Shown: positions 1-64,000 of the stretch, piece by piece
Position numbering within the stretch: position 1 is the stretch's first letter
Layout of the letters: every line of letters starts with the position of its first letter
DNA from: Actinomycetota bacterium
Lineage (GTDB): Bacteria > Actinomycetota > Acidimicrobiia > Acidimicrobiales > Ilumatobacteraceae
Assembly: GCA_009702045.1 (NCBI GenBank)
Contig: WLIV01000007.1
Location: 62,001-126,000, forward strand
Direction: 5' to 3'
Length of the DNA: 64,000 bases
Notes under the pieces: generated by a model
The model's database searches: none
What the model was told of the DNA's origin: nothing
What the model saw: only the letters and a program-made list of their open reading frames with translations
Translations under genes and position numbers: made by a program

Positions 1-1240
1 TGAAGCGGCTCCAGCGGTACCAGAAGCGCAACTCAGCAGGCTTCTCGTGTCGCTCGGGGATCGGCGCGCGCAACGCCTTGCCGAACGGGAGCAGACTGGC
101 ACCGACCAACAGGACGGCGAACAGGGCGCCGAGACTCATCAGTGGGCCGACCTTGTCGAGCACGACTCCGGCGAGGCCGCAGGCCACGAACACGCCGACG
201 CCTAGTGCGGCGGCTCGCGATGTGGTGTGGATGCGTGTGCCGGTGAACCCCAGCAATGCCGGGAGCAGTGTGATCGAGGCGATCATCATCACGAACACAC
301 CGGTCGCTCCGGCGACGGCAAGCCCGCGTACGAACGACAGTCCCATGATGAACAAACCGAGCAGCGAGATGATCACGGTGATACCGGCGAAGATGACGGC
401 GCGGCCGGAGGAGTCGACGGCCGCAACCGTTGCAGTCTCAGGGTCCTCACCCATCTGCAGGTGCTCGCGATACCGACTGACGATGAACAGCGCATAGTCG
501 ATACCCACGCCAAGGCCGATCATCGCCGCCATCTGCGGGCCGAACTCGGGGATCGAGAAGCCATTGGACGCGATCGCAACGATCGCCATGCCGACGCCGA
601 GACCGATGATTGCGGTACCGATGGGCAGCCCCATGGCGATGACAGAACCGAAGGCCAACAGCAGGATGACGATCGCGGCGAGTACGCCGAGGACCTCGCT
701 GGCCGGGAACTTCATCTCTTGGAAGACCTGGCCGCCATAGTCGATCGAGAGGCCCGGCACGTTCACCTGCTGGCCGATCCCCTCGATCTGGTCGGCGAGT
801 GACTTGAATGCTGCTTGGTCACGCTTGCTCACGGTGAGCTGCGCGAAGGAGACGTCCTGGCCGAAGGTATTGGCCGGGTTGGCGGCGGGGCTGTTCTGCT
901 GTGCACCTTCCGCGGCGTACGGGCTGACCACCTTCACACCGGGAAGCGCGTCGACCTTCGTGAAGAAGGCAGTCATCGCTGCCGCGACGGCGGGATCGGC
1001 GTTGCCTTGTGTGGCGGTGAAGACGATCTGGGCCTGAATACCGGCGTCTTCCTTGTTGCCGATGTTGTTAAACGCGTCCTGCACGAGCTTGGACTCGGTG
1101 TTCGGCATGCTGAATTCGGTGTGGTAGTCCGTTCCGAGGCTGGACGACAGCACGTTGAGGGTCACGAGCACGGGCAACCACACGGCAAACACCATGATCA
1201 CGCGGTGCCGGAAACTGAATCGCGCAAGGCGAGCGAGCAT
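1..1240 (-). CDS. MMPL/RND-family membrane transporter, N-terminal 413 residues (runs off the window)
   Basis: I read this gene by translating the minus strand from an ATG at 1240, preceded by GGAGGA about 8 bases upstream; it stays open to base 1, so the C-terminal half is outside the window. The product starts with a short positive stretch and a transmembrane helix (residues about 12-30), then a large extracytoplasmic domain. From about residue 185 a block of hydrophobic helices follows, including a GLGVGIDYALF motif (RND helix 4 region) typical of MMPL proteins. Members of this family export lipids, glycolipids or drugs using the proton gradient. The substrate cannot be told from sequence. 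It is divergent from rsgA with about 60 bases between them. Confidence 0.9.
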   Translation of the reverse strand, partial: MLARLARFSFRHRVIMVFAVWLPVLVTLNVLSSSLGTDYHTEFSMPNTESKLVQDAFNNIGNKEDAGIQAQIVFTATQGNADPAVAAAMTAFFTKVDALPGVKVVSPYAAEGAQQNSPAANPANTFGQDVSFAQLTVSKRDQAAFKSLADQIEGIGQQVNVPGLSIDYGGQVFQEMKFPASEVLGVLAAIVILLLAFGSVIAMGLPIGTAIIGLGVGMAIVAIASNGFSIPEFGPQMAAMIGLGVGIDYALFIVSRYREHLQMGEDPETATVAAVDSSGRAVIFAGITVIISLLGLFIMGLSFVRGLAVAGATGVFVMMIASITLLPALLGFTGTRIHTTSRAAALGVGVFVACGLAGVVLDKVGPLMSLGALFAVLLVGASLLPFGKALRAPIPERHEKPAELRFWYRWSRF

Positions 1241-1299
1241 GGGGGAATCCTCCAGGCGGCCTTGGGGGGGCAAGGCTGTCCTTTCGCAACGCTACCGTT

Positions 1300-2319
1300 G
1301 TGATAATCGACGAACGATGTGATATCCGCCTCGGCTGGACCGACGAAGCACTGGCCCACTGGCGCGCATTGGACTGTCCGACGGCAGGCCGAGTCAGCCG
1401 TCTCGATCGTGGATGGAGTTCGGTGCTGCAGTCGCTCGACGACCGACCGCTACGGGTACGCAACATCGGTGCCGACGTGGCCGTGGGCGACTTCGTGAGC
1501 ATCGATCCGGACGGTGAACGTGTGCAGCACGTGCTGCACCGTCACAGCGCGTTTGTGCGCCGCGCCTCGTTCGTCGGGAACCGCGCCGAGGCGCACACCA
1601 TCGCCGCCAACGTCGGCACGGTGATGCTGCTGCACGGTCTCACCTCGCCGCCCAACCCGCGTCGTCTGGAACGCGAACTCGTGCTGGCCTGGGACAGCGG
1701 GGCGCGTCCGGTGGTGGTGATGACCAAGATCGACCTGGTGGACGACCCGCGGCCCACAGTGGAGGCGATGCAGGACGTCGCCCCGGGTGTCGACGTGCTG
1801 GTTGCCAGCGGTATCAGCGGAGAAGGTGTGGACGAACTGCGTCACTACGCGAACGACAACGCGACGATCGCGCTGCTCGGGGCCAGTGGGGTCGGCAAGA
1901 GCACGCTGCTGAACTCGCTCGTCGGCGCATCCCGCCAGGCGACGGCCGACGTCCGTGAGGGCGACCAACGCGGACGCCACACCACTACGGCGTCGGAACT
2001 GGTGCGCCTGCCCAGCGGAGGTTGGCTGATCGATACGCCCGGTGTGCGTGCCGTCAGCCTGTGGAGCAGCGGCCGCGGTATCGAACGAGCCTTCGCCGAC
2101 GTGTTCGAGTTGATGGACCACTGTCGGTTCCGCGATTGCAAACACGAGGACGAGCCCGACTGCGCGGTGAGCGCGGCGGTCGCTGCCGGCACTCTCGATC
2201 CTCGGCGCCTCGACAGCATGAAGCGTCTCGTTGCCGAGGAGGCAGCGCTCGAGGCCGAACAGAAGGCCCACGACAAGACGTTCGACAAGCGAGGCGCTCG
2301 CCGCCCCAAGAAGGTCTGA
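1300..2319 (+). CDS. rsgA: Ribosome small subunit-dependent GTPase RsgA
   Basis: The 339-residue protein is a circularly permuted GTPase: the G4 motif TKID (142-145) precedes the P-loop GASGVGKS (194-201), which is the hallmark of the RsgA/YjeQ family. An N-terminal OB-fold region (about 30-100) and a C-terminal zinc knuckle, CRFRDCKHEDEPDC near 273-286, complete the family layout. RsgA checks late 30S maturation and releases assembly factors using GTP. The GTG start at 1300 is the only reasonable in-frame choice, but no clear Shine-Dalgarno is visible. It ends just before a strong hairpin at 2335-2362 and converges on the LPXTG gene. Confidence 0.95.
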   Translation: MIIDERCDIRLGWTDEALAHWRALDCPTAGRVSRLDRGWSSVLQSLDDRPLRVRNIGADVAVGDFVSIDPDGERVQHVLHRHSAFVRRASFVGNRAEAHTIAANVGTVMLLHGLTSPPNPRRLERELVLAWDSGARPVVVMTKIDLVDDPRPTVEAMQDVAPGVDVLVASGISGEGVDELRHYANDNATIALLGASGVGKSTLLNSLVGASRQATADVREGDQRGRHTTTASELVRLPSGGWLIDTPGVRAVSLWSSGRGIERAFADVFELMDHCRFRDCKHEDEPDCAVSAAVAAGTLDPRRLDSMKRLVAEEAALEAEQKAHDKTFDKRGARRPKKV

Positions 2320-2334
2320 TCCCGGACGCGCCGA

Positions 2335-2362
2335 TGGGCGCCCCTTCCGCCAGGGGCGCCCA
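2335..2362. terminator. Bidirectional hairpin between rsgA and the LPXTG gene
   Basis: A perfect 10-base inverted repeat, TGGGCGCCCC (2335-2344) and GGGGCGCCCA (2353-2362), with an 8-base loop lies 16 bases after the rsgA stop and 26 bases before the stop of the convergent gene. It has no T-run, so it may act as a rho-independent-like or boundary structure for both strands. Confidence 0.6.
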
Positions 2363-2387
2363 CCGAACGGGGGGAACGTGTGTGGTG

Positions 2388-3020
2388 TCAGCTGTGCTGA
2401 CGACGGCGGGTCATCCCCATTGCCGTGAGGCCGAGGCCGGCGCCGAGCACCAGCAGGGCGCCGCCCATGAGCAGCGTCGTGGTGTCGCTGCCGGTGTGGG
2501 GCAGTTGCCCACCGGGCACCGTGGTGTCGGGGGTCTGCGGGTCGCCGGGAAGCCTGCCCGACGACTGATCGCACTCGGCTGAGACCTTGTGCTGGTCGGC
2601 GTACTGGGCCGACTGGATACGAGCGGCGCCGACATAGACGGTGGTGGTGTAGTCGCACGGCACGGCGAACTCGCTGATGTAATCGCCACCGAGGTTGTTG
2701 GCATCGATGATGTCGAACAGGTTGAACGTCTGGGTGGCCGCCACGCCGGTGCCGAGGTCGATGACCTCGGTGGTGACCGGGCCGTCGCACAGGTACTTGG
2801 TCGGGCCGTTGACCACGAAGCGCCACTGCCAGTTGTCGGGGCTGGTCTGCGCTGCCCGGATCTCTAGGTTGGCTGGGTCGAGCTGATCGCACAGCTCGGG
2901 CTGGATGTGCTGCGACTGGCCGACCGGCTGCGCATGGGCGGCGGGGGCCGAGAACATGGCGAGGGAGGCGACCGCGGAGATCGAACCGGCGATCAGGCTC
3001 CGAACGAGGTTCGTGCTCAT
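2388..3020 (-). CDS. Secreted cell-wall protein with LPHTG sorting signal
   Basis: The 210-residue product has an N-terminal signal peptide (about 1-30, ending AAHA-QP), a roughly 140-residue exported domain of unknown fold, then LPHTG followed by a hydrophobic helix and an RRR tail: a complete sortase-type cell-wall sorting signal. The ATG at 3020 is set by AAGGAG 7 bases upstream; a longer open frame upstream lacks support. No sortase gene is present in the window. I do not recognise the central domain. It is unrelated in sequence to the LPXTG-type pair further along (7052-7969 and 10531-11457). Confidence 0.8.
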   Translation of the reverse strand: MSTNLVRSLIAGSISAVASLAMFSAPAAHAQPVGQSQHIQPELCDQLDPANLEIRAAQTSPDNWQWRFVVNGPTKYLCDGPVTTEVIDLGTGVAATQTFNLFDIIDANNLGGDYISEFAVPCDYTTTVYVGAARIQSAQYADQHKVSAECDQSSGRLPGDPQTPDTTVPGGQLPHTGSDTTTLLMGGALLVLGAGLGLTAMGMTRRRQHS

Positions 3021-3131
3021 TGTGTGCTCCTTGTGGTTCCCCGCACCCGTGTGGTGCGGTGTTGAACGTCCAGAGCAATGGGGTCTGTGGGCCGCGCGCT
3101 TTTCGCGAAACAATTCTTCGAACGGTCGGGT

Positions 3132-3473
3132 TCAGTCCGTCAGGACCGGCGAGCTCACTCGAGCGACCACCTGGATGGCCCGGTCGAGGCCCGTGAGTTT
3201 GAACCGCGCGACCAGCCGCTCGGCCGTGCAGACCAGCACCAGTTCGCCGTGCTGTTCACGGCACCGTCCGGCCGCGCCGAGCAGCACCCCGAGCCCGGTG
3301 TCGTCGAGCGCTGCCACTCCGTCGAGGTCGACGAACAGTGTGTGACCAATGTGCAGCGACATCGCTCGGGCGAGGTGGTCGTGCAGCTGCGGGACGGTGG
3401 ACAGGTCGATTTCACCGTCGAGGTGCAGCACGGGTGATGTGCCCAGCGACGTGAGATGACCGATCAGTTCCAT
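3132..3473 (-). CDS. STAS-domain protein (anti-sigma factor antagonist type)
   Basis: The 113-residue protein is a single STAS domain of the SpoIIAA/RsbV kind. A strand LHLDGEIDLSTVPQL near 16-30 and the motif LDDTGLGVLLG at 56-66 match the family. The phospho-acceptor position, usually Ser in DSSGLG, is Thr59 here, and the preceding residues are Asp-Asp. Such proteins bind an anti-sigma kinase to free a sigma factor. No kinase or sigma partner is adjacent. I chose the ATG at 3473 because upstream in-frame starts would run into the TadE gene. It lies 37 bases downstream of the Tad operon on the same strand, so co-transcription is possible. Confidence 0.8.
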   Translation of the reverse strand: MELIGHLTSLGTSPVLHLDGEIDLSTVPQLHDHLARAMSLHIGHTLFVDLDGVAALDDTGLGVLLGAAGRCREQHGELVLVCTAERLVARFKLTGLDRAIQVVARVSSPVLTD

Positions 3474-3510
3474 GACTCGTTCAACGCTAGCTGCACGGCC
3501 ACAGGTCGGG

Positions 3511-3867
3511 CTAGGGAGGTTCGCTGGCCATGCTCGCGCTTGCGGTGAGTTCGACATCTGGAAGGAACATCCCGATCAACGGCACGTCGGTGTGTTCGAC
3601 GTAGCGAACGACCACTGTGACCACGTACGCGTCGTTGCTGACGTCGACCTCCAGCGGCGTGAGCGTCGTGGATTGCCTCGCAGCGAGTGCGGCGGCGGTC
3701 TGTGGGTCGGAGGAGATCGCCGCTGAGCGGGCAGCCTCGCGAGCGGCGAGTTGCACAGCGATCTGGTCGCGGACAATCACCCCCACCTGCACCAGACCAC
3801 AGACGAGCAGGCAGATCAGTGGTGTGGCGAGCGCAAGTTCGGCGGTGGACTGTCCGCGATCGTTCAT
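3511..3867 (-). CDS. tadE: TadE-like minor pilin / pilus assembly protein
   Basis: The 118-residue protein starts with a short charged leader followed by GQSTAELALATPLICLL, which matches the TadE-like N-terminus: a prepilin-peptidase-type Gly, then a hydrophobic helix with Glu at position +5. The rest is a small extracytoplasmic domain. TadE proteins are pseudopilins that are membrane-anchored and needed to assemble Flp pili. Its ATG overlaps the stop of the upstream pilin gene in an ATGA, so the two are translationally coupled. It is the last recognised pilus gene of the operon. Confidence 0.85.
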   Translation of the reverse strand: MNDRGQSTAELALATPLICLLVCGLVQVGVIVRDQIAVQLAAREAARSAAISSDPQTAAALAARQSTTLTPLEVDVSNDAYVVTVVVRYVEHTDVPLIGMFLPDVELTASASMASEPP

Positions 3868-4085
3868 AGGCGCCCGGTCACTGAATCGATGACCCGATCG
3901 AACAGGCGGCCGATCTTGCCGCCGCCGTCGCCCGTGGTGGCCCAGGCAATGACCAGCAGCGCCACCAGGGCGGCTCCGAGCAGGACGAGCGCGTACTCAG
4001 TGGTTGCCTGACCGGATTCGTCGGTGGCAGCGTGCCGTGCGGCGAGCGTGATCTGCAGGTACCAGCGGAGGATGAGATGCGACAT
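3864..4085 (-). CDS. Flp/DUF4244-type pilin subunit
   Basis: This 73-residue protein has a leader of about 24 residues ending in a Gly, then QATTEYALVLLGAALVALLV, the type IVb pilin signature in which Glu at +5 and Tyr at +6 follow the cleavage Gly. A single hydrophobic helix and a short C-terminal tail follow. Its size and position between TadC and TadE match actinobacterial DUF4244/Flp pilins, and it is likely the major pilus subunit. No prepilin peptidase gene is visible in the window, so processing must rely on one elsewhere. Confidence 0.8.
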   Translation of the reverse strand: MSHLILRWYLQITLAARHAATDESGQATTEYALVLLGAALVALLVIAWATTGDGGGKIGRLFDRVIDSVTGRL

Positions 4086-4124
4086 GGGGTCTCCGAGTTC
4101 GTGTGGGTTGGGATCGTTGGTCGC

Positions 4125-4700
4125 TCATTGGCGGAGCGACGACATGGCTGCGAGCAGCAAGGGCACCACGGCGAGCAGCACGAACGATGGCAACGTGCAC
4201 AGCACGAGCGGCACTGCCAGACGTACCGGCAGCTGCCGGGCGAGTGCATCGGCGCGCCGCCGTCGCCGCTGGTGCGCTTCGCTGGCCAGACGTTCCAGGA
4301 CGGGAGCGAGGGGTAGGCCATAGCGGTCGGCGGCGGCCAGGCCATCGGCGAGCGGCGCCGCCATCGGACCCAGCGTCGCGGGCAGCGACGCAAGGGCATC
4401 GGCGAAACGCCGCCCGGTCTGGCACTGCTGCACCACGTGAGCGAACGCCGGCCGCACCGCTGCCGGGAAGTGCGGTATCGCACCCGTGATGGCTGCCAAC
4501 GGAAGGTGACCGGCGCGGACAGCCAACACGATGAGATCGATCGCTGCGGGGTAGTCGCGCTCGATCGCCCTACGGGTAGCCCGCGCCGAGGTGCGCATGG
4601 GGGATGGCTCGCCCGCCTGCGGGCGGGTTCGCGCTGGCCGCGCCGCATACCCGGCAGCGCAGACGGCGAATGCGGCGATGAGCCCGAGGAGGACGCTCAT
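4125..4700 (-). CDS. tadC: TadC-like inner-membrane platform protein (GspF domain)
   Basis: The 191-residue protein has an N-terminal transmembrane helix (about 3-22), a cytoplasmic GspF-type helical region (about 45-150) and a C-terminal hydrophobic helix near 165-187. The block AIDLIVLAVRAGHLPLAAI is typical of TadC/type II secretion F proteins. TadB and TadC together form the membrane platform through which the TadA ATPase drives pilin assembly. The start ATG at 4700 overlaps the stop of tadB (ATGA). It is shorter than proteobacterial TadC, as is usual for the actinobacterial versions. Confidence 0.85.
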   Translation of the reverse strand: MSVLLGLIAAFAVCAAGYAARPARTRPQAGEPSPMRTSARATRRAIERDYPAAIDLIVLAVRAGHLPLAAITGAIPHFPAAVRPAFAHVVQQCQTGRRFADALASLPATLGPMAAPLADGLAAADRYGLPLAPVLERLASEAHQRRRRRADALARQLPVRLAVPLVLCTLPSFVLLAVVPLLLAAMSSLRQ

Positions 4701-5320
4701 CGCTCGACACGCCCGATCGAGTATCTCATCCACCACCAGCCGCACAGGTTGCACAACCCGCCGCACACTGCGCAGACCACACCGATCGGGCTGAGCCACG
4801 CGCGGCGGAACGAGGCGCTGCTCGCCAGGCTCCAGGCGCAGAACGCGACAGGCACGGTGGTCATGACGCGGGCGCTGAGACGGGCCTGGGCGCTGTGCAC
4901 CGCGACTTCGGCGCGGAGAGCGGCGCGTTCGCGCAGCAGTGATGCCGCGGCGTCCAGCCCGACAGCCCCCGGACCTCCAAGTGTGCGGATGCTGTGCAGT
5001 GTGTGGCGTACTAACGCGGCGTGCTCATCGTCGTGGCCGGTGGGTGGCAGGTCGCACCACGGGTGTGCCGTGAGCGCGTGTCGATGCGCGACCGTGAGCG
5101 AGCTACCGGTACGCACCTCTGCCGACACGGCGTCGAGCAACGCCGCCCATTGTTCAGCCGTCGGCGGTGGGCGATGACGATGCAACCGCTGGTGTCGTGG
5201 CGTGGCCGGTTGCGTTGGCACGCTGCGGGCATCAGCGATGCTGGCGTGCACCATCGTTGCCACCGCGAGCACGGCAGCGAACGCGCCGACTGGCGCGAGC
5301 GACACGATGATGGGGCTCAT
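4697..5320 (-). CDS. tadB: TadB-like inner-membrane platform protein
   Basis: The 207-residue protein has a hydrophobic N-terminus (about 3-25), a central cytoplasmic helical region (about 50-140, with Arg/Glu-rich helices) and one or two C-terminal membrane helices (about 150-195). By position between the TadA ATPase and TadC, and by overall pattern, it is the TadB-like half of the platform. Sequence similarity to well-studied TadB is weak, so the role rests partly on context. Its ATG lies within the last bases of tadA, so translation is coupled. Confidence 0.75.
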   Translation of the reverse strand: MSPIIVSLAPVGAFAAVLAVATMVHASIADARSVPTQPATPRHQRLHRHRPPPTAEQWAALLDAVSAEVRTGSSLTVAHRHALTAHPWCDLPPTGHDDEHAALVRHTLHSIRTLGGPGAVGLDAAASLLRERAALRAEVAVHSAQARLSARVMTTVPVAFCAWSLASSASFRRAWLSPIGVVCAVCGGLCNLCGWWWMRYSIGRVER

Positions 5321-6318
5321 TGTCGGCCCCTCGTGAGCGCGCCGACCACGGTGTCGCCATCCGCCAAGGGCCGGACCGTGAGTGCTCCCGAATCTCCTTC
5401 GTCGGGCCGCGTGACCTCGGCGATTGCGACCACCCGACGCGCACCCGTGCCGTCGCGCTCGAGGTGCACTACGACATCGACAGCCGAGGCGACATGGCGT
5501 CGCACAGCGATGAGCGGCCAGTTGCCCACTTCCTGCACTACCAGCGCGGCAAGACGGTGCAGCGCGTCGAGTGCGCTGTTCGCATGCACCGTGGTCAAGG
5601 AACCGTCGTGCCCTGTGTTCAACGCGTGCAGCAGGTGCACGGCCTCGCTGCCGCGGACCTCACCCACCACCAACCGGTCGGGACGCAGTCGCAAGGCGGT
5701 GCGCAGCAAGTGGCCCAGTGTCACCTCGCCGACACCGTCCGGTGTGGCGTCGCGTGTCTCCAAACGCACGACGTGGGTGTGAGCGAGACGCATCTCGGCG
5801 ACATCCTCGAGGGTGACGATGCGCTCGTCGCGTTGGACCTCGCCGGCGAGCGAGTTGAGCAGTGTGGTCTTGCCCGAGGACGTGGCACCGCTGACTACGA
5901 GGTTGCAACGCGCGCTCACCAACTCGCGCAGCAACTCGACCACCTGCGAGGTGGCGAAGGCCTGGAGTGCGAACTGCTGCGCGGCGAAGCGGCGGATGGC
6001 CAGACATGGCCCGTCGACGGCGACAGGCGGTAGCACCGCACACACTCGCGAGCCATCGGCCAACCGTGCGTCGACCATCGGCTGTGTGCGGTCGAGGCGC
6101 CGGCCCAGCGGTGCCAGGACATGCTCGATCGCGGTCATCAACGTGCCAGGTCGGATGGCACCCACCTGGGTCAACTGGCCGGAGCGCTCGACCCAGATCT
6201 GTGTTCCCGCGTTGACCATGACCTCGGTGACTGCCGGATCGTGCAACCACCGCTCGAGCCCGCCGAGCGGGGCCTGTTCGGCGACAAGGTCGGTGGCAAG
6301 GTCGGACGCCCGGTTCAT
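5317..6318 (-). CDS. tadA: TadA/CpaF-type secretion ATPase
   Basis: The 333-residue protein is a type II/IV secretion ATPase of the TadA/CpaF branch. An N-terminal region with LHDPAVTEVMVNAG (25-38) precedes the ATPase core. The Walker A motif SGATSSGKT is at 143-151, followed by the Asp box VTLEDVAEMRL and a His box, with Walker B-like LVVGEVRGSEA near 217-227. It powers Flp pilus assembly as a cytoplasmic hexamer docked on TadB/TadC. The ATG at 6318 sits in an ATGA overlap with the upstream ATPase gene; a much longer open frame extends upstream but is the antisense shadow of that gene. Confidence 0.93.
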   Translation of the reverse strand: MNRASDLATDLVAEQAPLGGLERWLHDPAVTEVMVNAGTQIWVERSGQLTQVGAIRPGTLMTAIEHVLAPLGRRLDRTQPMVDARLADGSRVCAVLPPVAVDGPCLAIRRFAAQQFALQAFATSQVVELLRELVSARCNLVVSGATSSGKTTLLNSLAGEVQRDERIVTLEDVAEMRLAHTHVVRLETRDATPDGVGEVTLGHLLRTALRLRPDRLVVGEVRGSEAVHLLHALNTGHDGSLTTVHANSALDALHRLAALVVQEVGNWPLIAVRRHVASAVDVVVHLERDGTGARRVVAIAEVTRPDEGDSGALTVRPLADGDTVVGALTRGRQ

Positions 6319-6962
6319 GCCGCGTCTCGGAGCACCTGCTGGCCGATCTGATGCGCGAGCGACCGCGGCAGTCGGGTGGCGAGCAACCCGGCATCGACGG
6401 CTCGCGCTACAGCCGGGTCGTAGGGCAACTCGGCGAGCACGGGGGCACCGAGCGCGCGCTCGACGTCGCGTGCACCGAGGGCCCTCCCTGGTTCGGCCAC
6501 CAGCACCACACCCGTCGGTTGCACCCCACAGCCAACCGCCCGGCGCAGCGCCAGATAGCACGGGCGGGTGACGAGCAGGCGGTGGGTGGCGGCCTCGAAC
6601 AACGTGCTGGGTGGTGTGCCGGTGCCGGCGTCGATCACCACCGTGCCGTCGTACTCGCCGAGCACCGCTGCGAGTTCGGCCCAACGCAGCCCGGTCGAAG
6701 CGGTCTGCTGCCCGCGCGGGAGCAGTTGCAGTGTGTCGGTGGCGGGTGTGGCCAAGCGCCACAGGGCAGCTGCGTCGGCGGTGGGCGACGCCAGCCAGTC
6801 GACTACCCCGGGGCCGGAGGGCTCGGCGATACCGAGCGCAGCGGGTGCGTCGGCGGCGAGATCGACCAGCACAGTGGGTCGACGATGAGACAGGACGAGC
6901 GCGAGCGAAGCGGCCACCACGGTGGTGCCGCTGCCGCCCTTCGCGGACCAGCAGAGGAACAT
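6315..6962 (-). CDS. CpaE/TadZ-like MinD-family ATPase (Tad pilus localisation)
   Basis: The 215-residue protein begins almost at once with a MinD/ParA-type P-loop, KGGSGTTVVAA (residues 8-18). The signature lysine is kept, but the second lysine of KGGxGK[ST] is Thr, as in several TadZ/CpaE proteins. Further ParA features are LVDLAADAPAALGI and VVIDAGTG. It lacks the N-terminal receiver-like domain seen in long CpaE. TadZ-type proteins position the pilus machine at the membrane or pole. It is the first gene of the Tad operon, with GGGGGTAGG just upstream of the ATG and a TAGTCT hexamer at 6984-6989. Confidence 0.82.
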   Translation of the reverse strand: MFLCWSAKGGSGTTVVAASLALVLSHRRPTVLVDLAADAPAALGIAEPSGPGVVDWLASPTADAAALWRLATPATDTLQLLPRGQQTASTGLRWAELAAVLGEYDGTVVIDAGTGTPPSTLFEAATHRLLVTRPCYLALRRAVGCGVQPTGVVLVAEPGRALGARDVERALGAPVLAELPYDPAVARAVDAGLLATRLPRSLAHQIGQQVLRDAA

Positions 6963-6983
6963 GACCTACCCCCAGGAATCGGG

Positions 6984-6989
6984 AGACTA
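6984..6989 (-). promoter_or_regulatory. Candidate -10 element of the Tad operon
   Basis: On the minus strand TAGTCT lies 21 bases before the CpaE-like start codon and is followed by the Shine-Dalgarno GGGGGTAGG. No convincing -35 hexamer is visible at 17 bases. It is the only TANNNT hexamer I see in the 89-base gap that fits a start site for the operon. Confidence 0.35.
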
Positions 6990-7051
6990 CGACTGGGGGA
7001 AGCCGCAGCCGACCATATCGACGCGGCAACCCCGCGCCAACCTGGGCAGGC

Positions 7052-7969
7052 TCAGATGAACTGACGGCGGCGGCGGCGCCCTGAGAACATCAGCGCTCCA
7101 CCCAGCGCGGTGAGCCCCGTGGCTGTCAGGGCGAGGGGTGCCATGTCCGTGCCCGTGGCGGGCAGCGCGGCCACCGAGTTCGACGTGTCTGCGACAGTCA
7201 CTGACACCGTGCCCAAGCGATACACCTCACTCATTGCTTCACGGATGAGCAGAACGCTATAGAAATTGCACGGCGTGGTGAGGTTCAGTTCGGCGGCGAC
7301 TGCCGCGCCACCCAACAGTTCCAGCAGCGCGTCCGCCAGCGGTCCGCTTTCGAGCGAGTTACAGTTCATTCCAGGGATCGCGTCGAACTCCACGAGCACG
7401 TCATCGGGCAACAGTGTGCGGAGTCGGGCCTTCGCCGCCGCCAACAAAACTCCGTCCCCATTCATGGCGTCAGGATCGATCTCGTGGTCCCAGTCGAGGG
7501 TCCAGTCGCTCGCGTGCGACGCGTCCAGCGCGAGGTGCACCGCAATTGGAATTCCCGAGCCGTTCTGTTGGGGCATCAAGTAGTAGCCGCCACCTGGGTA
7601 CACCAGGATCGACGCGCCTTGACCCATCCAAGTGTAGAACTCGTCGCTGTTGCTCCATGCGAGTTCGGGAACGCAGTCGTGTGGTCCGGAGCCGGTGTCT
7701 GCCGTGATGTAGAACGTGAGGCCGTCCCCGATGTGCGGGGCAGGCGTGGCATCGCCGGCGACCGTCTGGTCGAAACTCAGGAACAGCGAGTTGTGCTTCG
7801 TCAGACCGAACACGGCCGTGCACGATTCGAGGGTCGCGGGGTCGACGGACGGGCGATCGGGTGCGCGCCGCGGCGCCTCGGCCGGCGCTGCATGGGCGAT
7901 GGCCGGAGCCACCATCGGGACGAGCGCGGCGCTGGCAGCGAGGCTGCCTGTGAGGTACTGCTTGAACAT
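7052..7969 (-). CDS. Secreted surface protein with LPATG sorting signal (paralogue 1)
   Basis: The 305-residue protein has a signal peptide (about 1-28, ending AHA-AP), then a motif PATLESCTAVFGLTKHN at about 42-58, a roughly 210-residue domain with several Cys residues, a LPATG near 270, a hydrophobic helix and an RRRRR tail. It is clearly homologous to the product of 10531-11457, which has PSTLETCTAKFGLTKNN at the same place. The ATG at 7969 is chosen over an upstream extension because GGAGACG precedes it by 5 bases. Function unknown; surface attachment by sortase is likely. A candidate -10 (TACTGT) is at 7997-8002. Confidence 0.82.
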   Translation of the reverse strand: MFKQYLTGSLAASAALVPMVAPAIAHAAPAEAPRRAPDRPSVDPATLESCTAVFGLTKHNSLFLSFDQTVAGDATPAPHIGDGLTFYITADTGSGPHDCVPELAWSNSDEFYTWMGQGASILVYPGGGYYLMPQQNGSGIPIAVHLALDASHASDWTLDWDHEIDPDAMNGDGVLLAAAKARLRTLLPDDVLVEFDAIPGMNCNSLESGPLADALLELLGGAAVAAELNLTTPCNFYSVLLIREAMSEVYRLGTVSVTVADTSNSVAALPATGTDMAPLALTATGLTALGGALMFSGRRRRRQFI

Positions 7970-8025
7970 TGTTCGTCTCCGGTCGGTGGGGGGCGCACAG
8001 TAGCAGGTGTTGTGCGGTCGGCCGA

Positions 8026-8817
8026 TCAGCCGAGCACCCAGCGGCGCACACCGCGAGCGGGAACCAGGCGGGCGGCCTGCATCCCCGGGAAGTGGCACGG
8101 CAGCAGCGCGGTGCCCGGCGCTTCCGCTGCTCGCAGCAGGGTCTCGCGAGTCTGGCGGGCGAGTGCCTTGTCGACGTCGTAGACGAACTCCCACTCGGTC
8201 TCGGTGAGTTGCGCTGGACAGTGCAGCGCGTCGCCGAGCACGATCAACCGCTCGTCACCGTCGGACAGCACCATGCTCGTGTGCCCTGGGGTGTGGCCGG
8301 GGGTGAGGCGCGTCGTGAGACCCGGCAGGATCGTGACATCGTCACCGTGGATCAACTGCACCTGCGACTCGATCGCGAGGAGCCGGTTTGCCCGCCGCCG
8401 ACCGTCACCGAGGTCGTGTACGAAGTGCTGCCAGTCGGCGGCCGAGACGTGCACGGTGGCATTGGGGAACACGATCTGCCCGTCACGTTCCAGCCAGCCC
8501 ATGTGATCGCTGTGCAGATGTGAGATCACGATCGTGTCGATGTCGGTCGGCTGGAACCCGAGCGCGGCCAGGCTCTGCAGCATCAGGCCGCCGTCGTACA
8601 TCTCGTTCTGCGTGTCGCCGACCCCAGCATCGAGCAGCACGAGGTGATCCCCGAGGCGCACGAGGAAGCCTCCGATCGGCAGACGCACACGGCCGTCGGC
8701 GTCGAGCAGGTGCTGGTGCGCGCCCCAGTCGCTGCCGCCCCAGTCCTGCTGCTGCATGAACGCTGTTCCGTCGAACAACGGGTGCACGGTGAGATCCCCC
8801 ACGCGTACCGCCTGCAT
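8026..8817 (-). CDS. Metallo-beta-lactamase-fold hydrolase
   Basis: The 263-residue protein carries the metal-binding motif HLHSDH at about 98-103, preceded by a LLDAGVGD strand-turn, with further likely ligands in GHTPGHT, LGDALH and the final PCHFPG. This places it in the MBL superfamily, near the lactonase/AHL-lactonase-like and N-acyl hydrolase branch. The substrate cannot be told. The ATG overlaps the stop of the upstream dehydrogenase by one base (TGATG); a GTG immediately before it is an alternative. A shared transcript with the dehydrogenase suggests a linked small-molecule pathway, possibly hydroxy acid or lactone metabolism, which is inference. Confidence 0.88.
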   Translation of the reverse strand: MQAVRVGDLTVHPLFDGTAFMQQQDWGGSDWGAHQHLLDADGRVRLPIGGFLVRLGDHLVLLDAGVGDTQNEMYDGGLMLQSLAALGFQPTDIDTIVISHLHSDHMGWLERDGQIVFPNATVHVSAADWQHFVHDLGDGRRRANRLLAIESQVQLIHGDDVTILPGLTTRLTPGHTPGHTSMVLSDGDERLIVLGDALHCPAQLTETEWEFVYDVDKALARQTRETLLRAAEAPGTALLPCHFPGMQAARLVPARGVRRWVLG

Positions 8818-9773
8818 CACGTCACTTCGTTGAGCAACGTTTCACCACGAACGTAGCGACCGAGGTTGTCGGTGAAGATGTCGAGGGTGCGTCGCATCGC
8901 GATCGCAGTGTTGCCCGAGTTGTGGGGGGTGACGATCACGTTCGGCATCTCCCACAGTGGGCTGTCGCTCGGTAGCGGCTCCACCTCGAACACGTCGAGC
9001 GCTGCGCCACCGATCTGGCCCGACTGCAGCGCGGCGATGAGTGCCGCTTCGTCGATGACGGGACCGCGACCGACGTTGATGACATGCGCTCCTCGCGGCA
9101 GCAGGGCGAGTTCTACCGCGCCGATCATTCCCCGGGTTTCATCCGAGAGCGGTGCGGTGATGACGAGGTCGTCGATGGTGGGCAGCAGTTCGTGCAGGCG
9201 CGAGATCGGCCAGGTCTCGCACGGTTCGTCGCCGCGCGGACGTCGGCGCACTCCGGTGGCCGTCATCCCGAAGTGGGGAGCCAGGCGGGCAACCTCGGAG
9301 CCGATTTCGCCGATGCCGACGATGGCCATCCGTCGGCCCTCCACGTCGAGGTGCGGGACTGGGTTCCAGATCTTGGCGGACTGCTCGAGCGCCGTGGTTT
9401 GTCCGTTACGACACAGGGCGAGGAGTTGCATGATCACCGAGTGGGCGATCGGCCGCGCCAACGCGCCTGCCGAGTTCGTGAGGCGCACCCCGTTCTGCAT
9501 GATGCGCTGGAAGACGGGTGCATCGGTGCCGGCTGACGCGGCGTGTAGCCACTTCAGGTTTGGTGCCTTCAGTAATGCCTTGAAGAACGTTGGGCTGGTA
9601 CCGGAGGTCCACACGTCGCCGGTGAACGCGGCGATGTCGATCTGCGCGATCTCTTCCGGTTCGAGCAGTCGGTCGTGAGGGACGCCGATGTGCTGGAGAC
9701 CCGGTACTAGTTCCCGCCATCGCCCGCCGAACTCGGCGAACGCGTCGTCGGAGCAGAACAGGTGGACGCTCAG
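8817..9773 (-). CDS. D-isomer-specific 2-hydroxyacid dehydrogenase, probable CTG start
   Basis: The product (about 318 residues) has the NAD-binding Rossmann motif VGIGEIGSEVA, then the family signature around NVGRGPVIDEAAL and the catalytic region ending VTPHNSG. The usual His of the Arg-Glu-His triad appears as PHN. It likely interconverts a 2-oxoacid and a D-2-hydroxyacid with NAD(P)H. No ATG, GTG or TTG lies in frame near the conserved N-terminus (SVHLFCSDDAF). A CTG at 9773 overlaps the stop of the upstream 24-codon gene in a CTGA, mimicking the ATGA couplings seen elsewhere here, so I chose it. The nearest alternative, a GTG upstream near 9868, would overlap the whole small gene. Confidence 0.82.
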   Translation of the reverse strand: MSVHLFCSDDAFAEFGGRWRELVPGLQHIGVPHDRLLEPEEIAQIDIAAFTGDVWTSGTSPTFFKALLKAPNLKWLHAASAGTDAPVFQRIMQNGVRLTNSAGALARPIAHSVIMQLLALCRNGQTTALEQSAKIWNPVPHLDVEGRRMAIVGIGEIGSEVARLAPHFGMTATGVRRRPRGDEPCETWPISRLHELLPTIDDLVITAPLSDETRGMIGAVELALLPRGAHVINVGRGPVIDEAALIAALQSGQIGGAALDVFEVEPLPSDSPLWEMPNVIVTPHNSGNTAIAMRRTLDIFTDNLGRYVRGETLLNEVT

Positions 9774-9844
9774 GACGATTGGACTTTCTTGACGGCCACG
9801 ACGACGAGGCCGATCACCAACAGGAGGAGGATGATGCGTTTCAT
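9770..9844 (-). CDS. 24-residue hydrophobic peptide gene upstream of the dehydrogenase
   Basis: A complete reading frame from ATG 9844 to TGA 9770-9772 encodes a Lys/Arg-capped single membrane helix (MKRIILLLLVIGLVVVAV, then KKVQSS). The start of the peptide resembles the MKKLL start of tiny actinobacterial membrane peptides, but I cannot name a family. TACGCT lies 8 bases before the ATG, fitting a leaderless transcript, and the stop overlaps the inferred CTG start of the next gene. The role may be a coupling or leader peptide, or a genuine small membrane protein. Confidence 0.5.
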   Translation of the reverse strand: MKRIILLLLVIGLVVVAVKKVQSS

Positions 9845-9871
9845 GGTGCTGGAGCGTAGCCAACACGAGCG

Positions 9872-10531
9872 TCAGGTGGTGGCTGTTCCCGGATCCATCG
9901 GTGGCATCAACTGCTGCAGCCGCGCGATTCGGTCGGGGTGACGCAGCCCGGTGACCAACGCCTCGCCGAGGTGTGTGCGCCGCCCGTCGCTGTGCAGGCG
10001 CCCGGCCCAGCCGTTGAACTGGTGGAACGCCGATGCCGCGTAGATCAGCACGGTGCCGACGTGGAGTCGGCGTAGATCCTCGCGGACGAACAGTTGGTCG
10101 ACCACCGCGTCGCCGTGCCACCAACGGATCGCGCCGACCTGCTGGTCGTTGCGCACTGGCATCGAGAAGAACACGGGATCGCTCACCACGGTGCCCGGCG
10201 GCAGGTGGTCGGAGGCGAAGGCCACCAACAGCGTGGCCGGTGGATCGGTGTCGCGTTCGTCGAGATGCACGAACCACATCGGCGGTGCACCGGGTGAGAC
10301 GGCCGGGTTGACGGAGAGCACCGGTCGCCCCGCCTCGTCGAGGTCGGCGTCCCACAACAGGAACGTGTCGTGGAGTTCACCTGGGTCGGCGATCAGTTCG
10401 CCGTCGGGATGACGGTCGTTGACATGGCAACGCACGCGCCAGCGATGGTGCTGGAGCTCCTCCGTGCGCACGTACCACGACGCCGTACCCGACGGTGGCA
10501 CATCAGTGGGCCACTGATCGGGTGCCACCAT
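9872..10531 (-). CDS. GNAT-like protein of unknown function
   Basis: The 219-residue protein is mostly unrecognised in its N-terminal half, which is rich in Trp and acidic residues. The C-terminal half contains VVDQLFVREDLRRLHVGTVLI (the Arg-Arg-x-x-x-Gly-Thr part near 165-172), which resembles the acetyl-CoA-binding strand and pyrophosphate loop of GNAT N-acetyltransferases. The match is partial, so function stays open. The ATG at 10531 overlaps the stop of the upstream surface-protein gene by one base (TGATG), so the two are co-translated. Confidence 0.6.
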   Translation of the reverse strand: MVAPDQWPTDVPPSGTASWYVRTEELQHHRWRVRCHVNDRHPDGELIADPGELHDTFLLWDADLDEAGRPVLSVNPAVSPGAPPMWFVHLDERDTDPPATLLVAFASDHLPPGTVVSDPVFFSMPVRNDQQVGAIRWWHGDAVVDQLFVREDLRRLHVGTVLIYAASAFHQFNGWAGRLHSDGRRTHLGEALVTGLRHPDRIARLQQLMPPMDPGTATT

Positions 10532-11457
10532 CAGACGGCTGGGCGGCGGCGGCGGCCGACCAGCACGAGACCGGCGCCGAGACCGGCCAACGTCGAGGCA
10601 AGCGCCAGGATCGGCGCTGAGGCGGCACCGGTGACGGGAACGGCAGCCGCGGCGTCCGAGTTGATGACGTACGGGACGATGTTGCCCTCCACCTGGAATC
10701 GGAACAGGGCGATGTTGAACGCCATGTCGGCCAACACGCAGAAGTCGGTGCTGAACGACCCGGTGACGTCCGTCCCACCGTCAAGGTCGACCAGGGCGGC
10801 GAGGAGTTCAGGATCATCGAGGTTGGAGCACCCCGATCGGGAGTAGGCCGCTGAGTCCCAGGAGGCCCGAATGCTCTCGGGCAGCATCGCGCGCACCTTG
10901 GCGATTGCAGCGATGTTCATTGCCTCGATGCTGGCCCACGGGTAGGGCGTGAGCCCGGGAGTCCAGTCGAGTGACCACACGGGTGTGAACGCTGGGCCCA
11001 TCACCAAGTCGAAGTGGTAGCTCTCGGTGGGCACGGTGTCGGGGTTCAGCCCGTGGCCGGGGATGAGGTAGAAGCCCGTGCCGGGGTACGGGAACATGCC
11101 GGTGATGCCACCCATGAAGCTGTCGAACGAGGCCTCGTCGGTCCAGGCGGCCACTGGCACGCACTGCTCGATGCCACCGCCATCGTCGTACGTCAGCACC
11201 GGCACGATGTCGGCGTTGACATGCGGCACTGGCGTGGCGCTGCCGACCACGGTCTCGTCGAAGCTGACGACCGTGCCGTTGTTCTTCGTCAGCCCAAACT
11301 TCGCGGTACACGTCTCAAGCGTCGAGGGGTCGAGTACCCCCATCGGGGCAACTCTGTCGGGCGCTGGTGCGGGTGCCGCCTGGGCGACAGCGGGTGCGAT
11401 GAACGGGGCGAGCACAGCGGTCGCTGCGACTCCACCGGATAACGAGCGCTTGAGCAT
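10531..11457 (-). CDS. Secreted surface protein with VPVTG sorting-like signal (paralogue 2)
   Basis: The 308-residue protein has a signal peptide (about 1-27, ending AQA-AP), the motif PSTLETCTAKFGLTKNN near 45-61 shared with the 7052-7969 product, a Cys-containing exported domain, and a C-terminal VPVTG, hydrophobic helix and RRRR tail. The sorting motif departs from LPXTG at the first residue, so sortase recognition is less certain than for its paralogue. TAGTCT lies 6 bases before the ATG, consistent with leaderless transcription. The unknown domain occurs twice within 4 kb, which suggests a past duplication. Confidence 0.8.
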   Translation of the reverse strand: MLKRSLSGGVAATAVLAPFIAPAVAQAAPAPAPDRVAPMGVLDPSTLETCTAKFGLTKNNGTVVSFDETVVGSATPVPHVNADIVPVLTYDDGGGIEQCVPVAAWTDEASFDSFMGGITGMFPYPGTGFYLIPGHGLNPDTVPTESYHFDLVMGPAFTPVWSLDWTPGLTPYPWASIEAMNIAAIAKVRAMLPESIRASWDSAAYSRSGCSNLDDPELLAALVDLDGGTDVTGSFSTDFCVLADMAFNIALFRFQVEGNIVPYVINSDAAAAVPVTGAASAPILALASTLAGLGAGLVLVGRRRRPAV

Positions 11458-11463
11458 GGTGTC

Positions 11464-11469
11464 AGACTA
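11464..11469 (-). promoter_or_regulatory. Candidate -10 for a leaderless start (TAGTCT)
   Basis: On the minus strand TAGTCT is separated from the ATG at 11457 by the 6 bases GACACC, leaving no room for a Shine-Dalgarno. The same TANNNT-6 to 8-start spacing recurs at several other operon heads in the window. Confidence 0.4.
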
Positions 11470-11545
11470 GTTCGTCGGCCAGGTCGGCTGGTTCTGCCGC
11501 AACGACGGCGTGGAGCGGTTGATCCCGATGGGCGATTGAGGCGGG

Positions 11546-12901
11546 TCAGGTGTCGAGCGCGCTCTGTGCTGGCACCAGTGCCGCGTCGAAGAAGGCGAAG
11601 AACTCACGGCTCGAGGCCTTCACGTAGCGCATCGGGTCGGAACTCATGCGCTGGTCGACCGTGGCGGCGGCGAACGTTCCATTGGGAAAGTGTGTGAACA
11701 GCGCGAAGTTGGGCCAGGACCCGTTGATGTCCAGTTGTACAGCCTTCATGCAGCCGACGTTGATCAGGATCTGGGCCAGTTGCGGTGCGTTCGACTTGCC
11801 GACCATCACGTAGCCGATGCGGCCATCCTTCAGCTCGCACACCGCGCTGCGATTGACGAAGATCTCCCCGGTCGACATTGCGCCCCAGTAGACGTGCTGT
11901 CGTTTCGCGTTGTCGATGCCGGACTGCCCGTTATCGACCAACAACACGAGGTTCTGCCGCAGGCTCTGCCACGAGCCGTCGTCGATGATCTCGCGGCCGA
12001 GTTCACCGATCACCAGTTTCCCCTCACGGGTGATGGCCAGCGTGGCTCGCCCGGGAAGCAACGTCTGGACGACCTTGCCCTCGGTGGCATAACCGCCGAA
12101 GGAATGCTCGAGACGGAAGCCGCCGTTCATCGCCGCCACGAGGGAGGGCCACAGCTCCTCTGGCACGTGATCATCCCGGACCCATGTTCCGCCGGGTGTC
12201 TCGCGACCGTTGAACATGCCCACTCGGAGATAGGTCTGATCGATCACCACGACGGTGGCGACGATGCCGCCGGTGTCGGCAAGCGGACGCAGACTGGTCG
12301 CCCACATTGCGTCCATCCCGTGCGCTTGAGCGACCGCCTGCCACTGCCCTTCGCCGCCCAGCGCGGGTGAGAAGGAGGGCGTGAGTGGCGTCGGTGCCGA
12401 GGGGGTGTAAATCGTGGTGGTCGTGACCTCGCTGAGCACGGTGGTGGTCGAGGGGGTGGTCGTGGAGCTGACCGCGAGGGTCAACTGTTCTGCGGGCTTG
12501 TTGGACGGCGGGTCGCTGTAGACCACGGTCTCCATCCAATCGATCGCTCCGCCCAGGCCGTGGTCGCGCCCCCAGCTCGTCATCCGTTGTGTTGCGGTGT
12601 CCCCGTTGTCCTTCAGTACGTAGCGAGCGAACGTGACGCCATCCCAGACGACGGTGGCCAGCGACAGGGTCCACACGGCAATCCATAGTTGGCGGCGGCG
12701 ATTGGCGTTGCGGCGCGCAGTGAGCGTCCACGTCACAGTGATGGTGACGGCGACGCCGGTGGCCAGTCCGCCGGTTCCGGAAGTGAGGTGCAGCACGCGG
12801 AACACCAGGACGAACAACGCAGCGCCCAGGGCCCACGACACGATCGATTTCCATCGCGGGTCGTGGGTCGTCAGATTCTGCTCGCTCGCCGATTGATCCA
12901 C
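11546..12901 (-). CDS. Membrane-anchored phosphodiester-glycosidase (NAGPA/DUF2233) domain protein
   Basis: The 451-residue product has three N-terminal membrane helices (about 20-38, 45-62, 70-90), a Ser/Thr-rich linker (about 143-180, runs of STTT), then a C-terminal domain of about 260 residues. In that domain, MNGGF near 257 and VQLDINGSWPNF near 393 are the conserved patches of the phosphodiester glycosidase family (NAGPA, also called exopolysaccharide biosynthesis protein). Such enzymes remove terminal sugar phosphodiesters. The external domain probably acts on cell-envelope glycans, which is inference. It starts with GTG at 12901; the Shine-Dalgarno is weak. Confidence 0.82.
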   Translation of the reverse strand: MDQSASEQNLTTHDPRWKSIVSWALGAALFVLVFRVLHLTSGTGGLATGVAVTITVTWTLTARRNANRRRQLWIAVWTLSLATVVWDGVTFARYVLKDNGDTATQRMTSWGRDHGLGGAIDWMETVVYSDPPSNKPAEQLTLAVSSTTTPSTTTVLSEVTTTTIYTPSAPTPLTPSFSPALGGEGQWQAVAQAHGMDAMWATSLRPLADTGGIVATVVVIDQTYLRVGMFNGRETPGGTWVRDDHVPEELWPSLVAAMNGGFRLEHSFGGYATEGKVVQTLLPGRATLAITREGKLVIGELGREIIDDGSWQSLRQNLVLLVDNGQSGIDNAKRQHVYWGAMSTGEIFVNRSAVCELKDGRIGYVMVGKSNAPQLAQILINVGCMKAVQLDINGSWPNFALFTHFPNGTFAAATVDQRMSSDPMRYVKASSREFFAFFDAALVPAQSALDT

Positions 12902-13005
12902 CGCTCCACCGCCTGGCTTTCGGACTTGAGCGTCATGGTAGCCAGCGCGGCTCGGCCCGTGGTCGCGGTGGCGGCCGCCGCGCAGGAAGCCACGGACCCG
13001 ACCAT

Positions 13006-13011
13006 TACAAT
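13006..13011 (+). promoter_or_regulatory. Candidate -10 for the lipoprotein esterase gene (TACAAT)
   Basis: TACAAT matches the -10 consensus at five of six positions and would start transcription near 13018-13021. This leaves either a leaderless GTG at 13021 or a 30-base leader with GGGAGG (13036-13041) before the GTG at 13051. No good -35 is visible. Confidence 0.45.
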
Positions 13012-13050
13012 CCCGTTCTCGTGAGCAGCACCCCCGGGAGGCGTGTCACC

Positions 13051-14067
13051 GTGAAACGTGCGGCGTGGTCCGTCTTGATCCTGTGTTGTCTGCTCCCGGC
13101 GTGCGCGAGGGGTAACGCGCAGGGCGTCGGCGACGATGTGGGGTCAATGCCGATCGCCTCGTTGCCAGGGCCGCAGGCCACAGTGCCGCCGGCCCCGTCC
13201 AATGATGTCGCAACCTCCACGCCCTCTACCGCGCCAGTTGCAGCGCTGATCGATCCGGAGACGATGGCCGGTCGCCGGGTGGGGCCGTTCGCCGAGGAAG
13301 AGTTCGTCAAGTGCACGGCCGCGTCGGCATCGAAGGCCGTGGGCGATCCTGTCGCACTTGCCGACTATCCCAACCGGCCGACGCTGCTGCAGGCCGCGGC
13401 CGACCCCGCTGCGCCGCTGCTGGTGATCTTCCACGGTCAGCACGGGTGCATCGAGAACGTGCAGTCACGCACCGACCTCGAGACGATCGGTGCCGCCGCC
13501 GGTGTCAGCGTCCTGTGGTTGTCGGGTGAACCACTGCCGAAGCGTTCGTGGAATGTGAACGGCAGGTGCTGCGAACCGGCCAGCACGAACCACACGGACG
13601 ACTTCGCCTACACCGCGGCCGCGATCGCCGCCGCGCGAACTGCCGGGCTGTCGCCGCGTTCGGTGCTGTCGGTCGGGGTGTCGAACGGTGGCGGTATGGC
13701 GCTGGCGTCGGGATGCAAGTTGCCAGAACTGTTCACGGCGGTGATCAGCGTTGCTGGCTGGGCTCCATTGCCTTGTCAACGGCATGAGATGTCGCTGCTC
13801 ACCTTTGGTGGCACCGAGGACGTCACCCTCGGGGCGAAGACGGCGACCAAGATCGAGACGATGTGGCGCAAGGATGTCGTCGACTGCCCCGCCGAACCCA
13901 CGATCGAGACCTTCGAGGTGCGCACCTCGTCCACCTGGCGGGGCTGCACCGGCGGCACGACTGTGCGATTGGTGACGCTCGAGGGCATCCCCCACACGTG
14001 GCCCAAGTTCTCGTTCTACGACATGGATGTCGACATCATTCGCTTCGCCCGCGGCGAGTACGACTGA
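13051..14067 (+). CDS. Lipoprotein alpha/beta-hydrolase, PHB-depolymerase/feruloyl-esterase type
   Basis: The 338-residue protein begins with a lipoprotein signal whose lipobox is LLPAC (Cys near 18), followed by a disordered Pro/Thr/Ala linker. The hydrolase domain shows an oxyanion-loop HGQHG, the nucleophile elbow GVSNGGG (Ser in Gly-x-Ser-x-Gly) and a late HTWP carrying the catalytic His, the layout of secreted PHB-depolymerase/LpqC-like esterases. Several Cys residues may form disulfides. It probably hydrolyses an ester polymer or a cell-wall/plant ester outside the cell. I prefer the GTG at 13051, with GGGAGG 9 bases upstream; GTG 13021 gives a longer n-region. Confidence 0.85.
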   Translation: MKRAAWSVLILCCLLPACARGNAQGVGDDVGSMPIASLPGPQATVPPAPSNDVATSTPSTAPVAALIDPETMAGRRVGPFAEEEFVKCTAASASKAVGDPVALADYPNRPTLLQAAADPAAPLLVIFHGQHGCIENVQSRTDLETIGAAAGVSVLWLSGEPLPKRSWNVNGRCCEPASTNHTDDFAYTAAAIAAARTAGLSPRSVLSVGVSNGGGMALASGCKLPELFTAVISVAGWAPLPCQRHEMSLLTFGGTEDVTLGAKTATKIETMWRKDVVDCPAEPTIETFEVRTSSTWRGCTGGTTVRLVTLEGIPHTWPKFSFYDMDVDIIRFARGEYD

Positions 14068-14073
14068 CGTGAG

Positions 14074-14547
14074 TCAGCGGATGCGGCGAACCATCGACAC
14101 TTCGTCGAGACGCAATCGTCGTCCGTCCGCATAGTGCAGTTCGTGGCGCAGCGTGCCGTCCTGACGCCATTTGCGGATCGCCGGGATGCCGTTCTTGCCA
14201 TCGCTGCGTTTCCCGGCCCAGTAGCGCTCTTCGTAGTGCACGCGCCCGTCGGCGAAATAGCCGCGTGCGGCCGGGGTAGCGGCGCCGGGGTCGTGTAACA
14301 GACCGTGGGTATAGAACAACTCGTACTTCAGGCGGCCGTCGGGTCGGAAGCGGCGGTACGCCGGGTGGTTGCGACCCGGGTTGTCTAGCTCGCCGTCCTT
14401 GTACCACGCGACGTAGATGACGTGGCCAGCGTCGTGTCGGCGGACGCGGCCGGTGAACGTGGTGGGGATCTCCGCCTCATCGTGGATGTCCAGCGTGGTG
14501 ACGACGCGGAAGCTCAGTGAGTTGGGGATGATGTCGATCAGCTCCAT
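14074..14547 (-). CDS. MORN-variant-repeat hypothetical protein
   Basis: The 157-residue protein is built of short strands in which YKDGELDNP, RFRPDGRLKYELFY, YFADGRVHYEERY and KWRQDGTLRHELHY recur, each with the pattern (F/W)xxDGxLxxExxY. This resembles the MORN-variant repeats of the YwqK/COG2849 group, some of which are called antitoxin components. No toxin-like partner is adjacent. It has no signal peptide or membrane helix. It converges on the esterase gene with a gap of 6 bases. Function unknown. Confidence 0.65.
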   Translation of the reverse strand: MELIDIIPNSLSFRVVTTLDIHDEAEIPTTFTGRVRRHDAGHVIYVAWYKDGELDNPGRNHPAYRRFRPDGRLKYELFYTHGLLHDPGAATPAARGYFADGRVHYEERYWAGKRSDGKNGIPAIRKWRQDGTLRHELHYADGRRLRLDEVSMVRRIR

Positions 14548-14568
14548 CGCCGACCAGTCTTTCCGATC

Positions 14569-15504
14569 TCAGACGGCGAGCAGGTCGCGGGCGCCGGTGT
14601 CGCTGCTGGGGTGGCGCAGCTTGCTCATTGCACGGGCTTCGATCTGACGGATGCGCTCGCGAGTGAGATTGAAGTGCTCGCCCACCTCTTCGAGGGTGCG
14701 CGGCTCACCGCGGTCGAGCCCGAAGCGCAGTTTGAGGATCTCTCGTTCGCGCTCATCGAGCGGAGCCAGCAGGCGGGCGATCTCGTCGGGCAGCAGCGAG
14801 GTCGCCGCCACTTCGAACGGGCTCTCGGCCGAGCGGTCTTCCACCACATCGCCGAGTTCGGCGTCGCCGTCCTCGCGCAGCGGCTCGCTGAGCGACAAGG
14901 GCTCGGCGGCGAAGCGCAGGGCCTCGGTGACCTTGTCCTCGGGCATCTCCACTTCTTTGGCCAACTCGCTGAGCGTGGCCGGCCGACCCAGCTTCAACTC
15001 GAGGCGACTGCGCGCCTTCTGCAAGCGAGCGAGCGTGTCGCCGGCGTGCACTGGCAGGCGGATCGTGCGGCCGGTGTTGGCGATACCACGAGTGATGGCC
15101 TGGCGGATCCACCACGTGGCGTAGGTGGAGAACTTGAAGCCCTTGCGCCAGTCGAACTTTTCGACGGCGTGCATCAGGCCAAGGTTGCCCTCTTGGATGA
15201 GGTCGAGCAACGGCAGACCGGATGCCTGATACTTCTTGGCGATGGAGACCACGAGGCGCAGGTTGGACTGCACGAACGTGCGCTCGGCGTCTTCACCTTC
15301 GCGTGCTGCTCGGCGCAGTTCGCGCTTCTTGGCAGCGGTGAGGTCGGTGGCTTTGTCCAAGTCCGCGATCGCGGCCTTGCCACTCTCGATCTGCTTGGCG
15401 AGGCGTACCTCGTCGTCCTTGGTGAGCAGCGAATACTGACCGATGTCGGTCAGATACAGGCGGACCAGGTCCTCTTCGTCCCGTTCCACGCGATCTTTCG
15501 CCAC
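14569..15504 (-). CDS. RNA polymerase sigma factor, sigma-70 group 1/2 (SigA/HrdB type)
   Basis: The 311-residue protein contains region 1.2 (about 9-30, DLVRLYLTDIG), regions 2.1-2.4 with the diagnostic STYATWWIRQAI, region 3 (about 165-235) and region 4 with TLEEVGEHFNLTRERIRQIE, a full -35-binding helix-turn-helix. It lacks region 1.1, so it is short for a primary sigma and could be either the housekeeping factor or a group 2 paralogue. The GTG at 15504 is preceded by GAGGAG at a good distance; an open frame continues upstream without homology. Strong conservation of 2.4 predicts recognition of TANNNT-type -10 elements like those seen in this window. Confidence 0.93.
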   Translation of the reverse strand: MAKDRVERDEEDLVRLYLTDIGQYSLLTKDDEVRLAKQIESGKAAIADLDKATDLTAAKKRELRRAAREGEDAERTFVQSNLRLVVSIAKKYQASGLPLLDLIQEGNLGLMHAVEKFDWRKGFKFSTYATWWIRQAITRGIANTGRTIRLPVHAGDTLARLQKARSRLELKLGRPATLSELAKEVEMPEDKVTEALRFAAEPLSLSEPLREDGDAELGDVVEDRSAESPFEVAATSLLPDEIARLLAPLDEREREILKLRFGLDRGEPRTLEEVGEHFNLTRERIRQIEARAMSKLRHPSSDTGARDLLAV

Positions 15505-15732
15505 GATTGCTCCTCGAACTGAACGGTGCCCGGATCGGATTCCCGACCCCACGAATGGCATGACGATACACACGCCATTCACCGACTCACACCCCGTGCA
15601 CAGATTCACAAGCACAAGCTTTTCTATGTCGCGAGCAGGACTTCGGTCATCGGCCACAGACGGCTGAAGTTCGGCTGAAGAGCGGCTGCGGTTCCAGGGG
15701 CGCAGTGGCGAGGCGAGGAGACGCTGCGCCAC

Positions 15733-15738
15733 TAACGT
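15733..15738 (+). promoter_or_regulatory. Candidate -10 for a leaderless start (TAACGT)
   Basis: TAACGT lies 7 bases before the ATG at 15746, and no Shine-Dalgarno is present between them. An imperfect hairpin, GGCGCAG and CTGCGCC (about 15700-15730), sits just upstream and could be regulatory or end an upstream transcript. Confidence 0.4.
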
Positions 15739-15745
15739 GGCCCGC

Positions 15746-16552
15746 ATGTCGAATCCCCTGATGAACGAGAAGGCTGCGGCCAATGCCGCTCGCGCCGGCT
15801 GGGGCGCCCCCGACCCGTCCACCCGCAGCACGCCGATCACGGATGGCCCGGTCAGCGCCTGGAGCCCGAAGGTCATGACGGTCGGCGGCACGGCCACCGC
15901 CACTGGCGTGTTGATGGTGTTGTTGCTCGCCACCGCCACGATCGGCTGGGTCATGGCGCCGAGCAGTTCCGCCAACGCCAGCGGGGCGCTCGGTCTGGCC
16001 ATCGGTGGTGTCGTCGTCGGTCTCATTTGCGCACTCGTGCTGCGCTTCAAGCCCACGCTGGCGCCGGTGCTCGCCCCGATCTACGCACTTGCCGAAGGGT
16101 TCGCTCTCGGCGTCATCTCCCATGCCTACGACGCGCAGTACAAGGGAATCGTCATCCAGGCCGTCGGGGCCACGCTCGGCGTGTTCGCCGTGATGTTGTT
16201 CCTCTACAAGTCGCGCATCTTGAAGGTCACCGAGCGCTTCAAGCGCATCGTCATGACCGCCACCATGGGCCTGATGCTGTTCTACGCCGTGTCGTTCGTG
16301 ATCGGCCTGTTCACCGGCTTCAGTTCGATCAGCTTCTTCAACTCGGCGAGCCCGATGGGCATCCTGTTCAGCGTCGTGGCGGCCGGCCTGGCGGCGATGA
16401 TGCTGGCGGTCGATTTCGACCTGATCGAGAAGGGCGCCAAGGAAGGCTGGCCCAAGGGTATGGAGTGGTATGCGGCCTTCGGTCTGCTGGCCACGCTGGT
16501 GTGGCTGTACCTCGAGATCCTGCGCCTGCTCAGCAAGCTCGAGCGCCGCTAA
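15746..16552 (+). CDS. Bax inhibitor-1/YccA family membrane protein
   Basis: The 268-residue protein has a soluble N-terminus of about 45 residues and seven hydrophobic helices between about 48 and 262. The last part contains AVDFDLIEKG and the following EWYAAFGLLATLVWLYLEIL, typical of the YccA/Bax-inhibitor-1-like family in actinobacteria, including the acidic residues of the proposed di-aspartyl sensor. Members act as pH-sensitive calcium-leak channels or as partners of membrane proteases; which applies here is unknown. The start ATG is set by the leaderless-type signal at 15733. Confidence 0.88.
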   Translation: MSNPLMNEKAAANAARAGWGAPDPSTRSTPITDGPVSAWSPKVMTVGGTATATGVLMVLLLATATIGWVMAPSSSANASGALGLAIGGVVVGLICALVLRFKPTLAPVLAPIYALAEGFALGVISHAYDAQYKGIVIQAVGATLGVFAVMLFLYKSRILKVTERFKRIVMTATMGLMLFYAVSFVIGLFTGFSSISFFNSASPMGILFSVVAAGLAAMMLAVDFDLIEKGAKEGWPKGMEWYAAFGLLATLVWLYLEILRLLSKLERR

Positions 16553-16583
16553 GCCGACGCAGGTTCTGCGGGTCTTCTCTCGG

Positions 16584-17573
16584 TCAGAGGTAGTAGCCGA
16601 GGACGTCGATGATGTAGTCGGTGGCGGCGCCGCCGCCACCGCACACCACGGTGACCTGGCGGCTGGCGTTGAGCGTGAGCGTGATCCCGTTGGCGAGAAT
16701 CTGACCAGCGGCCGACCAGTTGATTGTGGACGCCGTGACAGCGGTGACGCCGCCGGGGTTCACCGCGAGGTAGCCGCCGCTTGCAGTGCCGACCACGGTG
16801 ACGTTGGCGACCACCGCGGTGGCGAGCGCCGGAACAAAATCGGTGATTGCGACTGCGCCGGTGAGGGTGTTGATCGAGTTGGCGACGGACAACGTGGCGT
16901 TCGCCCCCGAACTGATGCGGCCGGACACGAAGCGCGAGTCGTACACGCGGCCGGGTGTGAGGGCATGGTACGAACCGGCCTCACCAGGCCCGGTGAGCCG
17001 CCGCCAACGGTGAGTGCCACTCGCGCTCACGCAGTACCAGAGGTCGCCGTTGTCGACGCGGAACATGCCTGCCAACCCGTTGGCTTGATCGGGCGCGCCA
17101 GCGCTGGTGTTGTCGGTCAGCTTCAACGGGGTGGGTCCGTCGAGCTTGGCACCGATACCGGTCTTGCTGGCGGCCAGAAGGCCGATGTACTGGCCGCTGG
17201 TCTGACCGCCGTCGGCGTATGCCGTGATCATCGAGAAGGCCGAGGTCGTATTGCTGTAGGACGCGTCATTCGTCACCGTGAACGCTGACTGATAGGGGGC
17301 TGACGCGAACCCTGCACCGGTGGCCGTGATGGACGTAGGAGATTGCACGGTCTGGGTCTGGTCACCGATGATGATGCTGCCGCCGTCGGTGGCGGCGGCG
17401 GGGTGGGCGAAGGCCAGGCCTCCGGCAGCGGCACCCACTGCGGCAGCGCCGAGGCCACGCAACATGTGTCGGCGGTTCACCACGGGCTCCGGGGCGGCGG
17501 ATTCCAACTCCTCAACGCGTGACTGCATCCGCCGCAGTTCAGCCTTCAGTTCGGCGAGTTCGTTGTGGTCCAT
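16584..17573 (-). CDS. Tat-exported surface protein with N-terminal coiled coil
   Basis: The 329-residue protein starts with a charged helical segment (about 1-28, ELKAELRRMQSRVEELE) that should form a coiled coil, then a Tat motif NRRHMLRGLG (33-42) and a hydrophobic stretch ending in AHPAAA-TD. The exported part includes RVYDSR near 210, then NVTVVGTASGGYLAVNPGG and IIDVLGYY at the end. This pattern resembles the beta-rich repeat domain found in actinobacterial secreted proteins (YD[ST]R...NVTV...GY(L/F)xVxPxG...VxGYY). A cytoplasmic coiled coil in front of a Tat signal is unusual. GGAGGACACC precedes the ATG. Confidence 0.75.
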   Translation of the reverse strand: MDHNELAELKAELRRMQSRVEELESAAPEPVVNRRHMLRGLGAAAVGAAAGGLAFAHPAAATDGGSIIIGDQTQTVQSPTSITATGAGFASAPYQSAFTVTNDASYSNTTSAFSMITAYADGGQTSGQYIGLLAASKTGIGAKLDGPTPLKLTDNTSAGAPDQANGLAGMFRVDNGDLWYCVSASGTHRWRRLTGPGEAGSYHALTPGRVYDSRFVSGRISSGANATLSVANSINTLTGAVAITDFVPALATAVVANVTVVGTASGGYLAVNPGGVTAVTASTINWSAAGQILANGITLTLNASRQVTVVCGGGGAATDYIIDVLGYYL

Positions 17574-17590
17574 GGTGTCCTCCGGTGGTA

Positions 17591-18214
17591 TTAGTCCTTG
17601 TCGGGTTCTCGCGGACAGTACTCCTGAGTGTCTCTATTGAAAAGGGCCGATGACCGGTTTTCGCGTTCGCGCAAGGTGTTGAATCGGCGGCGCACCGTGC
17701 TGGCGAACCACCGCTCGCGCTCGATCCCGATGACGTGCACATCGGTGAACTCTCCGTCGACGAGCATCCGCTCACGCAGCACGCCAAGGCGTACCGCCGA
17801 ACCACGGCGGATACCCGACTCGAACGAGTGCACGTTGTGCTCGAACGAGTGGGCATAGAGCCACCGGATCGGCCACTCGTTGAACGCCCATTCCGTGAAT
17901 GCCAATCCACCTTCCATCACCAGACCCGAACCGCGGTGCTCGGGGCCGCTGTACAACGACACCCAGCCGTGGCCGGCACGCAGATCCAAGTCGTGCAGTT
18001 GTAGGTAGCCGACCACCGTTCCGGTGTCGCGACCCTCCACCACCATGATCTGCTGGGTCTGCTTCCAGAGCGCAGCTTCGTACTCCTCGATGGGTGGCAT
18101 CGCCCCGCGGTACCGCCACGTGAGCGCCGTCGCCGGATCCGACTCGATCGCATACAGGCGCAGGTAGTCGCTGGGGAGCACGGGGCGCAGCACAATCCGA
18201 TTCGTGGTGATCAT
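17591..18214 (-). CDS. GNAT family N-acetyltransferase (RimJ-like)
   Basis: The 207-residue protein begins ITTNRIVLRPVLPSDYLRLY, the classic RimJ/RimL N-terminus, and continues with VVGYLQLHDLDLRAGHG, an HRGSGLVMEG acetyl-CoA loop and a LYAHSFEHNVHS segment near 115-130. It is a GNAT-fold acetyltransferase of unknown acceptor, possibly protein N-termini, amino sugars or polyamines. The ATG at 18214 overlaps the stop of the upstream gene (ATGA), and GGGGAGG precedes it. It belongs to a three-gene operon with 18211-18753 and 18768-19214. Confidence 0.85.
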   Translation of the reverse strand: MITTNRIVLRPVLPSDYLRLYAIESDPATALTWRYRGAMPPIEEYEAALWKQTQQIMVVEGRDTGTVVGYLQLHDLDLRAGHGWVSLYSGPEHRGSGLVMEGGLAFTEWAFNEWPIRWLYAHSFEHNVHSFESGIRRGSAVRLGVLRERMLVDGEFTDVHVIGIERERWFASTVRRRFNTLRERENRSSALFNRDTQEYCPREPDKD

Positions 18215-18753
18215 GTGTGCGCCTCCCCTGTGCTGGTGGCTGCCCACTCGCTGAATCGCTCGCGGGTGAGCGCCGAGACGGTGCGCTGCTCCAGTCGGCC
18301 AGCGACCTGCGCGAACGACGGATAGGTGACCTCCACCTCGAACAGGTTGGCCATCTCGCCCAGCACATCCGGATCGCCCTCGAAGCGCTCGTGGTACAGC
18401 CGCCGGATCGGGGATCCGGTGAACGCCGCGCGGATGATCTCGGGGGCGAACTGCCGCGCAAGGGAAAGTGAGCGCTCATCGGGTCGGGCGAAGTACTCGA
18501 GAGTGCCTGTTGTCGATGCCCCGGCGTCGGTGAGCACGCCGCACGCAACCGGGCGACCAGTCTCGTTGTGGATGATCACTCCCGCTGCCACGCTCTGAGC
18601 GTTCTCCAGCAAGATCGACGGTTCGAGGCCCTTGCGGCTGAACCGCCACCAACGCGGATCGACGAGCGTCACCAACTCATAGACGAACGGAACGTCGGCG
18701 GCTGAGATCAGCCGCCATCCCGGCTGCGCTCCAGGTATCGGTGATTCGGTCAT
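18211..18753 (-). CDS. GNAT-like protein, second gene of a three-gene operon
   Basis: The 180-residue protein has the expected order of GNAT elements: an N-terminal strand and helix (WRLISAADVPFVYELV), a central AAGVIIHNETGRPVACGVL beta hairpin, and a C-terminal RRLYHERFE segment like that of the neighbouring acetyltransferase (RWLYAHSFE). The Q/RxxGxG/A loop is degenerate, so acetyl-CoA binding is uncertain and it may be an inactive or diverged partner of the downstream GNAT. The pair probably arose by duplication. It lies 14 bases after the upstream gene. Confidence 0.65.
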   Translation of the reverse strand: MTESPIPGAQPGWRLISAADVPFVYELVTLVDPRWWRFSRKGLEPSILLENAQSVAAGVIIHNETGRPVACGVLTDAGASTTGTLEYFARPDERSLSLARQFAPEIIRAAFTGSPIRRLYHERFEGDPDVLGEMANLFEVEVTYPSFAQVAGRLEQRTVSALTRERFSEWAATSTGEAHT

Positions 18754-18767
18754 CCGAACTGTCCCCC

Positions 18768-19214
18768 TTAGTGCAGCAACGCTGCTCCGACGCGCACGTC
18801 GTCGGCGAGATCACGCACAATCAAGTTCAACACTCGCACAGTCGGGCCATCGGTCGCAGGGTCGACGGACGCACGATGATCCTCGCATTCGGCGAGCAAT
18901 CCTGGAAGTACGACGGTGTACACGCTCCGCAGTATCTCGTTCGTGGTGGTCGCCCGGCGCAGCGCAACGATGCTTCGCTCGATCACGTCGTCTGCGGGCA
19001 CGGTGAGCGTGGCTGCGTCGAGTTCGTCGAGTTCTGGGAATCGTTGCGCCAGCAGGTCGGCATGCCAGGCGAGATGGTGAGCATGGGCGGCCAGCACCGG
19101 TTTGACCATCGGGTCGGAGGCGGTGGCCGCCTGTGTGCCGAGCAGTTCGAACAACTGGAGACACAGCCAACGATGATGACCCAGTCGCCGGGCGTTCTGC
19201 AGCATGTCGGGCAT
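18768..19214 (-). CDS. Helical HxxxH protein of unknown function (ferritin-like fold suspected)
   Basis: The 148-residue protein is predicted all-helical. It contains HAHHLAWHADLL near 43-54 and conserved acidic residues (ELDELD, AECEDH), a pattern reminiscent of ferritin-like four-helix bundles, although the usual ExxH iron ligands are not clearly present. I do not recognise the family. TAGGCT is 8 bases before the ATG (19223-19228), a leaderless-type start. It heads an operon with two GNAT-like genes, which hints at a role in regulating or supplying them, but this is speculative. Confidence 0.6.
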   Translation of the reverse strand: MPDMLQNARRLGHHRWLCLQLFELLGTQAATASDPMVKPVLAAHAHHLAWHADLLAQRFPELDELDAATLTVPADDVIERSIVALRRATTTNEILRSVYTVVLPGLLAECEDHRASVDPATDGPTVRVLNLIVRDLADDVRVGAALLH

Positions 19215-19256
19215 GAGCGGCGAGCCTAGTGGTGGCGTTGCCGGGCCCGCCGGCGC

Positions 19257-19463
19257 TCAGCCCGCGGCGCGTCGCGCTGTGGGCTGCTGGGACAGCAGCT
19301 CGTCGGGCAACGCTGTACCGGTGACCTCGTCGGTCCAGTAGGTGCCGGCATCCAGGCGAGCCAGGGCGACTTCCACTCCGGCCAGATCGCGTTCGATCGC
19401 GTCGAGGTCGAGCACCGTGTCCTCGGTGGGCGCAGCGGCTACCGGCGTCATCTCGTCGCTCAT
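19257..19463 (-). CDS. Small DksA/TraR-like protein without the zinc-finger cysteines
   Basis: The 68-residue protein contains LDAIERDLAGVEVALARLDAG, then TYWTDEVTGTALPDELLSQQP and TARRAAG. This follows the C-terminal DksA/TraR pattern (helix IxxALxRLxxGxYGxCxxCGxxIxxxRLxxxPxAxxC), but every zinc-ligand Cys is replaced, by Trp, Thr and Ala. It is therefore a Cys-less derivative, if the relationship is real. DksA/TraR proteins bind RNA polymerase through the secondary channel. The ATG at 19463 has TAGCCT 8 bases upstream (19472-19477). It is divergent from the ABC operon, with 78 bases between start codons. Confidence 0.65.
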   Translation of the reverse strand: MSDEMTPVAAAPTEDTVLDLDAIERDLAGVEVALARLDAGTYWTDEVTGTALPDELLSQQPTARRAAG

Positions 19464-19471
19464 GGCCGGTG

Positions 19472-19477
19472 AGGCTA
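19472..19477 (-). promoter_or_regulatory. Candidate -10 for a leaderless start (TAGCCT)
   Basis: On the minus strand TAGCCT is followed by 8 bases and the ATG at 19463, with no Shine-Dalgarno. It lies in the intergenic region shared with the divergent ABC transporter operon. Confidence 0.4.
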
Positions 19478-19529
19478 TCCGTTCACCCACAGTTCGTTCT
19501 CGGCGTGCGGGATGGCCCTGGCGATGGCG

Positions 19530-19535
19530 TATGGT
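19530..19535 (+). promoter_or_regulatory. Candidate -10 of the ABC importer operon (TATGGT)
   Basis: TATGGT lies 6 bases before the GTG at 19542 and helps decide that start over three in-frame ATG/GTG codons upstream, because a transcript initiated here would begin at or next to the GTG. No -35 is clear. Confidence 0.4.
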
Positions 19536-19541
19536 GCCTGC

Positions 19542-20552
19542 GTGGCACGGGTACGGCTGGAACATGTTTCCAAACAGTTCGGTGAAGGCGACGAGCAGGT
19601 CACTGCTGTAGACGACCTTTCGCTCGACATTCTGGATCATGAGTTCATGATCCTGCTCGGCCCCTCGGGGTGCGGGAAGAGCACGTTGTTGCGGATGGTG
19701 GCGGGTCTTGAGGACCCCAGCGTCGGCGATGTGTTCATCGGCGAACAACGGGTCAACGACGAGTTGCCCAAGCTGCGCGACATCGCGATGGTGTTCCAGA
19801 GCTACGCGCTGTATCCCCACAAGACGGTGCGGGCGAACATCGAGTTCCCGCTGAAGGTGCGTGGTGTGCCGAAGGCTGAACGTGCGGAGCAGGCGTTGCA
19901 TGCCGCCGAGATCTTGGGTCTGGCCGAGTACATGAAGCGCAAGCCCGGTCAGCTCAGTGGCGGCCAGCGTCAGCGTGTGGCGCTTGCTCGGGCGATCGTG
20001 CGCAAGCCGGCCGTGTTCTTGATGGACGAGCCGCTGTCGAACCTCGATGCCAAGCTGCGCGGCGACACCCGCACCGAACTCGTCGACCTGCACCGCAGGC
20101 TCGACAGCACGTTCATCTACGTCACCCACGATCAGGTGGAGGCGATGACGATGGGCAGCCGCGTGGCGGTGATGAACGCCGGCCGCCTTGAGCAGGTGGG
20201 CACCCCGCAAGAGGTGTACGACCGACCCGCCAGCGCGTTCGTGGCCCAGTTCATCGGCACCCCGCCGATGAACGTGCTGCCCGTGGGCCTGTTGGGCACG
20301 AACGATGTGCAGGTGGGTATCCGCCCCGAGCATTTGCTGCTTGCGTCGGAAGGTCGTCTGTCGGGCAACGTGTACCAAGTGGAACACCTCGGTCACGAGG
20401 TGCTGGTGCACGCTGAGTCGACGGCCGGTCGCCTCGTTGCCCGCGTCGACCCGGCCAGTGATCTGCCGGTGGTTGGTGATGCCGTGCGCTTCGACGCCGC
20501 AGATCATCATCTGCATCGTTTCGATGCACACTCGGGGATGAGGGTGTCGTGA
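19542..20552 (+). CDS. ABC transporter ATP-binding subunit, CUT1 sugar/glycerol-phosphate type (UgpC/MsmX-like)
   Basis: The 336-residue protein has Walker A GPSGCGKST near 39-47, Q-loop VFQSYALYPH, signature LSGGQRQRVA, Walker B VFLMDEPLSNLDAKLR and the switch His in YVTHDQVEA. The C-terminal TOBE/MalK regulatory domain (about 240-336) includes VGIRPEHL. This is a MalK/UgpC-class ATPase of the carbohydrate uptake family 1. It energises the two permeases encoded next. The GTG at 19542 gives the conserved ARVRLEHVSKQFG start. The stop overlaps the next gene by 4 bases (GTGA). Confidence 0.94.
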   Translation: MARVRLEHVSKQFGEGDEQVTAVDDLSLDILDHEFMILLGPSGCGKSTLLRMVAGLEDPSVGDVFIGEQRVNDELPKLRDIAMVFQSYALYPHKTVRANIEFPLKVRGVPKAERAEQALHAAEILGLAEYMKRKPGQLSGGQRQRVALARAIVRKPAVFLMDEPLSNLDAKLRGDTRTELVDLHRRLDSTFIYVTHDQVEAMTMGSRVAVMNAGRLEQVGTPQEVYDRPASAFVAQFIGTPPMNVLPVGLLGTNDVQVGIRPEHLLLASEGRLSGNVYQVEHLGHEVLVHAESTAGRLVARVDPASDLPVVGDAVRFDAADHHLHRFDAHSGMRVS

Positions 20553-21445
20553 AGCGCAAGTTGCGCGACCTGCCGCCCGCGCTGCTGATGCTGGTGCCGT
20601 CGCTCGGGTTGTTGGCCGTCTGGACGATCTATCCGTTGGTGAGAGCAGTCGATTACGGCCACAAGGCCTGCGACATTTCGGTTCGCAACTGCCGCGACGT
20701 TGGCTGGGATCGCTACTGGACGGTGTTCCAGAGCAAGGAGTTCCAAGACGCGCTCCTCGTCTCGCTGAAGCTCGCACTGATGACGGTGCCCGTCGGGTTG
20801 GTGCTCGGTATCGGCCTGGCGGTGCTCGCCGACAAGCAGTTGAAGGGCATCGGCATCTTCCGCACCGTGTTCTCCAGCACCGTCGCTACCAGCGTCGCCG
20901 TGGCCAGCCTGGTGTGGTTCGTGCTGCTGCAACCGCAGGTCGGCGTGCTCGCCGATCTCCTCAGCGGCTGGATCCCGAAGCTGAAGAACCCGGGTCTGCT
21001 CAACGACTCCAGCACAGCGCTGCCGGCGGTGGCGCTCAGCAGTATCTGGGCCAGCCTCGGGTTCACGTTCATCATCATCATGGCGGGCCTGCAGAGCGTG
21101 CCCCGCGACCTCTATGAGAGCGCCTTCGTCGATGGTGCCGGAAGCTTCCGCCGCTTCACCAACGTGACCCTGCCGATGCTGACACCGTCGATCCTGTTCG
21201 TCACGGTGGTGCTCACCACCCGCGCGCTGCAGGCCTATGGCGAGATCGCGCTGCTCACCGGTGGTGGCCCGCAGGACACCAAGGCCACCACCACCATCCC
21301 GTATCTGATCTACGGGAACAACTCGCTGGTCCACAACGACATCGGCATCAAGTCCGCGTCGGCGGTCCTGTTGTTCCTGCTGTGCCTCACGTTCGCTGCG
21401 GTGCAGTTCCGTGGCTTCGGCAAGCGAGTGCACTATGGCAACTGA
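20549..21445 (+). CDS. ABC transporter permease, CUT1 family (UgpA-like)
   Basis: The 298-residue protein has six predicted membrane helices, a long first periplasmic loop (about 35-70) and the EAA cytoplasmic-loop region YESAFVDGAGSFRRFTNVTLPML, which docks on the ATPase. This is the UgpA/MalF-like first permease of a carbohydrate or glycerol-phosphate importer. Its GTG start overlaps the ATPase gene stop. The C-terminus overlaps the second permease by 11 bases. Confidence 0.92.
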   Translation: MKRKLRDLPPALLMLVPSLGLLAVWTIYPLVRAVDYGHKACDISVRNCRDVGWDRYWTVFQSKEFQDALLVSLKLALMTVPVGLVLGIGLAVLADKQLKGIGIFRTVFSSTVATSVAVASLVWFVLLQPQVGVLADLLSGWIPKLKNPGLLNDSSTALPAVALSSIWASLGFTFIIIMAGLQSVPRDLYESAFVDGAGSFRRFTNVTLPMLTPSILFVTVVLTTRALQAYGEIALLTGGGPQDTKATTTIPYLIYGNNSLVHNDIGIKSASAVLLFLLCLTFAAVQFRGFGKRVHYGN

Positions 21446-22271
21446 CACGGTGCGCGGTGCTCGCAAGTTCGGCCGTTACAGCCTGCTCGTCGCGGTCGCA
21501 GCCATCGTGCTGTTCCCGATCTACGCCGTACTGCTCCAGGCGTTGAAGTCGGGAGCCGACGCGTTCGATCACCCACGTTCGCTGCTGCCGGTCGACCTCA
21601 CCTTCGACACGATCCGTTCGGCCTGGACAGCGGGCAACCTCGGCAAGTTGCTGATGAACAGTCTGTTCGTGTCCACCGTGGTCACGATCGGGGTCATCGT
21701 CACCAGCCTGCTGGCCGGGTACGCGTTCGCCTTCTTGAACTTTCCGTTGAAGAAGATCGTGTTTGCCATCTACCTGTCGACGATGCTGGTGCCCGGTGAG
21801 GTCACCGTGGTCATCAACCAGCGCACGGCCGATTCGTTCGGCTGGTTGAACACCTACCAGGGTCTGATCGTGCCGTCGCTCGCCAGCACGTTCGGCGTGT
21901 TCCTCGTGCGCCAGGTGTTCCTTCAGATTCCGAAAGAACTGCGCGAGGCCGCCGCACTCGACGGTGTCGGCCATCTGCGGTTCCTTTACGAGGTCGCCGC
22001 GCCGCTCAGTCGGCCGACGCTCGGTGCGCTCGGTTTGTTTACGTTCCTCGGTACCTGGAACGCTTACCTTTGGCCGTCGCAGGTCGTCAACGACAATGCT
22101 CACCGAACCATCCAACTTGGGCTCGAGCGGTTGAAGACGCCCAACGACATCAGCAAGTTCAATCTCGTCACAGGAGGACTCGTGGTGGCTGCACTTCCGA
22201 TTTTCATCATGCTGGTCGTATTCCAGCGTCAACTCGTTCGCGGTCTCACCGCCGGGGCGGTGAAGGGCTGA
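21435..22271 (+). CDS. ABC transporter permease, CUT1 family (UgpE-like)
   Basis: The 278-residue protein has six membrane helices and the EAA motif around ELREAAALDGVGHLRFLYEVAAPL. The sequence TMLVPGEVTVVINQ in the middle is typical of UgpE/LacG-like permeases. With the UgpA-like partner it forms the translocation channel. I chose the ATG at 21435, within the end of the previous gene; an earlier GTG at 21411 would extend the overlap. The stop overlaps the binding-protein ATG by one base (TGATG). Confidence 0.92.
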   Translation: MATDTVRGARKFGRYSLLVAVAAIVLFPIYAVLLQALKSGADAFDHPRSLLPVDLTFDTIRSAWTAGNLGKLLMNSLFVSTVVTIGVIVTSLLAGYAFAFLNFPLKKIVFAIYLSTMLVPGEVTVVINQRTADSFGWLNTYQGLIVPSLASTFGVFLVRQVFLQIPKELREAAALDGVGHLRFLYEVAAPLSRPTLGALGLFTFLGTWNAYLWPSQVVNDNAHRTIQLGLERLKTPNDISKFNLVTGGLVVAALPIFIMLVVFQRQLVRGLTAGAVKG

Positions 22272-23758
22272 TGCGTACTGTTCGAAACTCGCGCCGCACC
22301 CACGGCTTCGCAGTCCTCGTCGCTGTCGGCCTGCTTGCCGCCGCATGTAGCGATGGCGGCAGCATCACCGACACCGGTGACACAATCACCACCACCGTGC
22401 CCGGCGACACGATGGCCCCCACCACCACGGTGGCCGCCGACACGCTTCCCGATTGCCCCACCGATGCACTCGCGTCGGCCACTGGCCCCGTCGAGATCTC
22501 CTTCTGGCACGGCATGAGCAGTGTCCTGAACGACGAGCTGATCAAGCTCACCGATCTGTACAACAGCAGCCAGACCAAGGTGCACGTCACGCTCACGGGC
22601 CAGACCTACGAGACCACCATCGACAACTACTTGCAGGCCAGCCAGTCCAGCCGACCCGACCTCGTGCAGATGCCCGAGTACATGGTGCAGAGCTTGGTCG
22701 ACACACACAGCACGGTCCCGGTCGGCAAGTGCATCGCCGCCAGCGGCTTCGACACGTCGTCGTTCCTGCCCACGGCATTGACCGCGTACTCCACCCAGGG
22801 GGTCCAGTGGGGTATGCCCTTCAACCTGTCGAATCCGGTGTTGTACTACAGCAAGAAGGCGTTCACGGCTGCGGGTCTCGACCCCAACAAGCCGCCGCAA
22901 TCGCTCGACGAGCTGCGCGCTGATTCGCAGAAGATCGTCGACTCCGGTGCTGCCAAGTACGGCTTGGCCCTCGACTCGGGCTTCGACTCGGGTGGCGGCT
23001 GGTACGTCGAGCAGTGGTTTGCCAAGGCTCAGGAGTTCTATGTCGACGGCGACAACGGCCGCACGAACCGCGCCACGCAGGTGCTGTACAACAACCAGAC
23101 CGGCGCCGATCTGCTCACCTTCCTGCAGACGATGATCAATGACGGTCTCGCCGTCAGCGTCGGCGACAACGCCGGAGGTCAGGACGACCTGTTGAAATTG
23201 GCTGACGCCAAGGAGCCGGCAGCGATGTCGATCCACACGTCGGCTGCGCTCGGCGGCGCGTTGTCGATCCTGGCATCCGGTACCTTCCCGAACCTCAAGG
23301 ACACCGACCTCGGTATCGGGCCGATGCCCGGTCCTGATGGCAAGCCCGGAGCCCTCATCGGCGGCGCTTCGCTGTGGCCGGTGGACTCCGGTGACGACGT
23401 CAAGACCGCCGCCACGTGGGACTTCATCCAGTTCTTGGTGAGCGCCGAGCAGCAGAGCGAATGGGCGAGCGTCACCGGCTATATCCCGGTGCGCACCGAT
23501 GCGCTGTCCGTCGACCCGTACAAGACCAAGCTGGCCACCGACCCACGTTTCAGCGTCGCCTACGACCAGTTGAAGGCCTCCCCCGACGCGCTCACGTCCG
23601 CCGGTCCGGTGGTCGGTCCGCTGCGTGAGATGCGCTCGGTGTTGGCCCAAGCGATCGCCAAGGTCTTCGGCGGTGCCGATGTGAAAGCCACGCTGGCCGA
23701 CGCCTCGGCGCAGGCCAATCAGCTGATCACCAACTACAACCAACTCAACGGCGGCTGA
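22271..23758 (+). CDS. Extracellular solute-binding lipoprotein (UgpB-like), importer component
   Basis: The 495-residue protein has a lipoprotein signal with lipobox LAAAC (Cys near 26), a Thr-rich linker of about 40 residues, then a family-1 binding-protein fold. EISFWHGMSSVLNDELIKL near 78-96 matches the start of mature UgpB-like proteins, and WGMPFNLSNPVLYYSKKAF is a typical hinge-side segment. Likely ligands are sn-glycerol-3-phosphate, glycerophosphodiesters or an oligosaccharide; specificity cannot be settled by eye. It is the last gene of the four-gene importer, and a repeat hairpin follows 22 bases after the stop. Confidence 0.92.
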   Translation: MRTVRNSRRTHGFAVLVAVGLLAAACSDGGSITDTGDTITTTVPGDTMAPTTTVAADTLPDCPTDALASATGPVEISFWHGMSSVLNDELIKLTDLYNSSQTKVHVTLTGQTYETTIDNYLQASQSSRPDLVQMPEYMVQSLVDTHSTVPVGKCIAASGFDTSSFLPTALTAYSTQGVQWGMPFNLSNPVLYYSKKAFTAAGLDPNKPPQSLDELRADSQKIVDSGAAKYGLALDSGFDSGGGWYVEQWFAKAQEFYVDGDNGRTNRATQVLYNNQTGADLLTFLQTMINDGLAVSVGDNAGGQDDLLKLADAKEPAAMSIHTSAALGGALSILASGTFPNLKDTDLGIGPMPGPDGKPGALIGGASLWPVDSGDDVKTAATWDFIQFLVSAEQQSEWASVTGYIPVRTDALSVDPYKTKLATDPRFSVAYDQLKASPDALTSAGPVVGPLREMRSVLAQAIAKVFGGADVKATLADASAQANQLITNYNQLNGG

Positions 23759-23780
23759 CCCACCCTGGTCCCGCCGTCGG

Positions 23781-23852
23781 TTTCTGGGAAGCACTCTTCC
23801 CAATCTCGTTTCTGGGAAGGCCCAGTCCCGCTTTGCGGGACTGGGCCTTCCC
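23781..23852 (-). repeat. Palindromic repeat A, copy 1 (left flank of DUF559 gene 1, reverse orientation)
   Basis: The element has two hairpins. The large one is a perfect 18-base stem, 23814-23831 with 23835-23852, around a TTT loop (arms begin GGGAAGGCCCAGTCCCGC). The small one pairs TGGGAAG (23785-23791) with CTTCCCA (23796-23802). TTTCTGGGAAG occurs directly at 23781 and again at 23810. Read on the minus strand, the order (large hairpin, AGAAACGAGATTGGGAAG, CTTCCCAGAAACCG) matches copy 2 at 24838-24915 and copy 3 at 36953-37030. It could also terminate the ABC operon. Confidence 0.85.
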
Positions 23853-23902
23853 ATTTCGAGTGCATCTGCCGGATCGCCGATGGCGCCGTACCCAGTTCGG
23901 GC

Positions 23903-24829
23903 GTGGATCTTCGGAAACTCGCCCCATTCGCCGACCGCCACCACGGGCTCACGCGCCGCAGCGATGCGGCCAGGCTCGGGGTGAGCAAGTCTGCGTGGTA
24001 TCGCGCAGTCGACAGCGGCCTGTTGGAACCGCTCTACCCCAACATCGCCCGACTCCCCGGTGCACCGGCAACGCTTCACCAGCGGGCGCTCGCGGCGGTG
24101 TGGGCGGTGGGTGTCGGCGCGCTGGCATCCCATCGGACCTCTGCCGCGTTGTGGGGTGTCGTGCGTCCGGACGACGATCCGATCGAGGTGCTGATCGGTT
24201 CCCGTGAGCGGTGCGTGTGGGTTCCGGACGTGGTGGTGCACCGCCCTCGCGACTTGGTGGACCTGCGACCGATCGATCGTGGGAGGGTGCCGACGACGAT
24301 GCCGATACGCATGCTGCTCGACCTCGGGGCTGTCGATCCAGACGCCGTGCTGCCGGCCGCGCTCGACCTCCTGTCGCGCCGGGTCGTGTCACCGGCCGGG
24401 CTGCGGTCCGGTCTGATGCGCCACGCCCGCCGCGGACGTAACGGTGTCACCGCCTTTCGATCGGTGCTCGATCAACTCGGCGACGATCGGTCCCCGGCAG
24501 ACACTGTGCTGGAGACGGAAATGGCAGCACTGTTGCGGAAGCATCGACTTCCCCCCGCCACATTCCATCCCGTGGTCATTGGGTACGAGGTCGATTTCCG
24601 GATCGACGAGTCGATCATTGTGCTCGAGTGCGACGGATGGGAGTCGCACGGCCTGAACCGTGATCAGTTCGAGTTCGACCGCATTCGCGAAGCCGAACTC
24701 ACAGCGGCGGGCTTCATCGTCGTGCACTTCACGTGGAGTCGCGTCCTGCATGCGCCACACAGTGTTGCCCAGCAGATCCGGGCAGTGGTGCAGCGGTGGG
24801 CGCCGCACTTGGTCGCCGACCGTGAATGA
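23903..24829 (+). CDS. AbiEi-like wHTH + DUF559 (Vsr-like) endonuclease-domain protein, copy 1
   Basis: The 308-residue protein has an N-terminal AbiEi-type winged helix (about 12-50, GLTRRSDAARLGVSKSAWYRAV), a middle region with SHRTSAALWGV, and a C-terminal DUF559 domain (about 200-290). The PD-(D/E)xK-like residues are Glu204/206, Asp231 (YEVDF), Glu242 and Asp244 in VLECDGWESH, then Asp259-Arg260 and Gly270. The nuclease core therefore looks intact. The GTG at 23903 is the only early start. The gene is bracketed by inverted copies of repeat A at 23781-23852 and 24838-24915, with the stop only 8 bases from the right copy. Its role is unknown: these proteins are numerous in actinobacteria and are often called toxin-antitoxin or endonuclease proteins without proof. 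Confidence 0.85.
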   Translation: MDLRKLAPFADRHHGLTRRSDAARLGVSKSAWYRAVDSGLLEPLYPNIARLPGAPATLHQRALAAVWAVGVGALASHRTSAALWGVVRPDDDPIEVLIGSRERCVWVPDVVVHRPRDLVDLRPIDRGRVPTTMPIRMLLDLGAVDPDAVLPAALDLLSRRVVSPAGLRSGLMRHARRGRNGVTAFRSVLDQLGDDRSPADTVLETEMAALLRKHRLPPATFHPVVIGYEVDFRIDESIIVLECDGWESHGLNRDQFEFDRIREAELTAAGFIVVHFTWSRVLHAPHSVAQQIRAVVQRWAPHLVADRE

Positions 24830-24837
24830 GCCGTTCA

Positions 24838-24915
24838 TGGGAAGGTCTGGTCCCGGTTTCCGGGACCAGACCTTCCCAGATGGCGATTTGGGACGGATCC
24901 TTCCCAGAAGCCGGG
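24838..24915 (+). repeat. Palindromic repeat A, copy 2 (right flank of DUF559 gene 1)
   Basis: The large hairpin is a perfect 19-base stem, 24838-24856 with 24860-24878, around a TTT loop (left arm TGGGAAGGTCTGGTCCCGG). A distal part reads TTTGGGACGGATCCTTCCC and then AGAAGCCGGG (24887-24915). Against copy 1 the paired stem bases differ on both arms in a compensating way (CCCAGTCCCGC versus TCTGGTCCCGG), so pairing is conserved rather than sequence. The orientation is opposite to copy 1, with both large hairpins facing the DUF559 gene. Confidence 0.85.
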
Positions 24916-24919
24916 CGGG

Positions 24920-24925
24920 TAGCCT
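24920..24925 (+). promoter_or_regulatory. Candidate -10 for cyclophilin (TAGCCT)
   Basis: TAGCCT lies 7 bases before the ATG at 24933, directly after repeat A copy 2. Any -35 contact would fall inside the repeat, so the insertion of the repeat may have shaped this promoter. Confidence 0.4.
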
Positions 24926-24932
24926 CGGATGC

Positions 24933-25487
24933 ATGGCTTCTCCCTTTCCTGCCCTCGACGGATCCGCGACCAAGACCCAGCAGTTCGACCAAGCACCTGA
25001 GATGGGTATCGACCCGTCGAAGCGCTATACGGCCACGATGGAAACGTCGCTCGGCACGATGGTGATCGCGCTCGACGCGATCAACGCTCCGCTGACGGTC
25101 AACAACTTCGTCTTCCTCGCCGGCTACAAGTACTACGAAGGCGTGGTTTTCCACCGCATCATCAACGGCTTCATGTGCCAGGGTGGCGACCCCACCGGCA
25201 CCGGCCGCGGTGGTCCCGGCTACCGCTTCAACGACGAGCCCGTGAAGCAGCGCTACCAGGTCGGCTCGGTCGCCATGGCGAACGCCGGCCCGAACACCAA
25301 CGGCAGCCAGTTCTTCCTCATCAGTGGTGCCAGCGGCGTCGGTCTGCCGCCGCAGTACAACCACTTCGGTCAGGTCGTGAAGGGTCTCGAGATCATCGAG
25401 GCGATGCAGAACGTGGACACCGACCACAGCGATCGTCCGCGCACCCCGGTGGTCATCAACTCGGTCACCATCTCGGTTGCCGACTGA
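24933..25487 (+). CDS. Peptidyl-prolyl cis-trans isomerase, cyclophilin type
   Basis: The 184-residue protein contains a complete cyclophilin domain (about 30-184): VVFHRIINGFMCQGGDPTGTG includes the catalytic FHR, and GSQFFLISG and NHFGQVVKG are the other signature blocks. There is no signal peptide, so it is cytoplasmic. It speeds proline isomerisation during protein folding. The start is set by the TAGCCT signal 7 bases upstream; other in-frame starts lie further upstream inside the repeat. It is followed by the YcaQ pseudogene, which overlaps its last codons. Confidence 0.94.
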   Translation: MASPFPALDGSATKTQQFDQAPEMGIDPSKRYTATMETSLGTMVIALDAINAPLTVNNFVFLAGYKYYEGVVFHRIINGFMCQGGDPTGTGRGGPGYRFNDEPVKQRYQVGSVAMANAGPNTNGSQFFLISGASGVGLPPQYNHFGQVVKGLEIIEAMQNVDTDHSDRPRTPVVINSVTISVAD

Positions 25488-26325
25488 CCTCTCCCTCGCC
25501 CACGCTCGACGTATCGCGCTCGCGGCGCAAGGTTTCGCCGATCCCCGTCCCACCGGCCGGGTCGATCGACGTCACCTGCGTCGCGTGCTCGATCAGATGG
25601 GGATCATCCAGATCGATTCGGTGAATGTCCTGGTGCGCAGCCAGGAACTCCCGTTGTTCGCCCGGCTCGGACCGCACCCGCGCTCACTCATCGCCGACGC
25701 CACCGCTGCAGGCGAGTTGTTCGAATACTCGGTGCACGAGGCCAGCCATCTGTCGACCGAGCACCACCACCTGCACCGGTGGCGGATGCCAAGGTCGCGT
25801 TGGAGCACTTGTTCTGGAAGGGACAGGTGGCCGCCGTGCGTCGCGCCACCGATTTCGCCCGTGTCGACGACCTCGCTGAGCGCGTGATCCCAGCGCACGT
25901 GCTTGCTCGCCCAACTCCCAGCGAGCACGACGCTCGCAAGGAACTGCTCGTGCGCGTTGCTCAGCCCGTTCGACCCGGTGTGCTGGAACCGCAGCCGTTC
26001 GGAGCGGTTGTTCAACTTCCATTACCGAATCGAGATCTACACGCCCGCGCACCGGCGTGTGTACGGCTACTACGTGCTGCCGGTGCTGTGCGGCGACTCC
26101 TTGGTCGGGAGAGTGGACCTCGAGGCCGATCGTCAGAACAGCACCCTCCTGGTACACGCCGCGTACGCCGAACCCGGCGTGGCGACGGATGCGGTTGCAC
26201 TGCGAGTTGTGGCCGAACTCCCGTCGATGGCCGCTTGGCTCGGCCTCGAGCGGGTGGAGATTTCAGACCGAGGTGACCTGGCCTCCCCCTTACGCCTGGT
26301 TGCGGGTCACTACGCTCGCCCGTGA
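25477..26325 (+). pseudogene. Decayed YcaQ-family DNA glycosylase (interstrand crosslink repair type)
   Basis: The first 100 or so codons read as a YcaQ N-terminus: LSLAHARRIALAAQGFADPRP, then RHLRRVLDQMGIIQIDSVNV and HEASHLSTEHHHLHRWRM. After about 25795 the similarity continues in another frame (DAKVALEHLFWKGQVAAVRRATDFARV, ending PTPSEHDARKELL near 25950). It then returns to the first frame near 25960 with ALLSPFDPVCWNR and YRIEIYTPAHRRVYGYYVLP to the stop at 26325. Two segments of the family are missing at the two frame changes, so the total is about 280 codons against about 390-400 in intact members. The reading frame is broken twice with internal deletions, so no functional glycosylase is expected. 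Confidence 0.82.
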
Positions 26326-27506
26326 TGGACTCAGCGCCCGACAGACTGCACGACCGGATGCCGCGATGGGTGTGGAAGGCCGTTGCCATCTTCTGGCTCG
26401 GCGCCCTCGCGGCGCTCGCGTTCCGAGACATGTGGACCAGCCTGCACACACTGTTCCTGCTGCTGTTGGTGTCGCTGTTCCTCTCCTTCTCGATCGAGCC
26501 CGGTGTCAACCGGCTCGCCCGCCGCGGGTGGCGGCGGGGCACGGCCACGACGGTGATCCTGCTGGGGGTCACCGTCGGCTTCCTCGTGTTCATCGTCGCG
26601 ATCGTCACGGCTGTCGGCCAGAACATCGCCGACCTGCTCGGCAACTCCGAGAAGTACGTGAACAACACGGTCCGGTTCCTCAACGACAACTTCCACACGA
26701 AGATCGACGCGACGAAGGTGATCGACAGCATCAACAACCCCAAGGGGCCGGTGAAGCGGTTCATCGACAGCCAGAAGGGCAAGGTGGTCGATGTGTCGGT
26801 GGCCGCCCTCGGCCTGCTGGTGCAGACCCTCTCGGTGATGCTGTTCACCTTCTATCTCGTCGCCGACGGCCCGAAGATGCGCCGCTCGATCTGCACCCGG
26901 CTGAGGCCCGATCGCCAGAAGCGCGTGCTCGACACGTGGGAACTGGCCATCGACAAGACCGGCGGCTACCTCTACTCGCGGGCCCTCCTCGCCTTGCTCT
27001 CCGCCATCTTCCACTGGGTCGTGCTGCAGGCGCTCGGTACCCAGGCACCGGTTGCGCTTGCGCTGTGGGTCGGCGTCGTCAGCCAATTCCTGCCGGTGGT
27101 TGGTACGTACATCGCCGGTGCGCTGCCGGTACTGATCATGTTCATCGATTCGCCGACGAAGGCACTCGTGCTCCTCGTTTTCGTGGTGCTCTACCAACAG
27201 CTGGAGAACTACCTGTTCCTGCCGCGCATCACTGCCCGCACGATGGACCTTCATCCGGCCATCGCGTTCGGTTCTGCGATCGCTGGCGGCGCAGTGTTGG
27301 GCGCCGTGGGCGCGATCCTCGCGATCCCAGGTGCAGCAATGGTGCAGGCGCTGCTCAGTGCAGCGGGAGCGCGTCACGAGGTGATCGAGTCGGATCTGAC
27401 CGCGTTGGCGCCGAAGGTCACACGTCGCGAGCGACGCAAGGCGAGGACCGCGGTCGACCATCCTCTGCCTGAGGAAACGTCCGCGGGCGACGATGGCGAC
27501 GCCTGA
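26325..27506 (+). CDS. AI-2E (PerM/YhhT) family membrane transporter
   Basis: The 393-residue protein has the eight-helix layout of the PerM family: two helices near 15-60, one near 78-100, a soluble insertion with coiled character (about 105-170), then a cluster of helices to about 345. LWVGVVSQFLPVVGTYIAGALPVLI near 245-270 and PRITARTMDLHPAIAF are conserved family blocks. Members have been linked to autoinducer-2 export or sodium/proton antiport, and the substrate is open. The C-terminal 45 residues are charged and likely disordered. The ATG overlaps the end of the pseudogene (TGATG). Confidence 0.88.
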   Translation: MDSAPDRLHDRMPRWVWKAVAIFWLGALAALAFRDMWTSLHTLFLLLLVSLFLSFSIEPGVNRLARRGWRRGTATTVILLGVTVGFLVFIVAIVTAVGQNIADLLGNSEKYVNNTVRFLNDNFHTKIDATKVIDSINNPKGPVKRFIDSQKGKVVDVSVAALGLLVQTLSVMLFTFYLVADGPKMRRSICTRLRPDRQKRVLDTWELAIDKTGGYLYSRALLALLSAIFHWVVLQALGTQAPVALALWVGVVSQFLPVVGTYIAGALPVLIMFIDSPTKALVLLVFVVLYQQLENYLFLPRITARTMDLHPAIAFGSAIAGGAVLGAVGAILAIPGAAMVQALLSAAGARHEVIESDLTALAPKVTRRERRKARTAVDHPLPEETSAGDDGDA

Positions 27507-28461
27507 GGATTTCGTCCCCGTCGCGTTGGTCAGCCGCAACGGTCTTGACGAGTCGGTGCACTTCGGCGCAGTGGTGATGCTGGGGAGCGATGGCAGCATC
27601 ACCGGTGCCAGTGGCAACCCGGAAGCGATCATCTACCCGCGTTCGGCGAACAAGCCGATGCAAGCCGTGGCGATGGTGCGCGCCGGACTGCAACTGCCGC
27701 CCGACCTGTTGGCACTTGTGTGCGCCAGTCACGATGGAACCCCACAGCACACGTCCGGCGTATCGCGCATCTTGGCCGGTGCCGGGCTGGGTGCCGACGC
27801 GCTGGCGAATACCGCGGGGTTGCCCCTGGACCAAGAGGCGGCGAACAAGGTGGTGCGCGGTGGCGGTTCGCCGACAGCACTGCTGATGAATTGCAGCGGC
27901 AAACACAGCGGGATGCTGGCGACGTGTGTGCACCGCGGGTGGTCGCACGCTCGTGTATCGGGTGGCTATCTCGCGGTCGATCACCCACTGCAACTCGCCA
28001 TCACTGAAGTGGTCGACGAGTTGTCCGGTGAACGTCACGCGCACATCGGTGTCGATGGATGCGGGGCCCCCGCTCACGCGATGACGCTGGCGGGCCTCGC
28101 TCGGTCGTTCCGGGCCATTGCCACGGGTGCTGCCGGAACTGCGGGCGATGCGGTCTACGCAGCGATGACGGGTCACCCACAATTGGTCGGTGGCGAGCTG
28201 CGCGCGGTCACCCAGTTCATGTGTGGGGTCCCCGGTCTGCTGGCCAAGGACGGTGCCGACGGAGTCTTCGCCGCAGCGCTTCCGGATGGTCGGGCACTGG
28301 CGCTGAAGATCGCCGACGGTGGCGAACGCGCTCGTCCGGCAGTGATGGTCGCAGCGTTACGGGCGATGGGGGTCGAGGTGGACGCGGTGAGGGATCAGGT
28401 GCAGGTCAGGATCATGGGCCATGGCGATGTGGTGGGTACGGTGAGGGCCATCGAACTATGA
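27493..28461 (+). CDS. L-asparaginase of the Rhizobium etli type II (ReAV-like) family
   Basis: The 322-residue protein matches the family that resembles beta-lactamase-type active sites: Ser51 and Lys54 in RSANKP, Cys134 and Lys137 in NCSGKH, and Cys190 in VDGCGAP, all spaced as in the R. etli enzyme, where the Cys residues and Lys bind zinc near the catalytic Ser-Lys pairs. It should hydrolyse L-asparagine to aspartate and ammonia in the cytoplasm. The ATG lies 14 bases inside the upstream gene, and the stop overlaps the next ATG (ATGA), so the three genes are co-expressed. Confidence 0.9.
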   Translation: MATPEDFVPVALVSRNGLDESVHFGAVVMLGSDGSITGASGNPEAIIYPRSANKPMQAVAMVRAGLQLPPDLLALVCASHDGTPQHTSGVSRILAGAGLGADALANTAGLPLDQEAANKVVRGGGSPTALLMNCSGKHSGMLATCVHRGWSHARVSGGYLAVDHPLQLAITEVVDELSGERHAHIGVDGCGAPAHAMTLAGLARSFRAIATGAAGTAGDAVYAAMTGHPQLVGGELRAVTQFMCGVPGLLAKDGADGVFAAALPDGRALALKIADGGERARPAVMVAALRAMGVEVDAVRDQVQVRIMGHGDVVGTVRAIEL

Positions 28462-29411
28462 GCATCCCCTACATCACCCTCGCCGAACCCCACTACGGCC
28501 ACGCCGTGGAGGTTGCCCCGCTGATCCGCCGGGTGGTCGCCAAGAACCCCTCGAAGTTCACCGCGCTCGGCACCGGCACATACCTCATCGGTCGTGGCGA
28601 GGTTGCCGTGGTCGACCCTGGTCCAGCGTTGAACTCGCATCGCGAAGCCTTGTTGGCGGCCCTGGAGGGCGAGACCGTCACGGCCATCCTGGTCACCCAT
28701 TGTCACTCCGACCATTCGCCGTTGGCGGACTGGTTACACGAGCGCACCGGCGCACCGCGCGTGTGTTTCGGCCCACACGCGGTGGACGCGAACTGGGTGG
28801 ACGACGACGATGCGCCGTTCGAGAAGGACGACGATGAAGCGTTGTCGGAAGAAGAACACGAACACGAAGGTCATGACCTCGCGTTCGAGCCCGACCTTCG
28901 CGTGTTCGACGGCGACCTCGCAGCGATGGGCGATGGCTGGACGATTCGGGCGTTGCACACACCCGGCCACACCAGCAACCACACGTGCTACTACCTAGAA
29001 GAGCAGCGGGCGCTGTTCACCGGCGACCACATCATGGGCTGGAGCACCTCGGTGATCACCCCGCCCGATGGCAACATGCGCGACTACTTCACCTCGCTCA
29101 ACAAGGTGAAGGCGCTCGACCCTGCGGTGTTGTGGCCCACCCACGGCGCACCGGTGACCGAGGTGCAGCCGTTCGTCGATGCGTTCATCGCTCACCGACT
29201 CGCTCGCGAAGCGAACGTGCTGGCAGCGGTGCGCGCCGGTGAGACATTCATCCCCGACATCGTGCGCCTCCTGTACGTGGGCGTGAACGAGAAGCTGTAC
29301 CGCGCCGCCGGACGCAGCGTGCTGGCTCATCTGATGAAGCTGGTCGACGACGGCCTGGTGACGTTCGAAGGAACGCAGCCCGGAGTGAAGACCGCGTACC
29401 TGCCGATCTAG
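28458..29411 (+). CDS. MBL-fold hydrolase with C-terminal winged helix (LACTB2/RNase-like group)
   Basis: The 317-residue protein has metal ligands in THCHSDH near 80-86, then GHTSNHT, TGDHIMG and a late THGAPV, together with a C-terminal wHTH-like region (about 245-317) of the LACTB2/COG0491 subgroup. An acidic stretch, DDDDAPFEKDDDEALSEEEHEHEGH (start near 117), interrupts the domain. It is a loop extension rich in Asp, Glu and His that could bind metal. LACTB2-type enzymes are nucleases or thioesterases; the substrate is unknown. It converges on disA, with stop codons overlapping by 4 bases. Confidence 0.85.
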   Translation: MSIPYITLAEPHYGHAVEVAPLIRRVVAKNPSKFTALGTGTYLIGRGEVAVVDPGPALNSHREALLAALEGETVTAILVTHCHSDHSPLADWLHERTGAPRVCFGPHAVDANWVDDDDAPFEKDDDEALSEEEHEHEGHDLAFEPDLRVFDGDLAAMGDGWTIRALHTPGHTSNHTCYYLEEQRALFTGDHIMGWSTSVITPPDGNMRDYFTSLNKVKALDPAVLWPTHGAPVTEVQPFVDAFIAHRLAREANVLAAVRAGETFIPDIVRLLYVGVNEKLYRAAGRSVLAHLMKLVDDGLVTFEGTQPGVKTAYLPI

Positions 29412-30397
29412 ATGTACTGATCGAGGATGCTTGCCTCGGTGAGGCGATCGAGCGTGTCCTTCACGGCCTGGGCCGTGCGAACGTCGACGCCGTCAACCTT
29501 CGCGATATCCGCGGCGGTAGCGCGCATGAGGCGTGACAGCTCCCCGAAGTGGTCGGCGATCGCGACAGCGCTGTGATGGCCGAGCCGAGGTACGCGGCTG
29601 AGCAGTCGTAACCCGCGAGGCGTGGCCGGTGAGTCGCCCGGGGGTAGCTGACCTTCGGGGTGGTCGAGCACGGGGTAGTCGGCCTGTACCAACTCGAGTT
29701 CGTCGTGCAGCGAGTTGAACACTTCTTCGAGTTGCAGGCGCAACAGTCGGGCGTCGACGCCCAGTTCGACAATCATCGTTTCGATCTCGGCGGCGATCTT
29801 GCGCACCATCTGACCGCGCTGCAGCACGGCCATCACATCGCGTACTGTGGCGACGTCTTCGATCTCCAGCATGGTGAGTTCGCTGGTGGCGTCGTCGAGC
29901 TTCTCTTTGTAGCGCTCGAGCGTTTGCAGTGCCTGGTTGGCGCGATCGAGCAGTCGGCCGATGTCTTGCAACTGGCGGCGCATGCCACCGGCGTAGACGT
30001 TGATGACGCTCATTTCTTCGCTGACGCTGATGACTGGTACACCCAAGGAGAGTGCAACGCGCTCGGCAGTGCGGTGCCGAGTACCGGTCTCGGACGTGGG
30101 CACGGTGGGGTCGGGCACGAGGTGCACGTTGGCCCGGGCGATGCGCGTGCCGTCCTCGGTGATGATCATCGCGCCGTCCATCTTGGCCAACTCGCTGAGC
30201 CGCTGCGGTGTGTACTCGGCGTCGAGCAGGAAGCCGCCGCTGCAGATGGCCAGCACCTTGGGTGCGTCGGAGACGACGACCAGCGCACCCATCTTGGCGC
30301 GCACGATGCGGTCGATGCCGTCGCGTAATCCGGTTCCGGGGGCCACCTTTGCGAGCGCTTCGTGCAGCGCGTCGTTCGGCGTCGGCTGCGTCGGCAT
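29408..30397 (-). CDS. disA: DNA integrity scanning diadenylate cyclase DisA
   Basis: The 329-residue protein has the DAC domain with DGA (74-76) and GTRHRT (105-110), the catalytic motifs that make c-di-AMP from two ATP, then a helical spine (about 150-250) and a C-terminal HhH domain (about 265-329) that binds branched DNA. The layout matches DisA, slightly shorter than the usual 350-360. c-di-AMP controls potassium and osmotic balance, and DisA halts at DNA lesions. It follows radA by 10 bases in the same operon, as in many actinobacteria and Bacillus, where RadA interacts with DisA. Confidence 0.95.
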   Translation of the reverse strand: MPTQPTPNDALHEALAKVAPGTGLRDGIDRIVRAKMGALVVVSDAPKVLAICSGGFLLDAEYTPQRLSELAKMDGAMIITEDGTRIARANVHLVPDPTVPTSETGTRHRTAERVALSLGVPVISVSEEMSVINVYAGGMRRQLQDIGRLLDRANQALQTLERYKEKLDDATSELTMLEIEDVATVRDVMAVLQRGQMVRKIAAEIETMIVELGVDARLLRLQLEEVFNSLHDELELVQADYPVLDHPEGQLPPGDSPATPRGLRLLSRVPRLGHHSAVAIADHFGELSRLMRATAADIAKVDGVDVRTAQAVKDTLDRLTEASILDQYI

Positions 30398-30407
30398 GGT
30401 GACCAGT

Positions 30408-31769
30408 CTACGAGCCGCTGCGACCCGACAGCCCGGCCGCGACCAGGGCCTCGGTGACGGAGTTGACGCGAGTGAGCGCCATGCCGGATGTGCTGCGCGG
30501 CGAGTTGGCGGGGACGATGGCGCGAGTGAATCCCATGCGCGCGGCCTCGGCCAGGCGGCGTTCGGCGTGCGCCACCTGCCGCACTTCGCCGGCCAGGCCG
30601 ACCTCGCCGAACACCACTACCTCGGGCGGTAGTGGGCGCTCGGTGAGTGCGCTGACAAGTGCAAGGCACAGCGCAAGGTCGGCGCCGGGTTCGGTGAGCC
30701 GTACCCCGCCGACGGCGGATGCGAAAACTTCGAACTCGCCCATCATCATCCGTGCCCGCCGTTCGAGGACCGCGAGTAGCAACGCCAAGCGGCCGCCGTC
30801 GAGGCCCTGCGCGCTGCGTCGCGGGGGTACCCCGTTGGCGTGCACCTTGTTGGTAAGTGCCTGCACCTCGACCAGCAGTGGCCGCTGACCTTCCAGCGTC
30901 GGGGTGATGGCCGAGCCCGGGACACCCGTGCGTCGGTCGGTGAGGAACAGGCTGCTGGCGTCGGGCACGCCCACCAGGCCTTCCCCCTCCATCGAGAACA
31001 CACCCAACTCGTTGGTGGGTCCGAAGCGATGCTTGGTGGCTCGCAGCAGACGGAGCGAGTGGTGGCGGTCGCCTTCGAAGCTGAGCACCGTGTCGACGAT
31101 GTGCTCGAGCACGCGAGGGCCGGCCAGACCACCCTCCTTGGTGACGTGGCCGACCATCAGCACCGGGAGATCGCGCCGTTTGGCCTCGGCGACGAGGCGA
31201 TGGGCGCAGCCACGCACCTGCACCACGCTTCCAGGCGCCGACGGCAGCGCAGGGTCGGCAATGGTCTGGATGCTGTCGATGACAACCAGCTGTGGTTGGA
31301 CCTGGTCGATGGTGGACACGACGTGCGGCAATGAGGTTTCGGGCAGCAGCCACAGTTCGGGGCGCACGGCGTCGAGCCGTTCGGCGCGCAGCCGTACTTG
31401 TTGGGCGCTCTCTTCGGCGCTGACGTACAACGTGCGCTGCGGCCAGCCGGCCAGCAACTGCAGCAGCAGCGTGCTCTTGCCGATGCCGGGCTCGCCGCCC
31501 AACAGCGTGACCGACCCCGGCACCAAGCCGCCACCGAGTACCCGGTCGAGTTCGGCGATACCGGTGGTGTGCGGCTGTGCGAACTGGGCGTCGACCTGGC
31601 CGATGGGCATCGCGGGTGAGGACGGCCCGGTGGGTGGCTGCACCGACGGTTCGACCGCGGCCTCTTCGACCAGCGAGTTCCAGGCCTCGCACACACCGCA
31701 CCGCCCGCCCCACTTGGGAGTGGCGCTGCCGCACTCAGTACACCGGTAGACAACTCGAGCTTTACCCAT
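30408..31769 (-). CDS. radA: DNA repair protein RadA (DnaB-like branch-migration helicase)
   Basis: The 453-residue protein has an N-terminal zinc finger, Cys10, 13, 24 and 27 (YRCTEC...GRCGVC), the Walker A GGEPGIGKST near 93-102, a Walker B LVVIDSIQ and the RadA-specific KHRFG motif, where the usual Asn of KNRFG is His. The C-terminal Lon-protease-like domain is present and lacks a protease dyad, as expected. It promotes branch migration in recombination. The ATG at 31769 is supported by TAGGGT 7 bases upstream and by the zinc-finger N-terminus starting at once. Confidence 0.95.
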   Translation of the reverse strand: MGKARVVYRCTECGSATPKWGGRCGVCEAWNSLVEEAAVEPSVQPPTGPSSPAMPIGQVDAQFAQPHTTGIAELDRVLGGGLVPGSVTLLGGEPGIGKSTLLLQLLAGWPQRTLYVSAEESAQQVRLRAERLDAVRPELWLLPETSLPHVVSTIDQVQPQLVVIDSIQTIADPALPSAPGSVVQVRGCAHRLVAEAKRRDLPVLMVGHVTKEGGLAGPRVLEHIVDTVLSFEGDRHHSLRLLRATKHRFGPTNELGVFSMEGEGLVGVPDASSLFLTDRRTGVPGSAITPTLEGQRPLLVEVQALTNKVHANGVPPRRSAQGLDGGRLALLLAVLERRARMMMGEFEVFASAVGGVRLTEPGADLALCLALVSALTERPLPPEVVVFGEVGLAGEVRQVAHAERRLAEAARMGFTRAIVPANSPRSTSGMALTRVNSVTEALVAAGLSGRSGS

Positions 31770-31776
31770 GTGGCGC

Positions 31777-31782
31777 ACCCTA
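31777..31782 (-). promoter_or_regulatory. Candidate -10 of the radA-disA operon (TAGGGT)
   Basis: On the minus strand TAGGGT is followed by 7 bases and the ATG at 31769, again without a Shine-Dalgarno. The transcript is therefore likely leaderless. Confidence 0.4.
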
Positions 31783-31805
31783 CGCAGGGGGTGTGACAGG
31801 GTTGT

Positions 31806-32591
31806 TCAGCGGTAATTTGGACGACGCATGGCCCGCTTGCGGCGAGCGTTGGCGACGAACAGGATGAAGGCTGCGGCGAGCACCAGCCACGCGATCAACA
31901 GGCCAAAGGCGATCTTCGCGATCAGCCCCCACCCGGTGGAGGGGCGGCCCTGCTGCTGGGTGAACACCGAACCGAGGTCGACAGTGGTGCCGTCCATCGG
32001 CACGGTGAAGGTGAGACCGCCGCCGGTTGCCTTGGTACCGACACCCGGCGTGGTGGCCTCACCGGGTAGATCGGCGGTGATCGTGAACGTGATGACGTCG
32101 TTGGGCCCGAGTCCGGTGGCCGCGATGTTGTCTGCGTAGGGACTGCCACCGATCGCAGCGAGCACGTCCGGATCGGCGAAGGCGTCGACACCGCCTTCGA
32201 CGCGCAACGCGCCGGTGAGCGCCGTGGTGAGCTTCTGCGTGGTCACGGTGCGGGTGATGGCAACGTCGTGCAACGGACCGCCATTGCCGTTCAGTGAACG
32301 CAGGAGCGCCGTGGCTTCCTCTGCCGTGGTGAAGTCGTGGGTCAACGTCACCTCCACCCCGCCGTCTGCAGTATCGGTGGGGCCATCGACCTGCCAGCCG
32401 GCGGCGGTGGCGTCGTCGAACTTCAGGTCGGCGGCGAGCCCGGGGGCCTGCTGCACCACTTGCTGATCGGCGACGACGGTGAGCGCAATGCTGCCACCGC
32501 CGTCGGGCCGCATGGTGATGTGAACTGTCGCGTCAACCTTGCACGCGGCCAGGGTGAGCGCGGCAACGATCAGGAGCAGGGCACGGCGCAT
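31806..32591 (-). CDS. LppM/DUF3153-like lipoprotein with C-terminal membrane helix
   Basis: The 261-residue protein has a lipoprotein signal with lipobox LAAC (Cys17), an exported beta-rich domain whose start (KVDATVHITMRPDGGGSIALTV) matches the beginning of LppM-like proteins, and a C-terminal membrane helix (about 225-248) ending in an Arg/Lys cluster RRKRAMRR. It should be tethered at both ends to the membrane outer face. LppM-like lipoproteins of mycobacteria affect envelope and host interaction; the function here is unknown. It precedes radA on the same strand by 36 bases. Confidence 0.72.
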   Translation of the reverse strand: MRRALLLIVAALTLAACKVDATVHITMRPDGGGSIALTVVADQQVVQQAPGLAADLKFDDATAAGWQVDGPTDTADGGVEVTLTHDFTTAEEATALLRSLNGNGGPLHDVAITRTVTTQKLTTALTGALRVEGGVDAFADPDVLAAIGGSPYADNIAATGLGPNDVITFTITADLPGEATTPGVGTKATGGGLTFTVPMDGTTVDLGSVFTQQQGRPSTGWGLIAKIAFGLLIAWLVLAAAFILFVANARRKRAMRRPNYR

Positions 32592-32628
32592 CTCACCATT
32601 GTGCCAGTTGCCTACTCAAACTTGGGGG

Positions 32629-33180
32629 CTACTCGAACTTGGGATACGTGTCCGTGAGCAGCGATGTGTACGCGGTGGTGCGAGCGGCGAGACGCAGGGC
32701 CCGGGCGGCGAAGTCGAACAGTCCCCGCGGCTGGTTCCCGGTGAAGAGGATTGCCAACCAACCGAGGACAATTACCACGTACCAGCCGATGGCGACCACC
32801 ATCAACACGATGATGGCGGGAATCGCCCACAGGATGCGCAATGCGCAGGTCAGACGATTCGCCTGCTCCTCGAACTCGACGTTCGCCCGGACTGGCTCGG
32901 CGCCGGGTTCGAACCCGAGGTTCGGGTAGGTGTCGAACATGTTGGTCGCATACGCGGTCGCCCGGAGGTGCCAGTTCCACACACCGACCTGAAAGTTCCA
33001 CAGTCCCCGGTTGCGCTTCCCCGTGAACAAGATGGCGAACCACTGCAACATGGCCACGAACTGTGCGACCAGGCTCAGGACGCCCACACAGATCAGGTGC
33101 GGGATCGCCATGAAGTAGCGGAAGAAGTTGGTGAGCCGACTACGTGGTGTGGTGTAGTCGATTTCGAATGTCACAGCCAT
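32629..33180 (-). CDS. DUF4389 membrane protein with internal duplication
   Basis: The 183-residue protein is made of two similar halves, about 15-95 and 105-183. Each has a helix pair, an AILFTGKRNRGLW or AILFTGNQPRGLF motif, and an ending ATAYATNMFDTYP or TTAYTSLLTDTYP. This is the DUF4389 pattern. Four or so membrane helices are expected. No function is known for the family. A GGGGG run lies about 6-10 bases before the ATG and may serve as ribosome-binding site. Confidence 0.82.
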   Translation of the reverse strand: MAVTFEIDYTTPRSRLTNFFRYFMAIPHLICVGVLSLVAQFVAMLQWFAILFTGKRNRGLWNFQVGVWNWHLRATAYATNMFDTYPNLGFEPGAEPVRANVEFEEQANRLTCALRILWAIPAIIVLMVVAIGWYVVIVLGWLAILFTGNQPRGLFDFAARALRLAARTTAYTSLLTDTYPKFE

Positions 33181-33241
33181 CAGGAACCCCCATTTATTGT
33201 CTGTCGGGGGAGACGCTAGTGCAGTTGTGCAGCGTCGTTGA

Positions 33242-35827
33242 TCACTCTGTGGGTGCGGGTGTGGGTGCGGGAGCCGGCGGTTCCGTGGCGTCTGCCGCAG
33301 CGGCGGCTGCGAGTTCGACCACGGCCGGGGGTTGGAAGCCCTCGACAGCGGTGAACTTCAGCTTCTTGTCGCCGGGGCGCTCGGGGTCGTCCTCGGTGTC
33401 GACGACGATGATTTCGCCCGCGTGGAACTCCTTGTACAGGATCTTCTCGCTGAGCACGTCTTCGATCATCCGCTGGATTGCACGACGCAGCGGGCGTGCG
33501 CCCAACTGCGGGTCGTAACCCTTTTCCGCCAGCAGTTCCTTGGCCGGCTGTGTGAGCTCGATGCCCAGACCCTGGCCTTCCAGTTGACCGGTGAGGCGCT
33601 TGGTCATCAGATCGACCATTTGCATGACCTCGTCGCGGGCGAGTTCATGGAAGACGATGATCTCGTCCACGCGGTTGAGGAACTCGGGACGGAAGTGGCC
33701 CTTCAGCGCTTCGGTGACCTTGTCCTTCATCCGCTCGTAGCTCATCGCCGCGTCGGCCTTGGTGAAACCAACGTTGGCCTTGCGCAGATCGCTGCTGCCG
33801 AGGTTGCTGGTCATGATCAGCACCGTGTTACGGAAGTCGACGGTGCGGCCCTGGCTGTCGGTGAGACGGCCTTCCTCCAGAATTTGGAGCAACGTGTTGA
33901 ACACGTCGGGGTGCGCCTTTTCGATCTCGTCGAACAGCACGACGCTGAACGGCTTGCGGCGCACGGCCTCGGTGAGCTGGCCGCCCTCTTCGTAGCCGAC
34001 GTAGCCGGGGGGCGAACCCACGAGGCGGCTGACCGTGTGCTTCTCCTGGTACTCGGACATGTCGAGCGAGATGAGCGACTGCTCGTCGCCGAACAGGAAC
34101 TCGGCAAGCGTCTTGGCCAACTCGGTCTTGCCGACGCCGGTGGGGCCGAGGAAGATGAACGAGCCGCTGGGGCGCTTGGGGTCCTTGAGGCCCGCACGGG
34201 TGCGGCGCACGCTCTGGCTGACGGCTCGGATGGCGTTCTCCTGGCCGATCATCCGCTTGTGCAGCTGACCTTCCATGTTGAGCAGCTTGGCGGTCTCTTC
34301 CTCGGTGAGCTTGAACACCGGAATACCGGTCCAGAGGCTGAGCACCTCGGCGATCGCTTCTTCGTCCACCTCGTCGAACAGGTCGACACCGCTGGCCTTG
34401 ATCTCGATCTCCTTGGCGGCCTTCTCCTCGAGCAGGCTCTTCTCCTGGTCGCGCAGACGGCCGGCTTCCTCGAAACGCTGTTCCTCGACGGCGCGCTTCT
34501 TGGCTTCCTGCACCTCGATCAGTTTGGTGTCGAGTTCCTTCAGATCCGGGGGAGTGGCCATGCGCTTGATGCGCAGACGGCTGCCCGCCTCGTCGATGAG
34601 GTCGATCGCTTTGTCGGGGAGGTGACGGTCGCTGATGTACCGGTCGGCCAGGTTGGCTGCGGCCACGATCGCCTGATCGGTGATCGTGACACGGTGGTGC
34701 GCCTCGTACTTCTCGCGCACACCCTTGAGGATCTCGATGGTGTGGGCCAGCGTGGGCTCTTCCACCTTCACCGGCTGGAAGCGACGCTCGAGTGCGGCGT
34801 CCTTCTCGAGGTGCTTGCGGTACTCGTCGAGCGTGGTGGCACCGATGGTCTGCAGCTCGCCGCGGGCGAGCATCGGCTTGAGGATGCTCGCCGCGTCGAT
34901 GGCACCTTCGGCTGCGCCAGCACCCACGAGCGTGTGGATCTCGTCGATGAACAGGATGATGTCGCCGCGTGTGCGAATCTCCTTGAGCACCTTCTTGAGG
35001 CGCTCTTCGAAGTCGCCGCGATAACGGCTGCCGGCGACGAGGGCACCGAGGTCGAGCGTGTACAGCTGCTTGTTGCGCAGCGTGTCGGGCACGTCGTTGG
35101 CGACGATCTTCTGAGCGAGACCCTCGACGATCGCGGTCTTGCCAACGCCCGGTTCGCCAATGAGCACCGGGTTGTTCTTGGTGCGGCGGCTGAGGATCTG
35201 CATCACTCGTTCCATCTCACGGGAACGACCGATCACCGGGTCGAGCTTCTTCTCGCGAGCGAGCTGAGTGAGGTTGCGGCCGAACTGGTCGAGGATCTGG
35301 CTGTTGCCTTTGTCGCTGGCATCTTCCTTCGGTGCACCGGCAGCAGCGGCGGCACCGGGTGCAGGCTCGCCGCCCTTGCCCTGGCCACCCTGGTAACCGG
35401 ACAACAGCTGGATGACCTGCTGGCGCACGCGGCTGAGATCGGCGCCCAGCTTGACGAGCACCTGGGCGGCGACGCCTTCACCCTCGCGAATGAGGCCGAG
35501 CAGGATGTGCTCGGTGCCGATGTAGTTGTGGCCCAACTGCAGTGCTTCGCGCAGTGACAGCTCGAGCACCTTCTTGGCGCGCGGCGTGAACGGGATGTGG
35601 CCCGACGGGGACGAGCCGCCCTGACCGATGATCTCTTCGACCTGGCTGCGCACGGCCTCCAGGGAGATTCCCAGCGATTCCATCGCCTTGGCAGCGACGC
35701 CTTCGCCTTCGTGAATGAGGCCGAGCAGGATGTGCTCGGTTCCGATGTAGCTGTGGTTGAGCAGGCGAGCTTCTTCCTGCGCCAGCACAACCACCCGACG
35801 AGCCCGATCGGTGAAGCGTTCAAACAT
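33242..35827 (-). CDS. clpC: ATP-dependent Clp protease ATPase subunit ClpC
   Basis: The 861-residue protein starts [20 protein letters not shown] and has the double Clp-N repeat (about 1-145), AAA domain 1 with GEPGVGKT, a UVR/M-domain region (about 415-460), AAA domain 2 with GPTGVGKT, and a C-terminal D2-small domain. This is a class I HSP100 unfoldase that feeds ClpP, essential in most actinobacteria. The last 35 residues are Ala/Pro-rich. The ATG at 35827 is fixed by the conserved N-terminus and by TACACT 6 bases upstream (leaderless). It is divergent from the prenyl synthase, with 87 bases between starts. Confidence 0.97.
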
Positions 35828-35833
35828 GGCGGA

Positions 35834-35839
35834 AGTGTA
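35834..35839 (-). promoter_or_regulatory. Candidate -10 of clpC (TACACT)
   Basis: On the minus strand TACACT is followed by the 6 bases TCCGCC and the clpC ATG. No Shine-Dalgarno fits. I see no obvious ClgR or CtsR operator in the short divergent region. Confidence 0.42.
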
Positions 35840-35901
35840 TCGGTGCGCGGATTCCGTCGCGTCGCTGCACTCGGTCGTTGGGTACCACCGGGGTTGTGGC
35901 G

Positions 35902-35907
35902 TAGCCT
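35902..35907 (+). promoter_or_regulatory. Candidate promoter of the polyprenyl synthase (TAGCCT, with TTGGGT upstream)
   Basis: TAGCCT lies 7 bases before the GTG at 35915. TTGGGT at 35878-35883 could serve as -35, with an 18-base spacer. The arrangement favours a leaderless GTG start. Confidence 0.42.
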
Positions 35908-35914
35908 TGCTCGC

Positions 35915-36895
35915 GTGTCGTCCGCCTCGATGTTCGCGTTGCCTTCGCACGTCACCGACCTGGCGCGTATCGAGGCAGCGCTGAAGGAGTCGGTGCAGAC
36001 CCCCGACCCGTACCTCAGCGAGATTGCGTCGCACCTCATCATCGCTGGTGGCAAGCGACTGCGCCCGATCCTCACGGTGGTCGCCGCTCAGGTAGGCGGC
36101 GCAGCCGATGCCGAACTGCACGAGCGTTCGGTGCAGGGTGGTATCTCGTGCGAGCTGGTGCAGACCGGTTCGCTCTATCACGACGACGTGATGGACGAAG
36201 CCGACACCCGTCGCGGCGTCGAGACGGTCAACGCTCGCTGGGGCAACCTCCAGGCGATCCTCGCCGGCGACTTCCTGCTGTCGCGTGCATCCGAGATTGC
36301 AGCATCGCTCGGCACGGAGGTGGCGGGCCTCCTAGCCCGCACCATCGGCCGCCTGTGCGAGGGTCAGATCGAGGAACTGCGCCACACCTACAACGCCGCC
36401 CGCCCCGAGGCCAGTTACCTCAGCAGCATCAGCGGTAAGACCGCCTCGCTCTACGCGACCGCTGCTCGTATCGGTGGCCTTGTTGCCGGCTTCGACCGCC
36501 CGATCATCGACGCACTCAACGAGTACGGCGAGGCCTTCGGGATGGTGTTCCAGATCGTCGACGACCTGCTCGACATCACGGCCACCGATGAGCAACTCGG
36601 CAAGCCTGCCGGGCACGACATCGTCGAGGGCGTGTACACGCTGCCCGTGCTGCGCACGCTGCAGGCTGGTGGCGTGGCGGCGGCGGAACTGAACGCACTG
36701 CTGGGCAAGCCGCTCGACATGGCCGAGCGCGAAAAGGCGTTGGGGATCGTGCGCGGCAATGGCGGTATCACCGCATCGATGACCGTCGCTCGGGAATGGG
36801 CCGCCCGCGCCGAAGCCGCGTGCAAGTTGCTGCCGCAGTCAGCGGCCACCGACGTGCTCTTCGTCGCCCCGTCGGCCCTGCTCGCTTCGTTCTAG
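35915..36895 (+). CDS. Polyprenyl (hepta/octaprenyl-type) diphosphate synthase
   Basis: The 326-residue protein has the trans-prenyltransferase motifs: GGKRLRPIL near 46-54, the first Asp-rich DDVMDEAD near 90-97, and the second DDLLDITATDEQLGKPAGHD near 213-232 with the following Lys and Asp. It condenses isopentenyl diphosphate units to a long prenyl chain, probably the menaquinone tail given the neighbouring flavoprotein reductase and respiratory genes. The residues before the first Asp motif that set chain length are small, consistent with a long product. The start at GTG 35915 rests on the promoter signal; ATG 35930 is an alternative. Confidence 0.93.
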   Translation: MSSASMFALPSHVTDLARIEAALKESVQTPDPYLSEIASHLIIAGGKRLRPILTVVAAQVGGAADAELHERSVQGGISCELVQTGSLYHDDVMDEADTRRGVETVNARWGNLQAILAGDFLLSRASEIAASLGTEVAGLLARTIGRLCEGQIEELRHTYNAARPEASYLSSISGKTASLYATAARIGGLVAGFDRPIIDALNEYGEAFGMVFQIVDDLLDITATDEQLGKPAGHDIVEGVYTLPVLRTLQAGGVAAAELNALLGKPLDMAEREKALGIVRGNGGITASMTVAREWAARAEAACKLLPQSAATDVLFVAPSALLASF

Positions 36896-36952
36896 CCGCC
36901 CCGAGTGACGAGCTCCGCCGAATCGTGACAGCTGCCTTCGCGAAACTCGACC

Positions 36953-37030
36953 TGGGAAGCCTCAGTCTCGCTTTGCGGGACTGATCCTGCCCAGAAGCCG
37001 GTGTGGGAATGATCCTTCCCAGAAGCCGGA
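36953..37030 (+). repeat. Palindromic repeat A, copy 3 (orphan, degenerate)
   Basis: The copy starts with an imperfect 19-base stem, 36953-36971 with 36975-36993, around TTT (left arm TGGGAAGCCTCAGTCTCGC), carrying three mismatches and one G-T pair. Then follow AGAAGCCGGTGTGGGAATGA and TCCTTCCCAGAAGCCGG up to 37030, directly touching the stop codon of the next (minus-strand) gene. Its order matches copies 1 and 2. No DUF559 gene is near, so this is a solitary copy, probably reused as a terminator between convergent genes. Confidence 0.8.
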
Positions 37031-38314
37031 CTACGCGTTGGGGGCGAGCTTGACCAGTTTGGCGGCGGCTTTGTAGGCCAGCTCGGCGGGGCCCTTCTCG
37101 TCTTCGCGCAACAAGTTGGCCATGATCCGCAAGACCCACTCCATCAGCGTGCGGCTGTTCATGCCCACGCGGGTGAGTTCGCGCATGAGGGTCGGCTTGC
37201 CGATGATGCGGGCGAACAGGCGGGCCACCTTGAAGTACTCGCCGTATTCGTCGTCGATCATGCGCGGGTACTGCTGCAGCACCGACGGGTCGTTGCTGAC
37301 GAGTGCCTCGTGCAACACCTGGGCGGCCATGCGTGCAGTCTCGTACGCGTAGTCGATGCCCTCACCGTTGAACGGGTTCACACTGCCGGCGGCGTCGCCG
37401 ACCACGAGATAGCTAGGGCCGGCCTTCGGGCCGACTGAGCCACCCATCGGGATGCGGCCACTGGTGGCCTTGACCTCGGGGTTGCCCGGGTCGATCTCCC
37501 ACCGTTCGGCCACCTGGTGTGCGTACGCGTCGAGCAGGTGCGTGGTGTTGACGCTCTTGAAGTCGCGGAACGTGGAGAGCAGACCGACGCCGATGTTCAC
37601 GGTGCCGTCGCCGACAGGGAAGATCCAGCCGTAGCCGGGCATCGGGTTGCCGTTGCGATCCTTCACATCGAGAGCGGACTCGATCCACGGATCGTCGTGC
37701 TTGGGTGACTGCCAATACGTGCGAATCGCGGTTCCGTACGGCCACTCACGTGTGCGGAACGTGCCAAGGGCGCGTCCGAAGCGACTGTTGGCACCATCGG
37801 CGACAATCACGTACTTGGCGTGGATGTCCTTGGTCTCGCCGTCCTTGGTCTGCACCGTGGCGCCGCGTACGAAACCGCGGTCGAGGATCGGCTGCAGCGC
37901 TTCGTATCCCTGCAGCAGGGTGGCGCCGGCCTTCTCAGCGTTGAGGGCCACCATCTGGTCGAGGTCGCGGCGGCGCACGACGTATCCGTGCTGCGGGTAG
38001 ATCGAGTGCGATGGCCACTGCAGCTCTAGCGTCTTCCCCATGCCCATGGCGCGCAGGCCCTCGTACCGGTGGTACTTGGACAGCTCGTCGGCCAGGCCCA
38101 TCTCGCCCAGTTGGTACACGGCGCGAGGTGTCAGGCCGTCGCCGCACGTCTTCTCACGGGGGAAGGTCTTGCGCTCGACGATGGTGACGTCGTGGCCGTG
38201 TCGGGCGAGCCAGTATCCGGCTGCTGCACCTGCGGGGCCTCCGCCGATGACGAGTACGTCGGTGGTGATGCTGCCAGAAGTGGGAGGGGAGTTGCCGGGC
38301 TGTGTCTCGGTCAC
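37031..38314 (-). CDS. Geranylgeranyl-reductase family FAD-dependent oxidoreductase (menaquinone-tail reductase type)
   Basis: The product (about 427 residues) has an N-terminal FAD-binding Rossmann fold with VLVIGGGPAGAAAGYWLA, then GDGLTPRAV and a second FAD contact GDAAGSVNPFNGEGIDYA near 315-335, all characteristic of the GGR/CrtP family. In mycobacteria MenJ of this family saturates the menaquinone side chain, and the adjacent prenyl synthase supports such a role. I chose the GTG at 38314 because an upstream GTG at 38353 would place a strong hairpin (38325-38354) inside the gene. Confidence 0.88.
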   Translation of the reverse strand: MTETQPGNSPPTSGSITTDVLVIGGGPAGAAAGYWLARHGHDVTIVERKTFPREKTCGDGLTPRAVYQLGEMGLADELSKYHRYEGLRAMGMGKTLELQWPSHSIYPQHGYVVRRRDLDQMVALNAEKAGATLLQGYEALQPILDRGFVRGATVQTKDGETKDIHAKYVIVADGANSRFGRALGTFRTREWPYGTAIRTYWQSPKHDDPWIESALDVKDRNGNPMPGYGWIFPVGDGTVNIGVGLLSTFRDFKSVNTTHLLDAYAHQVAERWEIDPGNPEVKATSGRIPMGGSVGPKAGPSYLVVGDAAGSVNPFNGEGIDYAYETARMAAQVLHEALVSNDPSVLQQYPRMIDDEYGEYFKVARLFARIIGKPTLMRELTRVGMNSRTLMEWVLRIMANLLREDEKGPAELAYKAAAKLVKLAPNA

Positions 38315-38324
38315 GAGAGACAAG

Positions 38325-38354
38325 TGTGGCCGCTCCCTGACGGAAGCGGCCACA
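38325..38354. terminator. Hairpin between cytochrome c and the reductase gene
   Basis: A perfect 10-base inverted repeat, TGTGGCCGCT (38325-38334) and AGCGGCCACA (38345-38354), with a 10-base loop lies 26 bases after the cytochrome c stop and just before the reductase start. There is no T-run. It may terminate the cytochrome transcript or regulate the reductase. Confidence 0.55.
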
Positions 38355-38380
38355 GAACTTGTGTGTCGGACGAAGGTGTG

Positions 38381-39184
38381 TCAGCCGGCGGTGGTGCCGG
38401 CCAGCGGGACTGCGCCGATCTCCAGCACACCCTTGTCGGCGAACTTGGTGTTCACAGTGGCGAACGTAGCGCTGCCGTCGAGCAGCGCTGCGTAGACCAC
38501 CGAGTCGGGTGCACACCAGAGGGCGTACTCCTCGGCGAACGCACCGGCCATGTCGGCGCCGGCGAGGTCGTAGCGCTCGTGGCACACGACGGCGAGGATT
38601 TGGGCGTCGGAGAGCGAGCCAGCCTGGGCTGGCATGACACCCTTCACACCAGCGATGTGAGGGCCACCAGCGCGGTTCGGGTCGCCGGCGATTTGGACGC
38701 CGGCGTTCTTGTAGGCGTCGCTGCCGAGCTTGACCCAACGAAGCTGGTCTTCGATGTGCGGGAACGTGGCGACGACCGAACCGTTGTTGAACGCGTAACC
38801 CACGCCGCCTTCACCGGCGGCACCGTGGCAACCGGAGCAACCCGAGTACAGCCCGGTGCCGACACCGATCGGACCGGTGGCGACCGCAGGCTCGGGTCGC
38901 AGCGCGATCACGTAGAGGAACGCCCACAGCGGAAGGATGCTGAGCGTCACCATCGCCCACACCGGGATCTTCTTGCGGGCCTTGTAGGCAGCGACCACGG
39001 GCAGGTCGGGCTTGGCCGGCGGCGGGCCGGTGGGCACAGCGACGGCCTTCTTGGCGGCGACGGCAGGTACTGCCGCTTCGGTGGTGGCAGGGGTGCTCGC
39101 AGCAGCGGGGGAGGCGGCGTCGCCACCTTCCGCGCCACGGCGCGCCTGACTGCGCTTCAGCAGGTGCTCGGGAATCTCGGTCAC
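38381..39184 (-). CDS. Membrane-anchored mono-haem cytochrome c
   Basis: The 267-residue protein begins TEIPEHLLKRSQ, has an Ala/Pro-rich cytoplasmic stretch, one membrane helix (about 74-96) and an external cytochrome c domain with CSGCH at 116-120 and a candidate axial Met in GVMPAQAG. It probably carries electrons from or within the bc complex encoded divergently. The GTG at 39184 is supported by the shared N-terminal motif with the subunit-IV-like protein at 41134 and by a TATCGT 8 bases upstream. The C-terminal 50 residues contain two further Cys without a haem motif. Confidence 0.85.
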   Translation of the reverse strand: MTEIPEHLLKRSQARRGAEGGDAASPAAASTPATTEAAVPAVAAKKAVAVPTGPPPAKPDLPVVAAYKARKKIPVWAMVTLSILPLWAFLYVIALRPEPAVATGPIGVGTGLYSGCSGCHGAAGEGGVGYAFNNGSVVATFPHIEDQLRWVKLGSDAYKNAGVQIAGDPNRAGGPHIAGVKGVMPAQAGSLSDAQILAVVCHERYDLAGADMAGAFAEEYALWCAPDSVVYAALLDGSATFATVNTKFADKGVLEIGAVPLAGTTAG

Positions 39185-39363
39185 GTCGGTCAACGATAGA
39201 CGGCCGGACACCTCCTGCGGGAAATCCACGCGCGTGCACGAGTTCACAACGGGGACTGGGCGGGGGCACCCCGCGTGGTAGACCAAGAACTTGACACCCT
39301 CCACAGTGCTCGGTCTGGCGCGTCGCCGCGTGACGAACTGGCGTGCACTGGGGGAGTGGTGGC

Positions 39364-39369
39364 TACAGT
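39364..39369 (+). promoter_or_regulatory. Candidate -10 of the bc-nuo operon (TACAGT)
   Basis: TACAGT lies 34 bases before the first start codon of the 20-kb cluster and leaves room for the visible Shine-Dalgarno GAGGAAGG. No -35 is convincing. The 218-base divergent region also contains a TTGACA at about 39290, but without a -10 at the right distance. Confidence 0.35.
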
Positions 39370-39402
39370 TCGTGCAACAGTTCACGAGGAAGGGCAGCAC
39401 CG

Positions 39403-39903
39403 GTGCTGATCGCATACAACTGGGTCGACTTCGATCACCTCGACAGGCTCTTTTTCCTGAACCAGGCGTTCGTGTTCTCGTTCATCGTCACCAGCGCTCT
39501 GGCGTTGCTGGTGATCCCGTACTCCAAGCGTCGGCCCAAGGGCACCCCTACGTCGTGGGGTGAGGCGATGTTCGCCTCGATGCTCACGTTCGCTCTGCTG
39601 TTCGCTGCGTTCGGTGTCGTGCCCGACCGCTTCATCACGCACGCCGACGCAAACCTCGGCTGGAACAAGAACAACCTGATCTTCGGCCCCGGCGACATTC
39701 TCAAGCCCAAGGCCTACGGCGGGCACTTCCCGTTCACGATGTCCTATGAAGCGATCCGCGACATTTTCGTCGTTGTGATCCACCTGTGGTACTTCGGTCT
39801 GATGATCTTCCTGTGGCACGTGTGGCAGAAGCGCGGCGACGGCAAGCCGTCGACCGAGGTTGCCACCAGTTCGTTTGGTCGCCCACTGGTGAAGAAGGGC
39901 TGA
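39403..39903 (+). CDS. Small three-helix membrane protein, first gene of the bc-nuo cluster
   Basis: The 166-residue protein has three predicted membrane helices (about 16-40, 55-75 and 115-140) and no cofactor motif I can identify. The GTG at 39403 is fixed by GAGGAAGG about 8 bases upstream. It starts the long respiratory operon, 4 bases before a ferredoxin gene. Its constant association with bc-complex genes would suggest a structural or assembly subunit, but this is inference from position. TACAGT at 39364-39369 may be the -10. Confidence 0.75.
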   Translation: MLIAYNWVDFDHLDRLFFLNQAFVFSFIVTSALALLVIPYSKRRPKGTPTSWGEAMFASMLTFALLFAAFGVVPDRFITHADANLGWNKNNLIFGPGDILKPKAYGGHFPFTMSYEAIRDIFVVVIHLWYFGLMIFLWHVWQKRGDGKPSTEVATSSFGRPLVKKG

Positions 39904-39907
39904 TCGA

Positions 39908-40321
39908 ATGGCGAAGACCGACGCCAATCCACCGATGATGCCGTACACCGACGACTACGTGTTGGTCGAGGTGGACGCGGACTACCTGTCGAAGGCTGTC
40001 AAGCCCAAGCAGTTCATCCACATCGACCAATCCGAGTGCATCATGTGCGAAGGCTGTGTCGACATCTGCCCGTGGAAGTGCATCCACATGGTGAACACCT
40101 CAGCGATCGCTGAGGCCAGCAACACCGAGAAGCCGGGACTCGATCCCAGCGACAACGTGCTGTTCATTATCGACGACGACATCTGCACCCGCTGCCAACT
40201 CTGTGTCGATCGCTGCCCCACCGGCGTGATCATCATGGGCAAGGCGGGGTCACCGGCCACCACCGGCGACTACCACACCCGTACCAACAACCACGGCTAT
40301 GCCTACGGCATGAGGCTCTGA
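39908..40321 (+). CDS. Ferredoxin-type protein with two [4Fe-4S] clusters
   Basis: The 137-residue protein has two CxxCxxCxxxCP sites, Cys44/47/50/54 (CIMCEGCVDICPWKC) and Cys93/96/99/103 (CTRCQLCVDRCP). The second Cys group follows a linker of about 35 residues. It is a soluble iron-sulphur electron carrier or a peripheral subunit of the complex. A ferredoxin gene inside a bc operon is uncommon in model organisms and may mark an additional electron entry point or a partner of the NuoI-like chain. It lies 4 bases after the previous gene. Confidence 0.92.
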   Translation: MAKTDANPPMMPYTDDYVLVEVDADYLSKAVKPKQFIHIDQSECIMCEGCVDICPWKCIHMVNTSAIAEASNTEKPGLDPSDNVLFIIDDDICTRCQLCVDRCPTGVIIMGKAGSPATTGDYHTRTNNHGYAYGMRL

Positions 40322-40331
40322 GGGAACAACG

Positions 40332-41117
40332 ATGGCAAAGATCCTCGACGAGACACCGCGGCCCACCGCGAAAGAGATCGTGACCAAGACGGTCGACGGC
40401 GTGCAGGGCAGCCAGGCCTGGAACAGTATTTTCCGGCCCGGCAGCATCTTCCGCAAGGGCTACACCGACAGCCCGCGTAACCGCAGCTACGTCATCATGA
40501 ACTCGGTGCTGTACCACCTGCACCCGGTGAAGGTGAAGCGGCATGCGGTGAAGGTGAGCTACACCCTGTGTTTGGGCGGCCTCAGCTTCTTCCTCTTCAT
40601 CCTGCTGACGGTGACGGGCATCTTCCTGATGTTCTTCTACCGTCCGACGGATGTGCAGGCATGGAACGACATCTCCAACCTGCAGACCTCGGTGACGTTC
40701 GGCTTACTTGTGAGAAACATGCACCGCTGGGGTGCCCACCTGATGGTGCTCAGCGTGTTCCTCCACATGGCCCGCGTTTTCTACCACGGTGCCTACAAGC
40801 CGCCGCGTGAGTTCAACTGGGTGATCGGCGTGGTGTTGCTGATGCTCACCCTGCTGCTCTCGTTCACCGGCTACCTCTTGCCGTGGGACCAACTGGCCCT
40901 CTGGGCCGTGACGGTGGGTACCAACATGATGGGCTACTCGCCGGTCATCGGTACTCAGGTGAGGTTCGTCCTCCTCGGCGGCAAGGAGATCGGTGGCGAC
41001 ACCCTCCTGCGTTGGTACGTGCTGCACGTGCTGATGCTGCCGTTCGTCATCATCATCTTCATGGCCATCCATTTCTGGCGAGTCCGCAAAGACGGCGGAA
41101 TCTCGGGCCCGCTCTGA
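40332..41117 (+). CDS. petB: Cytochrome b6-like subunit of the bc complex
   Basis: The 261-residue protein has four core membrane helices. Haem ligands are His131 and His145 in helix B (spacing 14) and His232 and His247 in helix D (spacing 15), the helix-D spacing typical of b6-type proteins. RKDGGISGPL near the C-terminus also resembles cytochrome b6. SFTGYLLPWDQLALWA contains the Qo-side signature. It is the quinol-oxidising haem subunit, here split from the subunit-IV part as in b6f-like complexes. A 40-residue N-terminal extension precedes helix A. Confidence 0.93.
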   Translation: MAKILDETPRPTAKEIVTKTVDGVQGSQAWNSIFRPGSIFRKGYTDSPRNRSYVIMNSVLYHLHPVKVKRHAVKVSYTLCLGGLSFFLFILLTVTGIFLMFFYRPTDVQAWNDISNLQTSVTFGLLVRNMHRWGAHLMVLSVFLHMARVFYHGAYKPPREFNWVIGVVLLMLTLLLSFTGYLLPWDQLALWAVTVGTNMMGYSPVIGTQVRFVLLGGKEIGGDTLLRWYVLHVLMLPFVIIIFMAIHFWRVRKDGGISGPL

Positions 41118-41133
41118 GCTCAAGGAGGCGAAC

Positions 41134-41901
41134 ATGACAGAAATCCCCGAACACCTCCTGAAGCGTGCGCAAGCCGCACGCGACAAGGCAGCCGCTGAGT
41201 CGGCACCCGCGGAGGCAGCACCTGCTGCTGACGATGTGGCCGCCGATCCGCGAATTCCCGCGCATCTCCTCGAGCGCAGCAAGGCCCGCAAGGCCGCAGC
41301 CGACGGCGACGCCGGTGGTGGCGTCGCGGTGCAGGAGAAGGTCGCCAGCGTTGTCGCTGCCGGTGCTGCGACCGGTGGCGGTGTGCCGTTGGCTGCCGGC
41401 CCCGGTGGCCACACCCAGCGTCTGCTCACTGTGGTCAAGAGTGGCTCGATCCAAGACGTGAAGGCGTCGCCGGTCGACAAGGTGCACACCTGGCCGCACC
41501 TGCTCGCAGCCGAGTTCGTGGCCGCATTGTTGTGCTTGTCGTTCACGTTCTTCTTCTCGATCTTCGTGAACGCACCGCTGTTGCAGCAGGCAAACATCAA
41601 CAAGACGCCGAACCCGTCGAAGGCACCCTGGTACTTCCTCGGTCTGCAGGAACTGCTCACCATGTTCCACCCGATGATCGCCGGCGTGACGATCCCCGGT
41701 GTGGGCATGATCGTGCTGATCCTGGCCCCCTTCATCGACAAGAACCCGTCGAACAAGCCGGAAGATCGCAAGTTTGCGACGTCGCTCATGACGATCCACC
41801 TGATGTTCTGGGCAGTGCTCGTCATCATCGGTTCGTTCTTCCGTGGTCCTGGTTTCAACTTCACGCTGCCGTGGCGTGACGGACTCTTCTTCGAACTGTG
41901 A
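41134..41901 (+). CDS. petD: Cytochrome b C-terminal/subunit-IV-like protein
   Basis: The 255-residue protein has a long Ala-rich soluble N-terminus, then three membrane helices. KAPWYFLGLQELLTMFHP near 163-180 is the Qo-site segment corresponding to PEWY, with Ala-Pro in place of Pro-Glu as in several split cytochrome b complexes. The N-terminus contains two copies of an IP(E/A)HLL(K/E)R motif (residues 3-13 and 40-50), the first shared with the divergent cytochrome c. GGAGG sits ahead of the ATG. It pairs with the b6-like subunit. Confidence 0.9.
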   Translation: MTEIPEHLLKRAQAARDKAAAESAPAEAAPAADDVAADPRIPAHLLERSKARKAAADGDAGGGVAVQEKVASVVAAGAATGGGVPLAAGPGGHTQRLLTVVKSGSIQDVKASPVDKVHTWPHLLAAEFVAALLCLSFTFFFSIFVNAPLLQQANINKTPNPSKAPWYFLGLQELLTMFHPMIAGVTIPGVGMIVLILAPFIDKNPSNKPEDRKFATSLMTIHLMFWAVLVIIGSFFRGPGFNFTLPWRDGLFFEL

Positions 41902-41914
41902 GGCCCCCGCTGTC

Positions 41915-42766
41915 ATGAGTTCCTCAGCCATCATCGCCATTGCAGTCGCAGCCATCGTGCTGTTGGCCGCCGTGGTGCTGCTCACTGCCGCTCGCAAGAG
42001 CGATGTTCGCGGCGCCGGCGCCCTCAGCCGCGAGACGCGCCGCCGCGACAAGGACGCAGAGATCGACTTGCCGCTCAGCGGCAAGGACATCGAGCGTGCA
42101 GCATCCGCATTGCGCATCCCGGCACCGGCACCCGCCGCTGCCCCGACTGCATGGGTTGCCCCCGACCCGGAAGACATCGGCGTCAGCCGCCGCCAGTTCC
42201 TCAACCGCGCCACTGTCACGCTGATGACCGCAGGACTTGCGTCGTTCGCCGCTGCTGGCTTCGTCGCCTTCCTGTGGCCCACTGCGGCCCCTGTCTTCGG
42301 TGGCAAGGTGAACGTCGGCAAGGTCGACGACATCCTTTCCTCGATCCGCAGCAACAGCGGTTTCTTCTACTCCTCGAGCGCCCGCTCGTACCTGACGGCG
42401 TACCCGTCGGAGGCGCTGCCGAAGGCCAAGGGCGTGAAGGAGTACGCGGGCATCCTGTCGGGTCTCGAAGGAGGCCTCATTGCGATGTACCAGAAGTGTC
42501 CGCACCTTGGTTGCCGTGTGCCTCAGTGCCCCAGCAGCCAGTGGTTCGAATGTCCCTGCCACGGTTCGCAATACAACCGTGCGGGTGAGAAGAAGGGTGG
42601 CCCGGCCCCGCGCGGGATGGACCACTTCGCCGTCTCGATCGGCGGCACTGGCGACGTGATTATCGACACGTCGACGGTGTTCACCGGCCCGCCGATCGGT
42701 ACCAACACCACCGGCCAAGAGGCCGAGGGCCCGCACTGCATCACCGGTGGAGGTGGACACGGATGA
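41915..42766 (+). CDS. Rieske [2Fe-2S] iron-sulphur protein of the bc complex
   Basis: The 283-residue protein has a first membrane helix (about 5-25), a charged stretch, then a Tat-like SRRQFLNRA and second helix near 98-125, followed by the Rieske domain with CPHLGC and CPCHGS, the Cys/His cluster ligands. The extra N-terminal helix resembles actinobacterial QcrA, which has additional helices. It transfers electrons from quinol to cytochrome c. The ATG at 41915 follows the stop of the previous gene by 14 bases. Confidence 0.93.
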   Translation: MSSSAIIAIAVAAIVLLAAVVLLTAARKSDVRGAGALSRETRRRDKDAEIDLPLSGKDIERAASALRIPAPAPAAAPTAWVAPDPEDIGVSRRQFLNRATVTLMTAGLASFAAAGFVAFLWPTAAPVFGGKVNVGKVDDILSSIRSNSGFFYSSSARSYLTAYPSEALPKAKGVKEYAGILSGLEGGLIAMYQKCPHLGCRVPQCPSSQWFECPCHGSQYNRAGEKKGGPAPRGMDHFAVSIGGTGDVIIDTSTVFTGPPIGTNTTGQEAEGPHCITGGGGHG

Positions 42767-43839
42767 TCGCGCTGAACACTTCAGCGGTCGCATGGGTGAT
42801 CTTTGTACTGATCAGCATCGGCTGGATCGCCTACTTCGTTCTGAATCAGTTCAGCGCTCGTCGCGAACTGGGTTCGGAAGTCGAGATGGCGCCGAACCGC
42901 AAGCCGTACTACGACGACGAGGTCCTTGAGGGACGGCGTCTCGAGCGGATGCAGGTCCTCGGCGTCCTACTGCTTGTCACTGTCGTGGTGGGTCTGCCGT
43001 TGGCATGGGCGTTTGAACCCAGCCGTCAGGCGGGTGCGAAGGCCGGTATGACCGAACGCTTCCGCTGGTGGGGCGAGGAACTGTTCATGCCCACGGCCAA
43101 GGGTGGCTTCAACTGCTCGGGGTGCCACGGTGGCATGAACGGCGGAGGCGGCCAGGCCCCCTACGCCGTTACCGACCCGAAAACCGGTGAGGTCAAGTCG
43201 GTCAACTGGTATGCCCCGGCACTGAACACGGTGTTCTACCGCTTCAGTGAGGAAGAGGTTCGCTTCATCCTCAACTACGGCCGCCCCTTCTCGCCGATGC
43301 CGGCGTGGGGTTCGCCCGGCGGTGGCCCGATGACCGTTCAGAACATCGAGACGCTGCTCGTGTACTTGAAGAGCATCCAGGTCAAGCCCGAGGGCTGTCT
43401 CACGCCGGACAACTTCGTGAAGGACGCTGATCCCTTCGTCTGCGACGGCGGCACGTTGCCGCAGTCCAACAAGACCGACATTCAGTCGGCGGTCGATGCT
43501 TATCTCACGCAGCACCCCGGTGCCAGTGAGGGTGAGGCGTTGTTCAACAGCGACCTCGCCAGCGGTGCCTACAGCTGCGCACGTTGCCACACCCCCGGAT
43601 GGAGCTATGGCTCGCCTGGTGTCACTGCGCAGGGTGCCTTCGGCTGGAACCTCACCGGTGGCGCAACCAACGCTCACTTCCCCAACGAGCAGGACATGAT
43701 CACCTTCATCAAGAACGGCTCGGCCAACGGTAAGAAGTACGGCGTGCAGGGTCAGGGTTCCGGCCGCATGCCGGCCTTCGGGCACCTGCTCACGGAAGCG
43801 CAGATCAAGGCAATCGTCGAATACGTGCGGGGTCTGTGA
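42763..43839 (+). CDS. Membrane dihaem cytochrome c (QcrC-like role)
   Basis: The 358-residue protein has two membrane helices (about 8-28 and 62-84) and two c-type haem sites, CSGCH at 118-122 and CARCH at 272-276, each followed by Met candidates (PMPAWGSPG and RMPAFGHLL). This is a fused dihaem c subunit like the actinobacterial QcrC, which lets electrons pass to the oxidase without a free cytochrome c. QcrC itself has a different order, with the helix at the C-terminus. The ATG is coupled to the previous stop (ATGA). Confidence 0.9.
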   Translation: MIALNTSAVAWVIFVLISIGWIAYFVLNQFSARRELGSEVEMAPNRKPYYDDEVLEGRRLERMQVLGVLLLVTVVVGLPLAWAFEPSRQAGAKAGMTERFRWWGEELFMPTAKGGFNCSGCHGGMNGGGGQAPYAVTDPKTGEVKSVNWYAPALNTVFYRFSEEEVRFILNYGRPFSPMPAWGSPGGGPMTVQNIETLLVYLKSIQVKPEGCLTPDNFVKDADPFVCDGGTLPQSNKTDIQSAVDAYLTQHPGASEGEALFNSDLASGAYSCARCHTPGWSYGSPGVTAQGAFGWNLTGGATNAHFPNEQDMITFIKNGSANGKKYGVQGQGSGRMPAFGHLLTEAQIKAIVEYVRGL

Positions 43840-44654
43840 TGAGCGCTCTGTTGGCAGTCAACTGGGAGTGGGAACTCCGCGGCACTCTCATTGTCATCAT
43901 CGCGGCGACGGTGTTGTGCGGCAGCCTCTACATGATCCTGGGTACCAACCTCGGCGCCCGCTTGGGCTTCCTGGTAGCGCTCGCCGCGTTGTTCGGCTGG
44001 ATGTTCATCATGGGTGCCATCTGGTGGACGTACGGCAAGGGTCTGCTGGGCAACGATCCGAGCTGGAAGCCGGTGGCAGGCAAGACCGTCATTCGTGACA
44101 CGTCGAAGCTGTCCGAGGTGGGTGTGATCATCTCACCGTTCACGCCGACAGCCGACCACGTTGCCGATGCCGTAGCGATCTCCGGTCAGTTGCAGGACAA
44201 CGACTGGAAGAAGCTCGATTCGGCCAAGCCGGCGTATCAGCAGGCCGGTTCCGCCGGCAGCGTGATGTTCATCGATTCGAAGGCCTACGCCGCCGGCGAG
44301 TTCGTCGTCGTCAACGTGTTCCAAAAGGGCGGTGAGCGCAGCCCGCAGTTCTTCAACAGTCGTGTCGACTTCTTGGCGTTCTTCCACAAGCCGCACTATG
44401 CGCTCGTGGAGATTGCACCACTGGTGCCGCAGCGCAGCGAACCGGGCCGAGCTCCGGCGCGTTCCGTGATCGACACCAGTCGTCCGCACGAGTACGTGTA
44501 CATGATCCGCGACCTCGGCAACAAACGTGTGCCGGCTGCGCAGATCTGCATCCTCTCGCTCATCGTGTTCCTGCTCTTGTGTTGGTTGTTGCACAACCGA
44601 GACAAGCGGGTCATGGCGAACCGGGCGGCCAAGGCAATCCCGGCAGAGGCCTGA
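43839..44654 (+). CDS. Unknown membrane protein between the bc and nuo genes
   Basis: The 271-residue protein has two N-terminal helices (about 14-35 and 44-66), an external domain of about 150 residues, and a C-terminal helix near 236-255. I recognise no cofactor or catalytic motif and no family. It overlaps the dihaem cytochrome gene by one base (TGATG) and lies 4 bases before nuoA, so it is co-translated with both complexes. An accessory or supercomplex-bridging subunit is a reasonable hypothesis, not shown by sequence. Confidence 0.72.
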   Translation: MSALLAVNWEWELRGTLIVIIAATVLCGSLYMILGTNLGARLGFLVALAALFGWMFIMGAIWWTYGKGLLGNDPSWKPVAGKTVIRDTSKLSEVGVIISPFTPTADHVADAVAISGQLQDNDWKKLDSAKPAYQQAGSAGSVMFIDSKAYAAGEFVVVNVFQKGGERSPQFFNSRVDFLAFFHKPHYALVEIAPLVPQRSEPGRAPARSVIDTSRPHEYVYMIRDLGNKRVPAAQICILSLIVFLLLCWLLHNRDKRVMANRAAKAIPAEA

Positions 44655-44658
44655 TCAC

Positions 44659-45117
44659 ATGGGTCAGTACCTGCCGATCGTGTGTCTGCTGATCCTGGCA
44701 GTGCTGTTCGGTGCACTCAGCTTCGCAGGGTCGCGGTTACTCGCGCCGCGTCGTCCGTCCGCCGCCAAAGCAGCACCGTACGAATGTGGCATTGTGCCCA
44801 GCCGAGATGCACCGGAGCGCTTCCCTGTCACGTTCTACGTGGTTGCGATGCTCTTCATCATGTTCGACATCGAACTGATCTTCATCTACCCGTTCGCGGT
44901 GGATCGTCCGTTCCTGGGTTCATACGCATTGTGGGAGATGCTCGCGTTCAGCGTCGTCTTCTTCGCCTCGTTCGTCTACGTCGTCGCCCGTGGTGCGCTC
45001 GACTGGGGCCCGGTCGTTACGCAGCGTCGACTCGAGTCGGCGCTGTCGCCCGGCCGCACGTCCAGCAGCACCATCCGCCGCGTCGGTCTCGAAGGCCGCC
45101 CGGAGGCAGCAGCGTGA
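44659..45117 (+). CDS. nuoA: NADH-quinone oxidoreductase subunit A
   Basis: The 152-residue protein has three membrane helices and the conserved loop [32 protein letters not shown], split here into motifs YECG near 41 and FDIE near 70, both diagnostic of NuoA. It contributes to the quinone-site membrane arm of complex I. The C-terminal tail of about 40 residues is longer than in Escherichia coli. It is the first nuo gene, 4 bases after the upstream membrane protein, and overlaps nuoB by 4 bases (GTGA). Confidence 0.96.
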
Positions 45118-45701
45118 CGCTGATCAAGGATATTCAGGACGACGGTTTCGGCGGGATCCCGCACAATGCCATCACCGCCAAGCTGGAAGATCTCGTCAGC
45201 TGGGCGCGTAGCCGTAGCTCGTGGCCGGCGTCGTTCGGATTGGCCTGCTGTGCCATCGAGATGATGGCCACCGGTGCCGCCCACTACGACCTCAGCCGCT
45301 TCGGCATGGAGGTCTTCCGCGCCTCGCCGCGCCAGGCCGACATCATGATCGTCGCCGGTCGAGTCAGCCAGAAGATGGCCCCCGTCTTGCGTCAGGTGTA
45401 CGACCAGATGATGGAACCCAAGTGGGTCATCAGCATGGGCGTCTGCGCCAGCAGCGGTGGCATGTTCAACAACTACGCAATCGTGCAGGGTGTCGACCAG
45501 ATCGTACCGGTCGATGTGTACGCGCCTGGGTGTCCTCCGACGCCCGAGACGCTCATCCACGCGATCGAAACGCTGCACCAGAAGATCGAGGACGGCGAAC
45601 TGCTCAAGCGGCGCAAGGCCACGGGCGCAGGTGCCAACCTGCATGTCACCGAGATCCCGGCGGGTGCACAGCCAGTGCCCGTCATTCTTGGAATCAGGTG
45701 A
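45114..45701 (+). CDS. nuoB: NADH-quinone oxidoreductase subunit B
   Basis: The 195-residue protein holds the N2 [4Fe-4S] cluster ligands Cys45-Cys46 (LACCAIEM), Cys111 (GVCASSGG) and Cys140 (APGCPP). N2 is the last cluster before quinone. The GTG start overlaps nuoA. The C-terminal 35 residues are variable. It precedes nuoC with a 5-base gap, or a GTGA overlap if nuoC starts earlier. Confidence 0.97.
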
Positions 45702-45706
45702 TCCTG

Positions 45707-46186
45707 ATGAGTCTCTACGGAGTTCCCCTTTCGGACAGTCGCGGCCAACGTGTGTTGCACCCCACCCGCGCGCAGTACGTCGCAACGGTGAAAGCACTGC
45801 TCGACGACACGTTCGTGATGTGCATCGACCTCACTGCGGTCGACTTCCTGACGCACCCCGGTCGCGAGTTGCCCGAGGGCATCGCCGCCGAGCGCTTCGA
45901 GGTCGTGGTCAATCTGCTGTCGCTCGAGCGCCGCGAGCGCATCCGCGTTCGCGTGCAGGTTCCCGAGTCCGACGCCACCCTCCCCACGCTGTTCGACATG
46001 TACCCGGGCAGCGAGGCGATGGAACGTGAGGTGTACGACATGTTCGGCATCGCGTTCGGCAACCATCCCGACCTCACCCGCATCCTGATGCCCGAGGACT
46101 GGGACGGTCACCCGCTGCGCAAGGACTACGACCAGGGACGCATCCCCGTGCAGTTCAGCGCCGACTTCCCGGCTAGGGAGGGTTGA
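45707..46186 (+). CDS. nuoC: NADH-quinone oxidoreductase subunit C
   Basis: The 159-residue protein has the 30-kDa-subunit signature, EREVYDMFGIAFGNHPDLTRILMPEDW with its core DMFGI near 114 and the following HPLRKDYD. NuoC supports the NuoB/NuoD interface of the hydrophilic arm. The ATG at 45707 is preceded by AGGTGA at close range. A GTG at 45698, overlapping the nuoB stop, would add three residues. Confidence 0.95.
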   Translation: MSLYGVPLSDSRGQRVLHPTRAQYVATVKALLDDTFVMCIDLTAVDFLTHPGRELPEGIAAERFEVVVNLLSLERRERIRVRVQVPESDATLPTLFDMYPGSEAMEREVYDMFGIAFGNHPDLTRILMPEDWDGHPLRKDYDQGRIPVQFSADFPAREG

Positions 46187-46188
46187 GA

Positions 46189-47526
46189 ATGACCGACATC
46201 GTCTCCACGATTCGCGACGGCAATGAACCCGCGCAGGGGCTCAAGCCACGGAGCGAGCTCACCGCCCGGGAACTGCTCCGCGAAGTCGGCGCGGTGCTGC
46301 GGATGAGCGAGGCCGAGGCGGCCAAGCTCGGCGACCTCCCCGTCGATCCTTCAGAGGATCAGACGATGATCATCAACATGGGCCCCCAGCACCCCAGCAC
46401 GCACGGCGTGTTGCGTTTGATGCTGGAGCTCCAGGGCGAAACGGTGCTGCGCTGCAAGCCGATCATCGGCTATCTGCACACCGGCATGGAGAAGACTGGC
46501 GAGAACCTCACGTACATGCAGGGCGGCACGAACGTCACCCGTATGGACTACCTCAGCCCACTGAACAACGAACTCGTGTTCAGCATGGCCACCGAGAAGT
46601 TGCTGGGCATCGACGGGGATATCCCCGAGCGCGCCGTCTGGATGCGGATGCTGCTCAGCGAGTTGAACCGTATGAGTAGCCACTTGCTGTTCATGGCGAC
46701 CAACGGTATGGACCTCGGTGCGGTCAGCATGATGATCTACGGCTGGCGCGAACGCGAGGACGTGCTGCGCTTCTTCCAGAAGGTCACCGGCCTGCGGATG
46801 AACCACAACTTCATCCGGCCCGGTGGAGTTGCCGCTGATCTGCCGGAAGGGTGGCGCGACGACGTGCTGCACCTGCTCGACAGCATCCCCCCGCGTCTCG
46901 AGGAGTACGACATCCTGATGACCGGCCAGCCGATCTGGCGCGACCGTCTGCAGGGTGTGGGTGTCATCACTCAGGCCGAGGCGATGGCGCTCGGTGCCAC
47001 CGGCCCGATTCTGCGCAGCACCGGCGTCGAGTGGGATCTCCGTCGCGATCAGCCCTACCTGCACTACGACGAGGTCGAGTTCGACGTGATCGTCGGCAGC
47101 TACGGAGACGCGTTCGACCGGTACGCAATTCGTCTCAACGAGATTCGCGAGAGCATCAAGATCGTCCGTCAGATCCTCGATCGAATTCCTTCAGGCGACT
47201 ACCGCATCCAGAACAAGAAGATCACCCCACCGCCGCGCGCACGTATCGACGAGAGCATGGAAGCGCTTATCCACCACTTCAAGATCTTCACCGAAGGCTT
47301 TAAGGTGCCCGAGGGTGAGGTGTACGTGGCAATCGAGAGCCCGCGTGGCGAGATCGGGTGCTACATCGCCAGCGATGGTTCGGCCACGCCGTACCGACTT
47401 CACGTTCGGGCACCATCGTTCGTCAACATCCAATGCCTGCCGCACATGATGCGCGGTGGCCTCGTCGCCGACGCGGTCGCAGTGATCTCGTCGGTCGACC
47501 CCGTGCTCGGAGAAGTCGACCGATGA
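46189..47526 (+). CDS. nuoD: NADH-quinone oxidoreductase subunit D
   Basis: The 445-residue protein has the 49-kDa-subunit motif MGPQHPSTHGVLRL near 64-77 and GYLHTGMEK, the quinone-site region derived from [NiFe]-hydrogenase, with the final GGLVADAVAVI block. An N-terminal extension of about 55 residues with low complexity is longer than usual. The ATG at 46189 has GGGAGG upstream; a TTG at 46183 is in frame but less likely. It overlaps nuoE (ATGA). Confidence 0.97.
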   Translation: MTDIVSTIRDGNEPAQGLKPRSELTARELLREVGAVLRMSEAEAAKLGDLPVDPSEDQTMIINMGPQHPSTHGVLRLMLELQGETVLRCKPIIGYLHTGMEKTGENLTYMQGGTNVTRMDYLSPLNNELVFSMATEKLLGIDGDIPERAVWMRMLLSELNRMSSHLLFMATNGMDLGAVSMMIYGWREREDVLRFFQKVTGLRMNHNFIRPGGVAADLPEGWRDDVLHLLDSIPPRLEEYDILMTGQPIWRDRLQGVGVITQAEAMALGATGPILRSTGVEWDLRRDQPYLHYDEVEFDVIVGSYGDAFDRYAIRLNEIRESIKIVRQILDRIPSGDYRIQNKKITPPPRARIDESMEALIHHFKIFTEGFKVPEGEVYVAIESPRGEIGCYIASDGSATPYRLHVRAPSFVNIQCLPHMMRGGLVADAVAVISSVDPVLGEVDR

Positions 47527-48134
47527 CTCGTTTGAACGAAGCCAACGTGATCATCGCCAAGGAGATCATCGGGCGTTACCCGAAGGCTCGCTCGGCCACC
47601 ATTCCGTTGCTGCACCTGTCGCAGCAGCAGAACGGTTACGTCACCAACGAGGCCATGGTGCAGATCGCCGAGATGGTCGGCGCGACGTCGGCCGAGGTGC
47701 TGGGAACCGCCACGTTCTACGAGATGTTCAAGTTCGAGCCGGTCGGCAAGTACCTGGTCAACATCTGCGGCACGCTCTCGTGCGCGTTGATGGGCTCCGA
47801 GACGCTGTTGCATCACGCCGAGGGGAAGTTGGGTGTGAAGGCCGGCGGCACGACCGAGGACGGCCTGTTCACGCTCGAGCGGGCGGAGTGCCAGGCAGCC
47901 TGCACCGAGGCGCCGTGTCTCCAGGTGAACTACCGCTACCGCTACAAGGTGACGACTGCCGAGCTCGACCAACTGCTCGACGACCTTGCTGCCGGCCGCC
48001 TTGATGGCGAAGTGCCGCCGCACGGCACGGTCGCCCGAGTACGCCAGCACATCCCGGCCGACAAAGCTGTTGGCCCGGTGCCGCCCGACGCCGTGGTAGC
48101 CCCACCGGCATGGATCACGGAGGGCGCCAAGTGA
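47523..48134 (+). CDS. nuoE: NADH-quinone oxidoreductase subunit E
   Basis: The 203-residue protein has the [2Fe-2S] N1a ligands in CGTLSC (Cys-x4-Cys) and CQAAC (Cys-x3-Cys), inside a thioredoxin-like fold. The NuoE domain ends near 165, and the remaining 40 residues are a Pro/Ala-rich tail. It partners NuoF in the NADH-oxidising module. The stop overlaps the GTG of nuoF. Confidence 0.96.
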   Translation: MTRLNEANVIIAKEIIGRYPKARSATIPLLHLSQQQNGYVTNEAMVQIAEMVGATSAEVLGTATFYEMFKFEPVGKYLVNICGTLSCALMGSETLLHHAEGKLGVKAGGTTEDGLFTLERAECQAACTEAPCLQVNYRYRYKVTTAELDQLLDDLAAGRLDGEVPPHGTVARVRQHIPADKAVGPVPPDAVVAPPAWITEGAK

Positions 48135-49531
48135 GCCGCTACGCATGGGCCCCCGGGTACACCGACGACGGTGACCGCCCGAAGATCGTCACCTCGCGAT
48201 TCCAGTATGAGGACGGGTACACGCTCGACCGTTACCTCGCCACCGGCGGGTACGTCGGCCTTCGCGCCGCCCTCGGGCGTACGCCCAGCGAGGTGCACGA
48301 CGAGGTCAAGTCGGCCACCGTGCTCGGACGCGGCGGTGCCGGTTTCCCGGCCGGAACGAAGTGGGGTCTCACTCCGCAGGGTGTGTGGCCCCGGTACCTC
48401 GTCGTCAATGGCGATGAATCCGAGCCTGGCACCTATAAGGACCGTCTGCTCATGGAGCGCGATCCGCATCAACTGATCGAGGGTTGCCTCATCGCCAGCT
48501 ATGCCGCTGGTCTGTCGCAGGTGTTCCTGTATATCCGTGGTGAAATGGCGCTCGCACAAGAGCGCGTCGCCGCTGCGCTGAACGAGGCATATGCAGCCGG
48601 ATACATCGGCAAGAACATCCTCGGCACCAACTTCAGCATCGACATCGTGCTGCACTGGGGCGCCGGCGCCTACGTCGTGGGTGAAGAGACCGCACTCATC
48701 GAATCGCTCGAAGGCAACCGCGGCATGCCGCGACTGAAGCCTCCGTTCTTCCCGGCGGCCATCGGCCTGTACGGCAAGCCCACCATCGTCAACAACGTCG
48801 AGACGCTCAGCAACCTGCCGTGGCTGCTCACCAACGGTGCTGCGGCGTACACCGCCATCGGCACCGAGACCTCGCCCGGCACGCGCATCATCGCCGTGTC
48901 CGGTCACGTCAAGCGCCCCGGTGTGTACGAAATCATCAACGGCAGCACGACGTTCCGCGACGTGATCTACGGCGAAGAGTTCTGTCAGGGCATCCGCGAC
49001 GGACACGAGCTGAAGGCGTTCATCCCAGGTGGTGGCTCGGCCCCGTGGTTCCTTCCGGATCAGCTCGACCTACCGTTCGAGGCGAAGATGGTCGGCCCGG
49101 CCGGATCGATGCTCGGCTCGGGCGCAATCATGGTGATGGACGAGACCACCGACATCCCGGCGATGGCGTTGACGCTCGTGCGCTTCTACGCCCACGAGTC
49201 GTGCGGTAAGTGTGTGCCCTGTCGTGAAGGTGGTACGTGGCTGATGCGGATCATGGAGCGCGTGGTCGCCGGTCGCGGCACACAGCGCGACCTCGACCAG
49301 ATGTTGGAGATCGGCCAGAGCATCACGCCCGGCCAGTACCCGCACGCAGCCAGCGAACGCCTCGGCCTGGCCGCCGCACCGTTCCCGTTCCGGATGACCA
49401 CCATCTGCTTCGTCGGGCCCTCGGCGTACAACGCAGTCGACTCGTCGCTCACGCTGTTCCCCGACGAGTTCCAAGCGAAGTTGATGAAGCGCACGTCCAT
49501 CCCGGTGACCGCTGTCGGAGCTGACTCATGA
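48131..49531 (+). CDS. nuoF: NADH-quinone oxidoreductase subunit F
   Basis: The 466-residue protein has the FMN/NADH site GRGGAGFPAGTKW near 67-79, the NGDESEPGTYKDR block, an SLBB region and the N3 [4Fe-4S] site CGKCVPCREG near 358-367. The last ligand is expected near MTTICFVG. It oxidises NADH and passes electrons to the iron-sulphur chain. The GTG at 48131 is coupled to nuoE. Confidence 0.97.
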   Translation: MSRYAWAPGYTDDGDRPKIVTSRFQYEDGYTLDRYLATGGYVGLRAALGRTPSEVHDEVKSATVLGRGGAGFPAGTKWGLTPQGVWPRYLVVNGDESEPGTYKDRLLMERDPHQLIEGCLIASYAAGLSQVFLYIRGEMALAQERVAAALNEAYAAGYIGKNILGTNFSIDIVLHWGAGAYVVGEETALIESLEGNRGMPRLKPPFFPAAIGLYGKPTIVNNVETLSNLPWLLTNGAAAYTAIGTETSPGTRIIAVSGHVKRPGVYEIINGSTTFRDVIYGEEFCQGIRDGHELKAFIPGGGSAPWFLPDQLDLPFEAKMVGPAGSMLGSGAIMVMDETTDIPAMALTLVRFYAHESCGKCVPCREGGTWLMRIMERVVAGRGTQRDLDQMLEIGQSITPGQYPHAASERLGLAAAPFPFRMTTICFVGPSAYNAVDSSLTLFPDEFQAKLMKRTSIPVTAVGADS

Positions 49532-51918
49532 CTGACATTTCCCCCGCCGAGGAAGTCGAAGCACCTCCCGTCGACCCGAACGAAGTTCGTCTGACGATCA
49601 ACGGCCACGAGGTCGTCAGTACCAAGGGCGAGATGGTGATCGCCGCAGCGGCCCGCGCCGGCGATTACATCCCGCACTTCTGCTACCACCCGCGTCTCGA
49701 GCCGGTGGGTATGTGCCGCATGTGCATGGTGGATATCGACGGCGGTCGTGGCCCGATGCTGCAGCCTGCGTGCATGGTGCCGGTGTCGCCCGGTATGAAG
49801 GTCGATACCGGGTCGCCCGCCACCAAGCGCGCGCAGGAGGGCATCATCGAACTGCTGCTCGCCAACCACCCGCTCGACTGCCCGGTCTGCGACAAGGGCG
49901 GCGAGTGTCCGTTGCAGGACCAGTCGTTCAGTCACGGCCCGGGCGAGAGTCGGTACGTGGAGGAGAAGCGGCACTACGAGAAGCCGATCGCGATCAGCGA
50001 CATCGTCTTCCTCGACCGCGAGCGCTGCATCCTGTGCGACCGCTGTACTCGCTTCGCTGATGAAGTGGCCGGCGACGCGCTGATTCAGTTCAACAGCCGC
50101 GGTAACAACACGCACATCACCACGTTCCCCGACGAACCGTTCGCGAGCTACTTCAGTGGCAACACCGTGCAGATCTGCCCGGTGGGTGCGCTGACCGCCA
50201 AGCCGTATCGCTTCAAGGCCCGCCCGTGGGATCTCGCCCAGCAGGAGAGTACGTGCACCACGTGCGCAGTGGGTTGCCGCACAGTGGTGCAGAGCAGCCA
50301 TGACGAACTGCTGCGCTACATGGGTGTCGACAGCGATCCCGTGAACCACGGTTGGCTGTGCGACCGGGGTCGCTTCAACTTCGAGTCAGTGAAGAGCGCC
50401 GACCGGTTGCTGCAGCCCCTGGTGCGTCAGGCCGACGGGTTCCAGCCCGCTACATGGAGCGCCGCACTCGCTGAAGCCGCCTCGCTCATCCTGGAGGCCA
50501 AGGCCGCCGGTGGGCCCAAGAGCATCGCTGTCATCGGTGGCGCCCGCGGCACCAACGAGGACGCCTTCGCCTGGAGCCGTCTGGGCCACGAGGTCATCGG
50601 TACGCCGAACGTCTATTCGCAGATGGGTGACGGCCTGCCAGCCGATCTGCTGCTGCTCGACCGGGCCACCATCGATCAGGCGGCCTCGGCCACCACGATC
50701 GTGTTGCTGGCACCCGACCTCAAGGAAGAACTGCCGATTCTCTACCTGCGCCTTCGGGAAGCGGCCGAGAAGAAGCGCAGTCGCATCATCGAGTTCGCCC
50801 CGAAGCAGTCGGGCCTCACTCGCAACGCGTGGCGTCACTTCGCGTACGAGCCGGGCACTCAGGTTGCTGCCGTCGAGAAGGCGCTCGCCGACCCGGAGAT
50901 CGCGGCCCAGTTCGCCAAGGGCAGCGTCGTGGTCGTCGCCGGTCGCGGCAACCTCGCCGAGACCAGTACTGCCACGGTGCGGGCGATCCGCACAGTGCTC
51001 GCCGCCAACCCGGGGAGCCGCATCCTGCCGGCCTTCCGTCGTGGCAACGTGGTGGGCGCGCTGCAGGTCGGTATGCGTACTGCCGATGGCGGGCTCGACA
51101 CCCGAGCGGCACTGCAGGCTGCGGCCGACGGCAAGATCGAATGTCTCGTTCTCGTTGGTGCCGATCCGCTCACCGACTTCCCCGACACCGACCTTGCGCG
51201 TCGTGCGCTTGCCGGTGCACGTCGAATCGTGGCCGTCGACACGTTCCTCACCCCATCGGCGCTGCTGGCCAACGTCGTGCTGGCGGCCAGCGCCTATGCC
51301 GAGAAGAGTGGCACCACCACGAACATCGAAGGTCGCGTCACCACCGTCGCCCAGCAGGTCAACCCTGCCGGGAACACACGTGCCGACTGGATGATCGCCG
51401 CAGAGTTGGCGCTCGATCTGGGCGGCGACTTCGCCTACGAGACCATCGACGACGTCACCGCCGACATTGCTTGGCACGTGGCCGGTCACGAGGCCATCAC
51501 ACCCGAGGCACTGGCCACTGCGAAGGACGGGATCATCGCCGGTCTGCTGCCGGCCATGGCACAGGCGAAGCTCCTCGAGGCAGTGATCCCCGAGCGCAAC
51601 TCGTACGATTTCCGCCTCGTGGTCAGTCGCACGATGTACGACCAGGCCACGGGCACCGCGAACTCGCCGTCGCTGGCGCATCTCGCCACGCAGACCATGG
51701 TGCATCTGCACCCGCTCGACCTCGGCAAAGTTGGCACCACCGAAGGTGCCACCGTGAAGATGTCCAGCACACGAGCCACCATCGTGCTGAACGTGGTCGC
51801 CGATCCTGCCGTTCTGCGAGGCACCGCATGGGTGCCCTTCAACCACTCCGGAGCCAACGTCGGCGACCTCATCGACTGCACCGCCGCCGTGAACGACGTA
51901 CGAATCGAGAACCTCTGA
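49528..51918 (+). CDS. nuoG: NADH-quinone oxidoreductase subunit G
   Basis: The 796-residue protein has an N-terminal [2Fe-2S] site (Cys52, 63, 66 and 82), the His-Cys cluster His114-Cys118-Cys121-Cys127, a [4Fe-4S] site (Cys167, 170 and 173 with Cys217), and a further CTTCAVGC cluster from 243, the N7-type site, with its last Cys in WLCDRG. The C-terminal 500 residues form the molybdopterin-like domain without a cofactor-binding Ser/Cys I can identify. It conducts electrons from NuoF. A 17-codon gene bridges its stop to nuoH. Confidence 0.96.
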   Translation: MTDISPAEEVEAPPVDPNEVRLTINGHEVVSTKGEMVIAAAARAGDYIPHFCYHPRLEPVGMCRMCMVDIDGGRGPMLQPACMVPVSPGMKVDTGSPATKRAQEGIIELLLANHPLDCPVCDKGGECPLQDQSFSHGPGESRYVEEKRHYEKPIAISDIVFLDRERCILCDRCTRFADEVAGDALIQFNSRGNNTHITTFPDEPFASYFSGNTVQICPVGALTAKPYRFKARPWDLAQQESTCTTCAVGCRTVVQSSHDELLRYMGVDSDPVNHGWLCDRGRFNFESVKSADRLLQPLVRQADGFQPATWSAALAEAASLILEAKAAGGPKSIAVIGGARGTNEDAFAWSRLGHEVIGTPNVYSQMGDGLPADLLLLDRATIDQAASATTIVLLAPDLKEELPILYLRLREAAEKKRSRIIEFAPKQSGLTRNAWRHFAYEPGTQVAAVEKALADPEIAAQFAKGSVVVVAGRGNLAETSTATVRAIRTVLAANPGSRILPAFRRGNVVGALQVGMRTADGGLDTRAALQAAADGKIECLVLVGADPLTDFPDTDLARRALAGARRIVAVDTFLTPSALLANVVLAASAYAEKSGTTTNIEGRVTTVAQQVNPAGNTRADWMIAAELALDLGGDFAYETIDDVTADIAWHVAGHEAITPEALATAKDGIIAGLLPAMAQAKLLEAVIPERNSYDFRLVVSRTMYDQATGTANSPSLAHLATQTMVHLHPLDLGKVGTTEGATVKMSSTRATIVLNVVADPAVLRGTAWVPFNHSGANVGDLIDCTAAVNDVRIENL

Positions 51919-51971
51919 TGCGACCGCTGGCTTGCCGCGACCTTGGTCCGCAGTGGAGGGTGAACCTGTGA
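51918..51971 (+). CDS. 17-codon mini-gene bridging nuoG and nuoH
   Basis: ATG 51918-51920 overlaps the nuoG stop by one base (TGATG). The frame runs 17 codons (MRPLACRDLGPQWRVNL), and its TGA at 51969-51971 overlaps the nuoH ATG by one base, again TGATG. The ribosome could therefore pass from nuoG to nuoH without a free gap. The 52-base spacer also contains GTGGAGGG before nuoH, so nuoH has its own Shine-Dalgarno. Whether the peptide itself matters is unknown, and a chance frame cannot be excluded. Confidence 0.4.
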   Translation: MRPLACRDLGPQWRVNL

Positions 51972-53188
51972 TGTTCGCTGTCGATTCACTGCTCGATCAC
52001 ATCAAGCTGTTCAGCATCCCGACGCTGATCGTCATCATCAAGGTGCTCGTGGTCTTCGTCGTCGGCCTCGTCGGCACGATGCTGATGGTGTGGTTCGAGC
52101 GCAAGGTCATCGCCTTCATGCAGAACCGCATCGGCCCGAACAAGGCGGGGCCGAAGGGTCTGTTGCAGACGCTTGCCGATGGCACGAAGTTGTTCTTCAA
52201 GGAAGACCTGATTCCCGACAAGAGTGATCGCTTCGTGTTCAAGCTGGCGCCGTACCTTGCGTTCGTGCCGGCGTTCCTCGTCTGGGCGATCATCCCGCTC
52301 GGTGGCGATTTCAGCAACGGCAAGAACGGCGACGTGAAGATCCTCGGTCACGTCACCAAGCTGCAACTCGCCGACCCGCCCGTTGGAGTGCTGCTGTTGC
52401 TGGCGCTCAGCAGCATCGCGATTTACGGCATCATGCTCGCCGGTTGGAGCTCCGGCTCGAAGTACCCGCTGCTCGGTTCCGTGCGCGCGTCGGCGCAGAT
52501 GATCAGCTACGAAGCAGCCCTTGGTCTCAGCCTGGCGACGGTCATTCTGGTCACCGGCACGCTCAGCACCAACGGCATCGTTGCCTCGCAGTTCACGTTC
52601 AGTCGCTGGAGTGTGATCGCTACGGGCGTGCTGCCGTTCGCGATCTTCCTCATCGCGGCCACTGCTGAGCTCAACCGGCCACCGTTCGACCTCGTGGAGG
52701 CTGAGCAGGAACTCGTCGGTGGCTTCAACACCGAATATTCCAGCATTCGCTTCGCCCTGTTCTTCCTGGCCGAGTTCATGAACACGATCACCATGAGCGG
52801 CGTCATCGTCACCCTGTTCTTCGGCGGACCGCAGCCGCTGCGCATCGCTGGCCACGCCAACGTGCTGCAGTTCCTCGGACCGGTCAGTGGAACGGTGTGG
52901 TTACTGCTGAAGGTGCTCGTGTTCCTGTACGTCTACGTATGGTTCCGTGCCACCCTGCCCCGTCTGCGCTACGACCAGTTGATGAACCTCGGCTGGAAGT
53001 TGATGATTCCGCTCGCGCTGGGCTGGTTCATGCTGCTGGCGTTCTTCCGTGTCGGCCAGGACTCCGGATGGAACACCTGGGTGATCGGCGTCGCCGGTAT
53101 CGCCGTGATGGCGCTGTGCGCCGGCCTTCTGCAGCTCGCATCGAAAGTCAGTGCCCGCAACCGTGAACGAGAGGGGGCGATGTTCTGA
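51971..53188 (+). CDS. nuoH: NADH-quinone oxidoreductase subunit H
   Basis: The 405-residue protein has eight membrane helices. [24 protein letters not shown] near 44-67 and [27 protein letters not shown] are the hallmark quinone-site loops of NuoH. The membrane arm contacts the hydrophilic arm here. ATG 51971 was chosen for its overlap with the mini-gene; GTG 51968, one codon upstream, has slightly better spacing from GGAGGG. It overlaps nuoI by one base. Confidence 0.96.
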
Positions 53189-53823
53189 TGGGTTACCTCG
53201 ACGGATTCCTCGTCACGCTGAAGCAGCACAAGGTGTTTGGTGGCGTGAAGGTCACGACGTCGTACTCAGGCGGTCGTGTTGCCAAGAAGGGCAAGGACGT
53301 CACTGGGCGCGACGAGAAGATCGCCAAGCCCGATCGTCTGCACGGTCGCCATGTGCTGAACCGCTACGACGACGGTATGGAAAAGTGCATCGGCTGCGAG
53401 CTGTGCGCAGGTGTCTGCCCGGCGAAGTGCATCCACGTGCGCGGCGCCGACAACGACCCGCAGAACCCCACCTCTCCCGGCGAGCGCTTCGGCTTCGTCT
53501 ACGAGATCAACTACCTGCGCTGCATCCACTGCGACCTGTGCGTGGAGGCCTGCCCCACCGAGGCCATCACCGAGAGCAAGTTGTTCGAGTTCAGCTTCAC
53601 GAACCGCAGTGATGCCGTCTACACGAAGGCCGAACTCGTTGTCGATGACGAGGGCAAGCCCCAGCAGCTTCCGTGGGAGGACTGGCGTGAGGGTGAAGAC
53701 CTGCACACCAGTGGCTGGATGCGAGCCACCGCAGCTGGTGGCGACGCAGACTTCGTCGGCAAGGTCGGCTGGAGCAGCGAACTTGGATACGGACTGCGCC
53801 CAGCGGAAAGGCCAGCGGACTGA
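53188..53823 (+). CDS. nuoI: NADH-quinone oxidoreductase subunit I
   Basis: The 211-residue protein carries two [4Fe-4S] sites, Cys67/70/73/77 ([15 protein letters not shown]) and Cys112/115/118/122 ([12 protein letters not shown]), the N6a/N6b clusters that lead to N2. The C-terminal 50 residues are variable. The ATG overlaps the nuoH stop by one base and its stop overlaps nuoJ likewise. Confidence 0.97.
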
Positions 53824-54392
53824 TGATGCAGCTGTTCGTGTTCATCGTCGCCGGCGCCATGGTGCTCGGCGGCGCAGTAGGTGTCGTGCTGCGTACCCAC
53901 CCGGTGCACGCTGCGCTCAGCCTCGTGCTCACCTTGTTCGGCATCGCCGTGTTGTTCATCGCCCAGGATGCACAGTTCCTGGCTGCGGTGGAGGTCATCG
54001 TGTACGCCGGCGCAATCGTCGTGCTTTTCTTGTTCGTGATCATGCTGCTCGGCATCGATCGCGCAGAGGATTTGCACGTTGAGCCGTTCAAGATCCAGCG
54101 ACCCGCAGCCCTGGTGATCGGCGTCGGTCTGGTGTCGCTGCTCGGTATCGCGGTCATCGCCTCCCGTGAGCATCCTGTGCCCACGGTGACCCCCAGCCAG
54201 GCCGTCACCGATGCCTTGGCCGATCCGCACAACGGCAACATCCGAGCACTAGCCCGCGACGTGTTCAGCGATCACGTGTTGGCCTTCGAGCTCACATCGG
54301 CGCTGCTCGTCATCGCAGTGGTCGCCACGGTGATCCTCGCTCGTAAGCCGCGCAAGGGCGAGACCTACATCGTTTCCGGGAGCGCCCAGTGA
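53823..54392 (+). CDS. nuoJ: NADH-quinone oxidoreductase subunit J
   Basis: The 189-residue protein has five membrane helices, with [22 protein letters not shown] near 57-78 containing the conserved helix-3 region (pi-bulge) that takes part in proton pumping. An ATG-ATG pair starts it. It overlaps nuoK by 4 bases (GTGA). Confidence 0.95.
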
Positions 54393-54706
54393 TTGCCGTC
54401 GCTCACCCCACCACTACGTGGTACCTGCTGCTCTCCGCGCTGCTGTTCGCCATCGGCGTCGTCGGCGTGCTCGTGCGCCGCAACCCGTTGGTGCTGTTCA
54501 TGTGCATCGAACTGATGCTCAACGCCGTCAACCTCAGCTTTGTGGCCTTCGCCAAGCGGATGGGCGATATCGGCGGCGAGAGCACGGTGTTCTTCGTGAT
54601 GGTCGTGGCCGCTGCAGAGGTTGTGGTCGGTCTGGGCATCGTGGTCGCGATCCTGCGTCGCAAGCCGAACGCCACCACCGACGACCTGTCCGAGTTGAAG
54701 GGTTGA
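54389..54706 (+). CDS. nuoK: NADH-quinone oxidoreductase subunit K
   Basis: The 105-residue protein has three membrane helices, with the conserved Glu in [13 protein letters not shown] near 37-49 and the second Glu in AAAEVVVGL near 74-82, both proton-path residues. It starts with GTG at 54389, overlapping nuoJ. The size is as expected for the family. Confidence 0.96.
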
Positions 54707-54710
54707 TGTG

Positions 54711-56621
54711 ATGCTCGACGTCGTCTGGCTCATTCCCGCACTGCCCCTCGCCGGGTTCTTGTGCATCCTGTTGTTCGGCCGCAAGCTGGGTGACCCAAAG
54801 GCCGGTTACTTCGCCACCGCGATGGTCGCTGGTTCATTCGTCGTCACGCTCGGCGTGTTCTTCGATCTGCTGTCGAAGACCGCCGAAGAACGGCACCACG
54901 TCAAGACCTTGTTCCAGTGGGTTCCGCTCGGGAGCGCCCATATCGACCTGGCATTCCTCGCTGATCCGCTCAGCATCACGATGTGTCTGTTCGTCACAGG
55001 TATCGGGTCGCTGATCCACCTCTACGCCATCGGCTACATGCACGGCGATCCGCGGTTCAGCAAGTTCTTCCTGTACCTCAACCTGTTCGCATTCAGCATG
55101 CTCATGCTGGTGCTCGGCTCGAACATGCTGGTCACGTTCCTCGGCTGGGAGGGTGTGGGCACCTGCTCGTACTTCCTGATCAGCTTCTGGCACGAAAAGG
55201 ACAGCGCCGCGACTGCCGGCAAGAAGGCATTCGTCACCAACCGCGTGGGCGACTGGGGCTTCATGATGGCGATGTTCTTCGCCTTCTGGGCAGTCGGCTC
55301 GCTGGACTACTCGGCGATCAACGGTGCCGCAGCCAGCCTCAGCGTCACCACCGCCACAGCCATCGCGCTGTTCGCCTTCATCGGCGCCTGCGGGAAGAGT
55401 GCGCAGTTGCCGTTGTACCTGTGGCTGCCCGACGCGATGGAAGGCCCCACCCCGGTGTCGGCCCTGATCCACGCGGCCACGATGGTCACCGCTGGTGTGT
55501 ATCTGATGTGCCGCATCAGCCCGATCCTGAACGTCGCCAGCAGCTATGCGCCCACGATCATCGCCATCGTCGGTGCTGCCACGGCGCTCTACGCAGCCTG
55601 TGTCGCCGTCGCCCAGAACGACATCAAGAAGGTGCTGGCCTACTCCACGGTCAGCCAACTCGGCTACATGTTCTTGGCGGTTGGTTCCGGTGCGTACACC
55701 GCCGCCATCTTCCACATGGTGACTCACGCGTTCTTCAAGGCGTTGCTGTTCCTCGGTGCCGGTTCGGTCATCCACGGCATGCACCACGAACAGGACATGC
55801 GCCGTATGGGTGCACTGCGCAAGCTGATGCCGATCACTGCCGCGACGTTCATCATCGGCTGGCTCGCCATTGCCGGAGTGCCGCCGTTCGCTGGGTTCTG
55901 GAGCAAGGACGACATCCTGCTCGCCGCCTACGACAAGAACATCGTGCTGTGGGTCGTCGGTCTCGTCACCGCCCTGCTGACTGCGTTCTACATGACCCGT
56001 CAGGTGATCATGGTCTTCTACGGCGAAGCCCGTTGGCACGATGCTCACGAGGAACACGGAGCCGCAGGCGACTTGGGTGTGAGTGCACACGGCGACCTCG
56101 AGCCGCACGAGAGCCCGTGGATGATGGTGACGCCGCTCGTCGTGCTGGCCGGACTGTCCATCGTTGGCGGCGGTCTGAACCTGCCGTTCAAGGAGAGCAC
56201 TGAGCGACTCGCACTGTGGCTCGAACCGGTCGTCGGTGTGCACACCTCCACCACGGCCAAGCTGCCCCTCGCGCTCGTCGCGATCGCGGTCGGTCTCGTC
56301 GGTATCGCTGGCGCCTACGCCGTGTACTACTTCAAGAAGGTCAAGCCGGTGGAACCCAAGATCCTCGCCGATGCGTGGGGTTACGACAGGGCCGTCAGCG
56401 CCTTCATGGGCGGACCCGGCCGCAAGGCCTTCGACGGCGTGGCGTGGGCTGACGCCCACCTCATCGATGGTGCAGTGAACGGCTCAGGTGAGCTCGTTCG
56501 TGGCGCTGCTGGTCAGGTGCGCAAACTCCAGACCGGCAACGTGCGCAACTACGCCGCCGCCATCGGCGCCAGCGTCGTGCTGCTGCTCGTGTGGTTCGTC
56601 GTGATTCGAGGCCTGCTGTGA
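54711..56621 (+). CDS. nuoL: NADH-quinone oxidoreductase subunit L
   Basis: The 636-residue protein has the antiporter-like core with the motifs MLVTFLGWEGVGTCSYFLI, ACGKSAQLPLYLWLPDAMEGPTPVSALIHAATMV and the following Lys and Glu residues of the proton channel, plus the long C-terminal lateral helix (about 480-600). Soluble His/Glu-rich loops near 440-460 are unusual but plausible in actinobacterial NuoL. ATG 54711 follows the nuoK stop by 4 bases; a GTG at 54708 is possible. Confidence 0.96.
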   Translation: MLDVVWLIPALPLAGFLCILLFGRKLGDPKAGYFATAMVAGSFVVTLGVFFDLLSKTAEERHHVKTLFQWVPLGSAHIDLAFLADPLSITMCLFVTGIGSLIHLYAIGYMHGDPRFSKFFLYLNLFAFSMLMLVLGSNMLVTFLGWEGVGTCSYFLISFWHEKDSAATAGKKAFVTNRVGDWGFMMAMFFAFWAVGSLDYSAINGAAASLSVTTATAIALFAFIGACGKSAQLPLYLWLPDAMEGPTPVSALIHAATMVTAGVYLMCRISPILNVASSYAPTIIAIVGAATALYAACVAVAQNDIKKVLAYSTVSQLGYMFLAVGSGAYTAAIFHMVTHAFFKALLFLGAGSVIHGMHHEQDMRRMGALRKLMPITAATFIIGWLAIAGVPPFAGFWSKDDILLAAYDKNIVLWVVGLVTALLTAFYMTRQVIMVFYGEARWHDAHEEHGAAGDLGVSAHGDLEPHESPWMMVTPLVVLAGLSIVGGGLNLPFKESTERLALWLEPVVGVHTSTTAKLPLALVAIAVGLVGIAGAYAVYYFKKVKPVEPKILADAWGYDRAVSAFMGGPGRKAFDGVAWADAHLIDGAVNGSGELVRGAAGQVRKLQTGNVRNYAAAIGASVVLLLVWFVVIRGLL

Positions 56622-58156
56622 TCGAGTTCCCGATTCTCACGATGCTGGTGCTCGTGCCGGTAATTGGCTCGGTGCTGGTGGCGCTCATCTCCAAGCGTTA
56701 CCCGGATCTGGTGAAGGTGACGGCCCTCGTCACCAGCGTGCTCACCGCCGGCATGTCGATCTGGCTACTGGCCGCGTTCAAGACGAACAATGCCGACTTC
56801 CAGTTCGCCTCGCAGCACGAATGGATCAAGGCCTGGGGTATTTCCTGGCACCTCGGTGTCGATGGCATCTCGATCTTCCTCGTGGTGCTCACCGGCGTGC
56901 TGTTCCCGTTGGTCATTGTCGGCATCGACCCGCATCACGACCACAAGCGCTACCTGTCATGGATGCTGCTGCTCGAAGCAGGCGTCATGGGGTCGTTCAT
57001 CAGCCTCGACCTGTTCTTGTTCTTCGTGTTCTTCGAGATCGTCCTCGTGCCGATGTACTTCCTCATCGGCGGGTGGGGTTACGACAACCGCGTCTACGCG
57101 GCCACGAAGTTCTTCCTGTTCACGATGATCGGTTCGGCGTTCATGCTCGTGGGCATCATCGCCACGGCAGTGCTGGCCAAGGCCGACAACGGACACGTCA
57201 CGTTCGACCTGATCAAGATCGCCGAGAACGCATCGTTCGCTGCCAGTACTGGCAGGTGGCTGTTCTTTGCCTTCGCCATCGCCTTCGCGGTGAAGGTGCC
57301 GTTGTTCCCGCTGCACACGTGGTTGCCCGATGCCCACACGCAGGCGCCCACCGGCGGTTCGGTGATCCTCGCCGGTGTGTTGCTGAAGATGGGTACGTAC
57401 GGGCTGTTGCGCTTCGGTGTCTTCCTGTTCCCCGAGGCCGCAGTGTGGGCTCGCCCGTTGTTCCTCACGCTGGCCGTGGCCGGCATCATCTGGGGCGCGA
57501 TCGCCGCCACGATGCAAACCGACTTGAAGCGACTCGTCGCTTACTCCTCGGTGGCCCACCTCGGATTTATCGTCCTCGGTACGTTCGCGCTCACCGCCAC
57601 AGCGATCACCGGCGGAGTCATGCAGATGGTGAACCACGGCATCAGCACCGGCGCGCTGTTCATCCTCGTCGGCATGATCTACGACCGCCGCCACACCCGC
57701 GAGATCTCCAAGCTCAGGGGTTTGCAGAAGGTCGCCCCGATCTTCGCTGCGGTCTTCACCGTGGTGATGCTGTCCAGCATCGGTGTCCCCGGCCTCAACG
57801 GTTTCGTCGGCGAGTTCATGGTGCTCATCGGCTCGTTCGGCACTGCCAGGTGGTGGGTGGTCGTCGCGACCACCGGCGTCATCCTGGCGGCGTTGTATCT
57901 GCTGTGGGCGTACCAGCGTGTCTTCCACGGCGAACCCGACGAGGACAACAAGTCGTTCGCCGAACTGAAGTGGAAGGAGGGCATGCTGCTGCTGCCCTTC
58001 ATCGGCCTCATCGTGTTCTGTGGTCTGTACCCCAAGCCGATGATCGACCGCATCCAGCCCTCGGTCGACAAACTGCTCCAGCACGTCTCGCAGCACAGCG
58101 ATTTCAAGGTCCCGGCCCCCGCTGAGCCGGTCATTTCCAACGGGGGAGAGGGCTGA
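56618..58156 (+). CDS. nuoM: NADH-quinone oxidoreductase subunit M
   Basis: The 512-residue protein is a Mrp-antiporter-like subunit with FFEIVLVPMYFLIGGWG, KVPLFPLHTWLPDAHTQAP and AYSSVAHLGFI blocks, which hold the Glu and Lys of the proton path. Fourteen helices are expected. It starts with GTG 56618, overlapping nuoL by 4 bases, and overlaps nuoN by one. Confidence 0.96.
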   Translation: MIEFPILTMLVLVPVIGSVLVALISKRYPDLVKVTALVTSVLTAGMSIWLLAAFKTNNADFQFASQHEWIKAWGISWHLGVDGISIFLVVLTGVLFPLVIVGIDPHHDHKRYLSWMLLLEAGVMGSFISLDLFLFFVFFEIVLVPMYFLIGGWGYDNRVYAATKFFLFTMIGSAFMLVGIIATAVLAKADNGHVTFDLIKIAENASFAASTGRWLFFAFAIAFAVKVPLFPLHTWLPDAHTQAPTGGSVILAGVLLKMGTYGLLRFGVFLFPEAAVWARPLFLTLAVAGIIWGAIAATMQTDLKRLVAYSSVAHLGFIVLGTFALTATAITGGVMQMVNHGISTGALFILVGMIYDRRHTREISKLRGLQKVAPIFAAVFTVVMLSSIGVPGLNGFVGEFMVLIGSFGTARWWVVVATTGVILAALYLLWAYQRVFHGEPDEDNKSFAELKWKEGMLLLPFIGLIVFCGLYPKPMIDRIQPSVDKLLQHVSQHSDFKVPAPAEPVISNGGEG

Positions 58157-59667
58157 TGGGCGCGTTGCTCGCCGCCGACACACTGCACGGACCCAAGGTT
58201 GATTGGTTCGCGCTCACGCCGCTCATCATCCTGCTCGGCGGCGCCATGGTGCTGTTGCTGGTCGCCGCCCTCACACCGGCATGGCCGAAGCGCGCGTACG
58301 CGCTGTTCACGGTGGCCGTTGGTTCAGCGGCCGCAGTGATGTCATTCATCCTCTGGGATCGCATCAACCATCAGGGCGCCAAGACGCTCGTCGGCGACGC
58401 AATGTGGCTCGACAAGCCCGGTGTGTGGATCGCGATCACGGTCTGCATCGGCGTGGTCATGGCTGCGTTGCTCACCGACGACTACCTCCGTCGGGAGGGC
58501 ATCGACGGCCCCGAGTTATACGTGTTGTACCTGCTGGCCGCGCTTGGTGCGATCGTCATGGCCTCGGCCAACGACCTGATCGTGCTGTTCCTCGGGCTGG
58601 AGATCCTCTCGCTGGCCTTGTACGTGATGGCCGCCAGCCATCGCAAGCGTGCTGACAGCCAGGAGAGCGGTCTCAAGTACTTCATCCTCGGTGGCTTCTC
58701 CTCGGCGTTCCTGTTGTACGGCATTGCGCTGATCTATGGCTCGTCCGGCAGCACCAACCTCGGAAAGATCGAGAGCTACTTCCGTTTGAACCCGATCCTC
58801 GACCACAGCAAGGAGACGCTGGCGCTCGCCGGCGTTGCACTACTGATCGTCGGACTTGCGTTCAAGGTCGCCGCTGTGCCGTTCCACTTCTGGTCGCCCG
58901 ATGTGTACGAGGGTGCCCCCACGCCGGTCACCGCGTTCATGGCATCGGTCGGCAAAGCCGCCGCCTTCGCAGCAATGCTGCGAGTGTTGCTGCAGGGTCT
59001 GCCGCACTGGGCGCAGGACTATCGCCCCGCCATCTGGACGATCGCTGTACTCACACTCGTCGGCGGTTCAGTGATGGCTGTCGTGCAGACGAACGTGAAG
59101 CGCATGCTGGCGTTCTCCTCCATCAGCCACGCCGGTTACCTGCTGGTCGGTGTTGAGGCCGCAGCGCACAACGCGGGCAACGGGCTCAGCAGCACGGGCG
59201 TCTCGTCGGTGCTGATGTACCTCCTCGTCTACACAGTGCTCGTCGGCGGCACCTTCGCTGTCGTCACCGCCGTTGGTCGCACCGGCGACGGCGCCACGGA
59301 TCTGGCCGGTTTCCGAGGGCTCGGTCGTAGCAAGCCTGCGCTGGCGCTCGGGATGACGGTACTGCTACTGGCCCAGGCAGGTGTACCACTCACGAGTGGC
59401 TTCGTCGCCAAGTTTGGTGTCATCGGCGACGCAGTGAGGGTGCACAGCTACGCCATCGCGATCATCGCCATGGTCTCGGCCGTGATCGCTGCGTTCCTGT
59501 ACCTGCGGATCATGATCAGCATGTGGATCGCCGAGCCCGAGGCCGGCGACGACGCCCGCGAGGCCGTGCGCGTCCCGGCGCTGCTCTGTGTCGCCATCAC
59601 CCTTTCGGTGGGCTTCACCCTGGCCATCGGGTTCTTCCCCGACTGGCTGATCCACGCCGCCCCCTGA
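58156..59667 (+). CDS. nuoN: NADH-quinone oxidoreductase subunit N
   Basis: The 503-residue protein has the third antiporter-like core with FLGLEILSLALYVMAA, FKVAAVPFHFWSPDVYEGAPTPVTAFMA and FSSISHAGYLLVG. It is the last gene of the complex I operon, and its stop is followed by 41 bases before the repeat array at 59709. No classical terminator with a T-run is seen; the B repeats may serve that role. Confidence 0.96.
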   Translation: MGALLAADTLHGPKVDWFALTPLIILLGGAMVLLLVAALTPAWPKRAYALFTVAVGSAAAVMSFILWDRINHQGAKTLVGDAMWLDKPGVWIAITVCIGVVMAALLTDDYLRREGIDGPELYVLYLLAALGAIVMASANDLIVLFLGLEILSLALYVMAASHRKRADSQESGLKYFILGGFSSAFLLYGIALIYGSSGSTNLGKIESYFRLNPILDHSKETLALAGVALLIVGLAFKVAAVPFHFWSPDVYEGAPTPVTAFMASVGKAAAFAAMLRVLLQGLPHWAQDYRPAIWTIAVLTLVGGSVMAVVQTNVKRMLAFSSISHAGYLLVGVEAAAHNAGNGLSSTGVSSVLMYLLVYTVLVGGTFAVVTAVGRTGDGATDLAGFRGLGRSKPALALGMTVLLLAQAGVPLTSGFVAKFGVIGDAVRVHSYAIAIIAMVSAVIAAFLYLRIMISMWIAEPEAGDDAREAVRVPALLCVAITLSVGFTLAIGFFPDWLIHAAP

Positions 59668-59708
59668 CCCGCCTACACCCCTCAGCCCACGCCCTCAACC
59701 ACCCACGG

Positions 59709-59756
59709 TCGGGCGCGATTCGTGTCGGGCGCGATTCGTGTCGGGCGCGATTCGTG
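59709..59756 (+). repeat. Three perfect tandem copies of a 16-bp unit (B flank, left)
   Basis: TCGGGCGCGATTCGTG occurs three times head to tail at 59709-59724, 59725-59740 and 59741-59756. The core GGGCGCGATTCGTG recurs in inverted orientation at 60908-60921 and 60959-60972 on the far side of the DUF559 gene, and with one change at 60843-60856. Perfect tandem identity suggests recent expansion. Confidence 0.9.
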
Positions 59757-59766
59757 TCGGCGGTGA

Positions 59767-59821
59767 CCGGCCCAGCTCCCACGGGCGCGGTTCTGCGACA
59801 CCAGCGCGCAGAACCGCGCCC
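59767..59821 (+). repeat. Left B element: 18-bp inverted repeat and 15-bp hairpin
   Basis: CCGGCCCAGCTCCCACGG (59767-59784) is the exact reverse complement of 60880-60897. It runs into a perfect hairpin, GGGCGCGGTTCTGCG (59783-59797) with CGCAGAACCGCGCCC (59807-59821) around a 9-base loop, located 15 bases from the DUF559 stop codon. The hairpin could also terminate nuoN and the DUF559 gene. Confidence 0.88.
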
Positions 59822-59836
59822 ATAGAACCGGGCTGA

Positions 59837-60769
59837 TCATGCGGCCTGGTGCTGGCGATGCTGAAGGATGTCGGCGACGTCTCGGATGGCTTCGTCGAGC
59901 GGACCCTCCACGTCGAGGCGAGCGACTCGGGCGACGGCCCAACCGGTGGCGGTGGCCTTGCGATCACGCCAGGCGTCGTTCCTGCGGTTGTCGGCGCCGT
60001 CATGCCAGGTGGGATCGTCGACTTCGAGGGCGACCTTCCACTCCGGCCAACCGAAGTCGGCATGAATCGTGCGACCCGACGGGAGTTGGATGGCGCACTG
60101 GGTAACGGGCGTCGGCAGGCCCTGGCGTTCGATGGCCTCCAACACCAACTGCTCGAGATGCGACTGCAGCGCAGCGCCCCACATCGGCCTCGATGCGAGA
60201 ACTGCCGCCATGGTGCGTGTACCGGGGCGGTTCGGGTGGGCAAGGCGGCGGTACGTGTCCACCAGCGTCGGGAGGCTGCACATGCGTTCGTGGAGGATCT
60301 GCTCCATCACCGACCGTGCCACCGAGAGGCCGAGCATGTCGGCGCTGTCGAACAGTGTGCGCGGTGGGCTGGTCAGCCGAATCCCGTCCGCCCGTTCGAC
60401 GATGTCTACTGGGTCGATCCTCCGACACCGGTGCACCACGATGCCATCCAACTCGGGGCTGCACCCGTGCGGCACGAGTAGGTGCAGCCCCTTCGTACCT
60501 ACCTTTCGATAGCCCCACAGCCCACCGGCCGTAGTGAAGCCGATCATCGCGAAGGGATTCCTGGCACACGCAGCGACCATCTTCTGCTCAGGACCCAACG
60601 GCCATTGAGCGGACAGAAACACTCCCGGAAGGAGTGTGTACAGCTCCTCTCGCTCGACCATTCGATACACGGTGCGAGCGGAGCAGCCGAGCAACTGCAG
60701 GTGCGGTGAGCTGATGACCCCGTGGTGCGTACGAAACCACTCGTCGAGTGGGTTCCTCCATATGGGCAT
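59837..60769 (-). CDS. AbiEi-like wHTH + DUF559 (Vsr-like) endonuclease-domain protein, copy 2
   Basis: The 310-residue protein has an N-terminal winged-helix segment (about 14-48, GVISSPHLQLLGCSARTVYRMV), a middle AbiEi-like domain with GFTTAGGLWGYR and SPPRTLFDSADML, and a C-terminal DUF559 domain. Nuclease-core residues are Glu206/211, Asp238 (HADFGW), Glu249 and Asp251 in ALEVDDPTWHDG, then Asp265-x-x-Arg268. It is about the same length and design as the 23903-24829 product, but diverged. The ATG at 60769 is set by GGAGGAAGG upstream. Inverted B repeats bracket it. Function unproven. Confidence 0.85.
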   Translation of the reverse strand: MPIWRNPLDEWFRTHHGVISSPHLQLLGCSARTVYRMVEREELYTLLPGVFLSAQWPLGPEQKMVAACARNPFAMIGFTTAGGLWGYRKVGTKGLHLLVPHGCSPELDGIVVHRCRRIDPVDIVERADGIRLTSPPRTLFDSADMLGLSVARSVMEQILHERMCSLPTLVDTYRRLAHPNRPGTRTMAAVLASRPMWGAALQSHLEQLVLEAIERQGLPTPVTQCAIQLPSGRTIHADFGWPEWKVALEVDDPTWHDGADNRRNDAWRDRKATATGWAVARVARLDVEGPLDEAIRDVADILQHRQHQAA

Positions 60770-60842
60770 GACCTTCCTCCTGGCTGGAGCGACAGCATGG
60801 GGGAAGTACCGCGCACCATATCGACCGCGCCGCAATTCCAAC

Positions 60843-60972
60843 GGGCGCGCTTCGTGCCAGGTGCGGCATGGTTCCGCACCCGTGGGAGCTGGGCCGGACA
60901 GCAGCGACACGAATCGCGCCCAAGCTGGAGTGGGGCGAGTTGGGGCTGCCAGGAACGACACGAATCGCGCCC
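60843..60972 (-). repeat. Right B element: nested inverted repeats
   Basis: GGGCGCGCTTCGTG (60843-60856) can pair with CACGAATCGCGCCC (60908-60921), 13 of 14 positions, enclosing a hairpin GGTGCGG/CCGCACC (60860-60866 with 60874-60880) and the 18-bp inverted repeat CCGTGGGAGCTGGGCCGG (60880-60897) that matches the left side exactly. CGACACGAATCGCGCCC occurs twice, at 60905-60921 and 60956-60972. The gap between DUF559 and the amidotransferase gene (60770-61014) is thus almost entirely repeat. Confidence 0.88.
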
Positions 60973-61014
60973 AACCTGGGGGGCGGGGGTGGCCGGGGTG
61001 GGCTCGCCGGGGGG

Positions 61015-61707
61015 TCAGGTGTGGCGAATGAGGGCGTCGAACAGGGCTTGTTGTTGGGGGTCGTCGGCAGCGTCGTCCTCGGGGTGCCACTGGGTGCCCA
61101 CGATCCACGACGCCGCGTCGAACTCGCACGCGTGAACGATGCCGTCAGCGGTGCTGCCGACGACAGTGAGTGCGTCGGCAACCCTGTCGAGTGCCTGATG
61201 GTGCACGCAGTGGCATCGGCGCGGCGACGCGCTGCCGACAGCGACCGCCAGACGCGAACCCGGTGTGAGCGCCACCTCGTGGTGCGCGAACCAGTGCGAC
61301 TCGGTGCCGATGTCCTGCTGCAGCGTGCCACCGAGCGCCACGTTGAGCACTTGCAGCCCGCGGCAGACGGCCAACACCGGCATGTCGCGCTCGACGGCAG
61401 CGTGGACCACGGCAATCTCCACCTCGTCGTGTTCGGCGACGATGCCGTAGAGCTGATCGGCCGTGGGTTGCTGGCCGTAGCGCCGAGGGTCGACGTCGCC
61501 GCCGCCGTGCAGGACCACCGCGTCGACACGACCGAGCAGTGCCGACATCTCTGCCGCCAATGAAGTGATCGGTGGCAGCATCAGCGGCACCCCGCCGGCA
61601 CGAGCCACGGCTTCGAAATAGCGGCGGCCGACAGCAAACGGCTCTCCGCGCACACCCTTGGCCTCAGCGGACAACCGGCCGACGATCAGCACCAACGGGG
61701 CGGCCAT
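61015..61707 (-). CDS. Class I glutamine amidotransferase, PuuD-like (gamma-Glu-GABA hydrolase family), copy 1
   Basis: The 230-residue protein has the peptidase C26 layout: GGGDVDPRRYG near 68-78, nucleophile Cys115 in AVCRGLQVLN and the late QWHPED with the catalytic His and Glu. PuuD-type enzymes release GABA or other amines from gamma-glutamyl conjugates. The 61712-62434 neighbour is a clear paralogue (GGGDVDPTRYG, LCRGMQVLNVALGGT), 4 bases away on the same strand. The substrate may differ between the two. Confidence 0.9.
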   Translation of the reverse strand: MAAPLVLIVGRLSAEAKGVRGEPFAVGRRYFEAVARAGGVPLMLPPITSLAAEMSALLGRVDAVVLHGGGDVDPRRYGQQPTADQLYGIVAEHDEVEIAVVHAAVERDMPVLAVCRGLQVLNVALGGTLQQDIGTESHWFAHHEVALTPGSRLAVAVGSASPRRCHCVHHQALDRVADALTVVGSTADGIVHACEFDAASWIVGTQWHPEDDAADDPQQQALFDALIRHT

Positions 61708-61711
61708 CGGC

Positions 61712-62434
61712 TCAGCCTATGGCATGTGCGCGAGCGGCAGCTCGGCGCACCAGCTCGTCGTAGAGCGCCTGCTGCTGTGGCTTGTTGGGCGCCGTGTCCT
61801 CTGGATGCCACTGTGCGCCGACGATCCAGGACGACGTCGGCAACTCGACCGCTTCGAGTTGCCCGTCCTCCGACCAGCCGCACGCGACGAGCGACGGCGC
61901 CAGCAGGGCCAGGCCCTGATGGTGCACAGAATGACAGTGCTCGAGGTGCGTGGTACCAACAGCTTTGGCGATCTTGCAGCCCTCGGCGAGCGTCACCGTG
62001 TGCTCGCGCATCCAGTGGTCGCTGTTAGCGATGTCCTGCACCAGCGTGCCCCCGAGCGCCACATTCAGCACCTGCATCCCGCGACACAGGGCCAGCATCG
62101 GCAGGTCGAGTTCGATGGCCGCATGGCAGATCGCGATGTCGAGGTCGTCGTGCGCCTTGACCACGCCGTAGATGGTGTCCTCGTCGGGCTCCTGCCCGTA
62201 ACGGGTGGGATCGACGTCGCCACCACCCGGCAGCAGCACGCCGTCGAAGTGCTGGAGCACGGTCGCAGCGTTCGATGACAGCTCCTTGATCGGCGGCACC
62301 AACACCGGGATTCCGCCGGCTCGGGCGACGGCGCGGCTGTAGGGCTGGCTGCTGGAGAATGCGTCGCGCTTGCCCTCGTCGGAGAACGTGAGCACGCGAG
62401 CGCACACGGCGATGAGCGGGGGTGGCTGCGACAT
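61712..62434 (-). CDS. Class I glutamine amidotransferase, PuuD-like, copy 2
   Basis: The 240-residue protein has nucleophile Cys117 in ALCRGMQVLN and the His-Pro-Glu part in QWHPEDTAP. It shares the full layout with the adjacent copy, so the pair is a tandem duplication. The ATG at 62434 was chosen because the family N-terminus (PLIAVCARV) follows at once; an upstream in-frame start adds unrelated residues. The gene is divergent from the next amidotransferase, with 115 bases between starts. Confidence 0.9.
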   Translation of the reverse strand: MSQPPPLIAVCARVLTFSDEGKRDAFSSSQPYSRAVARAGGIPVLVPPIKELSSNAATVLQHFDGVLLPGGGDVDPTRYGQEPDEDTIYGVVKAHDDLDIAICHAAIELDLPMLALCRGMQVLNVALGGTLVQDIANSDHWMREHTVTLAEGCKIAKAVGTTHLEHCHSVHHQGLALLAPSLVACGWSEDGQLEAVELPTSSWIVGAQWHPEDTAPNKPQQQALYDELVRRAAARAHAIG

Positions 62435-62469
62435 GTCGTCATTCTGTCGCACGCGACGGTGGTCAGGGC

Positions 62470-62475
62470 TACCCT
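62470..62475 (+). promoter_or_regulatory. Candidate -10 in the divergent amidotransferase region (TACCCT)
   Basis: TACCCT is followed by 7 bases and a GTG (62483) that opens a 9-codon frame, then by an ATG (62509) opening a 10-codon frame (MKNIFITTDG), before the real gene at 62550. The same leaderless spacing as elsewhere suggests a transcript with one or two tiny upstream frames, though these may be chance. Confidence 0.3.
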
Positions 62476-62549
62476 CCAACACGTGTCGTCCGTGATCGCT
62501 ACACCGAGATGAAGAACATCTTCATCACCACCGACGGTTGACGACCACC

Positions 62550-63251
62550 GTGCGCGCCTTGTTGATCGCCAACGCAAACGATGCCGATGCGGGGTTCGTC
62601 GGCGAACGGTTCCGCAGCCACGGCTATGCATTCGACGAATGCCAGCGTGAGCACCCGGGTGAGTGGTCGTCGCTCGACGACCGTGATCTGGTGTTGCTAC
62701 TCGGCAGCGATTGGAGCGTGTACTGGCCCAACGTGGCCGCCAACGTGGCTGCCGAGGTTGCCGTCATCCGCGAGGCCGCTCGCCTCGGCGTGCCGGTGTT
62801 CGGCATTTGCTTCGGCACACAGGTGCTCGCCCATGCGCTCGGTGGCAGCGTCAGCAAGGCCAGTACCGCCGAGATCGGGTGGATGCAGATCGTCAGCGAC
62901 CTGCCGCACGTGATTGCCGACGGCCCATGGATGCAGTGGCACTACGACGTCGTCACCGTGCCGCCAGGTGCCACCGAGCTGGCGTGCAGCGCCGCCGGCA
63001 CACAGGCCTGGCAGATGGGTCGGGTGTTCAGCACGCAGTTCCACCCGGAGGCCACGGAAACGATGCTGCGGCGGTGGTGCTCGGGTGACGGTGCCGACGA
63101 GTTGATCCGCGTCGGGTTGAGCATCGAGGAACTGCTGGCGGTCTCCCGGAGCAACGTCGACCTCAGCCGGGCGAACTCCGACCGCATCGTCGATTGGTTC
63201 CTCGAGTCGGTCGTTCCCAGTGAGTTCCACGGCGTGCTAGACAAACCCTGA
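62550..63251 (+). CDS. Class I glutamine amidotransferase-like protein (GMP-synthase-like)
   Basis: The 233-residue protein has nucleophile Cys87 in GICFGTQVLAHALGG and the STQFHPE triad segment near 168. It belongs to the GATase1 group often annotated as glutamine amidotransferase or GMP-synthase-like, distinct from the PuuD pair. Partners could be a synthetase elsewhere, or it may act on gamma-glutamyl compounds. GTG 62550 gives the conserved RALLIANAND start; a TTG at 62538 adds four residues. Confidence 0.85.
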   Translation: MRALLIANANDADAGFVGERFRSHGYAFDECQREHPGEWSSLDDRDLVLLLGSDWSVYWPNVAANVAAEVAVIREAARLGVPVFGICFGTQVLAHALGGSVSKASTAEIGWMQIVSDLPHVIADGPWMQWHYDVVTVPPGATELACSAAGTQAWQMGRVFSTQFHPEATETMLRRWCSGDGADELIRVGLSIEELLAVSRSNVDLSRANSDRIVDWFLESVVPSEFHGVLDKP

Positions 63252-63281
63252 AATTCTGGTTCCTACAACCAAGGGGGTCCC

Positions 63282-64000
63282 ATGGCCGAGACTGTGGACG
63301 AGGACCGCGACCACCTGCACTCGATGGGCTATGCCCAAGAGCTGCATCGCGGCATGAGCACGTTCAGCAACTTCGCGATCAGCTTCTCGATCATCTCGAT
63401 CCTGGCGGGTGGTATGACCAGCTTCTGGCTCGGCATGGCGACCGGCGGGCCGCGGGTCATCACGCTCGGCTGGATTGTCGTCGGATGCTTCGCGTTGTTG
63501 GTGGGCATGGCGATGGGCGAGATCTGCTCGGCCTACCCGACGGCCGGCGGCCTGTACTACTGGTCGGCGAAACTGGCGAAGCGCAACGGCGCCCGTTGGG
63601 CATGGTTCACCGGCTACTTCAACCTGATCGGGCAGATCGGCGTGATCGCCAGCGTGGACTACGCGCTGGCCATCTTCACCGGCTACTTCATTCGCATGTT
63701 CGACGACACCTTCAAGCTGACGTCGTGGAACATCTTCGCGATCTTCGTCGGCTACTTGATCGTGCACGGCCTGCTGAATACGTTCAGCATCAAGCTGGTG
63801 AAGTGGTTCGGCGACATCAGCGTGTGGTGGCACGTGGTCGGCGTGGTCATCATCGCCAGCGTGCTGTTCATCGCTCCCAGTAACACTCGTGGCATCGGCG
63901 GTGCCTTCGATCAGTCACCCGAGGGCCTCACCGGTTGGAAGGGCGGCCTGTTCATCACGATCTATCTGTTCTCGCTCGGCCTGCTGCTGGCCCAATACAC
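63282..64000 (+). CDS. APC-family amino-acid/polyamine permease (partial, runs off the window)
   Basis: The first 239 residues of an amino-acid-polyamine-organocation transporter are present. A short soluble N-terminus precedes helix 1 (TFSNFAISFSIISILAGGMTSFW), with the usual broken helix and Gly-rich motif, then MGEICSAYPTAGGLYYW, a family hallmark. The resemblance is to the yeast GABA permease/Uga4 and bacterial GABA or choline-type group. AAGGGGG is just upstream of the ATG. With the PuuD-like genes upstream it suggests uptake of GABA, putrescine or related amines. Confidence 0.88.
   Translation, partial: MAETVDEDRDHLHSMGYAQELHRGMSTFSNFAISFSIISILAGGMTSFWLGMATGGPRVITLGWIVVGCFALLVGMAMGEICSAYPTAGGLYYWSAKLAKRNGARWAWFTGYFNLIGQIGVIASVDYALAIFTGYFIRMFDDTFKLTSWNIFAIFVGYLIVHGLLNTFSIKLVKWFGDISVWWHVVGVVIIASVLFIAPSNTRGIGGAFDQSPEGLTGWKGGLFITIYLFSLGLLLAQY

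What the first reader, a model, noticed from the sequence alone, without database searches (positions are those of the whole stretch)
59709..60972. Second DUF559/AbiEi gene bracketed by a different inverted-repeat family (unit B)
Around the gene at 59837-60769 an 18-bp sequence is repeated exactly in inverted orientation (59767-59784 and 60880-60897), together with a GGGCGCGATTCGTG core that occurs in direct copies on the left and inverted copies on the right. The architecture matches unit A but the repeat sequence does not, as if each DUF559 lineage carries its own cognate repeat. Two independent cases in 64 kb make chance unlikely. A selfish or repeat-maintaining gene-repeat module that includes an endonuclease-fold protein would, to my knowledge, be undescribed.
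Basis: partly seen in the sequence, partly recalled or inferred. Interest (0 to 1): 0.88.

Follow-up and report, generated by a model that had tools for sequence, protein, structure and literature searches.

The report
Nuclease gene with matching DNA repeats
A bacterial gene for a predicted DNA-binding and DNA-cutting protein sits between two copies of a short hairpin repeat that is also scattered through the genome, and many related genes sit between different repeats of their own, which suggests a new kind of gene-and-repeat partnership.

Summary
Gene B (59837-60769, minus strand) lies between two complete copies of a 79-bp imperfect palindrome in opposite orientation (59743-59821, 60843-60921). 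The repeat is scattered at 15 further well-matched sites in the sequence examined.

All seven full-length AbiEi-DUF559 genes found in this genome are bracketed, each by a different dispersed repeat. In relatives, 72 of 106 such genes have matching flanks, against 0 of 432 mismatched flank pairs and 1 of 166 control genes. Phylum-wide it is 29 of 48. Similar proteins at unrelated sites carry similar repeats.

The predicted structure is an AbiEi fold joined to a homing-endonuclease (EDxHD/Vsr) nuclease with conserved catalytic residues. The organisation matches RAYT/REP 'REPtrons', but the RAYT family (PF01797) was not found in any of 31 genomes.

Best reading: a cognate gene-repeat module that works like a REPtron with an unrelated enzyme. 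The nuclease probably cuts at its repeat, and repair spreads and homogenises copies. The pairing is well supported; cutting and spreading are inferred. Against recent movement, 7 of 7 testable dispersed sites of four other families are shared with the nearest relative.

The parts
59711..59742 (+). two extra tandem copies (16-bp period) of the terminal motif GGGCGCGATTCGTG, left of the left element
59743..59821 (+). left 79-bp palindromic element of family B, complete
   Evidence: (DNA fold z -3.7)
59837..60769 (-). gene B, 310 aa, AbiEi fold plus DUF559/EDxHD-type nuclease
   Evidence: Pfam AbiEi_4 just above its cut-off; MTES_1575 and DUF559 below theirs; structure model pLDDT 87.8
60599..60760 (-). 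winged helix-turn-helix part of gene B (residues 4-57), less conserved than the rest
60185..60763 (-). AbiEi-antitoxin-like fold (residues 3-195)
   Evidence: 6y8q Z 12.3, rmsd 4.3, 185 aligned; PADLOC AbiEi 5e-18
59849..60163 (-). nuclease domain (residues 203-307), like homing endonuclease I-Bth0305I and Vsr
   Evidence: 3r3p Z 13.2, rmsd 2.2, 96 aligned; 1cw0 Z 10.6; catalytic residues conserved
60843..60921 (-). right 79-bp element of family B, complete, opposite orientation to the left one
   Evidence: (DNA fold z -3.5)
60937..60986 (-). partial extra copy of the element end, with the terminal motif at 60959-60972
23770..23854 (+). left element of family A (companion unit)
   Evidence: z -9.4
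23903..24829 (+). gene A, 308 aa, AbiEi_4 plus DUF559
24832..24919 (-). right element of family A, aligns best to the left one in inverted orientation
   Evidence: z -6.3
36952..37029 (.). dispersed, gene-free copy of family A

Best explanation
Each AbiEi-DUF559 gene and the palindromic repeat that brackets it are a cognate pair: a single-copy gene plus a dispersed family of gene-free repeats, organised like a RAYT/REP 'REPtron' but with an unrelated enzyme. SHOWN by sequence: bracketing; a different repeat for each of the seven own-genome genes; dispersal in the gene's own genome (and, where looked for, its close relative) but not in two distant genomes; similar repeats beside similar proteins at unrelated sites; conserved nuclease residues; a predicted DNA-reading region that diverges faster than the rest; one sharp block of divergence covering gene plus repeats. 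INFERRED: the AbiEi winged helix reads the motif repeated inside the element (GGGCGCG in family B), and two protomers sit on the two arms. The EDxHD/Vsr-type nuclease then nicks or cuts at the element. Repair copies another element (gene conversion, template switching or strand transfer), which spreads and homogenises copies and multiplies end motifs. The gene between two elements rides along and is occasionally exchanged, inverted or lost.
For: Bracketing: 72/106 genes against 0/432 mismatched same-genome pairs, 1/166 control ORFs of the own genome and 6/920 random placements. Phylum: 29/48 against 1/2256. The 7 own-genome full-length genes are bracketed by distinct repeats, in two cases (C6, C1) overlapping the gene's end. 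Dispersal in 400-kb samples: G000 families 21 sites in G000 and 0 in two other genomes; G020 families 7 in G020 and 0 in the others. Cognacy: non-syntenic pairs at >=55% protein identity, mean repeat score 14.8, permutation maximum 10.2, 0 of 2000. GGGCGCG core in both flanks in 9/10 B-clade loci against 10/142 others. The repeat form scattered in G006 is the form that brackets G006's B orthologue. Nuclease: fold; E, D, E, H, D kept in 149 to 162 of 162 proteins. Winged-helix core (20-47) 46% identical against 64% in the other two regions, 183 close pairs. Block divergence of gene plus repeats at the C6 locus. No Y1 transposase match in 31 of 31 genomes.
Against: No recent movement seen: 7 of 7 testable dispersed sites of four other families lie inside unbroken alignments with the nearest relative G009, and the B sites that could be placed in G009 are shared. 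No target-site duplication found. Many homologues lack a detectable bracketing repeat: 20 of 106 to 34 of 106 in relatives, 19 to 27 of 48 phylum-wide. Their nuclease residues are nearly as well kept (all five in 24 of 31 low-scoring loci against 101 of 114 bracketed ones). Dispersal is weak in G068 (1 site in 400 kb from five families). The score cut-off of 20 was chosen after seeing the data; at 15 the counts are 80/106 against 22/432. AbiEi-family proteins are known to bind inverted repeats as operators, so binding without cutting would explain part of the data.
Confidence: 0.55

Rival explanations
1. Regulator and operators: the AbiEi part binds the palindromes as operators of itself and of a scattered regulon; the nuclease part has another job, for example defence, and does not act on the repeats.
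For: AbiEi and Rv2827c bind inverted repeats at their own promoters (PMC7319586, abstract). The elements hold several copies of a short motif in both orientations. Purifying selection on the genes.
Against: An operator is not needed downstream of the gene, yet both sides are bracketed. Unit B itself lies between convergent genes, and two dispersed B sites (L040, L041) lie between convergent called ORFs. Element ends are iterated up to six times. The one AbiEi-only gene found in the genome has no flanking repeat. No sigma-70-like promoter was found around gene B, a scan that does not cover other promoter types.
Confidence: 0.2
2. Classical transposon with MITEs: the bracketing repeats are terminal repeats of a mobile element, the DUF559 protein is its transposase, and the dispersed repeats are internally deleted copies.
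For: Inverted orientation of the two copies, dispersal of short gene-free copies, no gene at this locus in G005 and G007 and an inverted unit in G004, and TnsA-like similarity of the nuclease fold (1f1z Z 6.5).
Against: One gene per repeat family: among the seven own-genome proteins the closest pair (C1 and C30) is 60% identical and carries different repeats, all other pairs are 20-32%. Each bracketing B copy is the full palindrome, not a half. The unit sits beside the same gene in several species of the genus. No target duplication seen. No transposase domain in the Pfam matches of proteins A or B.
Confidence: 0.12
3. Passenger: the repeats are spread by an unrelated machinery and AbiEi-DUF559 genes merely land or survive beside them.
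For: Most repeat copies are not beside such a gene. The spreading mechanism is not shown.
Against: It does not explain why each gene lineage has its own repeat, why both flanks match, why control genes do not show it (1/166), or why similar proteins at unrelated sites carry similar repeats.
Confidence: 0.08
4. The palindromes are ordinary transcription terminators or known RNA elements.
For: Strong hairpin potential and largely intergenic location.
Against: No terminator-like site in the unit. No Rfam family at gathering score in three sources, and none close to it in the unit. Sequence differs between genomes while the pairing with the gene persists.
Confidence: 0.03

Closest known systems
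RAYT/TnpA-REP and REP/REPIN ('REPtron')
   Same: gene bracketed by a palindromic repeat that is also dispersed; enzyme and repeat co-evolve (PMC8266576 abstract; PMC3733652 passages)
   Different: no Y1/HUH transposase match in the protein or in any of 31 genomes; a Vsr/EDxHD-type nuclease fused to an AbiEi fold instead; elements 48-107 bp in the own genome, without GTAG tags (read by eye)
EDxHD homing endonuclease I-Bth0305I (and Vsr)
   Same: nuclease domain fold, Z 13.2 over 96 residues; residues in the order E-D-E-H-D conserved; I-Bth0305I is described as dimerising on a target of nearly 60 bp (PMC3943268 passages)
   Different: AbiEi-fold DNA-binding part; gene not seen in an intron; associated with a dispersed repeat instead of one conserved target site
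AbiEi antitoxin of type IV toxin-antitoxin systems
   Same: residues 3-195 match the S. agalactiae AbiEi fold, and Rv2827c; PADLOC AbiEi 5e-18
   Different: nuclease fused at the C terminus; no AbiEii family among 14 nearby proteins scanned
DUF559 Vsr-like proteins, e.g. Caulobacter VsrA
   Same: DUF559 domain of the Vsr/PD-(D/E)XK group, linked to DNA damage in vivo (PMC12907096 passages)
   Different: VsrA is tied to a cytosine methyltransferase in that paper; no repeat association in the passages seen

Membership tests
RAYT/REP (REPtron) | Y1 (HUH) tyrosine transposase, PF01797 | tested here: not met
   not among the Pfam matches of proteins A and B; no match in 31 of 31 genomes (23 of them at least 90% complete and clean), while the control search finds it in 5 of 14 known genomes
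RAYT/REP (REPtron) | gene bracketed by copies of a palindromic repeat | tested here: met
RAYT/REP (REPtron) | the same repeat dispersed between genes of the same genome | tested here: met
   (weak in G068)
RAYT/REP (REPtron) | GTAG (or CGTC) tag at the repeat end | tested here: not met
   no GTAG in the seven own-genome elements printed (read by eye); CGTC not examined systematically
RAYT/REP (REPtron) | enzyme cuts and rejoins its cognate repeat | not testable with these tools
   needs biochemistry
EDxHD homing endonuclease | I-Bth0305I/Vsr-type catalytic fold | tested here: met
   Z 13.2, rmsd 2.2, on a predicted model
EDxHD homing endonuclease | catalytic E, D, H, D residues | tested here: inconclusive
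   conserved in 149 to 162 of 162 proteins, but not superposed residue by residue on the solved enzyme
EDxHD homing endonuclease | cleaves an allele lacking its gene and is copied into it | not testable with these tools
   filled and empty sites exist but cutting cannot be tested
Type IV toxin-antitoxin (AbiE) | AbiEi antitoxin fold | tested here: met
Type IV toxin-antitoxin (AbiE) | adjacent AbiEii (DUF1814) toxin gene | tested here: not met
   for unit B: neighbours are NADH-quinone oxidoreductase and Peptidase_C26/GATase. For the seven own units together 14 nearby proteins were scanned, 13 with other families and 1 with none; not every one is the immediate neighbour, and the right neighbour of unit A was not scanned (one search failed)
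Insertion sequence with MITEs | several near-identical gene-bearing copies per genome | tested here: not met
   own genome: seven full-length genes, closest pair 60% identical, all others 20-32%
Insertion sequence with MITEs | target-site duplication | tested here: inconclusive
   no clean filled/empty pair close enough

The most novel reading that the evidence does not exclude
AbiEi-EDxHD nucleases are a new, RAYT-independent class of repeat-spreading enzymes in Actinomycetota. Each one recognises its own hairpin repeat, cuts there, and so disperses and homogenises that repeat through the genome. Enzyme and repeat co-diverge, and the gene-plus-repeat block can be exchanged as a cassette.
Probability: 0.45. 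Interest if true: 0.93.

Novelty: categorically new. Interest (0 to 1): 0.87.

Why it matters
As far as the papers seen here go, REP-type gene-repeat pairs are tied to one enzyme superfamily (HUH transposases). Here the same organisation appears with an unrelated nuclease, in genomes where no such transposase was found. If the enzyme acts on its repeat, this would explain families of intergenic palindromes in Actinomycetota, turn DUF559/AbiEi proteins from 'antitoxin-like, unknown' into enzymes with predictable DNA targets, and give many natural enzyme-target pairs for studying how DNA specificity evolves. The pairing makes the likely target of a protein readable from its own flanks, so the hypothesis can be tested at once.

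Tried and rejected
Shared concerted site between G000 and G006: blastn put the element of G006 locus L296 beside a homologue of the gene at G000 L036. On inspection the element is upstream of the gene in G000 and downstream in G006, so it is not one site and the claim was dropped. No shared dispersed site between G000 and G006 was found among the nine G006 stretches fetched.

Insertion polymorphism between G000 and G009: none among 7 testable sites of families A, C45a, C45b and C30. Two more fell in alignment breaks. Two indels checked in L177 were not elements. One difference exists at a B site: G000 L040 has a second element and about 285 bp that G009 L287 lacks. Five G000 B sites (L036, L037, L044, L045, L171) and one G009 B site (L282 near 980) were not placed in the other genome.

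Integron attC sites were considered because some B copies read GTTGGGC...GCCCAAC. The order is the reverse of attC, other families lack it, and no Rfam match was found; the attC order is recalled, not tested. CRISPR was not pursued and not tested.

Gene-dependence of repeats: G005 and G007, which lack the gene at the B locus, have no hits of either pattern, but neither do G001, G002 and G003, which keep it, so this says nothing.

A broad named search with A1 failed for lack of conserved stretches; a B-clade alignment was used instead.

Weakness of the flank test: letting flanks reach 60 bp into the gene raises self matches to 86/106 but also mismatched ones to 11/432.

Full report
WHAT IS THERE. 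The window belongs to a 3.65-Mb genome in 56 contigs. The named relatives found are MAGs labelled Acidimicrobiaceae, Ilumatobacteraceae, Acidimicrobiia or broader Actinomycetota. Gene B (59837-60769, minus strand, 310 aa) lies between nuoN (58156-59667) and a Peptidase_C26/GATase gene (61015-61707). It is the asymmetric core of a 79-bp imperfect palindrome that is complete on each side (59743-59821 and 60843-60921), in opposite orientation, with further end motifs at 59711, 59727 and 60959. Both copies fold far better than shuffles (z -3.7 and -3.5, 0 of 200 shuffles as good).

THE REPEAT IS A DISPERSED FAMILY. The exact 14-mer GGGCGCGATTCGTG occurs 27 times in the genome and 0 times reversed. 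The hits form clusters beside unrelated genes. Many are the same 79-bp unit with a 65-bp start-to-start spacing of its ends; one has six end motifs at 16-bp period. By a simple ORF caller, 10 of 15 dispersed B sites overlap no called ORF; the five overlaps were not resolved further.

EVERY OWN-GENOME COUSIN HAS ITS OWN REPEAT. A profile of seven own-genome proteins (A1; the others 22-32% identical to B) finds those seven full-length genes, one AbiEi-only gene, and a partial match inside a 1371-aa frame. All seven are bracketed, and the seven repeats differ; in C6 and C1 the repeat overlaps the gene's end, so these two pass only when flanks reach 60 bp into the gene. In 644 kb of the genome each repeat has further copies, at a loose cut-off and counting the bracketing ones: B 20 sites (reversed control 4), A 10 (0), C45a 8 (2), C45b 8 (1), C30 7 (1), C6 4 (0), C1 4 (2). 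The B count is enriched because stretches around B hits were fetched on purpose. At a strict cut-off in a 400-kb sample chosen without regard to hits, the seven families give 21 sites in G000, with 0 in equal samples of two other genomes and 0 in reversed controls. Eight families of G020 give 7 sites in G020 and 0 in the others (1 in a reversed control). Five families of G068 give 1 in G068 and 0 in the others.

CONTROLS. The own genome and 30 relatives hold 187 matches to A1 (27 of 31 genomes; summed from its table). I examined 115 loci, mostly the best-scoring; 106 have 350 bp on both sides. Left and right flanks match (score above 20) in 72 of 106, against 0 of 432 pairs of flanks from different such genes of the same genome, 1 of 166 control ORFs of the own genome (a local duplication) and 6 of 920 random placements. 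The cut-off was chosen after seeing the data; at 15 it is 80 of 106 against 22 of 432. Letting flanks reach 60 bp into the gene gives 86 of 106 against 11 of 432. Across the phylum 52 of 149 genomes have matches. Of 49 chosen loci, 48 had both flanks (30 genomes): 29 match against 1 of 2256 mismatched pairs with the 60 bp, 21 against 1 without. Elements are hairpins: median fold z -4.0 for 115 elements against -0.2 for 114 control segments. The AbiEi-only gene, which lacks the nuclease, has no flanking repeat (score 9; one case).

PAIRING OF PROTEIN AND REPEAT. At protein identity of 70% or more, 8 of 14 pairs share a repeat (score above 20); below 45% it is 1 of 3346. Some of that is shared location. 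Restricted to pairs with unrelated surroundings and at least 55% identity (58 pairs, 50 loci), the mean repeat score is 14.8; the largest of 2000 permutations is 10.2. Relatedness among these loci is not modelled. The core GGGCGCG is in both flanks of 9 of 10 B-clade loci and 10 of 142 others. G006 carries a B homologue beside the same amidotransferase gene, bracketed by a changed form (GGACCCACGGGTCCG). That form occurs 15 times in G006, 3 in G004, once in G008 (control also 1) and 0 times in the 12 other genomes. The G000 form occurs 27 times in G000, 19 in G009, 4 in G004, 2 in G006 and 0 times in 11 others. So the scattered copies follow the form at the gene. Identity alone does not fix the repeat: the own-genome proteins C1 and C30 are 60% identical and carry different repeats, and orthologues at one locus can differ in repeat.

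THE PROTEIN. The model (pLDDT 87.8, 15 sequences) has an AbiEi-antitoxin fold at 3-195 (6y8q, Z 12.3, rmsd 4.3, 185 aligned) and a nuclease at 203-307 nearest to homing endonuclease I-Bth0305I (3r3p, Z 13.2, rmsd 2.2, 96 aligned) and Vsr (1cw0, Z 10.6). In 162 aligned proteins E206 is kept in 159, D238 in 162, E249 in 157, H256 in 149 and D265 in 154. In 183 pairs at 55-90% identity the winged-helix core (20-47) is 46% identical and the middle and nuclease regions 64% each: the predicted DNA-reading part changes fastest. Four G000/G009 orthologue pairs have dN/dS 0.03-0.15, so the proteins are maintained.

DYNAMICS. At the C6 locus G000 and G009 have 85-99 identical columns per 100 outside. 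A block of about 1.2 kb, the gene with its bracketing repeats, drops to 51-79, with unlike repeats; dS there is 1.4 against 0.06-0.18 at four other loci. I read this as exchange of gene and repeats as one block. At the B locus G005 and G007 have no gene, with nuoN and the amidotransferase about 84 and 157 bp apart and other palindromes between; G004 has the unit inverted. G009 has only the end of the left element. In one B array shared by G000 and G009, 4 of 6 units read ATTCGTG in G000 and 5 of 6 read ATTCATG in G009, a sign of local homogenisation. Against recent movement, 7 of 7 testable dispersed sites of four other families lie in unbroken alignments of matching length with G009, and the B sites that could be placed are shared (eight by alignment, one more by reading). 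Family A has matches on 29 further G009 contigs.

MECHANISM. The organisation is that of a REPtron: enzyme gene, bracketing palindromes, dispersed gene-free palindromes, enzyme-specific repeat. RAYT enzymes are HUH transposases (PMC8266576, abstract). PF01797 has no match in 31 of 31 genomes here, with the control ringing in 5 of 14. I therefore propose that the AbiEi part binds the motif repeated in the element and the EDxHD/Vsr-type nuclease cuts there, with repair copying elements. I-Bth0305I is described as dimerising on a target of nearly 60 bp (PMC3943268, passages), which suits a palindrome of this size. Binding of inverted repeats by AbiEi-family proteins is known (PMC7319586, abstract). 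Binding, cutting and copying by the present proteins are not shown.

LITERATURE. Searches for DUF559 with palindromic, RAYT, AbiEi and endonuclease, for RAYT/REPIN/nuclease, for MTES_1575, for AbiEi with inverted repeats, for EDxHD with homing endonuclease, for REP with Vsr, and for palindromic repeats with Mycobacterium and RAYT listed no paper that, from title and start of abstract, reports this association. The library is open-access only, so other papers could be missed. Papers seen: PMC8266576 and PMC7319586 (outline with abstract); PMC3733652, PMC12907096, PMC3710099 and PMC3943268 (passages); the rest in search listings only.

VERDICT. Observation confirmed and extended from two units to a pattern found across the phylum sample. 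Gene-repeat pairing: very likely (about 0.95). Nuclease acting on its repeat: about 0.5. I call it categorically new because the closest system fails on its defining enzyme; its organisation converges on a known one, and a stricter reader could call it a new variant.

Noticed in passing
L283 (G009 contig C203), 8121-8492: An ORF that reads like eukaryotic ubiquitin (begins MHIFVRTLAGKIITF, ends in a possible membrane anchor; translated). The resemblance to ubiquitin is recalled, not searched.
   Followed up: partly
L189 and L191 (G007, G005), between the amidotransferase and nuoN genes: The empty B sites hold other palindromes (GAGTGGAAGA...TCTTCCACTC; TGCGCGATC...AAATCGCGCA), perhaps further repeat families.
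   Followed up: no
L056, 1486-2073: An AbiEi-only gene followed by an ORF that looks like a nucleotidyltransferase toxin (by eye): a probable ordinary type IV toxin-antitoxin pair in the same genome, without flanking repeats.
   Followed up: partly
L057 (G000 C35:2640-2894): DUF559-like nuclease match inside a 1371-aa open frame, possibly the giant MTES_1575-type protein described in PMC3710099.
   Followed up: no
L167, 6171-7391 and surroundings: Local duplication with rearrangement relative to G009 (flank score 163), the only control gene with matching flanks.
   Followed up: partly
B-clade winged helix, residue 37: Tryptophan at this position in L063 and L065, the two loci whose repeats contain GGGTCCG, and methionine or leucine in the eight others of alignment A2; too few cases to test.
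   Followed up: no
window 35445-35795: Direct repeat of 126 bp, 75% identical, spacing 225.
   Followed up: no
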